From contig MGRM01000004.1 in assembly GCA_001798185.1 (NCBI GenBank), forward strand, positions 1-56,263: a DNA stretch of 56,263 nucleotides, written 5' to 3'. This DNA comes from Deltaproteobacteria bacterium RIFCSPHIGHO2_02_FULL_44_16 (GTDB lineage: Bacteria > UBA10199 > 2-02-FULL-44-16). Position 1 is the stretch's first letter. Each line of letters begins with the position of its first letter. Below, in pieces: positions 1 through 56,263 of the stretch. A program made the position numbers and the translations under genes. The notes below the pieces were generated by a model. That model was not told the DNA's origin and searched no databases. It was given only the letters and a program-made list of their open reading frames with translations.

Positions 1-212
1 CTCCACCTCCAGCTCAACCACAACCCCCAACGCGCGCGTGTCTTGTCCAGCTCGCCCTCCTGCAATCATCGGCTGCTCCTCCCACTCCGTGTCGCACCCA
101 TTACTGCGATGGCAACACTGTGAGAACCAGACAACAGCCAAATGGAACTCAGTGCTCTGATCGAACCAGAAACATCACCAATGGTCAGTGTATGAATGGA
201 GTGTGTCGGTAA
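1..212 (+). CDS. 3' end of a Pro-rich/Cys-rich secreted-type protein
   Basis: An open frame enters from the left edge and ends at TAA (210-212). The visible 69 residues begin with a Pro/Gln/Ala stretch (PPPAQPQPPT) and end in a small Cys-rich module of the form C..HYCDGN...GTQCSD...GQCMNGVC. Such modules are typical of extracellular disulfide-bonded domains behind proline-rich linkers, so export is likely. The 5' end is outside the window, so family and function cannot be named. It resembles in style, but not in motif, the Cys-rich lipoprotein at 46822-48021. Confidence 0.6.
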   Translation, partial: PPPAQPQPPTRACLVQLALLQSSAAPPTPCRTHYCDGNTVRTRQQPNGTQCSDRTRNITNGQCMNGVCR

Positions 213-372
213 GAATCCGAGCTATATCTCGGAAAATTGTAACCTATTGATTTTACTGTTTTTAAATCACGTTTTTGAGCTTTGCTAGTATCCATTACTG
301 AAATTATTGAAGCATAGGACGTGCGGAATTCGACATTTGCAATATCGGCAACCTTTAGTTTAAATACATAAA

Positions 373-768
373 GTGAAACAACTACAGGAAACTTTAAAAC
401 TTTGGCTGGAAAAAGCAGAGTATGATTTTGAATCTGCAAAGATCATGCTTTCAAATAATCGCTATCTTTATGTTGCCTTTATGTGTCAGCAGACAATTGA
501 AAAATTGCTCAAAGGAATTATTCATCAAAAAACGAAGGCCCTTCCTCCTTACACTCATAATCTGACTGCCCTCGCACAGATGAGTGATATTTCTTTTTCA
601 AAAGAACAACTCGATTTTTTTATTCTTTTAACAAGCTATTATCTGAATACAAGATATCCCGATATCAAACAAAAATTGGCGCTTTCCCTCAACAGGGGAA
701 GATCCCAGGAAATGCTCATGAAAACAGAGGAGTTCTTTCTATGCTTGAAAAAAGAGTTAAAAATATAA
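373..768 (+). CDS. HEPN-domain protein, probable toxin of a HEPN/MNT pair
   Basis: This is a 131-residue all-helical protein with the HEPN pattern: N-terminal WLEKAEYDFESAK, then FMCQQTIEKLLKGII and a C-terminal TSYYLNTRYPD, where the family's conserved R.YPD segment lies. HEPN proteins paired with MNT nucleotidyltransferases are known toxin-antitoxin modules in which HEPN is an RNase. The start is GTG at 373, preceded by an AT-rich leader without a strong ribosome site. The MNT gene begins 28 nt before the stop, so translation is probably coupled. A strict R-x4-6-H RNase motif is not obvious, so catalytic activity is uncertain. Confidence 0.85.
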   Translation: MKQLQETLKLWLEKAEYDFESAKIMLSNNRYLYVAFMCQQTIEKLLKGIIHQKTKALPPYTHNLTALAQMSDISFSKEQLDFFILLTSYYLNTRYPDIKQKLALSLNRGRSQEMLMKTEEFFLCLKKELKI

Positions 769-1076
769 ACACACTTCTTCAAAAACTCATTATTGAACTT
801 GAAAAAGACATTCGCGTTGATCAAGTAATTCTCTTCGGATCATATTCGCGTGGAACAGAGCGCGATTACAGCGATATCGATGTTGCGGTTGTTTCTCCTG
901 ACTTCGAAGGCGGCACTGAGAAAGATTATCTTTTTGTGGGTCGAATCGCGCTTCGTCTCAATCCTCTTCTTGAAATTATCCCCTATAGATCAGAGGACTT
1001 TGCACATCACACGATTGGCGACTTTATCGATGAAATCGTGAAGACAGGACGCATGATTTACCAAAGAGCTGCTTAA
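741..1076 (+). CDS. MNT-type nucleotidyltransferase, probable antitoxin
   Basis: This 111-residue protein carries the minimal nucleotidyltransferase signature GSYSRGTERDYSDIDVAVV (about residues 32-50), the GSx10DxD metal-binding motif. In HEPN/MNT modules the MNT partner neutralises the HEPN toxin, in some systems by adding AMP to it. The ATG at 741 has a good ribosome site (GAGGAG, 8 nt upstream) located inside the HEPN gene, and the two frames overlap by 28 nt. The protein ends shortly after the fold's last helix, which is normal for the minimal family. Confidence 0.88.
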   Translation: MLEKRVKNINTLLQKLIIELEKDIRVDQVILFGSYSRGTERDYSDIDVAVVSPDFEGGTEKDYLFVGRIALRLNPLLEIIPYRSEDFAHHTIGDFIDEIVKTGRMIYQRAA

Positions 1077-1103
1077 TTTCAATAAGGCATACCTTTAATG
1101 TAA

Positions 1104-3500
1104 TCAATTCCTCAACGGTTTTCCGGTTTGAAGGAGATGGGCCATACGTTGTTGCGTTCGCTCATTGCCACAGAGTGAAAGAAAAGCTTCGCGTTCGAGA
1201 TCGAGAATGTGTTGTTCATCTGTCACATACGCGCAAGGTCGATCGCCCCCTGCAAGCACATGAGCAAGCTTTTCACCGACAACCACATCATATTCCGTCA
1301 GTTGTCCAAGCCGCTTCCAATCTTCAATGGCATTGAGAAGGGCCATCTTTCCACCAAGACCAGGAAGCATAATGTTCGTCGACATTTGCAGTGGGACATA
1401 TGACTTCGCGTATTCAAGAAGGTGTGATTTCGCATCAAAGAGAAGTTCATCGTGATTGAGGGTAATGCGATCATCACGTTGCAAAAATCCCATATCCTTT
1501 GCTTCAAAAGCAGACGTCGCCACTTTTGCGGTTCCAATGGTTTCAAACGCCATTTTTACTTTTGGAAAAGGACCACCATCTTCTGCTGACATCCAAATTT
1601 TGTCTTGCGCGTTATGCTGACGGCGTATGATGTCGTCGTAGCGAAGAAGCATATTTTTACAACCACCTCCCGCAGGAATCAGCCCAGCACCGACTTCAAC
1701 CAAACCAATATACGTTTCAACTGATGCATGCACACGCGACGCCGCAAGCACGACTTCACATCCTCCCCCAAGTGTCATCTGAAACGGAACTGCCATCACC
1801 GGCTTCTTCGCAAATCGCATACGCTGCATCACGGCTTGAAAAGTGCGGATAATGTGATCGAGATTCTCCCACTGTTTCTGTTGAGCGGACATGAGAATCA
1901 AAAGCAAATTTGCTCCAGCGCAAAAATGAACCCCTTGATTTGCAATCAACAGACCTTGTCCCTGTTGCTCTACGTGATCAATCGACGCATTGAGCATTGC
2001 AATCACATCATCATCAATCGCATTCATCTTCGTGTGAAACTCACAACAGAAAATGCCATCTTGAAGATCAATGAGGCTAGCGCCTGCATTCTGAGTGACA
2101 ATGTTTTGTTTTTTCTCTTTTATTCTTTTGAGTGAAATATTTTTTTCAGTCCCCTTCTCTGGGACATACGTTGTCTTTGGAATATCAAAAGAGAAGCGAT
2201 GATCATCTCTCCATGTATAAAATTTTTCATGACCGGCGCGGAGGAGCGTCATCACAAGAGCCGGAACAGGAACATGTTCTTTCTCCAGTCGCGCCATCAC
2301 TTCTTTCACGCCTAGAGCATCCCACATCTCGAAAGGTCCAAGTTCCCAATTAAATCCCCATCGAAGCGCACGATCAATTTGAACAATATCATCCGCGATT
2401 TCAGGAATACGGTTGGCTGCATAGACAAGAGTCCGAGAGATTGCAGGCCATGCAATTTCGCCTGCTTGATCATCAGCAAAAACAACGCGACGGAGTCGAG
2501 CCGCAGGATCTTCGAGAGTACGCGCATCTCCAAGCGAAGGCGTTTTGAGTTTCGTCACCGGACGATAATCAAGCGTACTCGGATCTAACACACGCAATGC
2601 TTTTGTTTCAGGATCCTTAAAATAAAATCCACGTCCAACTTTCTGACCTGTCCATCCTTTGGTCATCATCTTCTGTAAAAATTGAGGAATGCGCATGCGC
2701 TTCGATTGTTCATCATGAGCAGAAGCTTTCAAAACCGTTTCCGCAACAAAGGCGAGCGTGTCGAGTCCGACCAAATCTGCGGTACGAAAAATAGCGCTTT
2801 TGGGATGTGCTGTCGCCGGTCCCAAAACCGCATCGACCGCTTCCAGCGGCCACCCCGACTCTTCCGTAAGATGAATCACATCGAGAAAATGAAAAACTCC
2901 TATCCGATTCGCAATGAAGTTCGGCGTATCTTTTGCAAAGACAACTCCCTTCCCCAGTCGATCATGTGCAAGCAGTTGCACGGTTTCTACAACATCGACA
3001 TCTGTAGAAGGTCCGACAACAAGTTCCAAAAGTTTTAAATAACGTGGAGGATTAAAAAAGTGGGTGACGCAAAAACGTCGTTTAAAATGATCGCTTCTCC
3101 CTTCGAGAAGCGATGCGACCGACAATCCCGAAGTATTCGAAGCGATAATCGTTTTTTCTCTCAACAGAGGATCAATTTTTGCATAAAGATTTTGTTTGAT
3201 CTCAAGTCGCTCCACAATCGCTTCCACAATCACATCGCATGAAGAGAGAACAGGAAGATCATCTTCAAAATTTCCTGGTATAATCCGCTTCACATCTGAG
3301 CGACGATAAAGTGGAGAGGGTTTCATTTTCGTCAATTTCTCAAGTGCAGTGAAAACAATATGATTTGGGTGCGTATTTTTTTCAGAAGAAAAAAGATCAA
3401 GAAGATGAACCTCGAAACCGAGACCCGCAAAAAGTGCCGCAATTTGCGAACCCATAACTCCAGCGCCGAGAATAGCTACTTTTTGAATGTTATATATCAT
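1104..3500 (-). CDS. fadN: 3-hydroxyacyl-CoA dehydrogenase / enoyl-CoA hydratase, FadN type
   Basis: This bifunctional beta-oxidation enzyme has about 798 residues. The NAD-binding hydroxyacyl-CoA dehydrogenase domain comes first (GAGVMGSQIAALFAG near the N-terminus), followed by the dehydrogenase C-terminal domain and then a crotonase domain with the oxyanion segment HFCAGANL and LGGGCEVVLAASR. Dehydrogenase-first order is that of Bacillus FadN, the reverse of E. coli FadB. The thiolase gene lies immediately upstream on the same strand, so the two probably form an operon for the last three steps of beta-oxidation. The start is uncertain: ATG at 3500 is chosen, and an in-frame TTG at 3512 is possible. 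Confidence 0.9.
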   Translation of the reverse strand: MIYNIQKVAILGAGVMGSQIAALFAGLGFEVHLLDLFSSEKNTHPNHIVFTALEKLTKMKPSPLYRRSDVKRIIPGNFEDDLPVLSSCDVIVEAIVERLEIKQNLYAKIDPLLREKTIIASNTSGLSVASLLEGRSDHFKRRFCVTHFFNPPRYLKLLELVVGPSTDVDVVETVQLLAHDRLGKGVVFAKDTPNFIANRIGVFHFLDVIHLTEESGWPLEAVDAVLGPATAHPKSAIFRTADLVGLDTLAFVAETVLKASAHDEQSKRMRIPQFLQKMMTKGWTGQKVGRGFYFKDPETKALRVLDPSTLDYRPVTKLKTPSLGDARTLEDPAARLRRVVFADDQAGEIAWPAISRTLVYAANRIPEIADDIVQIDRALRWGFNWELGPFEMWDALGVKEVMARLEKEHVPVPALVMTLLRAGHEKFYTWRDDHRFSFDIPKTTYVPEKGTEKNISLKRIKEKKQNIVTQNAGASLIDLQDGIFCCEFHTKMNAIDDDVIAMLNASIDHVEQQGQGLLIANQGVHFCAGANLLLILMSAQQKQWENLDHIIRTFQAVMQRMRFAKKPVMAVPFQMTLGGGCEVVLAASRVHASVETYIGLVEVGAGLIPAGGGCKNMLLRYDDIIRRQHNAQDKIWMSAEDGGPFPKVKMAFETIGTAKVATSAFEAKDMGFLQRDDRITLNHDELLFDAKSHLLEYAKSYVPLQMSTNIMLPGLGGKMALLNAIEDWKRLGQLTEYDVVVGEKLAHVLAGGDRPCAYVTDEQHILDLEREAFLSLCGNERTQQRMAHLLQTGKPLRN

Positions 3501-3535
3501 TATTAATACCAAAAGACCTTTTCATAAACCGATGT

Positions 3536-3600
3536 GTCATTCCCGCGAAAGCGGGAATCCAGGACTGGATCCCCGATTAAAGCATTCGGGGATGACATCT
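3536..3600. repeat. Dispersed palindromic repeat, family 1
   Basis: Two back-to-back hairpins lie between fadA and fadN. The first is ATTCCCGCGAAAGCGGGAAT, the second GGATCCCCGA...TCGGGGAT, ending in GATGACA. The same two-hairpin unit recurs at 19234, 20871, 39409, 44117 and 48297, always outside coding sequence in this window. Confidence 0.85.
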
Positions 3601-3625
3601 TTTCTTCGCGCACGATTTTGTTTCA

Positions 3626-4783
3626 TCATACCCTCTCAAGCACCATAGCAGCGCCCTGACCGCCACCGACGCACATCGTGATGAGTCCAGTTTCGACATC
3701 ACGATCTTTCATTGCAGAAAGAAACGTGGCGGTCATACGCGCACCACTTGCTCCGAGAGGATGTCCCAAAGCGATCGCGCCACCATGAATATTGAGTTTT
3801 TTCTCATCGATCTGTAACTCTTTCATCACCGCAAGCGTCTGCGATGCAAACGCTTCGTTGATTTCAATGAGATCAATATCAGACAATCTCATTTTTGCGC
3901 GCTTCAGTGCTTTCGGAACCGCAAGCACCGGACCAATCCCCATATTTTCTGGTGGAACACCCGCAATGGCATAGGAACGAACGCGGGCAAGCGGTTGAAG
4001 TTTTAATTTTTTAGCAAGTTTTTTGGAGAGAACAAGCGCCATAGCTCCTCCATCAGTAAGAGGAGAAGAATTGCCAGCCGTCACCGTTCCCGCTTTATCA
4101 AATGACGGTTTGAGTTTCGAAAGAATTTCAAGAGACGTATCGCTCCGCGGTCCTTCATCGGTCGTCGCAATATGAATTTCTCCTTTTTCATTTTTGGATT
4201 CGATCGGTACGATCTCTTCTTCAAACTTCCCCTGTTGCTGAGCTGAAACTGCTTTGCGATGACTTGCGAGAGCAAAGCGATCTTGTTCTTCGCGCGTCAC
4301 ATGATAATCGCGCGCGAGATTTTCGGCCGTTGCACCCATCGCGATATACGCCTGCGGAGCCCCCTGACGCATGAGCTTTTCGTTTAAGCTTGGATTAAAT
4401 CCTCCCATCGGCACATGGGTCATCGACTCTACACCGCCAACAATAAAAGCATCTCCGTTTCCAGACTCGATCGCTTGGGCAGCTTCAGCAATGGCCGTGA
4501 GCGATGAAGCACAAAAGCGATTGATCGTCATTCCTCCCAGATGAAGCGGAAGACCGGCAAGAAAAGAGATATTACGCGCAACATTGAGTCCTTGTTCTCC
4601 TTCAGGCATAGCACAACCAATGATCACATCTTCGAGAAGGTCGGGCTGAAAAGTGGGAACGCGAGAGAGAAGTCCTTTGATCAATTGGGCACCGAGATCA
4701 TCGATACGTGTATGGATGAATTGACCTTTAGAGGCTCTCCCCATAGGACTGCGTACAGCAGCAACAATGACAGCATCATCCAT
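3626..4783 (-). CDS. fadA: Acetyl-CoA C-acyltransferase (thiolase)
   Basis: This 385-residue thiolase catalyses the CoA-dependent cleavage of 3-ketoacyl-CoA at the end of beta-oxidation. The nucleophilic cysteine is in NRFCASSL (about residue 89), the GHPLGASGARM segment carries the conserved His, and the C-terminal CVGGGQGAAMVLE holds the second catalytic cysteine. Length is normal for FadA. A purine-rich GGGGGAG precedes the ATG closely. It is the first gene of the pair with fadN, and the RNase P RNA terminator lies just upstream. Confidence 0.93.
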   Translation of the reverse strand: MDDAVIVAAVRSPMGRASKGQFIHTRIDDLGAQLIKGLLSRVPTFQPDLLEDVIIGCAMPEGEQGLNVARNISFLAGLPLHLGGMTINRFCASSLTAIAEAAQAIESGNGDAFIVGGVESMTHVPMGGFNPSLNEKLMRQGAPQAYIAMGATAENLARDYHVTREEQDRFALASHRKAVSAQQQGKFEEEIVPIESKNEKGEIHIATTDEGPRSDTSLEILSKLKPSFDKAGTVTAGNSSPLTDGGAMALVLSKKLAKKLKLQPLARVRSYAIAGVPPENMGIGPVLAVPKALKRAKMRLSDIDLIEINEAFASQTLAVMKELQIDEKKLNIHGGAIALGHPLGASGARMTATFLSAMKDRDVETGLITMCVGGGQGAAMVLERV

Positions 4784-4798
4784 AACTCCCCCATTTCT

Positions 4799-4832
4799 AA
4801 AAAAAGGCCTTCCGTTTCCGAAAGGCCTTTAA
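4799..4832 (-). terminator. Rho-independent terminator of rnpB
   Basis: On the minus strand a 9-10 bp stem (AAAGGCCTT...AAGGCCTTT) closes a short loop and is followed by a run of seven T residues. It lies directly after the 3' end of the RNase P RNA gene and before fadA. Confidence 0.88.
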
Positions 4833-4837
4833 GAGAT

Positions 4838-5289
4838 ACGTAAGGTCTGTAAGCCGAGTTCTGTCCTCCCCCATTGATTGAGTGGGGGATGAATAGTCAT
4901 TTCTCTAGGATTGCTGTTACCAGCAACCTCAAGCAGCGAACCCGTCCTCTCATCCCCCAAAGATTCAGTGGGGGAATCTGCCGGATCAACATATTGAGGA
5001 CTATTTGCCTTGCTCCCTGCGGGGTTTACCATGCCATCCTCGTCACCGACGATGCGGTAAGCTCTTACCTCACCTTTTCACCCTTGCCCTCCAAGATTTG
5101 TGGAAGGTGGTCTGTTTTCTGTGGCACTCTCCGTCACTGCTATCTCTTGGAAAGGACGCGTCCTTATGCGGGACATTCCTTTCCACAAGCAGCGCCTGGG
5201 GGTTACCCAGCGCAGCATCCTTTGGAGCTCGGACTTTCCTCAGAGCTTGACGCGATAGCATCTCACTCCGCGACTATTCGACCTTACGT
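4838..5289 (-). ncRNA. rnpB: RNase P RNA
   Basis: This catalytic RNA of RNase P matures tRNA 5' ends. The minus strand holds the hallmark 5' segment GAGGAAAGTCCGAGCTCC and the 3' segment ACAGAACTCGGCTTAC. The two ends pair perfectly as helix P1: ACGTAAGGTC (5280-5289 on the plus strand as its complement) with GACCTTACGT (4838-4847). A length of about 450 nt is normal for bacterial RNase P RNA of the ancestral type. It follows the RNase HI gene and ends at a clear terminator. Exact ends are inferred from P1. Confidence 0.93.
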
Positions 5290-5308
5290 TGTCAAAGAAC
5301 TTCTTCAG

Positions 5309-5713
5309 TTAAAGAACATGCTCATCAATTGCACGATTTGCCAGTTGATCAGCACGCTTATTCTTTTCTCGGAAGAGATGCTGGATAGTATATTGTTTGA
5401 ATTTTTGCAACTGTTGTACGGTTTCCTGAAAAAGCGGTTTTAAATCGGCGTTTTTGACGCGATAGACCCCGTTTAATTGTTTCACCATCAATTCTGAATC
5501 GGCAAAAATGTGAATTTCTGTTGCTCCGAGTTCATGAGCGCGGTGCAACGTCAGCAAAAGAGCGCGATACTCGGCTTGATTATTGGTCATTTCCCCAAGA
5601 TAGGCTGAAACTTCGCCGAGGACAGCGCCCTCTGGATCCAGAAGAAGACCTCCAGCGCCTGCTGGACCTGGATTTCCTCTTGCCGCTCCATCCGTATAAA
5701 CGACTATTTTCAT
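5309..5713 (-). CDS. Ribonuclease HI family protein
   Basis: This 134-residue RNase H-fold protein degrades the RNA strand of RNA-DNA hybrids. The acidic active-site residues are recognisable: D in YTDGAARGNPGPAG (about residue 6), E in NNQAEYRALL, D in IFADSELMVKQLNG, and D in KNKRADQLANRA. It is of the short type without the E. coli basic protrusion. ATG at 5713 is chosen because it follows GGGGGGA at good spacing; a TTG four codons earlier is less likely. It lies just upstream of rnpB, as in several related genomes. Confidence 0.9.
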   Translation of the reverse strand: MKIVVYTDGAARGNPGPAGAGGLLLDPEGAVLGEVSAYLGEMTNNQAEYRALLLTLHRAHELGATEIHIFADSELMVKQLNGVYRVKNADLKPLFQETVQQLQKFKQYTIQHLFREKNKRADQLANRAIDEHVL

Positions 5714-5730
5714 GATTCCCCCCAAAACAT

Positions 5731-6033
5731 TTATTCGTCGTCATGTATCCCAAAGGCGGTCAAAAGAGTTTCCCCTTCTTCTGGAGAGAGACGAGAAAGA
5801 ACGTCTTGGGTCTTATGGGTGGTAAGAGGTTTTGAATCTTCACTTCGACTTACACGTGACGTCACCACTTCTTTTTGGAGTTCGCGCGCAAGTTCCCGCA
5901 AAAGAGCTTTAATCTCTTGAGCCGTAATACTTTTTTGCAATTTTTTTTCGGTGTGATCGAAGATTTCAGCTTCAGCAAGAAAACGTAAAAGCTCAGCCGC
6001 TGTTTCTTTCGGCATTGTTTGGAGAGTGAACAT
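5731..6033 (-). CDS. Hypothetical protein between zinc-ribbon protein and RNase HI
   Basis: This is a 100-residue charged helical protein that I do not recognise. The middle (EIFDHTEKKLQKSITAQEIKALLRELARELQKEV) is predicted helical with possible coiled-coil character, and the C-terminus is acidic. The start at ATG 6033 is preferred because AAGGAAAGG lies upstream, and other ATGs occur at 6042 and 6054. It overlaps the 3' end of the zinc-ribbon gene by about 40 nt and precedes RNase HI by 17 nt, so it is part of the same operon. Confidence 0.6.
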   Translation of the reverse strand: MFTLQTMPKETAAELLRFLAEAEIFDHTEKKLQKSITAQEIKALLRELARELQKEVVTSRVSRSEDSKPLTTHKTQDVLSRLSPEEGETLLTAFGIHDDE

Positions 6034-6760
6034 GATCCACATCCTTTCCTTCATCAACTGTCAGAAGTCGATGACATGTCGGGCATTGTTTCAATTCCTT
6101 GTACCGCAAAATTTCATTCAAAAGTTGCGGCGGAATATTCATATGACATCCACTGCAAATGCCTCGCATCACAGAGGAAATAGGATCAGGATGACGTTTT
6201 TGAACCAATTCGTATTTCCGTAAAACAACTTTGTCGATGTTTGCGAGGATGTCAGGTCTTTTCTGTTCAAGATCGTTCAGATCTTTGGTGAATTCCTGTT
6301 CCTTTTGTTTCATCTCTTCGCAAAGTGCGAGATATTGTTTTTCCTTATCGGAAAGAGTCGGTTCAAGTTGCTTGATTTTTTCGGTAAGCTTTTCAATTTT
6401 TTCCATTGCCGCCAAAATGAAGTCCTCACGTTCGCGATTGAGTTTTTTCCCTGCAGCGATTTCCTGCAAGGCTGCTTGATACTCGCGTTGTGTTTTAATC
6501 GCGTACAAACGGGCTTCGCGTTCACGCAGCTTCACGACAGAAGATTCCAATTCTAATTCATCTCCCTTTTTGGTCCTTTCGGTCGTTGAAAGCTCAGTTG
6601 AAAGTTTTTGCATCTCTTGTTGCAGACCATGATAATGTGTTTCGGTTTCTCGCAGAGAAGAAGGAAGAAATGAAATTTTTTCACGCACATGATGGAGCTC
6701 AAGATCCAGCTTTTGGAGCTCACGAAGAAAAAGAAGTTGTCCATGGAGATCAATGGGCAT
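5993..6760 (-). CDS. Coiled-coil protein with C-terminal C4 zinc ribbon (zf-RING_7 type)
   Basis: This 255-residue protein is mostly a long antiparallel coiled coil (about residues 10-180, rich in E/K/L heptads). It then has a C4 zinc ribbon, CSGCHMNIPPQ...CPTCHRLL (about residues 201-230). This architecture defines a widespread bacterial family thought to act as a nucleic-acid-related adaptor; the exact function is not established. A tail of about 20 residues follows the ribbon and overlaps the next gene. It heads the cluster with RNase HI and RNase P RNA. Confidence 0.87.
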   Translation of the reverse strand: MPIDLHGQLLFLRELQKLDLELHHVREKISFLPSSLRETETHYHGLQQEMQKLSTELSTTERTKKGDELELESSVVKLREREARLYAIKTQREYQAALQEIAAGKKLNREREDFILAAMEKIEKLTEKIKQLEPTLSDKEKQYLALCEEMKQKEQEFTKDLNDLEQKRPDILANIDKVVLRKYELVQKRHPDPISSVMRGICSGCHMNIPPQLLNEILRYKELKQCPTCHRLLTVDEGKDVDHVHSPNNAERNSG

Positions 6761-6829
6761 AGGGCCTCGAAATGTGACCGATAGCTCTACGTCTCCACCT
6801 AAAGCTTGTCAATGTGAGATTACGTGACG

Positions 6830-7780
6830 TTACGTACAAAGCGTCAAAAGGTTTGATGCTCGCTGATGAAGAAGACGCGGTTCTTCCTCTTCAGCATGAG
6901 CGCTCATCCTCTGCGCTAAAACTTCAAGGAGCATGTTGAGTTTTTCAACGGAACGAGGATGATGTTTCGCTTCTGAAATAAATGCGGCATATTCCGTTGG
7001 GCTTGCTTCAAGGAGAAGATAACGCCAGTTCATCATGTCTGACGCCGTCAATTGTTTATCCTCACGCGCAATGCGCAATTCTTCCCGGTGTTTTTTAGGA
7101 GAGAGATAAGTTCCAAAAAGAATATCCATGGCTGGATGCACAATTGTAAAGTTGCGTCGCTGGTCCCAATGATGAAGAAGATGAATCTCTTCAAGCCATC
7201 GAAAATAGGAATTCGTGGACCACGAATGATCGACCATATGAAAACGTGAATGGGTATTACTCACAATGCCTTTGGCATAAAAAGCAACGGCTCCAATAAA
7301 AACAACACTCCCGAGCGACCATCCATGCTGTGACACAAAAAGGCCTGTAAAGAGCACTCCTGGGATAACCCAACTCCAGGCAATTCCTTTTTCAGCAGCG
7401 ATATAATCGTGTGTTTTTTGATAGGCATGACCAATCGGATAAATGATCATGTGATGAATCCAATGATAGCGCTGACTTTTGCGAATAAGGTGAGCACGAC
7501 GAGTCCAGAAGCTGACATGTTGAAACCAACGATGGTACATGTATCCGAGTGTTTCTACAAAAAAGACCGCGCGAATGATCATCACAAAGGGAGTTCCAAT
7601 ATATTTTACCGCCCAAGGATAAAATCCACCCTCCAATGTTTGGTGAAAAACCCAAGCAGAAAATGGACCTGTCCAGGTAAGATAGAGAAGGGTCGACAGT
7701 CCCACAATCGTCCAGAGACGATGTGTCCATTTTTTTAATGGCGACCGTTTTTCTTTCAGCGCTGCTTCATAAAGATTCAT
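6830..7780 (-). CDS. Fatty acid hydroxylase / sterol desaturase superfamily membrane enzyme
   Basis: This 316-residue integral membrane di-iron protein has the superfamily's histidine clusters: HRWFQH (about residue 83), HWIHH (about 107) and HLLHHWDQ, then HP further on. Hydrophobic segments lie near residues 25-45, 60-80 and 125-170. Such enzymes use O2 to hydroxylate or desaturate fatty acyl, sterol or carotenoid substrates; the substrate here cannot be read from sequence. The C-terminal 90 residues are soluble and charged. It may be transcribed alone, 70 bp ahead of the zinc-ribbon gene. Confidence 0.82.
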   Translation of the reverse strand: MNLYEAALKEKRSPLKKWTHRLWTIVGLSTLLYLTWTGPFSAWVFHQTLEGGFYPWAVKYIGTPFVMIIRAVFFVETLGYMYHRWFQHVSFWTRRAHLIRKSQRYHWIHHMIIYPIGHAYQKTHDYIAAEKGIAWSWVIPGVLFTGLFVSQHGWSLGSVVFIGAVAFYAKGIVSNTHSRFHMVDHSWSTNSYFRWLEEIHLLHHWDQRRNFTIVHPAMDILFGTYLSPKKHREELRIAREDKQLTASDMMNWRYLLLEASPTEYAAFISEAKHHPRSVEKLNMLLEVLAQRMSAHAEEEEPRLLHQRASNLLTLCT

Positions 7781-7824
7781 GATGTTATCTTACCAGATTT
7801 ATATTCCTGAGGCGATATCGATTT

Positions 7825-8892
7825 TTATTGGATTGCAAGGCGTTGCATCTCTTTCCGAACCAAATCTCGCATCTGATCGTGGGGACTCTCTTTGGCTCCG
7901 CGCAATTTATTTTTTCCATTCTGAAGCAGCATTGAAATGATGACATCCGTCACTCTCTCACTTCGGATAATACTTCCAAGTGCCCTAAAATGTTCCTCCT
8001 TCATTGCCTCTTGTTGAGCTGCTGTAAGATACAAGCTTTTGATTGGTTTGAAATATTGTTCCATGTTGGTGAGATACTTTTCAAAGCGTTGTATTTCCTG
8101 ATCGATGATTTTTCCCCATTGAACGAAATCGATTTTTTTATCTGATCCCATTGCTTGTTGTTGGAGCTTTTGAGCAAAACGATCTCGTAAACGAATATAC
8201 GTTGTCGAAGCGTCGCTTCGATGTCGTAAGGCTCTGTACACCGGGAAAGCATCCTTAAGTTGCACATCCACTGATTGAACAGTTTCATGTTCTTGAGCAA
8301 TTTTTTTGAGGGCTTTGAGATCAGCCAGGATCTCTCGCACGGCGAGATCAAAATCATATTCTGCTGTCCATCCCCATTGAGTTCTGGCTTCCTCAAAAAA
8401 ATGCGCAGAAAAATACGATTCATCATGATGAGCAATTTCATGTTGGTCCAAAAATAAAAGGGAAACGCCGAATTCAAAGGGATCTGTCTCTCTTCCCATA
8501 CCAGCCCTCAATTCTTTCTGAATCGTGGAAAAGAAAAGAGCAACATGGAGTCGACGATCAAAGTGGCTTATCATCTCTTCAGGCCATACGCCACGATCGC
8601 GATTACAAAAATGAAGTATGTTGAGATTCCCTACTTTATTCACGATAACGGGGCCACAGAGAAAAGCTTCAGGATCATCACTCCAAAAAAAACAGCGCCG
8701 CTCGGAACTTTTTTTTTCAAATAGTTTATTGACGAGCGTATTTGCATCCTGACGAACAACTGAATAGCGGCTTGTGCTACTGGTCACCGTATTTATAATT
8801 GCAAGTTCTTCCGCATTCGGAGGAAGCGAACAGTGCTTTCGAGAAAGACCTGTTTGGCAATAAATGGGATCGGGTATTCCTGCTGCGAACAT
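7825..8892 (-). CDS. Unrecognised 355-residue protein with HExxH motif (possible metallopeptidase)
   Basis: I do not recognise the family. The sequence contains DQHEIAHHDE (about residue 152), an HExxH zinc-binding motif. About 35 residues later AVREILADLKAL offers a possible third Glu ligand, which would fit a gluzincin peptidase. The rest is helical and charged, with no membrane segment or clear signal peptide. The N-terminus MFAAGIPDPIYC closely matches that of the protein at 42460-43224 (MFAGGIPGMIHC), with no further similarity seen. The ATG is preceded by GGGAGGAGGAG. The neighbour at 8940-9968 is on the same strand, 47 nt upstream. Confidence 0.6.
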   Translation of the reverse strand: MFAAGIPDPIYCQTGLSRKHCSLPPNAEELAIINTVTSSTSRYSVVRQDANTLVNKLFEKKSSERRCFFWSDDPEAFLCGPVIVNKVGNLNILHFCNRDRGVWPEEMISHFDRRLHVALFFSTIQKELRAGMGRETDPFEFGVSLLFLDQHEIAHHDESYFSAHFFEEARTQWGWTAEYDFDLAVREILADLKALKKIAQEHETVQSVDVQLKDAFPVYRALRHRSDASTTYIRLRDRFAQKLQQQAMGSDKKIDFVQWGKIIDQEIQRFEKYLTNMEQYFKPIKSLYLTAAQQEAMKEEHFRALGSIIRSERVTDVIISMLLQNGKNKLRGAKESPHDQMRDLVRKEMQRLAIQ

Positions 8893-8939
8893 CTCTCCTC
8901 CTCCCCTCTCTCTACTCTATGAGAAGGAGATGCACACGC

Positions 8940-9968
8940 TTACACGAAGAAAACTTTTACTCCTCCCTGAATAAGATGAGATCGCACACTCAGGGAATCT
9001 TCTTCAGAAGTTGGAGTCGTGTTTTCGGAAAAAGTATCGGCTAAAACAACATCCTCACTGCTTTGAAGATCAGATTGGTGTTTACGAAGTTTTCGATACC
9101 ACACAACAAAAGCCATCCATTCGATATCTCGAGGAAAAAATCGGGCCAAAGGAAGCAAATCTTCATAATCCAGCGCCGTAGCAGAAGAAGTTTTTTGATA
9201 TATTGCTGAAACTCTTGCATCGCTTTGAACTCTCAATGGAGATACGAGATAAAATCCATAAGCACTGGTAGCAGCGGTACTTGGAGTTTCAACAACATTC
9301 AAGGGAAGAGTCAGTGAAGAAAACACTATTGGAGACATATATTGTTGAGAGAAAATTGCAGAGGGGGAATGTGCTTCTGCAAAAAAAGAAGAAGCAGAAG
9401 TCGGTGAAAAAGATCGAGGTTGAAGCCCCTCTTGGAATTTTCTTTCAGGGGAAGAAGGAGATGAAAACGCTCCCTCTAAGATGACATGTCCTTTACGCGA
9501 AAGGGCATCAAGCTTTAAATAAATCGGCAACTCTTGAAGACCTGAAGAACTGGATTGAGGTTTTGGGAGGTCACCCACCACAAAACGAGCGAATGTCCGC
9601 ACAATATGGTCAAAGAAGGTCGAAGAAGGAGTTTCTAACCATGCATGATGCCCGGTCGGAGTGACTGAGGTTGCTCCGGAAGATGAAACGGGAAGAGATG
9701 CAGATTTTTGCGAAGAGATGGATTTTACTGGCGCTGCAATCGTGGAAGAAGTTTCAAGTGAATTTTGAACATCAGCTTTTGGCGGCTGTTTTTCGCGAAA
9801 AGAAGAAATACCAATAATGCGGCCTCTGTTTGTATCAAGAGTTTCTGGTTGAAGAAAAATCGGTTTTGCCTCGAAAAGCGATAGATCAAAATAAAAAGGA
9901 TCCAAGCTCTCAATGCCGAGATAGCCACCACCCCTTTTACTTTCATGTGGTACTAAATAAAGACTCAT
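8940..9968 (-). CDS. Unrecognised Ser/Thr/Pro-rich protein
   Basis: This 342-residue protein begins MSLYLVPHESKRGGGYLG and is dominated by low-complexity Ser/Thr/Ala/Pro segments between residues 70 and 250. The C-terminal part is more ordered (DIEWMAFVVWYRKLRKH). There is no recognisable domain, signal peptide or membrane span. An upstream in-frame ATG would add 15 hydrophobic residues, but the shorter start has GAG at a normal distance. It precedes the HExxH protein and may be co-transcribed with it. It is a candidate secreted or surface partner, but that is only a guess. Confidence 0.55.
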   Translation of the reverse strand: MSLYLVPHESKRGGGYLGIESLDPFYFDLSLFEAKPIFLQPETLDTNRGRIIGISSFREKQPPKADVQNSLETSSTIAAPVKSISSQKSASLPVSSSGATSVTPTGHHAWLETPSSTFFDHIVRTFARFVVGDLPKPQSSSSGLQELPIYLKLDALSRKGHVILEGAFSSPSSPERKFQEGLQPRSFSPTSASSFFAEAHSPSAIFSQQYMSPIVFSSLTLPLNVVETPSTAATSAYGFYLVSPLRVQSDARVSAIYQKTSSATALDYEDLLPLARFFPRDIEWMAFVVWYRKLRKHQSDLQSSEDVVLADTFSENTTPTSEEDSLSVRSHLIQGGVKVFFV

Positions 9969-10055
9969 AAAAATCTCATGGATGAACAAAGTGTGTACCA
10001 AGAATATCGGCAAACTGCAAAAAAGGTTTCGTCATAAAAAATATTGTAATATCAA

Positions 10056-10613
10056 CTAGTTATACTCTGAAAGAAAGGACTGGAGAGTTTTTTGAAATTC
10101 CTCTCCCCATATCACTTTTCCAACAAATTTTTTGGCGAGGAAGAAATCTTTATCAATCAGAAATGTTTCGGGCAGTTTAAAAACGTGGAAAACGTCATTG
10201 GAAACTTGAGCATGCGAATCCCACACCATTTCCACCGAAGAACTCTGAAGCACATCACGATACGATTCGAAATGTTTTAAAAAAGAGGAAATATCTTTTT
10301 TGGAAGCATCATTGGAAACAGCAATCAAAACAACCTCTCCATTAAAATGCCTCACCGCTTCTAAAAGCGCTGGAAATTCTTCAATACAGGGAGGACACCA
10401 GGTTGCCCAAAAATTTAAAAGAATGATTTTGCCGTGAAATGCCTCGAGCGAGAGCGATGAACCGTCAAGACGTTCAAAAACAACAGAAGGAGCTTTTTTT
10501 GGTTGCCATGATGATTCTTCAATGGTGTTCGTTTTTATATCGATGATACCGGCATAAAAAGCACCGAAACAAATAAGAAGAACAAAAAAGATCATGAGCA
10601 ATGTACGAATCAT
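10056..10613 (-). CDS. TlpA/ResA-like thioredoxin-fold protein
   Basis: This 185-residue membrane-anchored periplasmic thioredoxin-like protein has an N-terminal hydrophobic anchor (residues 1-22) and the TlpA/ResA active site NFWATWCPPCIEEFPALL (CxxC about residue 72). In System II cytochrome c maturation such proteins reduce the CxxCH cysteines of apocytochrome c. The ATG at 10613 follows GGTGGAGACAGT. It is the last gene of the resB-ccsA-tlpA cluster, separated from ccsA by a transposase-type palindrome at 10631-10663. Confidence 0.88.
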   Translation of the reverse strand: MIRTLLMIFFVLLICFGAFYAGIIDIKTNTIEESSWQPKKAPSVVFERLDGSSLSLEAFHGKIILLNFWATWCPPCIEEFPALLEAVRHFNGEVVLIAVSNDASKKDISSFLKHFESYRDVLQSSSVEMVWDSHAQVSNDVFHVFKLPETFLIDKDFFLAKKFVGKVIWGEEFQKTLQSFLSEYN

Positions 10614-10630
10614 ACTGTCTCCACCTTTCA

Positions 10631-10663
10631 TTTACCAATAACTGACTGTCAGTTATTGGTAAA
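10631..10663. repeat. RAYT-type palindrome providing the ccsA stop
   Basis: This is a perfect 16-bp inverted repeat (TTTACCAATAACTGAC with its complement) around one base. It contains the ccsA stop codon and lies ahead of tlpA. It belongs to the family of palindromes seen around the transposase gene at 31139-31804. Confidence 0.85.
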
Positions 10664-12487
10664 TCGTCGCCGACAAAGAATTGCATAGCATGTCGTTGCA
10701 AAAAAAAGCTCCACGCCACAAAAAAGCGCAAGGTTCAGTGCAATATGGTTTGTAAATCCATAAGAGTGTAATCCAACATTGAGCAAATTCACTCCAAACC
10801 ATGCAAGCGCAACAATGATATTTGTCAGCACCATTCCACATGCAAATCCCAAATCATGAAGACGTTTCGTAATACGACCATGCAATAACCACAGAAGCCA
10901 AAGTACAATTAAAAGTGCGCCATTTTCTTTTGGATCCCATCCCCAAAATCGTCCCCACGATTGATCAGCCCAAATCCCTCCGAGAATGGTTCCAAAAAGA
11001 GTGAAGAAGAGAGCCACGCCAGTGACTCCCACCATATTTCGTATTAATTCTTTCAATTTTTTCTGTTGAGAAGAAAAGAAAAGACGTTGAACAAGATAAA
11101 CATGTCCCATAATTCCAGCGACCAGCGAAGTTCCATATCCGATCGTAATCGTCACAACATGCGTTGCAAGCCAGAAATTCGTATTGAGCACAGCGACGAG
11201 CATTCCCATCGTATCTCCCTCATCAGCATATCCACGACTGATAAAAAGAAGAATGGTTCCCGAAAGCGTTCCGATGAGAAGACCGAGTCCATTTTTTCGA
11301 ATCACTTCGAGAATGAATCCAAAAACAACAATAATAAAAGCAACGAAGAGAATGGATTCATATAATGACGAGACCGGGGGTCTTTTTAAAATCACGATAC
11401 GCGTGACCAAACCAGCAATATGAGAAAGAGCTCCAAGAGAAAAAAGAATCATGCTCACGCGATAGAAGATTTGAGGAAACGTCATCCAACTGATCATCAA
11501 GAGAAGAAAGGCAACTCCGTAAAAGATTAAACTTTTCGAAAAAAGGTCAAGACGATTCAAAAGAGTTTCGAGTTCAAGACGAAATGAGGGAGCTCTCGAA
11601 TGAATATGTTGTATCGCCTCATTCCATTTTTGTTCGTCGTGCTGATAACTTGCGGAGAGTGCTTCCCACTTTTTCATGTACTGCGCACTTTGAGGTGATC
11701 CTCCTCCTGAAAGCATCGCCCCCCATGGTGAGAGCCATTCACCTTCACTCTCTTTCCATTGTGGAGGAAGAATACGTAAAAAAGAATTTTGTCCGTCGCG
11801 CTCAAGCCGAGTCATCGCATGGACCAGATGGAAAAGTTCCAATTCATCAGGATCAAATGCTTCTACTTTTTTCCCATCCAATGTCCCCATGAGTTTCATC
11901 ATCGCAGCGCGCGAGGTGACAAGCTGAAGATAGGTCATGTTTTCTGCATTCTCGAAATCAAGGAGCTTTCGAAGACGTGAAGAAGAAATACGAAACTGCG
12001 GTTCCAGAAAAGAAAAAGAACTGCCAAGATGATAAAGACGAAGTGTCTTCACATATAAGTCATATGACTGTTGTTGTTCAAGGCTTCGCCTTTCCTTGTC
12101 CATGCTTTCAATAGTTTCTAGTAATTGGACATTTTCGGAAAGTCCTTTGGCCACTTCAATGAGAGAATAAAGATGTTTTTTTCTCCATTCCAGTTTCAAC
12201 ATATCAACGACATCAGGATTGTGAATTCTCATCACGGAACGTTCAAAAGATCGCGCAGGGAGAAAGAGCAACTCACATAACCATTGCATCGCGTCCAGAT
12301 CAGATAACGACGCTCGTCCGGAAACATTTAAAAGCTCTGCGCGCGCAAAGGTATCAAAAGGTTTTACACGCCCTTCATGTAAAATGGGAAGAGCGCGAAG
12401 AGGAGAAACCTCGTAGCCTTGCGCAGAGACAAGAGTAATGTTCGTAAAGAAAAAAAGAACTGTGCAAAGAAGACGAATATAAAACAT
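10649..12487 (-). CDS. ccsA: Cytochrome c biogenesis protein CcsA/ResC (long form)
   Basis: This 612-residue membrane protein of System II cytochrome c maturation has a signal peptide (residues 1-22, ending SAQ), about 300 residues of periplasmic domain, and then a multi-span C-terminal half. The latter carries the heme-handling WWD signature WADQSWGRFWGWDPKENGAL. With ResB it exports heme and ligates it to apocytochrome. The ATG shares its A with the resB stop (TGATG) and has AGAGGAG upstream inside resB, so the two are translationally coupled. The last residues FTNN come from a palindromic repeat. Confidence 0.93.
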   Translation of the reverse strand: MFYIRLLCTVLFFFTNITLVSAQGYEVSPLRALPILHEGRVKPFDTFARAELLNVSGRASLSDLDAMQWLCELLFLPARSFERSVMRIHNPDVVDMLKLEWRKKHLYSLIEVAKGLSENVQLLETIESMDKERRSLEQQQSYDLYVKTLRLYHLGSSFSFLEPQFRISSSRLRKLLDFENAENMTYLQLVTSRAAMMKLMGTLDGKKVEAFDPDELELFHLVHAMTRLERDGQNSFLRILPPQWKESEGEWLSPWGAMLSGGGSPQSAQYMKKWEALSASYQHDEQKWNEAIQHIHSRAPSFRLELETLLNRLDLFSKSLIFYGVAFLLLMISWMTFPQIFYRVSMILFSLGALSHIAGLVTRIVILKRPPVSSLYESILFVAFIIVVFGFILEVIRKNGLGLLIGTLSGTILLFISRGYADEGDTMGMLVAVLNTNFWLATHVVTITIGYGTSLVAGIMGHVYLVQRLFFSSQQKKLKELIRNMVGVTGVALFFTLFGTILGGIWADQSWGRFWGWDPKENGALLIVLWLLWLLHGRITKRLHDLGFACGMVLTNIIVALAWFGVNLLNVGLHSYGFTNHIALNLALFCGVELFFATTCYAILCRRRFTNN

Positions 12488-13590
12488 CACGCTCTCCTCT
12501 TTCGAATGAGATTGGGAACAGAAGAGAAAAGGTGGAGGAGTAATCCCGCACACATAACAATACTGGAGAGATAGGGAAAAAGACGACCGGTATTCCGAAC
12601 AACCGCAAAGACGCTTGTTTCTTGATCGAGCCCCTCAATAAAAGAGGCTTGATAAAGCGTATATCCTTTATAACGAAGGGGCCGATTCATTTCAATAACC
12701 CGAGATTCTCTGAGCTCACCGTCAAGAAGAAAAACTTGCGAACGATAACTTTTCGCCATGTCCGTTCCTGCATGCATCTTTTTTTCGAAATCGAGAAGCT
12801 CAATTGAAAAAGGAAGCTGACGCTCTTTTCGTCTGATGCTGAGAATATATTTTTTTTCATTCACTTCAAGGGTCTGCTCGATAGGCATCGACTCCATCAC
12901 GGCATAGATCCCTTCATTTTCTTTTTTGATCCCCTCGACACGGAGAGAGAGACAGGCACGATTTTTGGTGTCTTCTTTTTCAAGAGGAAGAGATTGAAGT
13001 TCAAAGATTTTTGCAAAGCCGTGATATTCTTGATTCGTCAGCGTGGATCGTTGCACGATGTGACAATTTCGGTAAAAATTCGCTATGGTCATTTTGACGG
13101 GAAGGTCAAAAAATGGAAGCCGTTCTCCTGAAGAGAGTTTTTTTTCTGGAAAAAGAAAATGGGTTTCATGTTGTTGATCCATCACCGAAAATTCTAATTC
13201 ATGATAATCAGAATACAGATGTGATTTTTCTCCCTCAGCAAGGACGAGCGCTCCTTCAACGTTCATCACCGCCGTCAGAAATCCGCCAAAAAGAAGCATC
13301 AGCGCACCGACATGAATCACGTTGATTCCAAAACGACTCTTCGTCCATGGGCTTTTAAAAATCAGTTTTGCAAATAGGTTTAAAAAAATGATCCCCAGCG
13401 TCATGTAACCACCAGGCAATGGAATTGGACCTACGAAAAATAAGAACGAGGAAAAAAAAGTCTGTTGCGACTGATAGAGTCCTACAGAGCGCTGAGCAAT
13501 GGTACCACTGACCAGCAAAACCATGAGCCAGAGAAGCGCATAGAAAAAAATGTGGGCGCTGGAGATAAAATGGATAAACCTACGTCTCAC
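12487..13590 (-). CDS. resB: ResB/Ccs1-like cytochrome c biogenesis protein
   Basis: This 367-residue partner of CcsA in System II has N-terminal membrane spans (about residues 5-30, 50-75, 90-110), a large periplasmic domain and a final span near the C-terminus (YLSSIVMCAGLLLHLF), the ResB layout. The GTG at 13590 is chosen because it follows AGAGG at 7 nt; upstream in-frame codons read into the tRNA gene. Its stop overlaps the ccsA start. The first 12 nt of leader adjoin the tRNA-Ile 3' end, so the tRNA and this operon may share transcription. Confidence 0.87.
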   Translation of the reverse strand: MRRRFIHFISSAHIFFYALLWLMVLLVSGTIAQRSVGLYQSQQTFFSSFLFFVGPIPLPGGYMTLGIIFLNLFAKLIFKSPWTKSRFGINVIHVGALMLLFGGFLTAVMNVEGALVLAEGEKSHLYSDYHELEFSVMDQQHETHFLFPEKKLSSGERLPFFDLPVKMTIANFYRNCHIVQRSTLTNQEYHGFAKIFELQSLPLEKEDTKNRACLSLRVEGIKKENEGIYAVMESMPIEQTLEVNEKKYILSIRRKERQLPFSIELLDFEKKMHAGTDMAKSYRSQVFLLDGELRESRVIEMNRPLRYKGYTLYQASFIEGLDQETSVFAVVRNTGRLFPYLSSIVMCAGLLLHLFSSVPNLIRKRRA

Positions 13591-13601
13591 AAGAAAACCT
13601 C

Positions 13602-13678
13602 TGGTGGGCCCTGCAGGACTTGAACCTGCGACCAATCGATTATGAGTCGACTGCTCTGACCAGCTGAGCTAAGGGCCC
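13602..13678 (-). tRNA. tRNA-Ile2 (anticodon CAU, lysidine type)
   Basis: This is a 77-nt cloverleaf with CCA encoded: acceptor GGGCCCT/AGGGCCC, D-stem GCTC/GAGC, anticodon loop CTCATAA, T-loop GGTTCAAGTCC. The anticodon is CAT. The anticodon arm and body (CGACTCATAATCG, TTAGCTCAG) match the minor isoleucine tRNA read after lysidine modification better than elongator tRNA-Met. The 5' half overlaps the end of the GIY-YIG gene, whose TAA stop is formed by the anticodon loop. Confidence 0.88.
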
Positions 13679-13927
13679 CGAAGGCTGCTTCATCCATAAA
13701 AAAGCAGCATCACGTTTCTTCAATGATTTTACGTAGCACTCAACCTGCAACGCATTTTGCTTGGATTCGCACATGACCGTTAATGTTATCTGCCAAGGTC
13801 GCCACTTTTTCGTTGATGGGACCTGTCCTTCATTATGGCGCCGTAATCTTTGTTCGAGATTCGCTGTATGACCAATATATCGGCGACCTGATGTCTCGCT
13901 TGAAAGAATATATACGTAGTGTTTCAT
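13640..13927 (-). CDS. GIY-YIG nuclease overlapping a tRNA gene
   Basis: This is a compact 95-residue GIY-YIG endonuclease domain: HYVYILSS...GRRYIGHT (the GIY and YIG elements), then NLEQRLRRHN with the catalytic Arg, and the conserved Glu in QVECYVKSLK. The last 13 residues (PLAQLVRAVDS and neighbours) are simply the tRNA 5' half read in frame, and the stop is in the anticodon loop. Upstream lies a partial copy of the same tRNA, so the gene is flanked by tRNA repeats like an inserted element. The ribosome site GAGGAG lies in that tRNA remnant. Confidence 0.85.
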   Translation of the reverse strand: MKHYVYILSSETSGRRYIGHTANLEQRLRRHNEGQVPSTKKWRPWQITLTVMCESKQNALQVECYVKSLKKRDAAFLWMKQPSGPLAQLVRAVDS

Positions 13928-13929
13928 TT

Positions 13930-14078
13930 GTCGACTGCTCCTCAATTGCTCTGACCAGTCCCGATTCGGCATGATTTTTGAGGAGCAAAAATCATTCGCC
14001 GAATCGAGGATCCTCGACGCCACAAATAATTTTCACAATGTGAAAATTATGCGGACGTCGGGACTGAGCTAAGGGCCC
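13930..14078 (-). pseudogene. Broken copy of the tRNA-Ile2 5' half
   Basis: On the minus strand the first 33 nt of the tRNA recur in three blocks: GGGCCCTTAGCTCAG (14064-14078), CTGGTCAGAGC (13948-13958) and AGCAGTCGAC (13930-13939). Between the first two blocks a 105-bp palindromic element is inserted, and between the second and third there are 8 extra nt. Homology stops exactly after the C preceding the universally conserved T of the anticodon loop. The 3' half is missing, so this copy cannot make a tRNA. Confidence 0.82.
13959..14063. repeat. 105-bp palindromic insertion inside the tRNA remnant
   Basis: The insertion is delimited by tRNA sequence on both sides and begins TCCCGA and ends TCGGGA. 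Inside are three hairpins in a row: GATTCGGC-ATGATTTTTG with its complement, the small palindrome GAGGATCCTC, and ATAATTTTCACA with its complement. It sits at the centre of AGCT in the D-loop. No open reading frame. It looks like a miniature palindromic mobile element. Confidence 0.75.
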
Positions 14079-14163
14079 TATTCGGTATTGAATAGGGTCC
14101 CGATTATCATGTGTTGTATTGAGAGATCAACGGATTAAAAGAAGTAGAAAAAAACACTTCTTC

Positions 14164-15588
14164 TTATGGTCGATAGCCCGTGTTCTGGATGCGTAGCGTT
14201 TTTGAAAAACTGACCGTAGCGCCTGCGGCATCCGTCACCCGAACCATAATCTGGTAATCGCCAACACTTGCAAAACCGCGATTATGGGCAAATGTTCCAT
14301 CTGTTGCCCCGGCCTGAAATGCGCCGCTTCCGATTTGCCATTGATAACTGTATGGAGACTGTCCTCCCGAAACAGTCGCCTGCAATTGAGGATTGACATC
14401 GTTCGCTGTCATATATCCAAGCTCAATAATATATGCCGGATTTCCCGTTCCATCTCCCGTAAGTTCCGGGTACCTTCCTTCCTGACCCACAAGCGAGGCA
14501 ATAGTAAAATCTCCCTGAAGTGTTGTCTGCACTACAATCGGCGCAGGGGCCGTCGGAGCAACAACGGCCTCAGCCGCCGGAGTGATCTGAGTCAGATCGG
14601 GCATGCTGATTTGGAATGTCACTGTCTTTGTTCCCACTTCCCAGCCATTCTGATTAAACAGACGAAGGGTCACTTGTGCTGTCTCCGTGGACCCTTGAGG
14701 AATCACAGGATCGAATCCTGCCGATGGAAAATCGCGTCCCCGATATGATTTGATTGCAGCAATAAAATTCGTATCAGCATGCAAGGTATCATTGATGCTT
14801 TTATCTCCTGCTGTAAAAGGAAGATCCACATTCTCCAGCACCCAGTCATATCTGCAAGAAGTGCAATTGCTTTGATCAGAACAATCTATGCAAATACTTT
14901 TGTTTCGAAGTACAAGATGATCACCTGTCATAAACGCATTTCCCGTTCGTTGCAGAAAATCAGAAGCATTGCTTTGATAATAACCAATATCAAAATCGGC
15001 GAGATCTCTTTTCGTTTCCGACGGTGCAGAAGGGGAAGATGAATTTATATAGGTGACATAAGTTTGTGAGCTATTTTTCATTCTTCCGATAACAGACGAA
15101 TCATTGGAAAAAATTTCAACACTTACCGTGAAAGCTCCTTCTGTGGCAGGAGCTTTGCAAACAATAATGCGCCCTCGCTCCTGTTGATCTTCAGCGCCAG
15201 AATTATCCCTCGGAAAACTACAATTTTCATATTTATTCACATTAAATGAAGAAACTTGAGAAATTTGATGTGTATTCACATCGAGAATAGGAATAAATGA
15301 AGTGCTAAAATCAGCTGCGTTTGCATCATCAACATTAACATCCCATTTATAACCAGTAATCGTGTGATCTGGAATCATGCTGCGAACTTCAAAAACAATA
15401 TTCTTCCCAGTTTCGTAGGGTCCATTCACATTATTTTTATCTTCTTCAGAAGACGTCAAAATCAATGCGCTCCCATCAGCGCCTGGTTGCGTACACCCAA
15501 GCATCATAAAATTGGCGAACAGGACCATAAAGAGAAGAGGGATCACCAGAATGCCAATCACGCGAAAAAAGAATCGAGAGGTCATCAT
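14164..15588 (-). CDS. Lipoprotein with C-terminal PKD-like domain
   Basis: This 474-residue exported protein has an N-terminal hydrophobic stretch ending in FMMLGC, a plausible lipobox with Cys32. The middle holds a disulfide-type cluster (CIDCSDQSNCTSC), and the C-terminal 90 residues (TVSGGQSPYSYQWQIGSG...VRVTDAAGATVSF) have the PKD/Ig-like repeat pattern. It is probably anchored to a membrane with an extracytoplasmic binding role. The ATG follows AAGGAGTTTTT. It overlaps the stop of a small membrane protein gene by 4 nt (ATGA). Confidence 0.78.
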   Translation of the reverse strand: MMTSRFFFRVIGILVIPLLFMVLFANFMMLGCTQPGADGSALILTSSEEDKNNVNGPYETGKNIVFEVRSMIPDHTITGYKWDVNVDDANAADFSTSFIPILDVNTHQISQVSSFNVNKYENCSFPRDNSGAEDQQERGRIIVCKAPATEGAFTVSVEIFSNDSSVIGRMKNSSQTYVTYINSSSPSAPSETKRDLADFDIGYYQSNASDFLQRTGNAFMTGDHLVLRNKSICIDCSDQSNCTSCRYDWVLENVDLPFTAGDKSINDTLHADTNFIAAIKSYRGRDFPSAGFDPVIPQGSTETAQVTLRLFNQNGWEVGTKTVTFQISMPDLTQITPAAEAVVAPTAPAPIVVQTTLQGDFTIASLVGQEGRYPELTGDGTGNPAYIIELGYMTANDVNPQLQATVSGGQSPYSYQWQIGSGAFQAGATDGTFAHNRGFASVGDYQIMVRVTDAAGATVSFSKTLRIQNTGYRP

Positions 15589-15785
15589 AAAAACTCCTTC
15601 CTGAAAGAAAGAGACTGCAAGAGTGAAGCCAAGATGAAGAGCAGTGAACCAATTGAAATATAAAATGTTTTTTTAAGATCCCAAAAGAAAGGGATTCTCA
15701 AAAAGAGAAAGAGAATCAAAAAATTGACGCTATTGATAACGACTTCGATGAAAAAAAGATTTTTTGAGGGGAAAGATTCCTTCAT
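15585..15785 (-). CDS. Small predicted membrane protein
   Basis: This is a 66-residue frame starting MKESFPSKNLF, with two hydrophobic spans (INSVNFLILFLFLRIPFF and YISIGSLLFILASLLQSL). It overlaps the end of the UPF0316 gene by 56 nt, and its TGA overlaps the ATG of the lipoprotein gene, a coupling that supports translation. I do not recognise a family, and a random frame is possible because the overlap with the upstream gene is long. Confidence 0.4.
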   Translation of the reverse strand: MKESFPSKNLFFIEVVINSVNFLILFLFLRIPFFWDLKKTFYISIGSLLFILASLLQSLSFRKEFL

Positions 15786-16302
15786 TCGCCGCGCGCACAT
15801 CTTCCACGGAATAAAAAGCTTTGGGATGATGATGATGAATCAATGCAACGACATCGGGTAAAGCTTTCCGCTTCACAACGGTCAATGTAATGTACACAGG
15901 GCCACTCATTCCTTGCGCCCCAATTTTCGTCACTCCATATCCTCTCGTTTTAAAAGCTGCGCACAGTTCTGTTGCATCTTTTTGCGTAATGATACGAATA
16001 ACGATTTTTCCAACAGCAAGTTTTTCTTCAATCCAACTTCCCACAAAATTCCCCATCGCAAAACCACCGGCATACGCAATATAATTAAAAATATTCGTGA
16101 GATTTTGCATCACCTGTCCAAGCGCGACAAGCCAAATGAGAATTTCAAAAAATCCGAGAACAGCCGCGAGATGTTTCATGCCACGCGAAAGGAAAAGAAT
16201 ACGAAGGGTCGCCATGGTCATATCGCTCATGCGAGCAAGAAAAATAAGTGCGGGAAGAATCCCAAATTGAAAAAGATCGCCGGCGATAAAAGCTTCCATC
16301 AT
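15730..16302 (-). CDS. UPF0316 / DUF2179 membrane protein
   Basis: This 190-residue protein has three N-terminal membrane spans (about residues 10-28, 40-62, 65-85) and a C-terminal soluble ferredoxin-like domain of the DUF2179 type (KDATELCAAFKTRGYGVTKIGAQG...VLTVVKRK; FYSVEDVRAANEG). The family is widespread and its function is unknown. The ATG-ATG start follows AAAGGGGTGAC. It lies 17 nt downstream of the kinase gene on the same strand, within a run of closely spaced genes. Confidence 0.85.
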   Translation of the reverse strand: MMEAFIAGDLFQFGILPALIFLARMSDMTMATLRILFLSRGMKHLAAVLGFFEILIWLVALGQVMQNLTNIFNYIAYAGGFAMGNFVGSWIEEKLAVGKIVIRIITQKDATELCAAFKTRGYGVTKIGAQGMSGPVYITLTVVKRKALPDVVALIHHHHPKAFYSVEDVRAANEGIFPLKKSFFHRSRYQ

Positions 16303-16319
16303 GTCACCCCTTTATCACA

Positions 16320-17609
16320 TTAATAATCAACTGCGCGCTGATCTGCAGCCAGAAGATGCTGAGCAAGATTTTTTGCAAAGCTTCTGTAGAGCTTCACCTG
16401 TGTTTCAAGAGGAAGAATATCGATTTTTTTTGGATTGAGCTTGAGAAGTTGGCATTCGGTACGCGCTGAAACGGTTGCGGTTCGTTCCGAACCGAGGAGA
16501 AATGAAATTTCACCGAAACATTGCCCTCGTCCCATTTGACCAAGTCTCTTTCTTTCCTTCTGCGCTTCGCACCCTCCGGAAATGATGACAAAGAAACTCA
16601 CATCTTGCTCTGTTTGCGCCACAATCATTTCTCCTGCACTGTATTTCATCCACGTACCGATTTGAAGAATGTTGGACATCTCTTCATCGCTAAAATCGGC
16701 AAAAAAGGAGAGCGGCTTGAGCATCTTTATTTTTTCGACGAGATCAGGAGCCAATGTTTTTCCACCATCCTTTAACACTGCCTCAAGGTCTCGCGCAAAC
16801 GAAAGCGCATCAGGATAACGATCGTGTGGTTTTTTTTCAAGCGCGCGATCAATAACGCGACTTAAGGATTCCGGAATTTCAGCATTTATTTTTTGAATCG
16901 GCACATGTTCTTCTTCCTGAATCATGTGCTCCAGATCTTTCTCTTTTTTGGAGAAGAAAGGTTTTTGCATGGCCAGAATTTCATAGAGGACCACGCCTAA
17001 AGAATAGAGATCACTTTGAACCGTCGGCGTTTCACGTCGTAACTGTTCCGGCGCCATGTACGACGGGGTACCGGCAAAGGGGAGCTTCGACTCTTCAACA
17101 GCATCCATATAGGCAAGTCCAAAATCGGCAATTTTGATTTCACCTTTATTGCCGAGCATAATATTGGTGGATTTGATATCTCGATGCACCACACCTCGCT
17201 GATGTGCGTAGTCGAGACCGTGACAAACTTTGATCACCGTATCGATAGCGTCTGCAGTCGAAAGTTTTTGTTCAGGATGACAATGATATTTTAAATTTCT
17301 GCCATTCATAAATTCCATTGCTATGTAGTAGTAAGGCTCTTGAATGCCGACATCGAAAATGGTCACGATATTGGGATGAAGAAGTTTCCCGGCAGCTTCA
17401 GCTTCGATAAAAAGTTTTCGTAAAAAGGATTGCTGACTTGAGCGATCATCCGCAACATCTTCGAGCGAACTCACTTTCACCGCAAGCTCACGTCCAATAT
17501 AAGGATCCACTGCTCGGTAGACAACCGCAAATCCACCTACTCCCACTTGTTCGATTAATTTATAACGACCGACATAATCGATATCGAGAAGATCACGAAT
17601 CGGACTCAT
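16320..17609 (-). CDS. Ser/Thr protein kinase with C-terminal cyclic-nucleotide-binding domain
   Basis: This 429-residue soluble Hanks-type kinase has the P-loop GVGGFAVVYRA, catalytic Lys in LAVKVSS, HRDIKSTN catalytic loop, DFGLAY, and APEQL in the activation segment (kinase about residues 14-275). The C-terminus (about 300-420) is a CRP/CAP-type cNMP-binding domain (FFADFSDEEM..., GQCFGEISFLLGSERTATVSA). No membrane span separates them, so a cytoplasmic kinase gated by a cyclic nucleotide is a reasonable inference. Its ATG overlaps the upstream phosphatase-like gene by 4 nt. Confidence 0.92.
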   Translation of the reverse strand: MSPIRDLLDIDYVGRYKLIEQVGVGGFAVVYRAVDPYIGRELAVKVSSLEDVADDRSSQQSFLRKLFIEAEAAGKLLHPNIVTIFDVGIQEPYYYIAMEFMNGRNLKYHCHPEQKLSTADAIDTVIKVCHGLDYAHQRGVVHRDIKSTNIMLGNKGEIKIADFGLAYMDAVEESKLPFAGTPSYMAPEQLRRETPTVQSDLYSLGVVLYEILAMQKPFFSKKEKDLEHMIQEEEHVPIQKINAEIPESLSRVIDRALEKKPHDRYPDALSFARDLEAVLKDGGKTLAPDLVEKIKMLKPLSFFADFSDEEMSNILQIGTWMKYSAGEMIVAQTEQDVSFFVIISGGCEAQKERKRLGQMGRGQCFGEISFLLGSERTATVSARTECQLLKLNPKKIDILPLETQVKLYRSFAKNLAQHLLAADQRAVDY

Positions 17610-18034
17610 TCATGCTCCATAATTTCGATGATAAGTTTTTTGACCCGCTCCCCGAGATCATCACGAATACGAGAAAATTCCCTCTCTTCAGAGGGTGTGC
17701 CGACATACCGAATCGGATCTTCAATCGACCAGTGAACCACCTTCTTTGCGCCTGGAGTTATGGGACAATTTTTTTGAGCGTAATCACATACCGTCACGAC
17801 ATAATCCATGGTCTTCAACAATTCAGGATCGATTTGGTCGGAGGTATGATGAGAAATATCGATCCCAATCTCCTTCATTGCTTCAACTGCACACGGATGA
17901 AGTCCTGAGGCAAAAACCCCAGCGCTAAAAACTTCAAAGCGATCTTTTCCATAATGCCTCGCAAAACCCTCCGCCATTTGAGATCGACAGGCATTACCTG
18001 TGCAGATAAAAATGATTCGAAATTTTTTAGACAT
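17606..18034 (-). CDS. Arsenate reductase / low-molecular-weight phosphatase family protein
   Basis: This 142-residue LMW-PTP fold protein has P-loop CTGNACRS near the N-terminus and the catalytic-Asp segment EDPIRYVG. A cysteine at [10 protein letters not shown] matches the thioredoxin-coupled arsenate reductase pattern, so both ArsC and tyrosine phosphatase roles are possible. The ATG at 18034 lies inside the end of kbl (8-nt overlap), and the stop overlaps the kinase start. Coupling to a Ser/Thr kinase makes a signalling role at least as plausible as arsenic resistance; no other ars gene is near. Confidence 0.85.
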
Positions 18035-19211
18035 GTTTTTGACACACCTTTCTAAACGCTTCAATCGTGCGATCAAGTTGTTCTGTCGTATGCGCAGATG
18101 AAACCTGGCAACGAATGCGCGCTTGTCCTTGCGGAACCACGGGATACGAGAAACCTTTCACATAAATTCCTTCCTTGAGCATATCGCGCGCAACATCACT
18201 CGCGCGTTTCGCGTCGCCAAACATGACCGGAACAATCGGATGTGTTCCTTCAAGAAGAGTAAGTCCTATCTCTTTTAAACCAGAACGAAAATACTCTGTA
18301 TTTTGTTGCAACGTTTCTCGCAGCTCAGGTTTTTCACGAATAAGCTGAAATGCTGAAAGCGTTGCAGCACAAATCATGGGCGGAAGTGCGTTCGAAAAAA
18401 GATAAGGACGAGAACGTTGACGAAGATAAGCAATGAGATCTTTTTTGCCGGTCGTAAATCCTCCTGCAGCGCCACCCAGCGCCTTCCCCATCGTCGACGT
18501 GATCATGTCGACACGATTCATCACATGATGATATTCAGGTGTTCCTCTCCCTTGCTCTCCGATAAAGCCCGTCGCATGGCTGTCATCCACCATGACAAGC
18601 GCTTCATATTTTTGCGCGAGATCACAAATCTCAGGAAGTTTTGCGATGTACCCATCCATCGAAAAGACACCATCAGTTGCAATCAGGATGAGACGCGCTC
18701 CCTCTTTTTTCGCCGTCTGAAGTTGATCTTCAAGATCCTGCATCTCTGAATTTTTGTAACGATATCGCTTGGCTTTGGAGAGACGGATACCATCAATGAC
18801 CGACGCATGATTAAGCTCGTCACTGATCACTGCGTCTTCTTCTGTCAGAATTGTTTCAAAAAGACCTTCGTTCGCTTCATAACAAGATGAATAAAGAATG
18901 GTATCTTCGGTTTGCATGAACTTTGTGATGGCCTCTTCAAGTTGTTGATGAAGAGAAAAAGTTCCACAGATAAAACGGACAGAAGCAGTACCGTAACCAA
19001 ATTCATCGAGGGCTTTTTGCGCAGCTTTGATGAGTGTCGGATGATCAGCAAGACCTAAATAATTATTCGCGCAAAAATTAATAACCTTTCCCTGCTTGAC
19101 TCGAATTTCAGAACTCTGTGGAGAGAGAATCGGCCATTCTTCTTTCCAAAGACCAGCTTTCTGGATCTCTTCTAATTGTGGTATAAGAATTTTTTGAAGT
19201 TGATTGTACAT
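18027..19211 (-). CDS. kbl: Glycine C-acetyltransferase (2-amino-3-ketobutyrate CoA ligase)
   Basis: This 394-residue PLP enzyme converts 2-amino-3-ketobutyrate and CoA to glycine and acetyl-CoA. Family marks are [14 protein letters not shown], the cofactor segment VDDSHATGF, and the PLP lysine in [13 protein letters not shown]. Length equals that of characterised Kbl. The threonine dehydrogenase gene lies upstream on the same strand, so the two form the Tdh-Kbl threonine degradation pathway, although a 126-bp family 1 repeat now lies between them. Confidence 0.95.
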
Positions 19212-19233
19212 AATTTATTTTTTAAAAATTCAA

Positions 19234-19359
19234 ACTATAGTGAAAGCCTTTTCATGAGTACGATGTCATTCCTGCGAAAGCAGGAATCCAGGTGTTTATT
19301 AGCTTTTCTGGATCCCCGCTTTCGCGAGGATGACATACTAAAAGTTAATTCACTATAGT
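19234..19359. repeat. Full-length family 1 repeat (MITE-like, CTATAG ends)
   Basis: This copy reveals the outer ends of the family: ACTATAGTGAA at the left and TTCACTATAGT at the right as terminal inverted repeats, with the two hairpins (ATTCCTGCGAAAGCAGGAAT and the GGATCCCCGC unit) inside. It lies between tdh and kbl. The copy at 39409-39539 matches it along its length. Confidence 0.85.
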
Positions 19360-19379
19360 TCACACCTTCATCAGTTTGG

Positions 19380-20414
19380 TTATGGTCTCAGTAATATTTT
19401 TCCTACTTTAATTTCTTTCGCCGTTAATAACGCCATCGCTTTGTCGATCTCTTCCAGTTTCATCTCATGGGTGACTACTCGCGTCACATCAAGTTTTCCA
19501 GAGGCAATGAGTTTTGCCATGATCTCCCATGTCTCAAACATCTTTCGACCGAAAATTGATTTGACCGTAATCCCCTTGAAGATGAGTTCATTTGCAATAT
19601 CGAGTTCAATCGGTTTGGACGGGACTCCAAAAAACGTGAAAACACCTCCACTGCGTACCGATGCCAGTCCATCGTGGATTGCTTTTTCAGATCCACTCAT
19701 TTCAAGCACCGCATCAACTCCCACCCCACCGGTTAAATGATAAATGCGCTCACGTGTATTTTCCCGTGAGACATCGATGAGATGATCAGGCTTGAAAGAT
19801 TGGATCAGTTCCAAACGATAAGGCTGCATGCCGCAGGCAATGATTCTTTCAGCTCCCATTGCGCGGGCAACCGCCACCGAAAAAATTCCGATCGGTCCAT
19901 CCCCGAAAACAGCGACACTTTTTCCCTGAACATCACTTTCACTCACGCAATAGACCGCATTGCCGAGAGGCTCTTGAATCGAAGCAAGCGTCCATGACAT
20001 CGAAGGATCATTCTTGACACAACAGATTTCATGAATCGAAAGATATTCCGCAAAACTTCCGGGACGATCAATTCCAACGACTTTCAAATTGTGGCAGAGA
20101 TGCATCTGATCCATCTGACATTGATAACACTCAAGACACGGTACATGAGTTTCAATGGAAACATGATCACCCACCTTGACGCGCGTCACTTTTCGTCCCA
20201 CATCGACCACTTCGCCGGCACATTCATGTCCAAAGATGAGGGGTGTTTTGATACGACTTGCTGCCCATTGATCCCAATTGTAAATGTGAACATCAGTTCC
20301 GCAAATACTCGCCGCGCGAATGTTCACCAAAACATCATGGTCTCCCAATGAGGGAGTTGATGTTTCAATAAGGTCTGCACCAGAGGTCGGTTTTGTCTTA
20401 CAAAGCGCTTTCAT
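19380..20414 (-). CDS. tdh: L-threonine 3-dehydrogenase
   Basis: This 344-residue zinc-dependent medium-chain dehydrogenase oxidises threonine to 2-amino-3-ketobutyrate with NAD. Visible marks are the catalytic zinc Cys in SICGTDVHIYNWD, GHECAGEV, the structural zinc cluster CLECYQCQMDQMHLC, and the Rossmann GDGPIGIFSVAVARAMGA. ATG at 20414 follows AGAGGAA at good spacing and matches the family's usual start; longer frames upstream are not needed. It works with Kbl downstream. A divergent receiver gene starts 47 bp away. Confidence 0.95.
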   Translation of the reverse strand: MKALCKTKPTSGADLIETSTPSLGDHDVLVNIRAASICGTDVHIYNWDQWAASRIKTPLIFGHECAGEVVDVGRKVTRVKVGDHVSIETHVPCLECYQCQMDQMHLCHNLKVVGIDRPGSFAEYLSIHEICCVKNDPSMSWTLASIQEPLGNAVYCVSESDVQGKSVAVFGDGPIGIFSVAVARAMGAERIIACGMQPYRLELIQSFKPDHLIDVSRENTRERIYHLTGGVGVDAVLEMSGSEKAIHDGLASVRSGGVFTFFGVPSKPIELDIANELIFKGITVKSIFGRKMFETWEIMAKLIASGKLDVTRVVTHEMKLEEIDKAMALLTAKEIKVGKILLRP

Positions 20415-20461
20415 TAAAATTCCTCTTGAAGCGAGGCGTAATCTAGCGATATCGTACTTCC

Positions 20462-20851
20462 ATGTCATCACTTTTATTGATGAGCCCTGACACCGAAACC
20501 CAAGAACTTTTAAAGCTTCGATGCGAGCTTGCGGGTTTCGACGTCCTTCTCGGCTTTAGCGAAGCAGAAGTGCAAGCTCTTCTCCCAACGTCGATCCCCG
20601 ATGTGATCATCATCGATCTGACGTCGCACGATGCTTCAGACAAACAAGAGGCTCATCATATCTTCACACATCTTCAGGGGACAAAAACCATTCGCGTTCT
20701 GATTGCACCCCGTTCGGCGCAAGAAGTAATTGATGACGTTGAAAGTTGGCCAGTTGATTTGATAATTCGAAAGCCATTTGAGCTGGAATCGGTCGTCGCG
20801 CGCATTGAAGAGCTGCAATCAAAACAACATATCAGTGATAACAGTATTTAG
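20462..20851 (+). CDS. Stand-alone receiver-like domain protein
   Basis: This 129-residue CheY-like fold has a probable phospho-acceptor Asp in VIIIDLTSHD (about residue 52), the conserved Lys-Pro in IIRKPFELESV, and a C-terminal helix. The N-terminal acidic pocket is reduced (LLMSPDTE), so phosphorylation is likely but not certain. It has no output domain. It is transcribed away from tdh, with no histidine kinase nearby, so its partner is unknown. Confidence 0.75.
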   Translation: MSSLLLMSPDTETQELLKLRCELAGFDVLLGFSEAEVQALLPTSIPDVIIIDLTSHDASDKQEAHHIFTHLQGTKTIRVLIAPRSAQEVIDDVESWPVDLIIRKPFELESVVARIEELQSKQHISDNSI

Positions 20852-20870
20852 GAACCTCTGAAAAACTTAC

Positions 20871-20935
20871 CATGTCATTCCCGCGTAGGCGGGAATCCAG
20901 TATCCTGGATCCCTGCCTTCGCAGGGATGACAAAA
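20871..20935. repeat. Dispersed palindromic repeat, family 1
   Basis: Two hairpins, ATTCCCGCGTAGGCGGGAAT and GGATCCCTGCCTTCGCAGGGAT, ending GATGACA. Located between the convergent receiver and phosphofructokinase genes, where it could terminate transcription in both directions. Confidence 0.85.
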
Positions 20936-20946
20936 TAGAGATCCCT

Positions 20947-22011
20947 TTAATACCCCCAAAAAGTTTTTGTTAATTCATACAAATCATCATCAACCGTTTT
21001 AATTCCCGTTGAAATTTCTTTGAGCGGCATCTCCACAATATCTTTTCCGTGCAGCGCCACCATAACGCCAAAACGCTGCGCATGCACCGCATCCATTGCC
21101 GCAACACCGTAACGCGTAGCAAGCACACGATCCGCAGCAGTCGGAGTTCCGCCGCGCTGGACATGACCAAGAACCGTGACACGTGTGTCATAGTCAGTTC
21201 TCTTTTCAATTTCTTTGGCGAGGACTTGTCCAATGCCTCCAAGCTGCGCATGACCAAATTCATCTTTTTTTTCTGAAGAGAGAATTTCTTTTTGAAGTTG
21301 GCCCTCTTTAATCTTGGCCCCTTCAGCCACGACAATAATACTGAAATAGACTCCTTGTTGATGTCGCTGCCAAATCATCTCGCACACTTCATCGATATCG
21401 ATCGGCTTTTCAGGAATGAGTATCGCATCCGCTCCTCCGGCAAGACCTGCATACGTTGCAATCCAACCGGCGTGGCGTCCCATCACTTCACAAACGAGCA
21501 CACGATCGTGAGATTCAGCGGTAGTGTGAAGTCGATCAATGGCTTCAGTGGCAATTTCAACCGCAGTATCAAAGCCAAAGGTAAAATCAGTTCCTTTGAG
21601 ATCATTATCAATTGTTTTTGGAATCCCGACCACAGGAAGATGATGTTCGAAAAGTTTTGCCGCAACGGTAAGCGTATCTTCGCCACCAACTGCAATCAAG
21701 GCGTGCAATCCTAATTTTTCAAAATTGCTATAAGCGCGATCTGTTGTCTGTTTATCTTTAAAGAGATTCGTACGCGAGGTTCCAAGAATCGTGCCACCTC
21801 GATAAAGAATCCCTCGCACTGCAGCGCGATCCAGAATCATCGTCTCTTTTTCAATGAGACCTCGCCATCCATGTTTGATGCCAATAATTTCATAACCACC
21901 GTACGAGAGGGCTCGACGTACCACAGCGCGAAGCACAGCATTGAGCCCCGGACAATCACCGCCGCCGGTAAGAATTCCTACTTTTTTCTTTTTTTCGAAA
22001 ATACTGATCAC
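20947..22011 (-). CDS. 6-phosphofructokinase, PPi-dependent type predicted
   Basis: This is a 354-residue PFK of group III. The substrate segments GGGDCPGLNAV, GGEDTL and PKTIDNDL are clear. The Asp in GGEDTL and the Lys in PKTIDND are the residues that in characterised enzymes favour pyrophosphate over ATP (ATP enzymes have Gly at one or both sites). PPi use, and hence a reversible reaction, is therefore predicted. The start is GTG at 22011, which overlaps the ctpA stop as GTGA and follows AGGATCGAA. It is translationally coupled to ctpA. Confidence 0.9.
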   Translation of the reverse strand: MISIFEKKKKVGILTGGGDCPGLNAVLRAVVRRALSYGGYEIIGIKHGWRGLIEKETMILDRAAVRGILYRGGTILGTSRTNLFKDKQTTDRAYSNFEKLGLHALIAVGGEDTLTVAAKLFEHHLPVVGIPKTIDNDLKGTDFTFGFDTAVEIATEAIDRLHTTAESHDRVLVCEVMGRHAGWIATYAGLAGGADAILIPEKPIDIDEVCEMIWQRHQQGVYFSIIVVAEGAKIKEGQLQKEILSSEKKDEFGHAQLGGIGQVLAKEIEKRTDYDTRVTVLGHVQRGGTPTAADRVLATRYGVAAMDAVHAQRFGVMVALHGKDIVEMPLKEISTGIKTVDDDLYELTKTFWGY

Positions 22012-23255
22012 TTCGATCCTGTGTCTTGAAACAACCCCCAACTCTTCAGATGATGAATCGCCATATGCTTTTGATAATCGGTCGCTGGTTGTTCTGCGGT
22101 GAGAACGTCTTCGCCTTCTCCTTTGAGATGACCACTCAGATCTTTTTCACGTACCTGGGCACGCTTCTTTTCAGATTCCGTTATTTTCGCGGGAACAATA
22201 ATATCTGGCGTAATGCCGTGAGCTTGAATCGGTTTTCGATTGGGCGTGAAATAGCGAGCAACGGTAAGTTTGAGGCCACTCCCATCATCAAGATCCACCA
22301 CCGTTTGCACAGAACCTTTTCCAAAACTCTGCATTCCGAGAAGGACGGCTCGCTTGTGATCTTGAAGCGCTCCCGCAACGATTTCTGAAGCAGAAGCAGA
22401 GCCAGCATCAATGAGAACAATTAAAGGAGTGACAGGTTCGTCGCCATCATTTTTAGCTTCTCGACGATCGATTTCAACACCACGACTTTCGGTGGTGACA
22501 ATCACTCCCTGCTTTAAAAAAAGATCGGAAACAGCAACGCCCTCCTCTAAAAGCCCCCCGGGATTACGACGAAGATCGAGAATAATTCCTTCTAATGGTT
22601 TCTTTTTTGAATATTGCTCAATAAACTTATGAAGTTTCTTTGCCGTCCCTTGCTGAAAACTTGAAATATTAAAATAACCGAATCGATCTTCCAGAAGCTC
22701 TGCCTTCACGCTCGGCACATTAATCAACTGTCGCACCAACGAAACATCATATCGCTCCTTGGTGTCTGGCCGTTCGAGCGTAAGAGCCACGGTCGATCCC
22801 CGCTTCCCTCTCATTTTTCGAACTGCTTCCATAAACGGAAGATTTTTTGTGGCTTCTCCGTCAATTTTCAGAATGCGATCTCCTGCTTTCATCCCTTTTT
22901 GTTCTGCAGGAGAACCTTTAATAGGAGCAACAACGGTGAGCATTCCGTCACGAATGGCAACTTCAATCCCAATACCATCAAATCGGCCGCGGGTATCAAC
23001 TTTAAGTTCGCGATATATTTCCGGCGCCATATAGACCGAATGCGGATCGAGCGTACTCATCATTCCACGAATAGCTCCTTCCAGAAGCTCCTTTTCATCA
23101 GTCTCTTCGACATAATTTTCTTCAATGTAATGAAGGGTCGTGGTAAAAACATGGAGTTTTTTATAGCCTTCTTCCGAAAGAGCATACAAAGAGAGCGACG
23201 GGAGAAAAAAAGTGACAAAGCTCAGAAGCAAAGAATAAAGTTTTACGCGCAACAT
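22008..23255 (-). CDS. ctpA: C-terminal processing peptidase (S41)
   Basis: This roughly 415-residue exported Ser/Lys protease has an N-terminal signal sequence (LLLSFVTFFLPSLSLYA), a PDZ domain (about residues 75-165), and the S41 catalytic domain with GSASASEI (Ser about 288-290) and SFGKGSVQT (Lys 313). It trims C-termini of envelope proteins. The ATG at 23255 is chosen because the signal peptide then begins MLRVKLYS; upstream codons lack a ribosome site. It is divergent from tolQ and is followed by the overlapping pfk gene. Confidence 0.9.
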   Translation of the reverse strand: MLRVKLYSLLLSFVTFFLPSLSLYALSEEGYKKLHVFTTTLHYIEENYVEETDEKELLEGAIRGMMSTLDPHSVYMAPEIYRELKVDTRGRFDGIGIEVAIRDGMLTVVAPIKGSPAEQKGMKAGDRILKIDGEATKNLPFMEAVRKMRGKRGSTVALTLERPDTKERYDVSLVRQLINVPSVKAELLEDRFGYFNISSFQQGTAKKLHKFIEQYSKKKPLEGIILDLRRNPGGLLEEGVAVSDLFLKQGVIVTTESRGVEIDRREAKNDGDEPVTPLIVLIDAGSASASEIVAGALQDHKRAVLLGMQSFGKGSVQTVVDLDDGSGLKLTVARYFTPNRKPIQAHGITPDIIVPAKITESEKKRAQVREKDLSGHLKGEGEDVLTAEQPATDYQKHMAIHHLKSWGLFQDTGSK

Positions 23256-23300
23256 TTGGCGACGTGTAACATGCCATGAAGAAAAAGCAAGAGGAGCAAA

Positions 23301-23330
23301 TTGACTTTTCCCCTTTGAGGTTTGTAATAT
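23301..23330 (+). promoter_or_regulatory. Probable sigma70-type promoter of tolQ
   Basis: TTGACT at 23301-23306 and TAATAT at 23325-23330 are separated by 18 bp, about 28 bp before the tolQ start. AAAGGAATTCT precedes the ATG. Confidence 0.6.
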
Positions 23331-23357
23331 CACCCGCTCTTACACGAAAGGAATTCT

Positions 23358-24065
23358 ATGAAACTTTTTGGAATCATCGGCCTTCTGGCTCAGGCAAGTG
23401 TTGAGACAGAAACACTCAACGAGACGAGCGGAAGCCTTTTCTCTCTTCTGTTGCATGCGAACGGAGTCGTGCAATTAACTCTTTTGCTTCTCATTGGCTT
23501 TTCGATCGTCAGCTGGGCCATCATCGGCAGCAAATATCGACAACTGGCGCGGATCAAACGGAGCTGTGCTCATTTCTACGAGCTTTTCTGGAAAGTAGGT
23601 TCACTCCATGAACTGCAGGAAAAGCGCAGCTTCCGAAAAAGTCCGGCCTTTCGTGTTTTTCAAACTGCACTCAATCTCTCTACCGAAAAAAAAGCAACTA
23701 CTCCTGAAAGCTTGAAACGCGAAGTAAAAAGAGCGCTGGAAGATGAAATCGAGCAGATGGAATATGGAGTCCCATTTCTGGCAACGACCGGGAGTGCTGC
23801 CCCTTTTATCGGACTTTTTGGAACGGTGTGGGGAATTCTCACGGCATTTTGGAAAATTGGTCGCACCGGAGCATCGAGTCTTGCGATTGTCGGACCACAT
23901 ATTGCTGAAGCGCTGATCGCTACCGCCATCGGTCTTGCTGCCGCCATCCCTGCGGTTATTTTTTATAATATTTATGTGAATCGCATTCGCCTTCTCACCA
24001 AAGATTTGGCTGATTTTTCAGATGATGTCGTGCACCGCTTTGAACAGGAACATTTTCACGCCTAG
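23358..24065 (+). CDS. tolQ: Tol-Pal system proton channel subunit
   Basis: This 235-residue inner-membrane protein of the MotA/TolQ/ExbB family has a first span at about residues 35-57. Two further spans come after the cytoplasmic loop, including SAAPFIGLFGTVWGILTAFWKIG and LIATAIGLAAAIPAVIFYNI. It forms the proton-driven motor with TolR. Gene order tolQ-tolR-tolA-tolB and an 8-nt gap to the next gene support TolQ rather than ExbB. Confidence 0.93.
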   Translation: MKLFGIIGLLAQASVETETLNETSGSLFSLLLHANGVVQLTLLLLIGFSIVSWAIIGSKYRQLARIKRSCAHFYELFWKVGSLHELQEKRSFRKSPAFRVFQTALNLSTEKKATTPESLKREVKRALEDEIEQMEYGVPFLATTGSAAPFIGLFGTVWGILTAFWKIGRTGASSLAIVGPHIAEALIATAIGLAAAIPAVIFYNIYVNRIRLLTKDLADFSDDVVHRFEQEHFHA

Positions 24066-24073
24066 GAGCCATC

Positions 24074-24505
24074 ATGGGATTGCAGATACAACGCAGAGCT
24101 GAAAATAGAATGCTTGCTGAAATTAATATTACGCCGTTTGTGGATGTGATGTTGGTGCTCCTCATTATTTTTATGGTGACAGCTCCACTTCTGCAGCAAG
24201 GACTTCCCGTCAATCTTCCACAAGCTTCAGCTCCAGCGCTAAAGCGGAGTAAATCAGATGTTATTCTCACGGTAAAATCAAATGGCTCTCTTTATCTCGG
24301 TGACAGTAAAGAAGCGCTCAATCTCACGAGTCTCTCCGATCGATTGAAACAGATGTATGCTGTTCGCGAAGAAAAGGATTTATTTATACGCGCTGATTCA
24401 GCACTGCTCTATGGCACCGTGGTCAAAATAATGTCTCTTGCCAAGGAGGCTGGCGTAGATCGAATCGGCATGCTGACCCAACCCGAACGCGCTGATACGC
24501 GTTAA
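24074..24505 (+). CDS. tolR: Tol-Pal system protein
   Basis: This 143-residue protein has a single N-terminal span. The motif INITPFVDVMLVLLIIFMV contains the proton-conducting Asp, and a periplasmic domain follows with the family signature FIRADSALLYGTVVKIMSLAKEAG. It partners TolQ and transmits force to TolA. The ATG follows AGGAGCCATC. Three bases separate its stop from the next gene. Confidence 0.93.
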   Translation: MGLQIQRRAENRMLAEINITPFVDVMLVLLIIFMVTAPLLQQGLPVNLPQASAPALKRSKSDVILTVKSNGSLYLGDSKEALNLTSLSDRLKQMYAVREEKDLFIRADSALLYGTVVKIMSLAKEAGVDRIGMLTQPERADTR

Positions 24506-24508
24506 CAC

Positions 24509-25264
24509 ATGATCTTAAAACGTCCTCTTATCACTTCAGCTCTCTGTCACCTGTTGATGTTTCTTTTTCTTTCTGTGTGGCAATATTTTACGTTTTCGAA
24601 GCAGCACGATCTCGCGGTCACCTGGGTAGAACTTCCCAAAGGGATGAGCGAAGACATTGGAACCGGAATGAAAAAAGCTGCAAGCCTGCCGCAGTCGACG
24701 ATTCAGGAACAAAAACAGCCGCCAGCACCAAAAGCTCATCAGATAAAAAAAGAGTCGCCAAAGATGAAAAAAGAGCCACCAAAATTAACCCAGAAAAGGA
24801 CGAAGTCCCTTTCGGAAACGGATCGTAAAATTCAGGCAGCTCTCGGAAACATCGATAAAGCGTTAGCTGAGCGAGCAACACCAGAAGCAGCTCAAGTAAA
24901 AGAAAACGAGGAAGGATATAAATATGGCACAGGAGATGAACCCCTTCGCGTTTCTCCGGACGACCCTGAATATTTAAAATATCAAGCTGAAGTCAGAATG
25001 AAAATTATCAACGAATGGATTCTTCCCACCCGGTACATGGAAGAGGAAATTGCTCGTAATGCAAAACTTGAAGTTTTCATTGATGACCACGGGGACGTAA
25101 CATCCACACGATGGCTCGACCGATCGGGTGACGAAAGCTTTGACGCTTCAGCGCTTCGAGCGGTGCAGCGCGCTTCTCCACTTCCAAAACCACCTGACCG
25201 GCTCTCTTCCGAAACGTATCAAGAAGGATTTCTCATTGAATTTGATCCTCGATTGAAGCAATAA
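24509..25264 (+). CDS. tolA: TolA/TonB-like protein
   Basis: This 251-residue energy-transducing protein has an N-terminal membrane span (LITSALCHLLMFLFLSVW) and a Lys/Pro/Gln-rich spacer (about residues 50-110). Its C-terminal TonB/TolA fold (VRMKIINEWILPTRY...ASPLPKPPDRL) reaches across the periplasm. It is shorter than enterobacterial TolA. Context between tolR and tolB makes TolA the best name, although sequence alone would also allow TonB. Confidence 0.85.
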   Translation: MILKRPLITSALCHLLMFLFLSVWQYFTFSKQHDLAVTWVELPKGMSEDIGTGMKKAASLPQSTIQEQKQPPAPKAHQIKKESPKMKKEPPKLTQKRTKSLSETDRKIQAALGNIDKALAERATPEAAQVKENEEGYKYGTGDEPLRVSPDDPEYLKYQAEVRMKIINEWILPTRYMEEEIARNAKLEVFIDDHGDVTSTRWLDRSGDESFDASALRAVQRASPLPKPPDRLSSETYQEGFLIEFDPRLKQ

Positions 25265-25280
25265 ATAATAATGATCGCAT

Positions 25281-25363
25281 CATGGTTCGACAAGCTCACC
25301 ATGAGCGAATCAGAAAAATACCTAAAATGAAACAACCGAACATCCTGAGCTTGTCGAAGGATG
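25281..25363. repeat. Inverted pair of CTTCGACAAGCTCA-type repeats
   Basis: GGTTCGACAAGCTCACCATG (25284-25303) faces CATCCTGAGCTTGTCGAAGG (25341-25360), so the two arms are inverted copies around about 37 bp. It lies in the tolA-tolB gap. Confidence 0.7.
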
Positions 25364-25379
25364 AGGATATGGAGATTTT

Positions 25380-26657
25380 ATGAAAGAATTTCTTCTTTTT
25401 ATAAGCATTTTTTTCTTTTCTCTTCAACTCGCATCAGCTCGGATTTATATTCCCGTAGATCAATCTTCTGATAAGAAATTCCCCATCGCGGTGGTGGATC
25501 TTTTTGGAGGGGAAGAGGGAGCCGAAATCGGCAAGATCATTCGCAACGATTTGGAGCTTTCCGGATATTTCAATGTTCTAGAACCAGGACTTTTTGAAAA
25601 CAGCGCAGAACAAGAAGGAACTACTCTCGAAACTATTCAGTTTGGTTTCTGGCGTTCTCTTGAAACGCAAGCGCTCGTGAAAGGGAGCATCGAGAAAGAA
25701 CGGGGCGAATTTATCATCACCCTTCGTCTTTTTGATCCTTTTGGTCCGGTCATGCTCGTCGGGAAACAGTATGTCGGAAAGAAAGAAAATCTTCGCGATA
25801 TCGCTCATCGTTTCTCAGATGAAATTATGGAAGTCCTCACCGGCATTCGCGGTGTTTTCACCACGCACATTGCGTATGTCGCCTCAAAGGGGAAAAAGAG
25901 TCTCGAAGTTTCCGTCATGGATATGGACGGCAAACGAGCCCGAAGACTGACCAAAAACGGAGTCATGAATATTTCTCCTGCCTGGTCTTCAGATGGAAGT
26001 CATCTTGTGTTTACCTCCTATATCACAGGCGCTCCAGAAATTTTTTCGATGCGCTCGAATGGTCGTGAAATGACACGACTCACAAAAGATCCTGGAGCAA
26101 AATTGACACCTCTCTACACTCCTTCGGGATCTGAGATTATTTATATTTCGACGGAAAGTGGCGAAGCTGAACTCTCTATTATGGATGCAAATGGAAAAAA
26201 TCAACGTCGTCTGAATACGGGATTTGGAATCGATATTTCTCCGGACATTTCTCCTGATGCGACGGAAATTGTTTTTGCATCGGAACGATCTGGGAATCTG
26301 CACTTGTTTAAAATGAATACGGACGGAAGCAATGTGAAACGTTTGACCTTTGTGGGATATCAAAATGACATGCCTTCGTGGTCACCGCGAGCTGATAAGA
26401 TTGCCTTTGCCGGACGTGACAAAGGAACCTTTGATATTTTTATTATGAATCCTGACGGGAGTAATATTCAACGCCTCACCATTCGCGCAGGAAGCAACGA
26501 ACATCCCACCTTTTCTCCCGACGGACGTTTTATTGTCTTTTCCTCCACTCGAAGTGGAAGTGAACAAATTTATCTGATGCGTACCGATGGCTCAAATCAG
26601 ATGCCAATTACAACCTCAGGTGGACGATTACCTGCCTGGAGTCCACGCCTCGAATGA
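25380..26657 (+). CDS. tolB: Tol-Pal system beta-propeller protein
   Basis: This 425-residue periplasmic protein has a signal peptide at residues 1-20 (cleavage after ASA), an N-terminal alpha/beta domain (about 25-165), and a six-bladed propeller built of repeats such as NISPAWSSDGSHLVFTS and MPSWSPRADKIAFAG. It links TolA to peptidoglycan-bound Pal. GGAG lies 5 nt before the ATG. No pal gene follows, which is unusual for the operon. Confidence 0.95.
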   Translation: MKEFLLFISIFFFSLQLASARIYIPVDQSSDKKFPIAVVDLFGGEEGAEIGKIIRNDLELSGYFNVLEPGLFENSAEQEGTTLETIQFGFWRSLETQALVKGSIEKERGEFIITLRLFDPFGPVMLVGKQYVGKKENLRDIAHRFSDEIMEVLTGIRGVFTTHIAYVASKGKKSLEVSVMDMDGKRARRLTKNGVMNISPAWSSDGSHLVFTSYITGAPEIFSMRSNGREMTRLTKDPGAKLTPLYTPSGSEIIYISTESGEAELSIMDANGKNQRRLNTGFGIDISPDISPDATEIVFASERSGNLHLFKMNTDGSNVKRLTFVGYQNDMPSWSPRADKIAFAGRDKGTFDIFIMNPDGSNIQRLTIRAGSNEHPTFSPDGRFIVFSSTRSGSEQIYLMRTDGSNQMPITTSGGRLPAWSPRLE

Positions 26658-26689
26658 GAGCTGCGCTCTTTTTTGGGTAAGAAAAGAAT

Positions 26690-27601
26690 ATGAAAAAGAA
26701 AATATACGCCACCATCGACATCGGAACTAATTCTGTACTCCTGTTGATTGCTGAGATGGATACTTCTCATCATATCACGGTTCTTGAAGAAGATGCTGAC
26801 ATCACTCAACTCGGCGAGGGCCTCGCGGCCCTTCACATTATTTCTCCCGCAGCCGTAGAGCGAACGATTGATGTTCTTCAACGCTATCTTGTGCGATGCA
26901 AAGCAGAAAGAGTAGAAAAAATCATTGCGGTCGGAACCGAAGCCCTTCGACGAGCAAAAAATGCACCTGCGGTGCTTCAAGAAATCAACACTCAAACTGG
27001 AATTGAGATTGAAGTCATTTCCCCTGAACGTGAAGCATGGCTCACCTACCTTGCAGCCACAAAAGATTTTGGCGAAGACATTACCGTCATGGACATCGGA
27101 GGGGGTTCAACAGAATTCATTGCCGGAAAAGCGCAACTTCTGAGCATTCCGATTGGATCAGTAACCTTAACCGAAAGTTATCTCCCCTCGAATCCTGCAA
27201 CACTTCCAGAACAGACAACGTTGGTGAATATTATTGATGAACACTTGAAAACATATTTAAAAAATCCTTCTCCTTGGAAAAAGCGCACCTTTGTGGCAAC
27301 AGCGGGAACAGCCACAACAATTGCAGCTATGCATTTAAAGCTCGATTCGTACGATCAAGCTCGCGTGCATGGATTGTCCATGACACAACACGATGTCACT
27401 TCGATTGAAAAGATTGTTCTCCCTCTTACAACCCAAGAAAGAGCGCAGCTCCCGGGACTCCATCCCAAACGCGCCCCCTTTATTCTTGCGGGAAGTATTC
27501 TTCTCGAACGTGCCATGCATTATCTCGGATATGACTGCGTCATGGTCAGTGATCGCGGACTAAGGTGGGGATTGCTTTACAGCAAAATTACCAATAACTG
27601 A
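26690..27601 (+). CDS. Ppx/GppA family exopolyphosphatase or guanosine pentaphosphatase
   Basis: This 303-residue protein has the ASKHA phosphatase fold: TIDIGTNSVLLLIAE (phosphate loop 1), GTEALRRAKNA, VMDIGGGSTEF (loop 2), GTATTIAAM. It lacks the extra C-terminal HD-like domain of E. coli Ppx and matches the short form. It hydrolyses inorganic polyphosphate or pppGpp; which one cannot be told. It takes the place where pal usually stands after tolB. The final residues ITNN and the stop codon lie in a palindromic repeat. Confidence 0.88.
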   Translation: MKKKIYATIDIGTNSVLLLIAEMDTSHHITVLEEDADITQLGEGLAALHIISPAAVERTIDVLQRYLVRCKAERVEKIIAVGTEALRRAKNAPAVLQEINTQTGIEIEVISPEREAWLTYLAATKDFGEDITVMDIGGGSTEFIAGKAQLLSIPIGSVTLTESYLPSNPATLPEQTTLVNIIDEHLKTYLKNPSPWKKRTFVATAGTATTIAAMHLKLDSYDQARVHGLSMTQHDVTSIEKIVLPLTTQERAQLPGLHPKRAPFILAGSILLERAMHYLGYDCVMVSDRGLRWGLLYSKITNN

Positions 27602-27616
27602 CAGTTAGTTATTGGT
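27590..27616. repeat. RAYT-type palindrome at the ppx stop
   Basis: ACCAATAACT and AGTTATTGGT form a 10-bp stem around a 7-nt loop. The TGA stop of the phosphatase gene is inside it, exactly as for ccsA at 10649. Confidence 0.8.
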
Positions 27617-27818
27617 TTCACGCAACCTTATGTAGATACCCACGCGCAAGCGCGCAACAGCCGCATTCACCCATGCCCAAGGGCATAGCCCTCTGCGCGC
27701 GGGATAGAGTGAATAAGTTTTTCAAGAGGTTGTCATCCCGCACCCCCCCGAAAGTCTGACTATTTCGCTCGCAGCGCAATGACTCGATACAAGCTCGGCT
27801 TCCTGTTTCTTGACGGGG
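27617..27818. other. Intergenic region with GC-rich palindromes
   Basis: No gene is seen. The sequence holds ATGCCCAAGGGCAT, a CGCGCAAGCGCGC block that can pair with GCGCGCGGG about 50 bp later, and CATTCAC/GTGAATA arms enclosing them. These suggest one compound folded element at about 27640-27715. The remainder to 27818 resembles a decayed dispersed repeat. Confidence 0.5.
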
Positions 27819-27847
27819 TTGACAAGATAAAATGAATTGTATACTAT
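27819..27847 (+). promoter_or_regulatory. Probable promoter of the XRE/AbiEii operon
   Basis: TTGACA (27819-27824) and TACTAT (27842-27847) are separated by 17 bp, 24 bp before the XRE gene. A second TTGACA at 27850 and AT-rich half-sites between promoter and start could serve autoregulation. Confidence 0.6.
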
Positions 27848-27871
27848 AGTTGACAAATTTATAAAATATAC

Positions 27872-28327
27872 ATGAATTTACAAATAGTTAAAAATATTAT
27901 GATTCAAATAAATCTCACACAAACTGATCTTTCAGTACTTGCACATGTTTCACGCGCTGCCGTTTCAAAATGGTTTCGAAGTGAATCCAATTGGGTCAAT
28001 GTCGAAACCAACACTCTACGAACTCTTGCTCACGAACTTTCACTTCCTCCAGATCTCTTTTTGAAAGAGATATCCGATCTCGCTCCTTATACAACCCACT
28101 TCTTATGGGATCGGCTCTATCCGTCGATGGAAAGTTTTGTGCAAGCACTTGTGCAAGGTCGATTACAAGCAATCGCTCGATTGGTTCAGATGCTTGGCTT
28201 TCATCAATCGATATTTGTCATTGGCAAAAAAACCGTGACACACTTTGAAAAATATAAAAAATATATAAAACCCGCGCGACGAAAACAGTTGGAGGTGTTG
28301 TGGCCACTTTACAATTCTCAGCTCTAA
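27872..28327 (+). CDS. HTH (XRE-like) protein, probable antitoxin
   Basis: This 151-residue protein has an N-terminal helix-turn-helix of the Cro/cI type (LTQTDLSVLAHVSRAAVSKWF, about residues 15-35) and a helical C-terminus of unknown family. Its position ahead of an AbiEii-like nucleotidyltransferase, with a 28-nt overlap, suggests an antitoxin and autorepressor. A good promoter lies 24 bp upstream. The start is the first ATG after it; no strong ribosome site is seen, so a near-leaderless mRNA is possible. Confidence 0.8.
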   Translation: MNLQIVKNIMIQINLTQTDLSVLAHVSRAAVSKWFRSESNWVNVETNTLRTLAHELSLPPDLFLKEISDLAPYTTHFLWDRLYPSMESFVQALVQGRLQAIARLVQMLGFHQSIFVIGKKTVTHFEKYKKYIKPARRKQLEVLWPLYNSQL

Positions 28328-29115
28328 CTCCACGGACATCTATCTCTCCTGTATCAAGTCCTGCAGCACTCCGCGAAGCATTACTCCATATTTTCTCCAT
28401 GAGCAGTAAAGGTTTGTGGCTCGTCGGAGGTACAGCGATTGCTGGTTATTTTGCAGAACACCGACGTTCGGATGATTTAGATCTTTTTGCGCTTCATCAA
28501 CAAGCATTTCAAAGCGCTGTCTATGCTGTAAAGTCGCTCAAAAAATTGGGGGCAGAGTTTCAACGAGAGTTAAGCACCCCTCTTTTTTATCGAACTGACA
28601 TTTTTTTTAAAGGTCATACATTCACAGCTGATGTCGTCCTTGATGAAAATTTAGGACACATTGGAAAGGCATTTCGAACAACAGACGGTGTCGTCGTTGC
28701 AGATCTCCAGACACTTCTTGCCATGAAAATTGCTTGTCTTGTAAGTCGCTGCTCTGAAAAAGACCTTTTCGATCTCGATTGGATTCTTGCTCACCTCAAA
28801 GCGTGGTCCGTGAGCGATCTTATCGAACTTGCTTCTCCGATTGATGGAGGTCTTACCGTTGAAAGCTTGCTCATCAGTCTTCAAGGAACAATCTTGAGAA
28901 AATCGGCTTGTTCTTTTCTTCTCCCCAACTCTTCTTTGAATGAAAATAGTGTTTACAAAAAAATTACTAAACTTCAAAAACATTTCATTCAACTCCTCTT
29001 TGCTTATGAAAAAAAAGAGCCTCCCCTCTCAGAATCAGAAGCCATCATTGAATCATTCAAGCAACAACGACAACTCGCGCGACACAAGGCAAAAAAAGAT
29101 GAAAGAAACAAATAA
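28300..29115 (+). CDS. AbiEii/AbiGii-type nucleotidyltransferase, probable toxin
   Basis: This 271-residue protein has the AbiEii signature: LVGGTAIAGYFAEHRRSDDLDLF (Gly-Gly loop and the DxD metal site, about residues 43-65), followed by KIACLVSRCSEKDLFDLDWIL. Enzymes of this group transfer nucleotides to RNA (for example tRNA 3' ends) and act as abortive-infection toxins. The GTG start at 28300 has GGAGGT at ideal distance, inside the antitoxin gene. The downstream methyltransferase frame overlaps its end by 17 nt, so three genes may be co-expressed. Confidence 0.83.
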   Translation: MATLQFSALTPRTSISPVSSPAALREALLHIFSMSSKGLWLVGGTAIAGYFAEHRRSDDLDLFALHQQAFQSAVYAVKSLKKLGAEFQRELSTPLFYRTDIFFKGHTFTADVVLDENLGHIGKAFRTTDGVVVADLQTLLAMKIACLVSRCSEKDLFDLDWILAHLKAWSVSDLIELASPIDGGLTVESLLISLQGTILRKSACSFLLPNSSLNENSVYKKITKLQKHFIQLLFAYEKKEPPLSESEAIIESFKQQRQLARHKAKKDERNK

Positions 29116-30217
29116 CATTCTCACTCGTCATGCCCACATGGTTCTTGATCCCTATCGCACTGAACCGCTCGTGCAAGCGATTGAAAAAACAGTGAAGCCT
29201 GGTAATCTCGTCCTCGATATTGGGACCGGCATTGGGATTCTCGCACTTGTTGCAGCGCGTGCAGGCGCGAAACAGGTCTTTGCCATTGATGTTGATGGCG
29301 AAAGTCTGGAACTCGCACGGTTTTTTGCAAAGCAACATAATCTTGAAAAAAAAATTACTTTTCTTGAAGGATTATCGTTTGATCTGGAACTTGACGAACG
29401 TGTTGATGTCATTCTCTGTGAAACCATCGGCTCAGCTTGTTTTGATGAAAATATTCTCGCAACCCTTTATGACGCCAAAAAACGTCTCCTCAAACGCAGT
29501 GGAAAAATCATTCCACAAAAGGCTGAATTGCACGGCTCACTGATAGGAGAAACTTTTTCAAAACAGATGAAGAATAGGGTGTCGCCGACGCTGGATCCCA
29601 GGGGCGCCCCACCAAAGCTTTATGGGTGGGGAGGTGGAACAGCGGAGGGGACGGGCCCCGCAACGGCAGAAGTTTTGAAAAAGTTTCTCCACTGGAACAA
29701 TGTCGCTGGCTTCGATCTTGCAGTAACGAAAAGTCATTTTGGAATTGATCATTATTCGGGTGACGCCGGAGCGTGTTCCGGGAGGTCTCCGTCTTTAGCG
29801 GAGAGCCGGAACACCGCAGGAGGCAGGACCCGTAACAATATGAATTCAAAAATGACTTTTCGCAGTCCTATGGCAGACGACATTTCAAAATATCAATTCC
29901 TGACACAACCTCAACTCTTAGCCTCCATCGATTTTCAAAAAAAATTTGGACCGAGCCTTCACGTGAAAGAGTCATTCAAAATTCAAGATGATGGCATCAT
30001 CACGGGACTTGGAGTTTGGCCAAAAGTAACGTGGGCTGAAGGATGTGTCACCGTGGCATCTCCCGATAAACCACAAACGCACTGGGGACAAGCTCTTCTT
30101 GACACAAAAAAAATTCCCGCAAAAAAAGGAGAACACGTCAGCGTTGAATTGATCATTGAGCCACATTCGGAAGATTCCTTGACGCAAACAGAACTTCTCT
30201 GGAAAGTAATCACATGA
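29099..30217 (+). CDS. PRMT-like SAM-dependent methyltransferase with two in-frame palindromic insertions
   Basis: This 372-residue protein has a Rossmann methyltransferase core (NLVLDIGTGIGILALVAARAG, AIDVDGESLELA, VDVILCETIGSACFDEN) of the protein arginine methyltransferase kind. A beta-barrel-like second half contains WNNVAGFDLAV. Two stretches do not look like protein: about residues 150-197 and 210-254, rich in Gly/Arg/Pro/Ser. They coincide with the palindromic elements at 29546-29690 and 29727-29862, which stay in frame without stops. Whether the product still folds is open. The ATG at 29099 overlaps the toxin gene, and the stop overlaps the transporter start. Confidence 0.75.
   Translation: MKETNNILTRHAHMVLDPYRTEPLVQAIEKTVKPGNLVLDIGTGIGILALVAARAGAKQVFAIDVDGESLELARFFAKQHNLEKKITFLEGLSFDLELDERVDVILCETIGSACFDENILATLYDAKKRLLKRSGKIIPQKAELHGSLIGETFSKQMKNRVSPTLDPRGAPPKLYGWGGGTAEGTGPATAEVLKKFLHWNNVAGFDLAVTKSHFGIDHYSGDAGACSGRSPSLAESRNTAGGRTRNNMNSKMTFRSPMADDISKYQFLTQPQLLASIDFQKKFGPSLHVKESFKIQDDGIITGLGVWPKVTWAEGCVTVASPDKPQTHWGQALLDTKKIPAKKGEHVSVELIIEPHSEDSLTQTELLWKVIT
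29546..29690. repeat. In-frame palindromic element, copy A
   Basis: A 145-bp unit lies within the methyltransferase gene. The outer arms GGAGAAACTTTTTCAAAAC (29546-29564) and its exact complement (29672-29690) form a 19-bp stem. The GC-rich core starts AGGGTGTCGCCG and is a diverged relative of copies B and C. It is translated in frame. Confidence 0.8.
29727..29862. repeat. In-frame palindromic element, copy B
   Basis: A 136-bp unit lies 36 bp after copy A. The arms (29727-29749 and 29840-29862) pair over 23 bp with two mismatches. Inner stems: CGGGT/ACCCG, GTGTTCCGG/CCGGAACAC, and hairpin TCTCCG/CGGAGA. It shares the core TTCGGGTGACGYCGGAG and CCGGAACACCGCAG with copy C at 36729. Confidence 0.85.
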
Positions 30218-31110
30218 CAAAAACATTGCTTCAAAAAGAATGGTTCATGATCGTGCTGCTTGTCATTGCAACGCTTGTGTGGGGGAGCACGTTTATTTTA
30301 ACGAAGTGGGCGGTCGAAGATATCGATGTCTCATATTTTCTTTTCCTCCGTTATTTGATTTCATTCATCACACTTGCTCTTCTTTTTCCAAAAAAACTGA
30401 TCTCTCTCCGCTTACCAACTTTGAAATCAGGATTTTTCTTAAGTCTTTTTCTCACCGCTATTTTTCTCACGCAAACAGAAGGTTTGAAAATCACCACAGC
30501 CTCAAACAGCGCTCTCATTACCGGGCTCTACATTGTTTTCATTCCGCTTGTTTCTTATTTTCTTTTCAAAACGCAATCTGCAATTCCATCACTGCTTGGA
30601 ATTCCGATTTCCACCATCGGGCTCATTCTCCTCACTCAATATAGTTACACGGGCATGAACAAGGGAGACCTGCTCACGCTTCTGTGTGCGATTTTTTCCG
30701 CGCTCCACATTGTCTACACCGGAAAAGCAGCCCCTCATCATAGCAGTCGTTCGTTAATGATTGTGCAGTGTCTCTTTGTCGCCCTTTTTTGTGGGGCTCT
30801 CGCCCTTTCCAGAGGAAGCTTCACGAGCATACTCTCTTCGCGTGTCATTCTTGCTCTTTTGACAACCTCTCTTGGCTGCACGGTTTTTGCTTTTACGGTT
30901 CAGATTATTGCTCAGCGGATTATCGATCCGACTCGGGCTGGTCTCATTTTTGCTCTTGAAACTGTGTTTGGAGCTTTTTTTGCTTCATGGTGGGGAGGAG
31001 AGCGGATGACATCAATCTCCTTCTTCGGCGCTTGCCTCATGGTCATCGGCATTCTGGTTTCTGAAATGAGCCCTTTGGTGCGAAAACTTGTCGCCCGCCG
31101 CGAAAAATAA
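30214..31110 (+). CDS. EamA/DMT-family transporter
   Basis: This 298-residue membrane protein has about ten hydrophobic spans arranged as two EamA repeats. The first repeat begins IATLVWGSTFILTKWAVED and the second GMNKGDLLTLLCAIFSALHIVYTG. The family exports metabolites such as amino acids or nucleotide precursors; the substrate is unknown. The start overlaps the methyltransferase stop as ATGA. The stop is immediately followed by a transposase-type palindrome. Confidence 0.88.
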   Translation: MTKTLLQKEWFMIVLLVIATLVWGSTFILTKWAVEDIDVSYFLFLRYLISFITLALLFPKKLISLRLPTLKSGFFLSLFLTAIFLTQTEGLKITTASNSALITGLYIVFIPLVSYFLFKTQSAIPSLLGIPISTIGLILLTQYSYTGMNKGDLLTLLCAIFSALHIVYTGKAAPHHSSRSLMIVQCLFVALFCGALALSRGSFTSILSSRVILALLTTSLGCTVFAFTVQIIAQRIIDPTRAGLIFALETVFGAFFASWWGGERMTSISFFGACLMVIGILVSEMSPLVRKLVARREK

Positions 31111-31141
31111 TGACCAGTAAGCGTCAGACACTTACTGGTCA
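31111..31141. repeat. RAYT-type palindrome, 3' flank of the transposase
   Basis: TGACCAGTAAGCGTC pairs with the following GACACTTACTGGTCA with one G-T wobble or mismatch. It directly follows the transporter stop, and on the minus strand its first TGA is the stop codon of the transposase gene. Confidence 0.85.
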
Positions 31142-31804
31142 CACAGGTCGTTGAAGCACTTGGCTTGAAAATAAACGAAAGAAACGTTGCCCTCTTCTTG
31201 AATCCACTCTCATTTTTCCTTCAAAAATCTGTTCTTCAAGAACATCTTCATCGAGTTCACAAAGAAAGAGACTTTGATAAACTCGTTTTCGATCCTGAGG
31301 GCGTGCCGCCAATGTACTATAACTTGTGTGCGGTCGGAGAGAGATCCCTGGATGATGAAAACCCTGCGTATAGAATTTATGACTACTCCATTCCCATTCA
31401 GCAGGATGTTTCACAAGTCCTGCCCTGACAGGATTCAAATCAAGATAACGCATACAGGCCATCGCATACTCATCAGTATCAACCACAAATGATCGATATC
31501 GGGCTCTCCAGATATGACCACATCGTTGATGCCGACGGTTAAAATCGTGTGCAAATGTCATACAAATACGTTGCATGATCTCATTGAGATGGAATCCATC
31601 ATGTGTGGTGAGCATAAGATGAATATGAGTTTGCAAAAAAACATAGGCATGCAATTCAAAAGAAAGTTTTTTTCGATAGTGTTCGATGATCGACAAAAGA
31701 ATTTTACAATCTTTGGCATCTGTCAAAATTCTCTGCTTGTTATTAAAACGAGCAATGGCGTGATATCCAATGCCATCACCGAGTACTCTTGCAGGTCGAC
31801 TCAT
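31139..31804 (-). CDS. REP-associated tyrosine transposase (Y1/HUH type)
   Basis: This 221-residue transposase has the HUH motif in QTHIHLMLTTHDG (about residue 59) and the downstream helix carrying the catalytic Tyr (DEYAMACMRYLDLNPVRAGLV), the RAYT signature. These single-copy enzymes are linked to dispersed REP palindromes, which they cut as single-stranded hairpins. Here palindromes sit at both ends (31111, 31812, 31926), and relatives occur at 10631, 27590 and 48034. The frame is complete, so the enzyme may be active. Confidence 0.9.
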   Translation of the reverse strand: MSRPARVLGDGIGYHAIARFNNKQRILTDAKDCKILLSIIEHYRKKLSFELHAYVFLQTHIHLMLTTHDGFHLNEIMQRICMTFAHDFNRRHQRCGHIWRARYRSFVVDTDEYAMACMRYLDLNPVRAGLVKHPAEWEWSSHKFYTQGFHHPGISLRPHTSYSTLAARPQDRKRVYQSLFLCELDEDVLEEQIFEGKMRVDSRRGQRFFRLFSSQVLQRPV

Positions 31805-31811
31805 GCATTCT

Positions 31812-31836
31812 CCAATAAGTGTCAGACACTTATTGG
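31812..31836. repeat. RAYT-type palindrome, 5' flank of the transposase
   Basis: Perfect 12-bp inverted repeat CCAATAAGTGTC around one base, 8 bp upstream of the transposase ATG. It could control expression as well as serve as substrate. Confidence 0.88.
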
Positions 31837-31925
31837 TAAGAGCAAAGGTTATGCCAGCGATAACTCCCTGAAACTATGAAAAGGTCTTTGACCTTTGTTC
31901 CAAAACACGAACAAAAAAATGAACA

Positions 31926-31954
31926 GACCAGAAAGTGTCTGACACTTACTGGTC
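31926..31954. repeat. RAYT-type palindrome, second 5' copy
   Basis: GACCAGAAAGTGTC pairs with GACACTTACTGGTC around one base, with a single mismatch. It lies between the transposase and the ahcY terminator. Confidence 0.85.
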
Positions 31955-31962
31955 GTAAATAT

Positions 31963-31995
31963 AAAAAAAGCGCTTCTTGGAAGAAGCGCTTTTTG
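31963..31995 (-). terminator. Rho-independent terminator of ahcY
   Basis: On the minus strand AAAAGCGCTTCTT pairs with AAGAAGCGCTTTT around a short loop and is followed by a T-run. It is 20-50 bp downstream of the ahcY stop. Confidence 0.9.
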
Positions 31996-32016
31996 TTTCA
32001 ATTTCAATAGGTTAAA

Positions 32017-33351
32017 CTAATAACGATAAAATTCCGGTTTATAGGGTCCGTCGACCGAAATGTCTAAATACTCTGCCTGTTCTTTGGTCAGTTTGGTAAG
32101 CTTCACGCCGAGCTTCTCTAAATGAAGACGCGCTACCTCTTCATCGAGTTTTTTGGGGAGCATATAAACGCCTGGCTTATATTCTTTCGTCCAGAGTTCG
32201 ATTTGAGCAAGGCATTGATTGGTGAAAGAGTTGCTCATGACGAAAGAAGGATGACCTGTAGCACATCCTAAGTTTACAAGTCTCCCTTCAGCCAAAATAA
32301 GAATACTGTGACCATCTTGGAATGTATAGAGATCGACTTGCGGTTTGATTTCTGTTTTTTTCACTTCAGCATGTTTTTGGAACCACGCCATTTCGATTTC
32401 CGTATCAAAGTGACCGATGTTGCAGACAATCGCTTTGTCTTTCATCTTCTTCATGTATTCGCCTGTAATCACATGATTACATCCTGTTGCCGTCACAAAA
32501 ATATCACCATATCTGCAAGCATCATCCATGGTGACGACTTGATATCCTTCCATAGCGGCTTGAAGTGCGTTGATCGGATCAATCTCTGTGATCACCACGC
32601 GTGCTCCTAAACTTTTCATCGAATGCGCACAACCCTTTCCGACATCTCCATAACCGGCAACAACCACCACTTTTCCGGCAATCATAATATCCGTGGCACG
32701 CTTGATTCCATCAGCAAGAGACTCACGACAGCCGTACAAATTATCAAATTTGGATTTCGTCACGGAGTCGTTCACATTGATACAAGGCGTTTTGAGTTTC
32801 CCCTCTTTTTGCATTTGATAGAGTCGATGGACTCCCGTCGTTGTCTCTTCGGTAATCCCTTTCACATGCTTCAAGAGTTCCGGACGCTTCTGGTAGAGAA
32901 GGGCCGTAAGGTCCCCACCGTCATCCAAAATCATATTGAGAGGTTTATCGCCAAACATGATCGTCTGCTCAATGCACCAATCATATTCTTTCTCTGTTTC
33001 ACCCTTCCATGCAAAAACCGGAATCCCAGCAGCAGCAACCGCAGCGGCCGCGTGATCTTGAGTCGAAAAAATATTGCAACTGGACCAACGAACATCAGCT
33101 CCAATTTCGATTAAGGTTTCAATGAGGACGGCTGTTTGAATTGTCATATGCAAACATCCTGCAACGCGCGCACCTTTTAGAGGCTTTTGTTTTCCATATT
33201 TTGCGCGAATGGCCATGAGCCCTGGCATTTCCTGTTCGGCAAGTTGAATCTCTTTGCGTCCCCATTCAGCAAGATCCATATCTTTCACTTTATAATCAGT
33301 AGTGGAGCGACGTGACATTTTGGACTCCTTTGCTGCGAATTGCGTTGCCAT
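32017..33351 (-). CDS. ahcY: Adenosylhomocysteinase
   Basis: This roughly 444-residue NAD-dependent enzyme hydrolyses S-adenosylhomocysteine to adenosine and homocysteine, clearing the product of SAM-dependent methylation. Marks are [29 protein letters not shown], the NAD loop [20 protein letters not shown], and the C-terminal [11 protein letters not shown] that closes the dimer site. ATG 33351 follows GGAGGATATATCT; a second ATG at 33318 also has AAGGAG at good spacing, so two starts are possible. A strong terminator follows. Confidence 0.95.
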
Positions 33352-33435
33352 AGATATATCCTCCATAAGGTCGAGAAGCTATAGCGACTCATCGAAAAAG
33401 CGGCAAGAAAATTATATGAACTATAGACCTAAGAC

Positions 33436-33465
33436 CAAACTGGTGAAGATTTTCTCGCAGGGGAC
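33436..33465. repeat. Solo arm of family 2 element, inverted partner of 35042-35071
   Basis: These 30 bp beginning CAAACTGGTGAAGATTTTC are the exact reverse complement of 35042-35071. They lie just past the mltG stop. The arm closely matches the arms of the element at 45958-46098. Confidence 0.8.
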
Positions 33466-33476
33466 GAAATTGTTTC

Positions 33477-34496
33477 TTAACGATGTTGTCGTATTTGATA
33501 TTCCATCACAGCCTTCACATGCTCCGACAGGGTTGATGAAAATTGATGAGAACCATCGTTGCGAGAAACAAAATAGAGATAATCGGTTTGTGCTGGATAA
33601 AGCGCTGCCTGGATTGCCGCTCGCCCGACACTTGCAATGGGGCCAGGCGGAAGACCTTTATGGATATAGGTATTATAAGGATGTGGATTTAAAAGATCGT
33701 GTTTGCGCAAATTTCCATCAAAGTTGCGGAGACCATAAATCACCGTCGGATCTGTTTGAAGTGGCATCCCCTTCGCAAGACGATTCTGAAAGACCGACGA
33801 AATGAGAGCCCGCTCTTCTTCTTTTCCCGTCTCCTTCTCGATAATCGAAGCGAGGGTCATCACCTGGTGACGTGTCATGTTGATCTCTTGTGTGCGCGTT
33901 TCATATTCCGCAGAAAAAACATTTTCGAATTCTCGACAAAAAATTTCAAGAACTTCTTCGGCATTTCGCGGTCGATGAAGTTGGTACGTTTCAGGAAAGA
34001 GATATCCTTCAAGCGAAGGAACTCCCGGAAATCCTATTTTCTCTGCAAAGACTGGATCATGTGCCAATCGTCGAAAATCGTCGATGAAAACTGGACCCGG
34101 AATAAAATCTTGAGTCGCAAGCGAGCGCGCAATGTCGGCAATGGTCCATCCTTCAATAATCTGAAAGGGGAAAAACTTCACATCTCCTTTTTTTAATTTT
34201 TGCACCACTTCGCTGAGCGTCATCCCTGCTTCAAATTCATAAAAACCTGCGCGTAGTTTTTGATCGGTTCCGGTGAGTCTCGTCCACAACACAAAAAGTG
34301 CAGGCGTTCGCGTTACTTTTTTTGCAGAAAGTTCGTTCGCAATCTGCTTTACGGACATTCCAGGGAAAATATCGAGTTCTATAGCTACAGGGGATTTCCA
34401 AAGAGAGAGAGCTGCGTACAGAGAAAAAACAACTCCCAAAAAAAAGAGGACTAAAAAAAATCGGAGAACTTTGAAGCTACGTCGAAAAAAGTTCAT
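33477..34496 (-). CDS. mltG: Endolytic murein transglycosylase
   Basis: This 339-residue membrane-anchored MltG/YceG protein cuts nascent glycan strands and so helps end peptidoglycan polymerisation. An N-terminal anchor (residues 12-32) is followed by a LysM-like part (ELDIFPGMSVKQIANEL) and the catalytic domain with the Glu in LASIIEKETGKEEER and YNTYIHKGLPPGPIASVG near the C-terminus. The ATG overlaps the yqgF stop by 4 nt. Downstream lies one arm of a 30-bp inverted repeat that also flanks the upstream side of the pair. Confidence 0.93.
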   Translation of the reverse strand: MNFFRRSFKVLRFFLVLFFLGVVFSLYAALSLWKSPVAIELDIFPGMSVKQIANELSAKKVTRTPALFVLWTRLTGTDQKLRAGFYEFEAGMTLSEVVQKLKKGDVKFFPFQIIEGWTIADIARSLATQDFIPGPVFIDDFRRLAHDPVFAEKIGFPGVPSLEGYLFPETYQLHRPRNAEEVLEIFCREFENVFSAEYETRTQEINMTRHQVMTLASIIEKETGKEEERALISSVFQNRLAKGMPLQTDPTVIYGLRNFDGNLRKHDLLNPHPYNTYIHKGLPPGPIASVGRAAIQAALYPAQTDYLYFVSRNDGSHQFSSTLSEHVKAVMEYQIRQHR

Positions 34497-34921
34497 GAAT
34501 GCTCACGAAGATAACTTTCGAGAATAATAACCGCTGCCATTTTGTCGATAACTTTTCTTCTTTTAGCACGACTCACATCCATTTCAATGAGACGCTCTTC
34601 CGCTTCAGCGGTCGAATATCTTTCATCCCATCCTTCCACAAGAAGAGGCATTTTCTTCTCTTCAAAGAAAACTTGAAGTTTCTTCTGAAAACGATTGATT
34701 TTGTTTGCTTCTTTTCCAACCTCACCTTCTTGATTCAGAGGGATTCCCACAATGACATGTTCCACTTCATAACTATGGCAAAGATCGGCAATCTTCCCAA
34801 AATCTTTTGCCGCATTTTGACGTGCAATCGTTTCAAGACCCTGAGCTGTCCATCCAAAGGGATCAGAGATGGCAACGCCAATTCGTTTTGTTCCGACATC
34901 AAGACACAGGATTCGTTTCAT
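34493..34921 (-). CDS. yqgF: YqgF/RuvX RNase H-fold nuclease
   Basis: This 142-residue YqgF family protein is implicated in 16S rRNA 5' processing or Holliday junction resolution. It has the acidic residues of the RNase H-like fold in ILCLDVGTKRIGVAISD, LVEGWDERYST and IDKMAAVIILESYL. ATG 34921 gives the standard N-terminus MKRILCLDVG; the ribosome site is weak. The stop overlaps mltG (ATGA), a common gene pair. Confidence 0.92.
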   Translation of the reverse strand: MKRILCLDVGTKRIGVAISDPFGWTAQGLETIARQNAAKDFGKIADLCHSYEVEHVIVGIPLNQEGEVGKEANKINRFQKKLQVFFEEKKMPLLVEGWDERYSTAEAEERLIEMDVSRAKRRKVIDKMAAVIILESYLREHS

Positions 34922-34944
34922 AAATTGAGCCATTTTCAAATCAC

Positions 34945-35071
34945 ATTTTCTCTCGGGGCACGGACGCTGCGGTTATGCTCCGCGCGTCCTCTGTTTTGGT
35001 CAGCACATTTTTCTTATGGCATGGAAGTGCTTCCCTCAAAGGTCCCCTGCGAGAAAATCTTCACCAGTTTG
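34945..35071. repeat. Family 2 palindromic element, copy E
   Basis: Upstream of yqgF, ATTTTCTCTCGGGG at the left faces CCCCTGCGAGAAAAT at the right. The inner hairpin GGACGC-TGCGG...CCGC-GCGTCC matches that of the copy at 45958-46098, where it reads AGACGC...GCGTCT, a compensatory change. The right arm (35042-35071) is repeated inverted at 33436. The 120 bp from here to 35192 are AT-rich leader for the parvulin gene. Confidence 0.75.
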
Positions 35072-35192
35072 ATCAAGTTTTATGTCTTTGGTCTAGTCTA
35101 TAACTTTATATGGTCTTACTTGCTTTTTTTCAATCGTTTCGGCATGTCATGTTTCCGCGATGAAAAAACGAGTACCCAATAAAGGAGTTACC

Positions 35193-36146
35193 ATGAAAAC
35201 TGTTTTACGCCTTTTTCTTCCCCTTTTCTTTTTTGTGTTTCTTTCTTGCTCTCAATCTCCCTCGGGACAAACTTTTGTTCGTGTGAATGGACAAAAAATC
35301 ACAGAAGGAGATCTGGGACTCCTTGCAAAGGTTAATCCTCGCATTCAAGTTGAACTTTCAAATCAAGAAGGAAAACAACGCATCTTAGAAAATTTAGTGG
35401 AACAGAAGCTTCTTTATAATGAAGCGGTCCGCCAAGGATTACATCGCGAGAAATTGGTCAAAGCAAAAGCAGACCTCTATCGACGCGTGATCATTGCTCA
35501 ATCGCTTCTTGATGCTGAAGTCGAAAAAGCAGCTCAAAAATACTATAAAGAGAACACACCAGAATTCCAAAAGTTAGAGCTCGCGCACATCATGATCCGA
35601 TTTGCTGATAATGAAACGCTTGCGAAAACAAAGGCCCCAAAACAACGCCAACAACTTCATACCGAACAAGAAGCTCAAACTCTTATCGAAAAAATTCGCG
35701 TTGATATTATTGGTGGAAAAGATTTTACCACGACAGCGCAAGAACTCAGTGAAGATGTGTCGACCAAAACTCGCGGTGGTTCACTGGGAAAAGTTTCAAA
35801 AAATGAAAACCGTCTCGTCTCTCGGGGCTACACTCCTCTTTTAGAAAAAGCATTTCAAATGAATGTGGGAGATATCTCAGAACCGATTAAAACCGAAAAG
35901 GCATTTCATCTCGTGACCGTGACAAAAGGTGTCGTTGCTCAAACATTTGAAGAAGTGAGCGAAGAACTCACGTTTAAATTTCGCACGCAAGCTCGTACCG
36001 ATCTGCTTGCTCGACTCAAAAAGGACGCAAAAATTGAATATGCAAATAAAATTGAGAATGAAGCTCCAGCCCCAAATGGATCAACACCACCGGTGCCACA
36101 AACTCCGGCACACGAGCATTCTCAGGGTGATGGACATACACAGTAG
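35193..36146 (+). CDS. Parvulin-type peptidyl-prolyl isomerase lipoprotein
   Basis: This 317-residue envelope chaperone of the SurA/PrsA/PpiC kind has a signal peptide ending in VFLSC (lipobox, Cys about residue 19). An N-terminal SurA-like helical part follows (VRVNGQKITEGDLGLLAKVN...), then a parvulin domain (LELAHIMIRFAD...TTAQELSEDVSTKTRGGSLGKVSKNE...FQMNVGDISEPIKTEKAFHLVTV). The tail is Pro/His-rich. ATG 35193 follows AAAGGAGTTACC. It should assist folding of outer-membrane or periplasmic proteins. Confidence 0.9.
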   Translation: MKTVLRLFLPLFFFVFLSCSQSPSGQTFVRVNGQKITEGDLGLLAKVNPRIQVELSNQEGKQRILENLVEQKLLYNEAVRQGLHREKLVKAKADLYRRVIIAQSLLDAEVEKAAQKYYKENTPEFQKLELAHIMIRFADNETLAKTKAPKQRQQLHTEQEAQTLIEKIRVDIIGGKDFTTTAQELSEDVSTKTRGGSLGKVSKNENRLVSRGYTPLLEKAFQMNVGDISEPIKTEKAFHLVTVTKGVVAQTFEEVSEELTFKFRTQARTDLLARLKKDAKIEYANKIENEAPAPNGSTPPVPQTPAHEHSQGDGHTQ

Positions 36147-36233
36147 TCATCGCGAGCCCGAAAGGCGTGGCGATCTCCCGAAAACACTGTCTACAGGAGA
36201 TTGCTTCGTCGCCAACGCTCCTCGCAATGACAT
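36146..36233. repeat. Dispersed repeat, family 3
   Basis: GTCATCGCGAGCCCGAAAGG at the left and CGTCGCCAACGCTCCTCGCA with ATGACA at the right form the ends of a compound palindrome, with GGCGATCTCC and GGAGATTGC inside. Inverted and direct relatives occur at 37778 and 41541. Confidence 0.85.
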
Positions 36234-36241
36234 AAGGAACT

Positions 36242-36880
36242 TTATTTTGAATCAAGGCTGATCGTAATTTTATCGCCTTTTGCAATTACGTGCGATGCAG
36301 CAAAGCCAGCATTTACTTCAAGGACATATCGATATGTTACTTGAGATGTTAAAAGATCTGTTGAGAATGGTGTGGTATTTGAAATGATATCGACAATCTT
36401 TCCTTCTTCACTCACGAAAAGAATATCGAGTGAAATTTTTGTGTCCTTCATCCAAAATGAATCTTGCACAGTCGTCGGGAAAATAAACCACATGCCGTGA
36501 TTTTCAGGAAGTGAATCTCTTCCCATGAGTCCTTTTGCTCGCTCTTCTTCTGTCTGTGCAATCTCTACGGTCACGCGATATGTTTTTCCGGAAACAGTTT
36601 GAATCTCAGCAGTTGCGAGAGCGAGTTCTGCTGATGCCGTGAGTGGCGGTTTTACACTCGAACTCTTCAGTTCATCTTCTGAAACTTTTTCACAGGCAAT
36701 GAAAAGAAAAAGGGGAACGCACAAGAAGAAGAAAGCTTTTTCAAAACTCCATAATTCGGGTGACGTCGGAGGTGCGTCCGGGAGGGTCTCCCGCAATAAG
36801 CGGGAGGGCCGGAACACCGCAGACGGCAGGACCCGTTGCAAAAGAATGTTTTGAAAAAGCTTTCTTATCTTTTCAAACAT
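36242..36880 (-). CDS. DUF192 lipoprotein with element-encoded N-terminal insert
   Basis: The protein has 212 residues. From about residue 49 it has a hydrophobic core and lipobox (FLFIACEK, Cys about 62), then a DUF192 domain ([23 protein letters not shown]...[15 protein letters not shown]). DUF192 proteins are small secreted proteins of unknown role. Residues 8-47 are encoded by the palindromic element at 36729-36866, so the signal peptide now has an unusually long N-region. The ATG at 36880 overlaps sucD; a TTG just before the hydrophobic core is the only alternative. Confidence 0.75.
36729..36866. repeat. In-frame palindromic element, copy C
   Basis: A 138-bp unit has perfect 19-bp arms AAGAAAGCTTTTTCAAAAC and complement. 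Inner stems: CGGGT/ACCCG, CGTC/GACG, GTG..TCCGG/CCGGA.CAC and hairpin CTCCCGC/GCGGGAG. It is the same family and orientation (relative to the plus strand) as copy B, but here it is read in frame on the opposite strand. Confidence 0.87.
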
Positions 36881-37737
36881 GATTGTAAGGTTCTCCCAAT
36901 ATCAGCCGGACTCATTGCTACCTTTACACCACAGGACTGTAACTTTTCAATCTTTTCTGCAGCAGCCCCTTTTCCACCAGCGATAATCGCCCCTGCATGC
37001 CCCATTCGTTTTCCTGATGGCGCTGTTCTTCCAGCAATAAAAGCGGCAACCGGTTTTTTCATTTCACGCTGAATAAATTCCGCGGCCTCTTCTTCATCAC
37101 TTCCACCAATTTCCCCAATCATGACGACCGCCTCTGTGTGAGAGTCTCGTTCAAAGGCCTCCAAACAATCAATAAATTTTGTTCCCGGAACAGGGTCGCC
37201 GCCAATGCCGACACAGGTGGACTGGCCAAGACCGAGCTTCGTCAACTGATCAACTGCTTCATACGTCAGCGTTCCACTGCGTGAAACAACTCCAATAGAT
37301 CCTTGTTTATGAATCATTCCCGGCATGATTCCGATTTTACATTCACCAGGAGTAATAATGCCCGGACAATTCGGACCGATGAGTCGCATCGGTTTTCCTA
37401 CTAGCTCGCGCTTAATCATGACCATATCGAGAATAGGAATCCCTTCAGTGATGCAGACAATGAGTTCGAGTCCAACACGAAGCGCTTCGCGAATCGCGTC
37501 AGCCGCAAACTTTGCAGGAACAAAAATCATCGTGGCGGTCGCGCCAGTTTTTTCTTTTGCTTCGAGAACGGAACCGAAAACCGGAATCCCTTCGACGTTT
37601 TGTCCACCTTTTCCCGGAGTCACACCTGCAACGACTTTAGTTCCATAGTCGCGACAACCGAGCGCATGGAATTTTCCATGAGCACCGGTGATTCCCTGAA
37701 CCATCAGCTTCGTATTTTTATCGATCCATATCGACAT
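36865..37737 (-). CDS. sucD: Succinyl-CoA synthetase, alpha subunit
   Basis: This 290-residue subunit is phosphorylated on His during conversion of succinyl-CoA to succinate with NTP formation. It shows the CoA-binding [33 protein letters not shown], and [14 protein letters not shown] with the active His. ATG 37737 gives the standard [15 protein letters not shown]. It follows sucC, but about 200 bp with two repeat families now separates them. The stop overlaps the palindromic arm of copy C. Confidence 0.95.
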
Positions 37738-37777
37738 AATTTTCACCAATATTGGGGTCTGTTTTAACAGCCCGTAT

Positions 37778-37878
37778 GTCATTGCGAGGAACGTTAGTGA
37801 CGAAGCAATCTCCTGTAGACAGTGTTTTCAGGAGATCGCCACGCCCGCCACTGAACCATTGGCAGGCTCGCGATGACA
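37778..37878. repeat. Dispersed repeat, family 3 (inverted copy)
   Basis: Starts GTCATTGCGAGGAACG and ends GCTCGCGATGAC; matches 36146-36233 in reverse and 41541-41658 directly, with GGAGATCGCC and CAATCTCC inside. Between sucC and sucD. Confidence 0.85.
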
Positions 37879-37898
37879 CTCTTTGCAAATAGACCCTC

Positions 37899-37947
37899 GT
37901 AGGGACGAACGCCGTTCGCTTGAGGGCGTATGCCATACGCCCCTACA
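37899..37947. repeat. Palindromic repeat forming the sucC stop
   Basis: CGTAGGG...CCCTAC ends enclose AGGGCGTATGCCATACGCCC. The right end supplies the last residues and the TAG stop of sucC (37943-37945), so the insertion has defined the C-terminus of that protein. Confidence 0.8.
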
Positions 37948-39100
37948 TTAATGCTGCAACGGCTTTTTCAGCTGCATCAGCAAGTCCCTCTGCAGGAATT
38001 AATTTCAAACCTGATGCTGCCAACAACGCACGTCCCTTATCAGCATTTGTCCCTTGCAAACGTACAACTACTGGAACTTTCACGTGCAACTCTTTCGTCG
38101 CTGCAATAATCCCTTCTGCGATGACATCGCATTTCATAATACCGCCAAAGATATTGACGAGAATCCCTTTTACTTTGGGATCACGCAGAATAATTTTGAA
38201 TGCTGCAGAGACATTTTCTTTCGTGGCTGATCCACCAACATCGAGAAAATTTGCCGGCTCTCCACCAGCGAGTTTAATAATGTCCATAGTGGCCATGGCG
38301 AGACCAGCACCGTTAACCATGCAGCCGATGTTGCCATCAAGGCTAATGTAACTGAGTCCAAATTTCTTTGCGTCTATTTCAGCCGGGTCTTCCTCAGAAA
38401 GGTCGCGCAGCGACTCAAATTCGGGATGACGAAAAAGAGCATTGTCATCGAGCACAATTTTCGCATCGAGCGCTAAGAGTTTCTTCTCTTGCGTTACGAC
38501 AAGAGGATTAATTTCAAGAAGCGATGCATCAAGTTCGGTGTACGCACGAGCGATGTTCGTCGCAAAGGAAACAAAATCTTGTGCTAGCGTCCCTTCAAGT
38601 TTTAACTGTCGAGCCATAGTTTGAAGTTTTGCGGAATCAATGCCAGCAACTGGATCAATCGCAAGTTTTAAAATTTTCTCAGGACTTTTGTGAGCCACTT
38701 CTTCAATGTCCATTCCACCTTCAGTTGACGTCATCAAGACAAGGCTTGCTTTTGAACGATCAAGTGTAAGTCCAAGATAGAGTTCTCGGGCAATAGGACA
38801 AGCTTCTTCAATGAGGAGTCGTGAAACTTTCTGGCCCGTAGGTCCAGTCTGGTGCGTTATCAATTGCATGCCAAGAATTTGCAATGCAAACGCTCGCGCT
38901 TCATCCGCACTCTTGGCGAGCTTGACTCCCCCACCTTTGCCACGGCCGCCTGCATGAATTTGCGCTTTGACCACAACATTTCCACCAAATTGTTTGGCTG
39001 CGTCATGGGCTTCATTCACCGAAAACACAACAGCACTCCTGCCAACCGGAATGCCATATTTTTTGAGGAGATCTTTCCCCTGATGTTCATGCAATTTCAT
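37943..39100 (-). CDS. sucC: Succinyl-CoA synthetase, beta subunit
   Basis: This 385-residue ATP-grasp subunit partners SucD. Marks are [57 protein letters not shown] and [20 protein letters not shown], which contacts the phosphohistidine. Length is normal for the family, and the C-terminus ends at a palindromic repeat. It precedes sucD in the usual order. The neighbouring upstream sequence is the decayed retroelement, from which it is separated by a hairpin. Confidence 0.95.
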
Positions 39101-39142
39101 GGTGGAGACTGATTATGAGAATTCAAAAAGAAGAACAAGATA

Positions 39143-39213
39143 AAAAACCCCACCGATCACGCTCATCACGCCGTAGCTTTAGCGTAGGCGGATTACGAAT
39201 AACCGGTGGGGCA
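39143..39213 (-). terminator. Large hairpin followed by T-run
   Basis: On the minus strand CCCCACCG and CGGTGGGG enclose a smaller palindrome GCCTACGCTAAAGCTACGGC and are followed by TTTTTT. It could terminate the retroelement transcript ahead of sucC; the inner part is also a repeat-like unit. Confidence 0.6.
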
Positions 39214-39413
39214 AAGCGTTCTTTGGTCTTCCATGTACAATCGGATGACCAGGATGAAGGAATACCTTTATTGGTGGTGAAAATTCTGCATTTGTTTTCA
39301 TGAAGCTCCAAGTGAAGCGTCCGAAGATGTTCCTGAATTTGTGTTTTTGCAGACCATAAAAGATATTTGCTCTCGTGAAAGAGGACAAAGTCATCCGTGT
39401 AACGTAGGTATAG
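39200..39413 (-). pseudogene. Fragment of a diversity-generating-retroelement reverse transcriptase
   Basis: The frame reads YLRYTDDFVLFHESKYLLWS followed by IQEHLRTLHLELHENKCRIF and TTNKGI. This is the catalytic YxDD motif and the following palm/thumb-edge region of group-II-like and retroelement reverse transcriptases, closest in pattern to DGR enzymes. The expected PFLGF block after NKGI is only recovered by changing frame (FILVIRLYMEDQRTL), so there is at least one frameshift. Everything before motif 5 is missing and is replaced by a family 1 repeat. The gene is dead. Confidence 0.8.
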
Positions 39414-39539
39414 TCGTTTAACTTTCAACTAGGGTATTGTCATCCTCGCGTAGGCGGGGATCCAGAAAGGATGATAAACATCTGGATTCCTGCTTTCGCA
39501 GGAATGACATCGTACTCATGAAAAGTTAAAGCACTATAG
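39409..39539. repeat. Full-length family 1 repeat at the retroelement deletion junction
   Basis: TATAG ends, AAAGTTAAA subterminal repeats and the two internal hairpins match 19234-19359. Its left end abuts the surviving reverse transcriptase sequence and its right end supplies the stop codon of the truncated Avd gene. Confidence 0.85.
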
Positions 39540-39668
39540 GATGTCGAAAAACAAAAGCTCCAATCGATCTCCCAAAAGATAACGTTGCAGCCGGGGAAAT
39601 TTTGCGATCTGAGGAATCACATACAGTAACAAGTCATAAACTTTGGTGATAATTTGAGGTGAAGACAT
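39534..39668 (-). pseudogene. avd: Truncated DGR accessory gene (Avd-like)
   Basis: The first 44 codons survive: MSSPQIITKVYDLLLYVIPQ then IAKFPRLQRYLLGDRLELLF. This matches the start of the four-helix-bundle Avd proteins, whose first two helices carry the pattern K.YD...W..P...KFPR..R..LGDR.E. The family is usually about 110-120 residues, so two helices are lost. The stop codon lies in the inserted repeat. Avd binds the RT and is needed for mutagenic retrohoming, so the element cannot work from this copy. Confidence 0.78.
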
Positions 39669-39672
39669 AAAA

Positions 39673-39699
39673 TGGCCGTGCTTTGGTGAAACACGGCCA
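39673..39699 (-). terminator. Hairpin downstream of the variable-region gene
   Basis: TGGCCGTG and CACGGCCA form an 8-bp stem with an 11-nt loop, followed on the minus strand by TTTTATG, where ATG is the avd start. It may terminate the target gene's transcript. In DGRs a hairpin downstream of the variable repeat also aids target recognition. Confidence 0.65.
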
Positions 39700-39747
39700 A
39701 GGGTAAAAAATCAAAGGAAAAAGGTAACGTTATTTCTGTTTGGAGCC

Positions 39748-40623
39748 CTAGGACGACGCGCAACGAACGCCAAAATCGTAGTAGAAGCCCTCTGGATTGT
39801 ACTCGAAACAGTACCCAGCCCCCAAGCCCTCTGGATCGTTGACGTACCAGGAACCGCCACATATATAATAAGCGCCATTTTCATACGCCCATATCCAAAC
39901 GTTCCCATTTCCATCGAAATATTCGGCCATCGTCCCATCTGATTGAGGCCAAGAGACATACACTCCTTTTTCTGCTTGAGCTCCTACATCTCGTGTCGTT
40001 TGAGGACAGTTTTCTCCTCTTTTATGGGATTGATCCCGAGCACAAGAGTGAATGGCAAGACGATTCAACGTCCCATCGCTCGATGAATGCAGAAATTGTT
40101 GCGGCCCACCAGCGGCACGCGCTGCTTCAGCAGGAAGCGGTAGACGTAAACCCCTACGCTCACATATTTCTTTTGCTCCGAGAACTCTCTTTCCATCCAC
40201 ATCTCTTTGTCTTCCAGGGACAAAGACTAATGGCTGACGTGGGCCATCAAAACCTTTTGGCAAAGAAGGCATTTTTTCAGTCGCAACAACAATGGGAATT
40301 GCTCTGAAACCTGGATTTGTTCGCACATCAAACGTAGGACTCCACTTTTGAAACGCTTTCCTTACTTCCACCTCTGTCAACCCCTTGGAAAGAGGAAGAG
40401 GAGTTCCTTGTGCATCAAATCTTACCACGTCATAACGAGTTTCAGCAGGTGGAGAAGCAAGAGGTATCTGTTTTCCTTCACCATTCATCATTGGTCCTTG
40501 GTCAATGGAATAGGCCCTCACCTCGCTTCCTTCAAAAGGACCACGTCCAACAGGTCCTGCTGAAATCTCTATCATCCTCTTGGAAAGTTTTCCGGCATCT
40601 TCTATTGCTGTTGGGACGGCCAT
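39748..40623 (-). CDS. DGR target protein with FGE/sulfatase-modifying-factor (C-type lectin-like) fold
   Basis: This 291-residue protein ends in a formylglycine-generating-enzyme-type domain: RLPLPAEAARAAGG (family RLPTEAEWEYAARGG), GNVWIWAYENGAYYICGGSW and a final DFGVRCASS (family GFRCA). In such targets the stretch between GGSW and the end is the variable surface. Here it is enriched in Tyr, Gly, Phe, Asp and Asn encoded mostly by NNC or NNT codons, as expected from mutation of AAC codons. It is complete and has no signal peptide. Avd and RT remnants follow on the same strand. Confidence 0.82.
   Translation of the reverse strand: MAVPTAIEDAGKLSKRMIEISAGPVGRGPFEGSEVRAYSIDQGPMMNGEGKQIPLASPPAETRYDVVRFDAQGTPLPLSKGLTEVEVRKAFQKWSPTFDVRTNPGFRAIPIVVATEKMPSLPKGFDGPRQPLVFVPGRQRDVDGKRVLGAKEICERRGLRLPLPAEAARAAGGPQQFLHSSSDGTLNRLAIHSCARDQSHKRGENCPQTTRDVGAQAEKGVYVSWPQSDGTMAEYFDGNGNVWIWAYENGAYYICGGSWYVNDPEGLGAGYCFEYNPEGFYYDFGVRCASS
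39751..39858 (-). other. Probable variable repeat (VR) of the retroelement
   Basis: This is the last part of the target gene, from the GGSW codons to the stop. Codons TAC, GTC, AAC, GAT, GGC, TTC occur at the positions that vary in related FGE-type targets, next to fixed residues (PEG, FGVRCA). The GC-rich end GGCGTTCGTTGCGCGTCG would be the homology anchor. No template repeat copy was seen in the window. Confidence 0.65.
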
Positions 40624-40811
40624 AAGATCTCCTCTTCAATAATATCCCCTCACCGCTACTTGTAATATCGTCCTCATTCAAAAAGAGTTTCGCGATATTT
40701 CTTTTTAATTTTAAAGTTTTTGAGATTTAGGTTTTTGACTTGTAGTTCAAATAGTTAGACAAATCAATTTTGAAAAAAATTTTAATTTTCTCAAGTAACT
40801 TTTTCCTTGAG

Positions 40812-40863
40812 AAAAAGTACTCTTTAAAGTATCTTTTTATTATGAAAAAAGTACCCCTTAAAG
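40812..40863 (+). promoter_or_regulatory. Direct repeats around the antitoxin start, possible operator
   Basis: AAAAAGTACTCTTTAAAG (40812-40829) and AAAAAGTACCCCTTAAAG (40846-40863) are direct repeats differing at two positions, 34 bp apart, spanning the ATG of the Phd-type antitoxin. They would suit cooperative autorepression. Confidence 0.5.
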
Positions 40864-41090
40864 AACTAAAAGAGAATCTTTCCCATTGGACAGAAGAAGC
40901 TGCAGGCGGTGAAGTCATTCATATTACCAAGCACAATCGCCCCTATGTAGAACTGTGGCCGGCAGGACAAGAACATCTCCATGTCGGAAAACAGATCGGG
41001 AAAACAGCGTTGAAACCAGTACTCAAGGAAGCAAGTAGCGGAAAGTGGCTCGAGGTCTTACAGGAGGATCGTGAGGAAAAAAGCAAATGA
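40842..41090 (+). CDS. Phd/YefM-type antitoxin
   Basis: This 82-residue protein has the Phd/YefM N-terminal DNA-binding fold (VPLKELKENLSHWTEEAAGGEVIHITKHNRPYVELWP) and a charged C-terminal tail that should wrap the toxin. Its stop overlaps the PIN toxin start (ATGA). The ATG at 40842 is chosen at the start of the conserved fold; the upstream 70 bp are very AT-rich and carry candidate operator repeats. The 218 bp before it contain no gene. Confidence 0.87.
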   Translation: MKKVPLKELKENLSHWTEEAAGGEVIHITKHNRPYVELWPAGQEHLHVGKQIGKTALKPVLKEASSGKWLEVLQEDREEKSK

Positions 41091-41509
41091 CGCAAAAGCG
41101 AGCCTATATCGACACGTCGGTCTATCTTGGCATTCTTCTCGGCGAAAAAGAGGCTTTGGCTCTTGAGAAACTTTTGAGGCATCACATCCTCTGTTCTAGT
41201 GTTCTTCTCTTTGCAGAAGCGGAGAGAAATCTCGTTCGACTCAGTCGAGAAAAAATACTCACGACGGAAGAGTATCGAAAAGCCATGAATCAACTGAAGA
41301 TTGATTTGGAATCTTTTCTCTTGCGCGATCTCACCATCGATCTCTGCTTGACCGGCTTCTATCCCCCTGTTCGAACACCGAGAACAAGTGACCTCATTCA
41401 TCTTCGAACCGCACAGTGGTTTCAGCAGAATGGTGGACTCGAGTTATTTGTGACCCTGGACAAGGATCAACGTCATGCCGCAATTGATGTGGGCCTTTCG
41501 GTGAATTAA
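41087..41509 (+). CDS. PIN-domain toxin (VapC-like)
   Basis: This 140-residue PIN RNase has the acidic residues Asp in YIDTSVYLGILLG, Glu in LLFAEAERNLVRLS, and Asp in RTSDLIHLRTA and LFVTLDKDQRHAA. VapC toxins cut tRNA or rRNA and are silenced by the cognate antitoxin. It is coupled by a 4-nt overlap to the Phd-type gene. Length and motif order are typical. Confidence 0.9.
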   Translation: MTQKRAYIDTSVYLGILLGEKEALALEKLLRHHILCSSVLLFAEAERNLVRLSREKILTTEEYRKAMNQLKIDLESFLLRDLTIDLCLTGFYPPVRTPRTSDLIHLRTAQWFQQNGGLELFVTLDKDQRHAAIDVGLSVN

Positions 41510-41540
41510 AAAATTACCGCAAAAAACCGATCTTCTAGTA

Positions 41541-41658
41541 CTTGCAAAGCCCTCATATGTCATTGCGAGGAGCAAAGCGACGAAGCAATCTCCCGCTACT
41601 AGTGTTCTTCGGGAGATCGCCACGCCCTTCGGGCTCGCGATGACATCTTTGCAAGCAG
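41541..41658. repeat. Dispersed repeat, family 3 with outer ends
   Basis: The copy shows terminal CTTGCAAAG and CTTTGCAAG as inverted ends around the family core GTCATTGCGAGGAGC...GCTCGCGATGACA. It lies between the two PIN toxin-antitoxin operons. Confidence 0.85.
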
Positions 41659-41685
41659 GCCTCAGAAAAATATCATAGGCCATAG

Positions 41686-41711
41686 TTAACGATAACATTC
41701 GTTTATCGTAA
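41686..41711. promoter_or_regulatory. Palindrome upstream of the second antitoxin gene
   Basis: TTAACGATAAC and GTTTATCGTAA form an imperfect inverted repeat, 60 bp before the antitoxin ATG. It is a candidate operator. Confidence 0.45.
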
Positions 41712-41770
41712 CCTATAGGAGATGAAAATCATTTCTTGCCTTATTTAGCCTTTTATGGCTAAATTTGGCT

Positions 41771-42034
41771 ATGGTCATCTCAGTCAAAGTCGGTGAGCTT
41801 CGCAATCGTTTAAGTGCCTATCTCAAGCGTGTTCGGCGTGGCGCGGAAGTAGTCGTCACGGATCGCGACACTCCTATTGGACGACTCATTCCTTACGATC
41901 AAAAAAATGACGAAAAGTGGGATCTCATTCATCCTCCTAAGGGTTATGAAAAACTCTCTTCTCTCTCTTTTCCAGAGGCGAACGGAGATATTTCAGCGGT
42001 TGAGGAACTTCTTCGTGAAAGACGAAAGCGGTGA
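41771..42034 (+). CDS. Phd/YefM-type antitoxin
   Basis: This 87-residue antitoxin has MVISVKVGELRNRLSAYLKRVRRGAEVVVTDRDTPIGRLIPYD, the Phd/YefM DNA-binding half, and an acidic, disordered C-terminal half. ATG 41771 is preferred to a TTG two codons earlier. The stop overlaps the toxin GTG (GTGA), so the genes are coupled. Confidence 0.88.
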   Translation: MVISVKVGELRNRLSAYLKRVRRGAEVVVTDRDTPIGRLIPYDQKNDEKWDLIHPPKGYEKLSSLSFPEANGDISAVEELLRERRKR

Positions 42035-42447
42035 TTTGTTATTTGGATAGTTCCATCATCCTTCGCAAGATTTTTGGTGAAGCTCATCCTCTTCGAGAGT
42101 GGAGCAAGATCAAACAAGGGTTTTCAAGTCGATTATTGCGCATTGAATGTTTGCGGACGATTGATCGTTTGCGTTCCAAACATATGCTCACTCCAGAAAA
42201 AGTTGCTCAGAGATTAACGGCACTTCAATCAGTGCTTGCGCATGTCGGCATTCTTCCGCTGAGTCCCCGCGTGCAAGAGCGAACGGAAGAACCTTTCTCC
42301 TTGCCACTTGGAACACTCGATGCTTTTCATCTTGCGACTGCACTTTTATGGCGAGCTCACGGTAATGATTTTATCTTTGCAACACACGATAAAGTTTTAG
42401 GCCTCGCTGCAAAGGCCGAAGGCTTTCAGGTAATTGGGGTTGAGTAG
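42031..42447 (+). CDS. PIN-domain toxin (VapC-like)
   Basis: This 138-residue PIN RNase has the first Asp in ICYLDSSIILRKIFG, Glu in LRIECLRTIDR, Asp in LGTLDAFHLATALL and Asp in FIFATHDKVLGLAAKAEGF. It starts with GTG overlapping the antitoxin stop. It is only moderately like the PIN protein at 41087, so the two modules are not a recent tandem duplication. Confidence 0.9.
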   Translation: MICYLDSSIILRKIFGEAHPLREWSKIKQGFSSRLLRIECLRTIDRLRSKHMLTPEKVAQRLTALQSVLAHVGILPLSPRVQERTEEPFSLPLGTLDAFHLATALLWRAHGNDFIFATHDKVLGLAAKAEGFQVIGVE

Positions 42448-42459
42448 AAAAATGAATCT

Positions 42460-43224
42460 TTATTTTCCGGTTTCAAGTTTGGCGAGTTCACGCTGATGAG
42501 CAAGTATGATTGCTCGGTGTATAAAAATTTGATCCAGTAGTGCAGATTCAGGTTTCATACCCAGTTCTTGACAAATGCGGGAAGCCAAAAGTTTACCCCC
42601 ATAGACATCAGCCTTTGGAAGCGCTCTGTCAACGGTTCTGAGAATAAGCCGATCAAAGATTCTCTTGCCTTCAGTCGTTGAAACTAAAGTCTTAAGATCC
42701 GGATTTTTTGCTCGCAACTCATCAGCAAGGCGTTTTGTTTTTGCAAGAAGGGTAGCTACATCAGATGTAACCGTGCACTTCGCAAGATCAATGTCTTCGG
42801 GAATGCCATAGAGATGAACTATCCTTTGAGAGTCTGTAGGATTGATTTCGTTGACCCTGTAAGCAACCTCCTCAAGGCGACCATATATTCCCTGACATGT
42901 TACCGCATCGCCCTGATGAAATACTTTATTATTTGCATGATAAAGATTAGCCTCACTCACGAATCGAAGATAGTCACGCGATTGCGACCGATATCTTGGA
43001 TCAGTACGTGCAACATCATTCCTTGGAATTGTTTCACTATAAGTGTATGTGGTTTCTCCAGATTCAGAAAACAGCTTCTCTTTATAAGGACCACCTTCTG
43101 TGCAATATTGAGTCCAAGATTTATATGTTTCAGGTTTTCCATCTTCATTTAAATCCTTAAGAGTAAACGGTTTTTCATCTGCGTTCCAGCAATGAATCAT
43201 CCCTGGTATTCCTCCGGCAAACAT
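42460..43224 (-). CDS. Unrecognised 254-residue protein, N-terminus shared with 7825-8892
   Basis: I do not recognise the family. The N-terminus MFAGGIPGMIHCW resembles MFAAGIPDPIYC of the protein at 7825-8892. A stretch KDLNEDGKPETY resembles a calcium-loop/dockerin-like DxNxDGxxE motif. The C-terminal third is helical and charged. No membrane span or signal peptide is evident. AAAGGAAACCGTT precedes the ATG. It is convergent with the PIN toxin, 12 bp away, at the edge of the accessory island. Confidence 0.6.
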   Translation of the reverse strand: MFAGGIPGMIHCWNADEKPFTLKDLNEDGKPETYKSWTQYCTEGGPYKEKLFSESGETTYTYSETIPRNDVARTDPRYRSQSRDYLRFVSEANLYHANNKVFHQGDAVTCQGIYGRLEEVAYRVNEINPTDSQRIVHLYGIPEDIDLAKCTVTSDVATLLAKTKRLADELRAKNPDLKTLVSTTEGKRIFDRLILRTVDRALPKADVYGGKLLASRICQELGMKPESALLDQIFIHRAIILAHQRELAKLETGK

Positions 43225-43363
43225 AACGGTTTCCTTTCTGTTTTGTATGATTTCTCTTTCACCTCTTCGGATGCTTCATGAAAACGTTGCTGATTATTTT
43301 CAATACTATACATGTCTAAAAAATTCGAGGGGGGCATGACCCAAAGAATATCGGAAATGAAAA

Positions 43364-44107
43364 TTACCCACGAAAGAATTTTTTGATCCCATACTTCGTC
43401 ACATCCCAGCCAACCGTGGCGATGGCTTCGAGAAGAGGGATACCTTTAGGACAATAGGCTTCGCAGTTCTGCGCATTACCGCAATCGGCGATGCCACCCG
43501 GGCCCATGACAGCTTCCAGACGCTTCCCTGCTTCCATTTTTCCGAGAGGATGTTGATTCAAAAGCGCGACTTGGCCAATAGCAAAAGCTCCCATAAATGC
43601 TGAGCGATCATTATATTGAGGACACGATTCGCAACAACAACCGCACATAATACATTTTGAAAATCGATAGGCACGTTGCTGATCTTCTGGTGAAAGACGC
43701 GGACCTGGACCCTGGTTGTGATAACCATCAACCGTTACCCATGCATTCACTTTTTTGAGCGCTTCAAACATACGCGAACGATCAACCCGTAAATCACGAA
43801 TCACCGGAAACTTAGACATTGGCTCAAGGACAATAGGCTGGGTAAGGTGATCCACGAGCGTTGAACAGGACATACGCACCCGGCCGTTAATCAGCATGGG
43901 ACATGAACCACACACCTCTTCGAGACAAGAATAATCCCATGCAACAGGTGTCGAGCGAAGGCCATCGGTATTCACCGGATTTTCCTGAATGAGCATGAGG
44001 AGCATAATGATATTCATCGAAGGTCGATAAGGAACATCAAACGATTCCCAATAGGAAAGATCTTTTGGACTATCCTGGCGTTTAATTTTGACTCTAATGG
44101 TATCCAT
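43364..44107 (-). CDS. sdhB: Succinate dehydrogenase / fumarate reductase iron-sulfur subunit
   Basis: This 247-residue protein passes electrons from flavin to quinone through three Fe-S clusters: [2Fe-2S] CLEEVCGSCPMLINGRVRMSC region, [4Fe-4S] CIMCGCCCESCP, and [3Fe-4S] CGNAQNCEAYCPKG. ATG 44107 starts MDTIRVKIKRQ; upstream in-frame sequence is a family 1 repeat. Operon order on this strand is sdhC-sdhA-sdhB. Confidence 0.94.
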   Translation of the reverse strand: MDTIRVKIKRQDSPKDLSYWESFDVPYRPSMNIIMLLMLIQENPVNTDGLRSTPVAWDYSCLEEVCGSCPMLINGRVRMSCSTLVDHLTQPIVLEPMSKFPVIRDLRVDRSRMFEALKKVNAWVTVDGYHNQGPGPRLSPEDQQRAYRFSKCIMCGCCCESCPQYNDRSAFMGAFAIGQVALLNQHPLGKMEAGKRLEAVMGPGGIADCGNAQNCEAYCPKGIPLLEAIATVGWDVTKYGIKKFFRG

Positions 44108-44116
44108 GTTCACTCC

Positions 44117-44183
44117 TGTCATTCCCATGAAAATGGGAATCTCCTGCATATCTTGAGATTCCCGCTTTCGCGGGAATGACAAA
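44117..44183. repeat. Dispersed palindromic repeat, family 1
   Basis: ATTCCCATGAAAATGGGAAT and GATTCCCGCTTTCGCGGGAAT hairpins between sdhA and sdhB, bounded by TGTCA and TGACA. Confidence 0.85.
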
Positions 44184-44185
44184 AA

Positions 44186-45940
44186 TTATTTTCTCTCCAC
44201 ATCATATCTTCGCTCGATCGGTTCAACACCGTCGATCATAATTGTTTCGCTGTAATCAAAAACCGGTTTGTTCTCAGCGTACGAAACTTTTGTTGTTCGC
44301 ATCCATTCGGCGTCATTACGCTTCGGAAAATCAGGTTTATAATGTGCTCCGCGACTTTCATTCCGATTGAGCGCTCCTTGCGCTACAATGCGACCGAGCT
44401 CAAATTGAACCCAGAGCGATCGCATAAACGGAAGCTGATCATTTGCCCACATCCCTTTATCTGCAATAGAGCAGTGAAGAAATCGTTCTTTGAGTTCATC
44501 GATTTTTCCATTCACGGTTTCAAGATGTGGGTTGTGACGCTCAACGTAGACATTATTGGTCATCACATCGGCAAGATCATTTTTAATCTTTCGCGAATTT
44601 TCGTAGCCATTCAAATTGAGAAGTTTTCGATTCCAGGTATCTTGTCTCTCTTTTTCTTCTTGAAAAACCGACGATGAAATTTCTGCAGTCGGCTTGCTGA
44701 CTCCCTTACTATAAGTAACGGCCGCAGGCCCTGAAATTTGGCCACTGTAAATGGTGGAGAGGAGCGAGTTTGCACCGAGACGATTGGCGCCATGATATTG
44801 ATAGTCGACTTCACCTGCCGCAAAAAATCCTGGAATATTGGTCATGTGTTTGTCATCAACCCAGAGTCCGCCCATGGTGTAGTGAACCGCGGGGAAAATT
44901 TTCATCGGCGTGCGGCGGGGATCATCTCCGACAAACTTTTCATAAATTTCGATGATACCGCCAAGCCGAGCTTCCAAACGTTTGCGATCAATATGGGTGA
45001 GATCAAGATAGACGACTTCCTGTCCGTCAACACCTAGCCCCATCTCTTTCACCACTTTCCAAATCGCGCGCGAGGCGATGTCGCGAGGAACAGTATTTCC
45101 ATAAGCGGGATACCACTCTTCTAAAAAATACCAGGGCTTTCCGTTGCGCGGCACCCAAATGCGGCCACCCTCGCCACGACACGCCTCCGACATAAGACGC
45201 ATCTTGTCGTACCCAGGAATTGCCGTCGGATGAATTTGGACAAACTCGGGATTCGCAAAAATCGCTCCTTGAAGATACGCTTGCGAAGCTGCTGCTCCGT
45301 TGTTGTGGGTCGAACCGGTGCACCGACCGTACAGCGTTCCATAGCCGCCCGTCGCTAAGATGACCGCATCTGCGGGAAATGCTCTTGTCTCCATGCTCTT
45401 CAAGTCGATCGCGGTGATCCCGCGACAACGTCCTTCGGAATCGCGAATCAGCGACATAAATTCCCAGTTCTCATATTTCTGAACTTGCTCCATCACTTCA
45501 CATCGTCGCACCTGTTCATCAAGCGCATACATGAGCTGTTGTCCTGTCGTAGAACCTGCAAACGCCGTACGGCGTTTTTTCGCCCCGCCAAATGCGCGCT
45601 GATCGATCATCCCCTCAGGGGTGCGATTGAACTGAACTCCCATGCGATCGAAGAGATAGACAATGCCTGGTGCAGCTTCGCACATCGCGCGGATTGGAGA
45701 TTGATGCGCTAAAAAATCGCCGCCATAACAGGTGTCGCGAAAATGTTCTTCAGGAGAATCCCCATCCCCTTTTGAATTGAGGGCTGCATTGATACCACCT
45801 TGCGCGCAGACAGAGTGAGAGCGGCGCACGGGAACGATCGAAAAGAGTTCAACACTCCCGCCAGCGTCGACGGCTTTAATGACGGCAGTGAGACCAGCAA
45901 GTCCTCCACCAACAACAATGATTTTTGGTTTTATTGTCAT
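44186..45940 (-). CDS. sdhA: Succinate dehydrogenase / fumarate reductase flavoprotein subunit
   Basis: This 584-residue subunit oxidises succinate to fumarate with covalently bound FAD. It has the dinucleotide loop VVGGGLAGLTAVIKA, the FAD-His region RRSHSVCAQGGINAALN, and the active-site segments HPTAIPG, SEACRGEGGRIWV and TMGGLWVD. ATG 45940 is chosen because the protein family begins at MTIKPKIIVVGGG; the longer frame upstream is translation of the palindromic element at 45958-46098. The sequence is of the kind found with b558-type anchors. Confidence 0.95.
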   Translation of the reverse strand: MTIKPKIIVVGGGLAGLTAVIKAVDAGGSVELFSIVPVRRSHSVCAQGGINAALNSKGDGDSPEEHFRDTCYGGDFLAHQSPIRAMCEAAPGIVYLFDRMGVQFNRTPEGMIDQRAFGGAKKRRTAFAGSTTGQQLMYALDEQVRRCEVMEQVQKYENWEFMSLIRDSEGRCRGITAIDLKSMETRAFPADAVILATGGYGTLYGRCTGSTHNNGAAASQAYLQGAIFANPEFVQIHPTAIPGYDKMRLMSEACRGEGGRIWVPRNGKPWYFLEEWYPAYGNTVPRDIASRAIWKVVKEMGLGVDGQEVVYLDLTHIDRKRLEARLGGIIEIYEKFVGDDPRRTPMKIFPAVHYTMGGLWVDDKHMTNIPGFFAAGEVDYQYHGANRLGANSLLSTIYSGQISGPAAVTYSKGVSKPTAEISSSVFQEEKERQDTWNRKLLNLNGYENSRKIKNDLADVMTNNVYVERHNPHLETVNGKIDELKERFLHCSIADKGMWANDQLPFMRSLWVQFELGRIVAQGALNRNESRGAHYKPDFPKRNDAEWMRTTKVSYAENKPVFDYSETIMIDGVEPIERRYDVERK

Positions 45941-45957
45941 ATACTTTCTGTATTCAT

Positions 45958-46098
45958 CAAACTGGTGAAATTTTTCTCTCGGGGTACAGACGCTGCGGTT
46001 ATGCTCCTCGCGTCTTCTGTTTCCTTCGGCACGTTCTTTTACATCGCATCGACGCGCCTCAGTCAAATGCCCCCTGCGAGAAAAATTTCACCAGTTTG
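45958..46098. repeat. Family 2 palindromic element, copy D
   Basis: Perfect 21-bp arms (CAAACTGGTGAAATTTTTCTC and complement) close a 141-bp unit between sdhC and sdhA. The inner hairpin is AGACGC-TGCGG...CCTC-GCGTCT. Related to 34945-35071 and the solo arm at 33436. Confidence 0.85.
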
Positions 46099-46099
46099 C

Positions 46100-46708
46100 T
46101 CAAAATGCGAATGCTAAACTAATCCCCCATAGCGCCATTCCGAGAAAAAGAACCCATGAAGTCATCGAGACAATATTTTGCGAACGTTTACTCGCCGTAA
46201 TACCCCACGTGATCAGCATCGTCGCAATGCCATTGGCCATGTGAAACGTCGCTGCCAAAATTCCGATGATATAAAATGTTTTCACTCCACCGGTGGAGAA
46301 ATAATCATGCATATACGAAGCGGTCACATGATGTCCGGTAAACACCGCCTGCATGCGCGTCATCCAGACGTGATAGAGAAGAAAAGGAACGGCAATGAAG
46401 CCTGTAACCCGTTGCATCAGATACATCCAGTTACGATAGGTATTATACGAAGTGACATTCGCTGAACCGGAATACATAATCACAAAACCGAGAAGGATGT
46501 GAAAAGCGATAGGGAGAAGAAGAAGGCCTACTTCTAAAAAAATGATAAGTGGAAATTCTTGCGTTGTTTTGACGAGATTGTCGAAGGCCTGAGGACTTTT
46601 AAAGATAAAGGAATTAAACGTGAAATGTTGAATCAAAAAAATCGCAAACGGGAAAAAACCTAAGAAGGAATGGAGTCTTCGCAGCCATAAATAACGCCTG
46701 TCACTCAC
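46100..46708 (-). CDS. sdhC: Succinate dehydrogenase cytochrome b558-type membrane anchor
   Basis: This 202-residue membrane protein has about five spans (FPFAIFLIQHFTFNSF, PLIIFLEVGLLLLPIAFHILLGFVIM, VTGFIAVPFLLYHVW, TFYIIGILAATFHMANGIATML, WVLFLGMALWGISLAF). Conserved His residues in IQHFTFN, FHILLG, LYHVW and FHMANG would bind two hemes. A single anchor subunit of this kind is found in Bacillus and many deltaproteobacteria. The GTG at 46708 follows GGGGAG at 7 nt. Confidence 0.9.
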   Translation of the reverse strand: MSDRRYLWLRRLHSFLGFFPFAIFLIQHFTFNSFIFKSPQAFDNLVKTTQEFPLIIFLEVGLLLLPIAFHILLGFVIMYSGSANVTSYNTYRNWMYLMQRVTGFIAVPFLLYHVWMTRMQAVFTGHHVTASYMHDYFSTGGVKTFYIIGILAATFHMANGIATMLITWGITASKRSQNIVSMTSWVLFLGMALWGISLAFAF

Positions 46709-46821
46709 GTAAAATCTCCCCAAATGTTGGTTATCCCCTATAAAAAGCCTTGAAATAAAAAGCAACTTTTAAACTTCCAAAGCGATAAGTGATGCGTTAG
46801 GCCTTTCTACAGGAGACATCT

Positions 46822-48021
46822 ATGAAACGTACTTTTTCTCTTCTTTTCGCTCTTTTTCTGTGGGGATCAACAACGGGCATCGGTGGTTGCCATAACGCTG
46901 AATTGGAAAAGCTCCAAAAGCCAGGAACAGATTTTGATATTAACCCTCCAGCGCCACCTATCGCCTGCACGGTCGAAAACGAAACATATATTATGGAAGG
47001 TAAATGTTGCGCGGGATTACAACCACTTGCCTTGAATGTACGTCCGCAACCAGATGGAACGTGTCCGGTCTTCATTGATTACATGAGCGAGCCCATGGTC
47101 TGTACTGCATGCGGAAATAAACAATGTGGACTCGGTGAAAATAAATGCAATTGCCCAACAGATTGCCTTGCAGAGACGCCAACCCCACCAACACCTTTGC
47201 CACCAGAAGTTTGTTTGAAACAAGGTGAACAAATTCATTTACCTTTTGATGATGGAACTCTTTCACGTGAAGAAGTGGTCAACTTTTGTTGTGAAGGGTT
47301 AAGCCAATATATTCTCGATGCAACTTCACAATTTGTTTACATTGAGTGTCGTATCCCAGAAGCTGGAAAAGACTGTGTCAACGAATTTTATCTGTATAAC
47401 TATGACGTTGCCCATCCCGACCAAAATCCTCAGTGTTGCGCAGGACTCAGACCTACCCTTCTTATGCAACGCATCATTTCTCAAGACGGCATCAATAACT
47501 GTCCTGCAATTCCTGAAAGCTATCCTCCACCAATCGCCGAAGCTTGTTCAGCCTGCGGCGACGGCGCATGCGGCATCATTGAAAACGATTGCAACTGTCC
47601 GGATGATTGTTCAGGAGCAAAGCCGAGAACTTGTCTCCAGAATAATGAATCGATACAGGTGAGGATTGGTGGACGTGGATCTACAAAGAATATCTGCTGT
47701 GAAGGACTTGCCGATTACGTAACTGATATCACTGAAAATAAAATGACCGTGACGTGCCGAACCCCAAATCAAAACACAACCTGTTTAGATGAATTTCAGG
47801 TGAGTGATTATATTTCTGACACGGAAAGCAGAGCTATTGGCTGTTGTGAGGAGCTTCAAAGTATTACGATTGAAGAAGATGTCACTGAAGACTCTCAGTG
47901 CAAAGCATATCCAGCTGTCTTTCCGCCACCCTATCTCTCTGCCTGCAGCACCTGCGGTGATGGAACCTGCGGTCCCATTGAAAATATCTGCAATTGCCGC
48001 GAAGATTGTCCGATTGAGTAA
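46822..48021 (+). CDS. Cys-rich repeat lipoprotein
   Basis: This 399-residue exported protein has a signal peptide ending GIGGC (lipobox, Cys 23). Three Cys-rich modules follow: CGNKQCGLGENKCNCPTDC, CGDGACGIIENDCNCPDDC and CGDGTCGPIENICNCREDC. Each closes a roughly 110-130 residue repeat that also contains a CC(A/E)GL segment. The CGDGxC...CNCPxDC module is seen in surface proteins of deltaproteobacteria. AGGAGACATCT precedes the ATG. A transposase-type palindrome follows the stop. Confidence 0.8.
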   Translation: MKRTFSLLFALFLWGSTTGIGGCHNAELEKLQKPGTDFDINPPAPPIACTVENETYIMEGKCCAGLQPLALNVRPQPDGTCPVFIDYMSEPMVCTACGNKQCGLGENKCNCPTDCLAETPTPPTPLPPEVCLKQGEQIHLPFDDGTLSREEVVNFCCEGLSQYILDATSQFVYIECRIPEAGKDCVNEFYLYNYDVAHPDQNPQCCAGLRPTLLMQRIISQDGINNCPAIPESYPPPIAEACSACGDGACGIIENDCNCPDDCSGAKPRTCLQNNESIQVRIGGRGSTKNICCEGLADYVTDITENKMTVTCRTPNQNTTCLDEFQVSDYISDTESRAIGCCEELQSITIEEDVTEDSQCKAYPAVFPPPYLSACSTCGDGTCGPIENICNCREDCPIE

Positions 48022-48033
48022 CGTGGCCCAAAA

Positions 48034-48064
48034 TGACCAATAAGTGTCTGACACTTATTGGTCA
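48034..48064. repeat. RAYT-type palindrome after the Cys-rich lipoprotein gene
   Basis: Perfect 15-bp inverted repeat TGACCAATAAGTGTC around one base, closest to the copies at 31812 and 31926. Confidence 0.88.
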
Positions 48065-48106
48065 CGCTGATTGTCTGACCGAACCTGCAAGTGATGGTTA
48101 GTATTG

Positions 48107-48259
48107 TTAGCGATCTTTACGAAATTTCTTAAGGTCAATTCGAAGATTTATCTTCCCACGCATTTTTCTTAATGCCGCAAAAGCTCTCTTTGCAGTAGCT
48201 TTTTGTGTTTGGGAAAGAAGATCTTTAAAAAGAGAAATAGTATTTTTTTTGGTTTGCAT
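48107..48259 (-). CDS. Possible small basic protein
   Basis: This 50-residue frame begins MQTKKNTISLFKDLLSQTQK and ends in the basic MRGKINLRIDLKKFRKDR. There is no recognisable family and no strong ribosome site. It occupies most of the 385-bp gap between the Cys-rich lipoprotein and pckA, which otherwise holds two repeats. It could be a DNA- or RNA-binding peptide or chance. Confidence 0.35.
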   Translation of the reverse strand: MQTKKNTISLFKDLLSQTQKATAKRAFAALRKMRGKINLRIDLKKFRKDR

Positions 48260-48296
48260 GATGAATAAAATGCCATGATCAACGTCGAAAGTCATG

Positions 48297-48364
48297 TGTC
48301 ATTCCTGCGAAAGCAGGAATCCAGAGATTTCCTCTCCTGGATCCCCGCCTGCGCGAGGATGACA
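48297..48364. repeat. Dispersed palindromic repeat, family 1
   Basis: ATTCCTGCGAAAGCAGGAAT and GGATCCCCGCCTGCGCGAGGAT hairpins with TGTCA and TGACA ends, downstream of pckA. Confidence 0.85.
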
Positions 48365-48406
48365 ATCCGCGGAATTAAGTGCACGGCACTTATTTGGAAA
48401 AAATCC

Positions 48407-49987
48407 TCAATATTTTGGGCCGGCGGCCTTCACGGCGGGACTTGCCTCGGAGGCGTACTTCTCGAAATTTTTGGAAAACATCGCGGCGAGTTCTTTGGCT
48501 TTTGCATCATAGGCAGTTTTATCAGTCCATGTGTTTCGAGTGTGCAAAAGATTTTTCTCAACACCTGGGACTTCGTTGGGAATGAGCACTTGAAAAATTT
48601 CGTGAGGAGTTGTTGTTACGTTCTCCAATTTTCCTGTAAGTGCTGCATCCAAGAGCGAACGCGTTAGTTGAATTTTCATGCGTTTGCCAACACCATACGG
48701 TCCACCACTCCAACCCGTATTCACCAACCAGCAGCGAGCGCTACTCTTTTCTAATTTTTTACCTAACATATGAGCGTATTTTGCTGGATGCAGTGGCAGG
48801 AAAGGTCCACCAAAACAGGGCGAGAAGGTCGCTTGCGGTTCGGTAATGCCAGCTTCGGTTCCCGCAACTTTCGCGGTGTAACCAGAGAGAAAATGATACA
48901 TGGCCATTTCCGGTGTTAACTTCGCGATTGGAGGAAGAATGCCGTACGCATCGCAGGTGAGAAAGAAAATATTCTTTGGCTCCGTGCCAACCCCAGAAAG
49001 AACACAGTTCGGAATATTATCAACTGGATACGTTGCTCGCGTATTTTCCGTCATCGAACCATCTTCATATTTGACCGCTTTTGTTTTTGGATCGATCACC
49101 ACATTTTCTAAAACACTTCCATGTCCGATCGCATTCCAAATCTGGGGCTCCGCTTCTTTTGAAAGATTGATGACTTTTGCGTAACAACCCCCTTCAAAGT
49201 TGAAGACGCCAGTCTCACTCCAACCATGCTCATCATCGCCAATAAGTCGACGTGTGGGATCAGCGGAAAGCGTTGTTTTTCCTGTGCCTGAAAGACCAAA
49301 GAAAAGAGCGGTGTCTTTTTTTGCTCCGACATTTGCGGAACAGTGCATGGGAAAAACATTTTTTTGTGGAAGCAAATAATTCAGAATCGCAAAAATACTT
49401 TTCTTTACTTCACCTGCATAATGCGTTCCCAAAATCAAAACACGTTTTCCTGAAAAATCGAGTCCAATAAAAACATCGGAGGTCGCGCCATCTTGTCCTG
49501 GAATGGCGGGAAGCCCGCATGCATTGACAACCGTAAACTCCGCTTTGTGCGTTGAAAGTTCTTCTTTGGTTGGTCGCAAAAAAAGCGTTCGAGCAAAAAG
49601 ACTCTGCCACGCTTTTTCTGTAACGACACGAACCGGCAAGCGATATTTTTTGTCAGCTCCTGCAAAACCATCAAAAAGAAAAAGATCTCGCTGTGAAAGG
49701 TGCTCCAGCGCACGCTTCCATTGACGTTCAAAAACTTCGGGGGTGATCGGTTGATTCACACTCCCCCACCAGAGCTGTGGCTGCGTCACGACATCTTGAA
49801 CAACAAAGCGGTCTTTTGGACTACGACCGGTCCTTGCTCCTGTACTCACAACAAGCGCTTTATTTTCAGCAAGCACGCCTTCACCGCGCTGAAGCGATTG
49901 CGTGATCAGTTCATCAACTGTGAGGTTGTGAAAAATTTCTTTTTTGGGAGTAAATCCCAGATGATCCAAGCCAAAAGAGTTTGTCAT
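48407..49987 (-). CDS. pckA: Phosphoenolpyruvate carboxykinase (ATP)
   Basis: This 526-residue enzyme converts oxaloacetate and ATP to phosphoenolpyruvate in gluconeogenesis. Marks are the Walker A GLSGTGKTTLSADP, STGARTGRSPKDRFVV, the metal-binding HCSANVG, LIGDDEHGWSETGVFNFEGGCY, and NTGWSGGPYGVGKRM. ATG 49987 follows AAAGGACATCGAC. Length is close to E. coli PckA. It stands alone between the repeats and lon. Confidence 0.96.
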   Translation of the reverse strand: MTNSFGLDHLGFTPKKEIFHNLTVDELITQSLQRGEGVLAENKALVVSTGARTGRSPKDRFVVQDVVTQPQLWWGSVNQPITPEVFERQWKRALEHLSQRDLFLFDGFAGADKKYRLPVRVVTEKAWQSLFARTLFLRPTKEELSTHKAEFTVVNACGLPAIPGQDGATSDVFIGLDFSGKRVLILGTHYAGEVKKSIFAILNYLLPQKNVFPMHCSANVGAKKDTALFFGLSGTGKTTLSADPTRRLIGDDEHGWSETGVFNFEGGCYAKVINLSKEAEPQIWNAIGHGSVLENVVIDPKTKAVKYEDGSMTENTRATYPVDNIPNCVLSGVGTEPKNIFFLTCDAYGILPPIAKLTPEMAMYHFLSGYTAKVAGTEAGITEPQATFSPCFGGPFLPLHPAKYAHMLGKKLEKSSARCWLVNTGWSGGPYGVGKRMKIQLTRSLLDAALTGKLENVTTTPHEIFQVLIPNEVPGVEKNLLHTRNTWTDKTAYDAKAKELAAMFSKNFEKYASEASPAVKAAGPKY

Positions 49988-50045
49988 GTCGATGTCCTTT
50001 CTTTTGAGCATCGACTAACGAACCCTTTCAGGAATGACAAGAAAA

Positions 50046-52496
50046 TTAATGTGGCACAACAACAGCCGGAATATTATTTCGTTTTTTCTTCGCCACTTGA
50101 GGGAGAGATTCCTCTTCCTTTTTTTCTCCCTTCTTTTTGAAGAAGGGATGATCAGGCGGAATGATCAGTGCTTTTTCCAAAACTTCATCCATATGTTCAA
50201 CAGTTGAAACCTTAAGCTCTTTGAGAATGCGTTTTGGAATCTCTTTGAGATCTTGTTTATTGTCGATAGGAATCAGAACTTCTTTGATTTTTCCGCGATG
50301 AGCCGCAAGTAACTTCTCCTTGAGACCACCGATCTGCAAGACTCGACCACGCAGTGTAATTTCGCCGGTCATCGCAATATCCTTACGAACAGGAATTTTG
50401 AGAAGCGCAGAAACAACAGCAGTAGCCATCGTAATTCCGGCCGAAGGCCCATCTTTCGGAATCGCACCTTCCGGAAGATGGATGTGAATATCGATCTTGT
50501 CGTAGAAATCTTTTTCTAAACCCAAAATTTCTGCACGCGAACGAACATAACTCATCGCTGCTTGTGCTGACTCCTTCATCACTTCGCCGAGTTTTCCGGT
50601 GACAATCATCTTTCCTTTTCCAGGCATAATCGTCACTTCTGTCGTGAGAAGTTCACCACCAACTTCTGTCCACGCAAGACCAGTACAGATTCCCACTTGA
50701 TCCAATTCTTCTGCCAAACCAAATTTAAATTTGGGGACACCTAAATAATGTTCGACTTTCTTTGGAGTAATGCGGACAAATTGAGTCTTATCTCCTGACT
50801 TCGCCACATCACGCGCGACTTTACGATTGACACCGGCAATTTCGCGCTCGAGGTTACGGACACCTGCTTCTCGCGTATAACGTCGGATGATCATCTTGAT
50901 GGCTGATTCGGTAAACGCGATATTTTTTTCTGTCAGCCCATTTTCTTCACACTGTTTTGGAACCAGATATTTCTGTGCAATGTGAACCTTTTCGATTTCC
51001 GTATAGCCTGGAATACGAATAATCTCCATACGATCGCGAAGCGGCTCTGGAATGGACGGAAGCGTGTTCGCTGTCGTGATGAACATGACATGTGAAAGAT
51101 CATAATCGAGATCGAGATAGTGATCGTTGAACGTGTGATTTTGTTCTGGATCCAAAACTTCCAAAAGGGCCGCGCTCGGATCACCGCGAAAATCCATACT
51201 CATTTTATCGATTTCATCGAGCAGAAAAAGAGGATTTGAAGCTCCCGCTTTTTTTAAACTCTGAATAATTTTCCCTGGAAGAGCTCCGATATACGTGCGT
51301 CGATGCCCCCGAATTTCCGCTTCATCACGAACACCACCGAGGCTCAGACGCACAAATTTTCGTCCCATGGCGCGCGCAATCGAACGGCCAAGCGAGGTTT
51401 TTCCGACTCCTGGAGGACCGACAAAACAGAGAATAGGTCCGCGCATTTTTTCGACCAGAGCTAAGACCGCAAGATACTCAAGAATACGTTCTTTGGGTTG
51501 CTTCAAACCATAATGATCATCTTCGAGAATTTTCTCCGCCTGTGTAATATCAAGTTTATCAGGCGTCATCTCTCCCCAGGGAAGTGAGATAATCCAGTCG
51601 ATATAATTGCGAACAACAGTTGCTTCAGCAGACATCGGACTCATCATCTTGAGTTTTTTTAATTCTTTCTCAACTCGACTGCGACCTTCGGCTGAAAGTT
51701 TTTTCTTTTTAATTTTCTCTTCGATTTCTTGAATTTCACTTTTGAATTCGTCGCGTTCTCCGAGTTCCTTTTGAATCGCCTGCATCTGTTCGTTGAGGTA
51801 ATATTCGCGCTGTGTTTTCTCCATCTGCTTTTTTACGCGACTGCGAATGCGGCGTTCCACTTGCAAAATTTCAATTTCCGATTGCATGAGACTGAGCAGT
51901 TTTTCCAAACGCGCGGTTGGACTCACGACTTCTAAAATTTTCTGTTTATCAGGAAGCTTCAACGACAAATGCGCAACGATTGTATCTGCAAGACGCGCAG
52001 GATCATCGATCGTTGAAACACTTGCCAGCATTTCTGGAGGAATGCGCTTATTCAGCTTCACATACTGTTCAAACGTCGACTTGACACCGCGCATGAGAGC
52101 TTCACTCTCGACATCAAGTTCCGCCTGTTCTTCAATCGTCTCTGTTTCAACTAAAAAATAATTCGGATTGTCGATATATTGCGTAATCCTCGCACGCTTC
52201 TTCCCCTCCACCAGCACTTTGACCGTTCCATCAGGAAGGCGCAAAAGCTGAATAATCGAAGAGAGTGTTCCGACTTCGAAAATGTCTTCTCTTCTCGGAT
52301 CATTTGTTTTGGCATTAATTTGAGCCGCAAGAAGAATGTCCTTTTCTTTGTTCATCGCTTCTTCCAGCGCCGCGATCGATTTTTCCCGACCTACAAAAAG
52401 AGGAACAACCATATGAGGAAAAATCACAATATCGCGCAGCGGTAAAAGCGGCACGACCGATTTTCCTTCAACTGGTGTGCGACGTTCGTCGTCCAT
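50046..52496 (-). CDS. lon: ATP-dependent protease Lon
   Basis: This 816-residue cytoplasmic AAA+ protease degrades damaged and regulatory proteins. It has an N-terminal LON substrate domain ([20 protein letters not shown]), a coiled coil, Walker [16 protein letters not shown], Walker [10 protein letters not shown], and the Ser/Lys protease domain ([11 protein letters not shown] with catalytic Ser; [13 protein letters not shown] with Lys). AAAGGAGAACTCC precedes the ATG. The C-terminal tail is Lys/Glu-rich. It follows clpX by 23 nt. Confidence 0.97.
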
Positions 52497-52519
52497 GGAG
52501 TTCTCCTTTATTATTATTT

Positions 52520-53776
52520 TTAAGCTGTTTCAGCTTTCTTTTCATACACCATCAATGGTTTTGCTTTTTTTGTAATCACCTCTTCGTTGACCACCACTTC
52601 GCGAATATCTTCGCGTGAAGGAATGTCATACATCACTTCTAACATCACACTTTCAAGGATCGCACGAAGTCCTCGTGCGCCCGATTTTCTTCGAATGGCT
52701 TCATGCGCCACAGCTTTGAGCGCATCGTCTGCAAAGTTGAGCTTTACTTTTTCAAATTCCAAAAGGCGCTGATACTGACGCACCAATGCATTCTTGGGTT
52801 CTGTCAAAATAGAAACAAGCGCTGATTCATCAAGTTCATCGAGCGTTGCCAGCACCGGAATACGGCCCATAAACTCTGGAATCATTCCATACTTCAAAAA
52901 GTCTTCGATCTGCACTTCGGAGAGAAGCTCACCCAATCGCTTGTTTGTCTTTCCTTTGACTTCAGCACCAAAGCCAAGTTTCTTCTCACCAATGCGTCGT
53001 TCAATAATATCTTCGAGACCCACAAACGTTCCACCCATAATAAAAAGAATGTTCGAGGTGTCCACCGGAATAAATTCTTGTTGTGGATGTTTTCGTCCTC
53101 CTTTGGGAGGAATACTCGCAATCGTCCCTTCAATGATTTTGAGAAGCGCTTGCTGCACTCCTTCACCAGAAACATCTCGCGTAATCGATGGATTTTCTGA
53201 CTTACGCGCGATTTTATCGATCTCATCGATATAGATGATGCCGCGTTCTGCTTTGGTTTTATCGTAATCAGCAGCTTGCAAAAGCGAGAGCACAATGTTT
53301 TCGACATCTTCGCCCACATAGCCTGCTTCCGTCAGAGCCGTTGCATCCGCAATCGCAAACGGAACTTTCAAAAGTCGCGCGAGTGTTTGCGCGAGAAGTG
53401 TTTTTCCAACACCTGTTGGGCCAACGAGCAGAATATTTGATTTTTGAATTTCAACATCATCCGCTAAAGGACGCACGCGTTGTTCAATACGTTTATAATG
53501 ATTGTGAACGGCAACCGACAAAACTTTTTTCGCGCGCTCTTGCCCGATGACATATTCATCTAAAATATCGTGGATCTCGCGAGGTTTTGGGACACCGAAT
53601 CGATCATCGTGTTGACGCGATCGAACATTTTCTTCTGCAATAATATCGTTACAGAGTTCAATGCATTCATCGCAAATATACACCGTAGGTCCTGCAATGA
53701 GCTTGCGCACTTCACGCTGACTTTTGCCGCAAAACGAGCACGAAAGATTTGTGGGATCATCAATCGTTTTCGTCAT
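52520..53776 (-). CDS. clpX: ClpX ATPase subunit
   Basis: This 418-residue AAA+ unfoldase feeds substrates to ClpP. It has an N-terminal zinc-binding domain ([18 protein letters not shown]...ICDECIELC), Walker [16 protein letters not shown], Walker [12 protein letters not shown], the IGF loop replaced by LGF ([11 protein letters not shown]), and the sensor 2 [15 protein letters not shown] 53776 follows AAAGGAGGAACA and begins the usual MTKT sequence; longer frames upstream are spurious. Order tig-clpP-clpX-lon is the classical one. Confidence 0.96.
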
Positions 53777-53792
53777 TGTTCCTCCTTTACCA

Positions 53793-54440
53793 TTACTTTT
53801 TCCCCTTGCTCGGAAGTTCACTGATGTGCTTTTCTTTATGAGGGCGATACAACACCACTTCATCGATGATGCCGTAATCTTTCGCTTCTTCACATCCCAT
53901 GAAAAAATCGCGATCTGTATCAGTGGAAATCTTCTCGAGAGAACGTCCTGTATGCTTTGCTAAAAGTTCATTGAGCTTCTGACGCATCCGCAAAATTTCT
54001 TTGGCATGAATTTCAATATCCGAAGCCTGGCCACGAAATCCACCAAGGGGCTGATGAATCATAATGCGCGCATGCGGAAGGGTAAATCGCTTCCCTTTTG
54101 CTCCGGCTGCCAACAACACTGCCCCCATACTCGCCGCCTGACCCATACACAGAGTCGAAACTTCCGGGCGAATGTACTGCATCGTATCATAAATCGCCAA
54201 CCCCGCCGTCACTGCTCCCCCGGGAGAGTTAATATATAAATGAATGTCTTTATCTGGATCTTCGGACTCTAAAAACAAGAGCTGGGCAATAATCACGTTA
54301 GCAAGGTCGTCGGTAATGGGTTGACCAATAAAGACAATGCGATCTTTCAGAAGCCGGGAATAGATATCATAGGCTCGCTCCCCCCGGTGCGTCTGCTCGA
54401 TAACCATTGGAATCAGTTCATTTCTGAGCACATTTACCAA
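53793..54440 (-). CDS. clpP: ClpP protease subunit
   Basis: This 215-residue serine peptidase has the catalytic Ser in [17 protein letters not shown], His in [12 protein letters not shown], and Asp in [10 protein letters not shown]. It forms the two-ring chamber used by ClpX. The start is TTG at 54440 with GGAGGG 8 nt upstream; an ATG 11 codons in lacks such a site. The 84-bp gap to tig carries a long hairpin. Confidence 0.95.
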
Positions 54441-54477
54441 TTTCGTACCCTCCGTTACAAAACCACTTGCATTTTCG

Positions 54478-54518
54478 GGTCGCTACGAACTGCTCTCCGC
54501 AGCAGTTCGGTCGACCCT
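54478..54518. promoter_or_regulatory. Long hairpin between tig and clpP
   Basis: GGGTCG and CGACCC (6 bp) close an inner 9-bp stem CGAACTGCT/AGCAGTTCG with a 6-nt loop and small bulges. It is not followed by a T-run on the minus strand, so it is more likely a processing, stability or repeat element than a terminator. Confidence 0.55.
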
Positions 54519-54524
54519 CACTTT

Positions 54525-55850
54525 TCACGATTTCTTTCCAGATTTTTTCGTTTTTTTCTCTTTTTTTGGATCGACGTCTCTAATTTTAGACTTCCCCGCT
54601 ACGAAATCAAGGGCTTTCTCGAGAAATATTTCAGATCCTAAACGACTGATCAGTCCTTTTTGTTCAAAATGAGCTCTGACTTCGCTTTCTTTCTGTCCGG
54701 AGGCGGCTGCAATCGTTTGAATTCGTTCGGTTATTTCTTCGGCAGTGACTTGCAAACCCTCTTTTTTGCCAATAGCGCTGATGACTAAAAAGCCTCGGGT
54801 GCGAAGAAGGGCTTCATGATAGTTCTCTTTTACAAAATGTTCGGCATTTATTCCAACATCTTGAAGCGTTTTGCCCTGCCGCTGAAGATCTCGATGGAGT
54901 TGTTCGATCATTCCATTGAGCTCTGCCTGAACCATCGTCTGTGGAACTTCGATCGGATGTTCTTCGGCAAGTTTCTCCATCACTTGTCGATGAAGCGAAC
55001 GACGTGTCATATTCTTTTTTGCTTCGAGAATACGATTTTTTAATTCCTCCTGAAGTTTTTCAAAAGTTTCATAGCTCCCGAGGGATTTCGCAAATTCGTC
55101 ATCGAGATGGGGAACAACTTTTCGACGAAGATCCGTAAGTTGAACTTCAAACGCCCCTTTTTTCCCTGCCACCTCTTGATTGAAATAATCTGTTGGATAG
55201 ACAAAATGAATGTTTCGCTTCTCCCCTTTTTTCATTCCGCTGAGCTCATGCTCAAATTCTTTCAAGAGATGTCCACTTCCGATATCGACCACAAAATCTT
55301 TGGATTCACTCCCCTTAAACGGTTTTCCATCTGCTGTCCCTTTAAAGTTGATGCGCCCCATCATGCCTTCGGCCAGACCTTCTCCTTCAACAGGTTCAAG
55401 CTGTGTCATCCGCTCTTGAAGACGACGCAGCTCTTGTTGCATCTCTTCGTCAGTCACTTCATGCGGTTCTCGTTCAAGATGAAGACCGGTATATTTTTTG
55501 AGTTCAAGTTCAGGAACAATTTCATACGTGGCACGATACGATAAGCCCTCTCCCTTCGTCAGAATTGCGGGTTCAATTTTCGGATCGCTAATGGGACGAG
55601 CTTCCACTTCCCGAAGCGCATCGGGATAACTATCGCGCACCACTTGCTCGAGAACTTCGTGCTGAAGATTATCACCGAGCTGTTTTTCCACCACAGCAGC
55701 AGGAACTTTTCCTTTTCGAAATCCAGGGATTTTGATTTCCTTTGCTAAGCGGCTCAAAACTTTTTGCCGGCTCTTTTCGACAAGCTCTGCTGTAACTTCC
55801 ACCACTATCGCTTGTGAAATCGAATTGATCTGTTCAAGTTTTGCCTTCAT
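54525..55850 (-). CDS. tig: Trigger factor
   Basis: This 441-residue ribosome-bound chaperone has the N-terminal ribosome-binding domain (IKIPGFRKGKVPAAVVEKQLG, containing the GFRxGKxP signature), an FKBP-type prolyl isomerase domain (about residues 160-245), and a helical C-terminal cradle with a Lys-rich tail. AAAGGATTTT precedes the ATG. It is first in tig-clpP-clpX-lon, linking nascent-chain folding with degradation. Confidence 0.96.
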   Translation of the reverse strand: MKAKLEQINSISQAIVVEVTAELVEKSRQKVLSRLAKEIKIPGFRKGKVPAAVVEKQLGDNLQHEVLEQVVRDSYPDALREVEARPISDPKIEPAILTKGEGLSYRATYEIVPELELKKYTGLHLEREPHEVTDEEMQQELRRLQERMTQLEPVEGEGLAEGMMGRINFKGTADGKPFKGSESKDFVVDIGSGHLLKEFEHELSGMKKGEKRNIHFVYPTDYFNQEVAGKKGAFEVQLTDLRRKVVPHLDDEFAKSLGSYETFEKLQEELKNRILEAKKNMTRRSLHRQVMEKLAEEHPIEVPQTMVQAELNGMIEQLHRDLQRQGKTLQDVGINAEHFVKENYHEALLRTRGFLVISAIGKKEGLQVTAEEITERIQTIAAASGQKESEVRAHFEQKGLISRLGSEIFLEKALDFVAGKSKIRDVDPKKEKKTKKSGKKS

Positions 55851-55863
55851 AAAATCCTTTCTG

Positions 55864-55945
55864 TGCGAGGAGAGGGACTCGAACCCCCAAGGGTTACCCC
55901 ACCAGATCCTAAGTCTGGCGCGTCTGCCAATTCCGCCATCCTCGC
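55864..55945 (-). tRNA. tRNA-Leu (anticodon UAG)
   Basis: This is an 82-nt class II tRNA: acceptor GCGAGGA with complement TCCTCGC, anticodon loop CTTAGGA, a short variable arm and T-loop GGTTCGAGTCC. CCA is not encoded, unlike the tRNA-Ile2 gene. It lies just upstream of tig on the same strand. Confidence 0.93.
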
Positions 55946-56013
55946 AAAATTGTGAACAAAAAGACTATCGGTTTCTCCTTGCCTTCGCAAGGAAAAGGCT
56001 TGATATCGCTCCC

Positions 56014-56263
56014 ATGGAAAACTTCAAGATAGAAATACTAACGCTTCAAGAAGGATGTGGTTTTGTTGAAAGCACCGCTGCACATCTGCGCCTTAAGGGA
56101 CCTGACACCACGACATTCCTCCACCGCCTTCTGACAAATAATGTCCAAAAATTACCTATCGGTGGCATTCAATGGAACGCACTTTGTGATCGCAAAGGAA
56201 AAGTGAAAACACTTTTTCAACTGATCAAGTGCAGCGAAGAAGGCAGTCGTATCATCGCTGAAA
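56014..56263 (+). CDS. Start of a YgfZ/GcvT-like folate-binding protein
   Basis: The frame runs off the right edge; 83 residues are visible. The segment LRLKGPDTTTFLHRLLTNNV followed by LCDRKGKVKTLFQLIK matches the N-terminal folate-binding domain of YgfZ/IbaG-type GcvT homologues, which support Fe-S cluster enzymes. The ATG is preceded by AAGGAAAAGG at a rather long distance. The diagnostic YgfZ Cys motif lies beyond the window. Confidence 0.75.
   Translation, partial: MENFKIEILTLQEGCGFVESTAAHLRLKGPDTTTFLHRLLTNNVQKLPIGGIQWNALCDRKGKVKTLFQLIKCSEEGSRIIAE

Follow-up and report, generated by a model that had tools for sequence, protein, structure and literature searches.

Double-hairpin insertions in tRNA genes of a deltaproteobacterial lineage and a linked GIY-YIG nuclease as their candidate mobiliser

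In the genome of Deltaproteobacteria bacterium RIFCSPHIGHO2_02_FULL_44_16, an intact tRNA-Ile2 gene is accompanied by a broken copy of its 5′ half, and a small GIY-YIG nuclease gene lies between the two. How does a tRNA gene come to be split and preserved at the same place, and which part of the inserted DNA is responsible? The locus is part of a stretch of 56,263 nucleotides (contig MGRM01000004.1), and we will use the term “window” for this whole stretch. The features of the locus are given below in the coordinates of the window.

13602–13678, minus strand: complete tRNA-Ile2 (CAT), the copy that survives; nt 1–39 code for the C-terminus of the GIY-YIG protein, GPLAQLVRAVDS and stop (12 codons plus the stop codon)
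13640–13927, minus strand: GIY-YIG nuclease ORF of 95 codons; single catalytic domain, no DNA-binding domain
13930–13936, minus strand: third piece of the broken tRNA copy, AGTCGAC, tRNA nt 27–33; homology ends after anticodon-loop base C32
13937–13947, minus strand: 11-nt insert AATTGAGGAGC in the broken copy, source of a Shine-Dalgarno-like GAGGAG
13948–13958, minus strand: second piece of the broken tRNA copy, CTGGTCAGAGC, tRNA nt 16–26
13959–14063, minus strand: 105-nt double hairpin (TCCCGA..TCGAGGA, TCCTCGA..TCGGGA) in the D-loop of the broken copy, site GCTCAG^CTGG
14064–14078, minus strand: first piece of the broken tRNA copy, GGGCCCTTAGCTCAG, tRNA nt 1–15; homology starts at tRNA nt 1

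Read along the minus strand, tRNA nt 1–15 are followed by the 105-nt insert, nt 16–26, the 11-nt insert, nt 27–33, AA, and the ATG of the nuclease ORF. The broken copy (13930–14078) contains 33 tRNA nucleotides, every one identical to its counterpart in the intact copy, which is of the Ile2 type by its anticodon CAT and tRNA body and is labelled Met by ARAGORN. The GAGGAG motif is placed 10 nt before the ATG, and the ORF runs into the intact tRNA, where the stop codon is found in the anticodon loop. The original prediction for this DNA had recognised the duplicated 5′ half, the end of homology after position 32, the ribosome site derived from the broken copy, and the stop codon derived from the intact one, and these points are borne out. 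It had also placed 283 bp between the copies, which are 251 nt apart, and had overlooked the 105-nt double-hairpin insert (z = −6.4 for the region), which is the main feature of the locus. The nuclease gene sits downstream of the hairpin arms, not between them. Its product matches Pfam GIY-YIG (E = 2e-17) and has the conserved positions Y6, Y17, G19, R27, H31, and E63. No integrase gene is present in the 251 nt between the copies, which contain the GIY-YIG gene alone. A group I intron in the tRNA was rejected, since no Rfam intron match is present in the window and the tRNA exists intact; a chance repeat was rejected because the same layout is seen at dozens of independent loci.

The double hairpin occurs three times in the 1.98-Mb genome, each time in a tRNA gene (Ile2, Ala, and Val) with a duplicated tRNA. 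In tRNA-Ala(CGC), nt 1–15 are followed by the hairpin pair in the opposite orientation, nt 16–26, and then an intact tRNA-Ala; no GIY gene separates this copy from the remnant. In tRNA-Val(CAC), the element is inserted in the anticodon and flanked by both tRNA halves, also with no GIY gene, and fold prediction places a complete tRNA-Val at the tip of the second hairpin. A remnant with a rescue copy therefore needs no adjacent nuclease gene. Four copies of the double hairpin were aligned, one of them without its nested tRNA. The alignment has 43 base pairs, of which 19 are changed on both sides, and 97.6% of cells are paired. Neither shuffling (500 times) nor sliding the register gave anything close to the real alignment. 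This covariation indicates that the two adjacent hairpins are kept by structure rather than by sequence.

A covariance model (R1) built from the four copies was searched over 46 genomes of the class and identified about 30 loci in 11 of them. Within 3 nt, 26 of the 32 matches abut tRNA sequence (22 of 28 when the four model-building copies are removed), and 28 of 32 (24 of 28) are located at most 300 nt from a tRNA gene; two of the 32 matches (L275 and L281) are one locus. Of random positions drawn from the same tRNA-bearing loci, 8% adjoin tRNA sequence. The commonest D-loop insertion site is GCTCAG^, observed in Ile2, Ala, His, Val, Pro, and Met/Ile types, while anticodon-loop insertions have been observed in Val, Ser, Arg, Ala, and Gly. 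Relative to the tRNA, the hairpins are found pointing either way. For Val, Ile2/Met, Pro, Ala, and Gly, the element that splits the tRNA also holds a complete copy of it, at or within a hairpin tip. The stricter idea that the rescue tRNA always stands exactly on the hairpin stem was rejected, since this is clear in only some loci. A GIY gene lies beside the double hairpin at about 4 of 30 loci, and most have none. In the tRNA-Pro gene of genome G001, a D-loop insertion carries a GIY-YIG gene between its two hairpins; we read this one example, at a contig end and judged by eye, as the autonomous form of the element.

Relatives of the nuclease were gathered by protein sequence only, and their DNA context was then analysed in the 46 class genomes (the whole phylum as sampled) and 385 genomes of many phyla. 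The subfamily of the window protein was set apart at about 75 bits, and GIY genes below 70 bits were used for comparison. Among 74 subfamily loci that were not used in the profile, 38 are within 150 nt of a tRNA gene on the same strand, none on the opposite strand, and 36 have no intact tRNA within 150 nt; among the other GIY-YIG genes of these genomes, the count near a tRNA is 1 of 57 (Fisher 6e-11). The tRNA is downstream of the nuclease gene in 22 of the 38 loci and upstream in 16. A piece of the same tRNA is found across the nuclease gene in 30 of the 38, scoring above all 200 shuffles. The remnant is the 5′ part of the tRNA when the intact tRNA is downstream and the 3′ part in the mirror-image loci, so the rebuilding of a 5′ half, which the original prediction had described, is one of two modes. 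About 16 tRNA isotypes have been hit.

Inserts of at least 12 nt, mostly hairpins, are present in 29 of 42 aligned remnants, and the D-loop is their most frequent position (15/34). These hairpins are often doublets (for example, TCCGCC..GGCGGA CCAGCC..GGCTGG), their sequences are unrelated between loci of different phyla, and in L223 one hairpin is nested in the loop of another. The breaks fall mostly in loops. In most loci, the duplicated stretch starts or finishes at a tRNA end; in L158 and L163, 12 nt or more of the upstream flank is duplicated as well. In dozens of loci, the two tRNA copies are separated by about 250–300 bp that always contain GIY-YIG or hairpins, and the pattern is repeated in independent assemblies, single-contig genomes included. 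Named relatives with this arrangement are Omnitrophota, Nomurabacteria, Bacteroidetes, and Chloroflexi MAGs, and in an Uhrbacteria MAG the GIY-YIG gene is flanked by tRNA pieces with hairpins. The Pfam domain PF01541 is found in 18/18 aligned members, with Y, Y, G, R, H, and E conserved. The ORF stops inside the tRNA in 18 of 37 downstream-tRNA loci, mostly at tRNA nt 10–11, 23–25, or 39, an observation that supports the original prediction. One group of tRNA-Asn loci spans Omnitrophota, Bacteroidetes, and the lineage of the window. On the protein tree, the target isotype changes 33 times, compared with 35 or more in shuffles, and the site fidelity is therefore weak.

The insertions are not restricted to tRNA genes. 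Two members of one clade (93% SH-aLRT) are located in RNase P RNA (L048, genome G007) and in 23S rRNA (L169, genome G141). At L048:1471-1776 (oriented, minus strand), the GIY-YIG ORF occupies the loop of a hairpin with 24 perfectly matched base pairs within the RNase P RNA, and further inside there is another hairpin whose ends (GAGCACTCAAC..) are the same. At L169:1530-1742 (oriented, minus strand; one main contig), the ORF is in the loop of a 24-bp stem near the 5′ end of the 23S rRNA, and the insertion looks like an intervening sequence carrying a nuclease gene. Together with the tRNA-Pro element of G001, these make three loci with a GIY gene between hairpin arms. The RNA gene is duplicated neither at the RNase P site nor at the 23S rRNA site. 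Thus, insertions that can be borne as an extra stem-loop occur without a rescue copy, whereas tRNAs have one. Structured RNA genes are known to tolerate stem-loop inserts, some of them with an ORF in the loop, as in Rickettsia palindromic elements and the intervening sequences of 23S rRNA; to our knowledge, neither includes a GIY-YIG ORF in the loop or tRNA-directed members. Just 3′ of tmRNA, one (L190) and two (L181) related GIY-YIG genes have been found. L181 and L190 also contain long repeats of CCTTCGC-type palindromes. The RNase P RNA of the window itself (4834–5289) exceeds the Rfam consensus length and has extra hairpins, among which no copy of the window double-hairpin family was seen.

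Comparison of relatives separates the hairpins from the gene. In the orthologous tRNA-Ala of G131 and G271, two species of one genus, the remnant, the hairpins, and the intact tRNA are common to both and the GIY gene is present only in G131; the nuclease alone may have been lost or gained. In relatives, a 5′ fragment and an intact tRNA with no nuclease gene are found at about 20 more tRNA genes. The fragment has accordingly been rejected as a mere by-product of the GIY gene, given G131/G271 and the nuclease-free loci; the coupling of fragment and nuclease that the original prediction assumed fails at tRNA-Ala and tRNA-Val of the same genome, in these tRNA genes of relatives, and at tRNA-Ala of G271. 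Its coupling of the nuclease to tRNA duplication fails at the RNase P and 23S rRNA sites. In G003, of the same family as the window genome, tRNA-Ile2 is uninterrupted but stands in a different, non-syntenic gene context, and neither the hairpin family nor the GIY subfamily was found in this genome. Among the genomes compared, no clean pair of an empty and a filled state of one site was found; G021 was rejected as the empty site for the tRNA-Asn locus of G010, its tRNA side being rearranged. Within the order, the hairpin family is present in 7/7 genomes with the GIY subfamily and absent in 2/2 without it (p = 0.03 in a small sample of 9 genomes). At the class level, G017 and G031 have hairpins and no subfamily match at E ≤ 1e-20. 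Given these two genomes and the many hairpin loci with no GIY gene beside them, the mobilising enzyme may work in trans, or a different one may be responsible.

The predicted fold of the window GIY-YIG protein is a single domain (pLDDT 85). The closest solved folds are those of UPF0213 and SLX1, with I-TevI far below. The protein consists of 83 aa and a tail encoded by the tRNA, and its predicted model shows no sequence-specific DNA-binding region besides the catalytic domain. Such a bare catalytic domain, most similar to UPF0213 and SLX1, makes homing through sequence-specific cleavage doubtful.

Based on these observations, we propose that the window locus is probably one of a family of mobile double-hairpin elements which insert into the loops of structured RNAs, chiefly the D-, anticodon-, and T-loops of tRNAs, and are retained where a complete tRNA adjoins the element or tops its hairpin, with the linked GIY-YIG nuclease mobilising them. 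The comparative sequence data show repeated independent insertions of hairpins in tRNA loops, with 5′ or 3′ tRNA halves displaced beside an intact copy, as well as insertions in RNase P RNA and 23S rRNA. They likewise show conservation of the double hairpin by compensatory change and a same-strand tie of the GIY-YIG subfamily to tRNA genes across phyla. The locus is better described as a double-hairpin element sometimes accompanied by a GIY-YIG gene. The mobiliser would most probably be the small, bare, SLX1/UPF0213-like nuclease, acting by structure-specific cuts, and the hairpin elements without a GIY gene would be non-autonomous copies.

A possible mechanism can be put forward more tentatively. 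The GIY-YIG protein would do the cutting, and in the elementary reaction a stem-loop cut at its base would be joined into the opened loop of another stem-loop. Such joining would explain the breaks in loops, the duplicates that start or end at tRNA ends, and the whole tRNAs at hairpin tips. The second tRNA copy may be made by repair or replication at the break; break repair that copies a neighbouring tRNA would be an alternative. In its general form, which we offer as a speculative possibility, this “loop-in-loop” transposition would employ a small structure-specific GIY-YIG nuclease to cut stem-loops at the base and loops at the tip and to join one into the other. With no classical recombinase involved, tRNA, RNase P, and rRNA genes across bacterial phyla would thereby receive hairpins, and entire tRNA genes, in their loops.

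The mobile hairpins might also target tRNA loops with another host or phage enzyme moving them and the GIY-YIG gene as only a hitch-hiker or later settler in the remnants. We consider this unlikely. It would account for the majority of hairpin loci being without the gene, for the tRNA-Ala pair in which G131 and G271 differ in the gene only, and for the hairpins of G017 and G031. On the other hand, the subfamily is tied to hairpin-bearing remnants in many phyla with unrelated hairpin sequences, the gene is placed between the hairpin arms in three loci, and its presence tracks the hairpins within the order.

The original prediction had proposed a minimal homing element, in which the GIY-YIG nuclease cuts the tRNA anticodon loop and recombinational repair inserts the gene together with a replacement 5′ half. 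A part of this description stands: a tiny GIY-YIG element does lie beside a broken and a restored tRNA, and the subfamily recurs at many tRNAs. The gene is also flanked by direct repeats of the tRNA 5′ sequence, and the partial clustering of isotypes on the tree (33 changes, the lowest shuffle giving 35) and the tRNA-Asn group across Omnitrophota, Bacteroidetes, and the lineage of the window speak for homing. Nevertheless, we judge homing improbable, as remnants and duplications exist without the gene, the mirror-image loci displace the other half, the protein lacks a DNA-binding domain besides its catalytic core, the supposed cut site is still present in the restored downstream tRNA, and the RNase P and 23S sites show no duplication.

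The arrangement could instead be a standing unit that acts at the RNA level and is not mobile, for example, a tRNA-like structure controlling the processing or expression of the nuclease. The stops within the mature tRNA (18/37 loci), the compensatory changes in the hairpins, and the strand, which is always that of the tRNA, agree with such a unit. It is nonetheless very improbable in view of the hairpins lying in either orientation to the tRNA, the nuclease-free copies, the RNase P and 23S insertions, and the many isotypes with changing sites. Decayed ends of tyrosine-integrase islands, for which a regenerated tRNA and a displaced fragment are the hallmark (PMC4383910; PMC9897764), or assembly artefacts around repeats can scarcely be considered, as the recurrent spacing of about 250–300 bp always filled by GIY-YIG or hairpins fits neither, loop hairpins are foreign to the integrase picture, independent assemblies and single-contig genomes repeat the pattern, and an integrase island at the window was rejected for want of an integrase.

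The elements favoured here, mobile double hairpins with a mobilising nuclease, can be compared with known systems. Their nearest kind is the mobile double-hairpin element, here with a linked GIY-YIG nuclease and with structured-RNA loops as targets. The nearest precedents are the mitochondrial double-hairpin elements of Allomyces (Paquin et al. 2000, cited in PMC7218506) and the yeast GC clusters (PMC4478555), for which intron endonucleases have been proposed to help movement. Both are small, dispersed, located in RNA genes (and also in spacers), and without a recombinase gene of their own, as are the present elements with 3 copies in the window genome and about 30 loci in the class. Unlike the mitochondrial elements, the present ones are bacterial, concentrated in tRNA loops, accompanied by a complete tRNA copy, and sometimes linked to GIY-YIG. 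In cryptophyte mitochondria, tRNA genes are found at palindrome endpoints (PMC5910586), as in L005 and L265 here; however, the accessible portion of that report mentions neither a split host tRNA around the palindrome nor a nuclease.

In the tyrosine-integrase islands (Islander, PMC4383910; PMC9897764), the split target has a regenerated copy on one side and a displaced 5′ or 3′ fragment on the other, and a regenerated target with a displaced fragment is the feature in common. The present loci differ in having no integrase, an insert of 100–300 bp, hairpins in tRNA loops, at some loci a whole rescue tRNA inside the element, and RNase P and 23S as further targets. The GIY-YIG catalytic core and the anticodon-loop target are shared with homing endonucleases of the I-TevI type and with group I introns in tRNA anticodon loops, but here there is no intron, no DNA-binding domain, and a fold to which I-TevI is far less close than UPF0213/SLX1. 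The UPF0213/YhbQ-like and SLX1 nucleases, of which SLX1 cuts branched DNA, resemble the window protein in sequence and fold; they differ as host repair-type or uncharacterised proteins, and GIY genes outside the subfamily (<70 bits) are near a tRNA in only 1 of 57 cases. No bacterial precedent for hairpin elements or GIY-YIG genes in tRNA loops was found in a literature search that covered few subscription journals and no preprints. Mobile hairpins that enter the loops of genes for structured RNAs, with an intact copy persisting, would form what is apparently an undescribed class.

The route by which palindromic and double-hairpin elements move, through DNA or RNA and possibly with the help of intron endonucleases, has been left open in the studies consulted (PMC4478555 among them). 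With a bacterial family of such elements tied physically to one small nuclease, this question would become testable in laboratory strains. Such a family would also account for many of the partial tRNA genes reported by annotation programs, would show how single-copy essential tRNA genes can be invaded and survive, and would provide a recurring case of a mature tRNA that encodes the end of a protein.

Several additional arrangements have been observed. At L254:1501-1841 (G008:C24), a GIY-YIG gene outside the subfamily (59 bits) has the exact arrangement of the window, with tRNA-His nt 1–15, a double hairpin, and TTGGTTAGAG followed by the ATG. In the genus of G131 and G271 (L232, L234–L250), a hairpin together with a dispersed repeat (..AGAGCAATCGAAAATCG..GATTGCGGTCAA..TCGATTTTC) stands immediately after many tRNA genes, with more than 20 matches, each one seen being 3′ of a tRNA. 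In a Nomurabacteria MAG (L222), the acceptor stem of the upstream remnant differs from that of the intact downstream tRNA-Ile; this remnant may have moved in with the element or may have decayed. Also, in a viral contig (L039, IMGVR_UViG_3300026551_000083), pieces of a tRNA 3′ half flank the GIY-YIG gene on either side.
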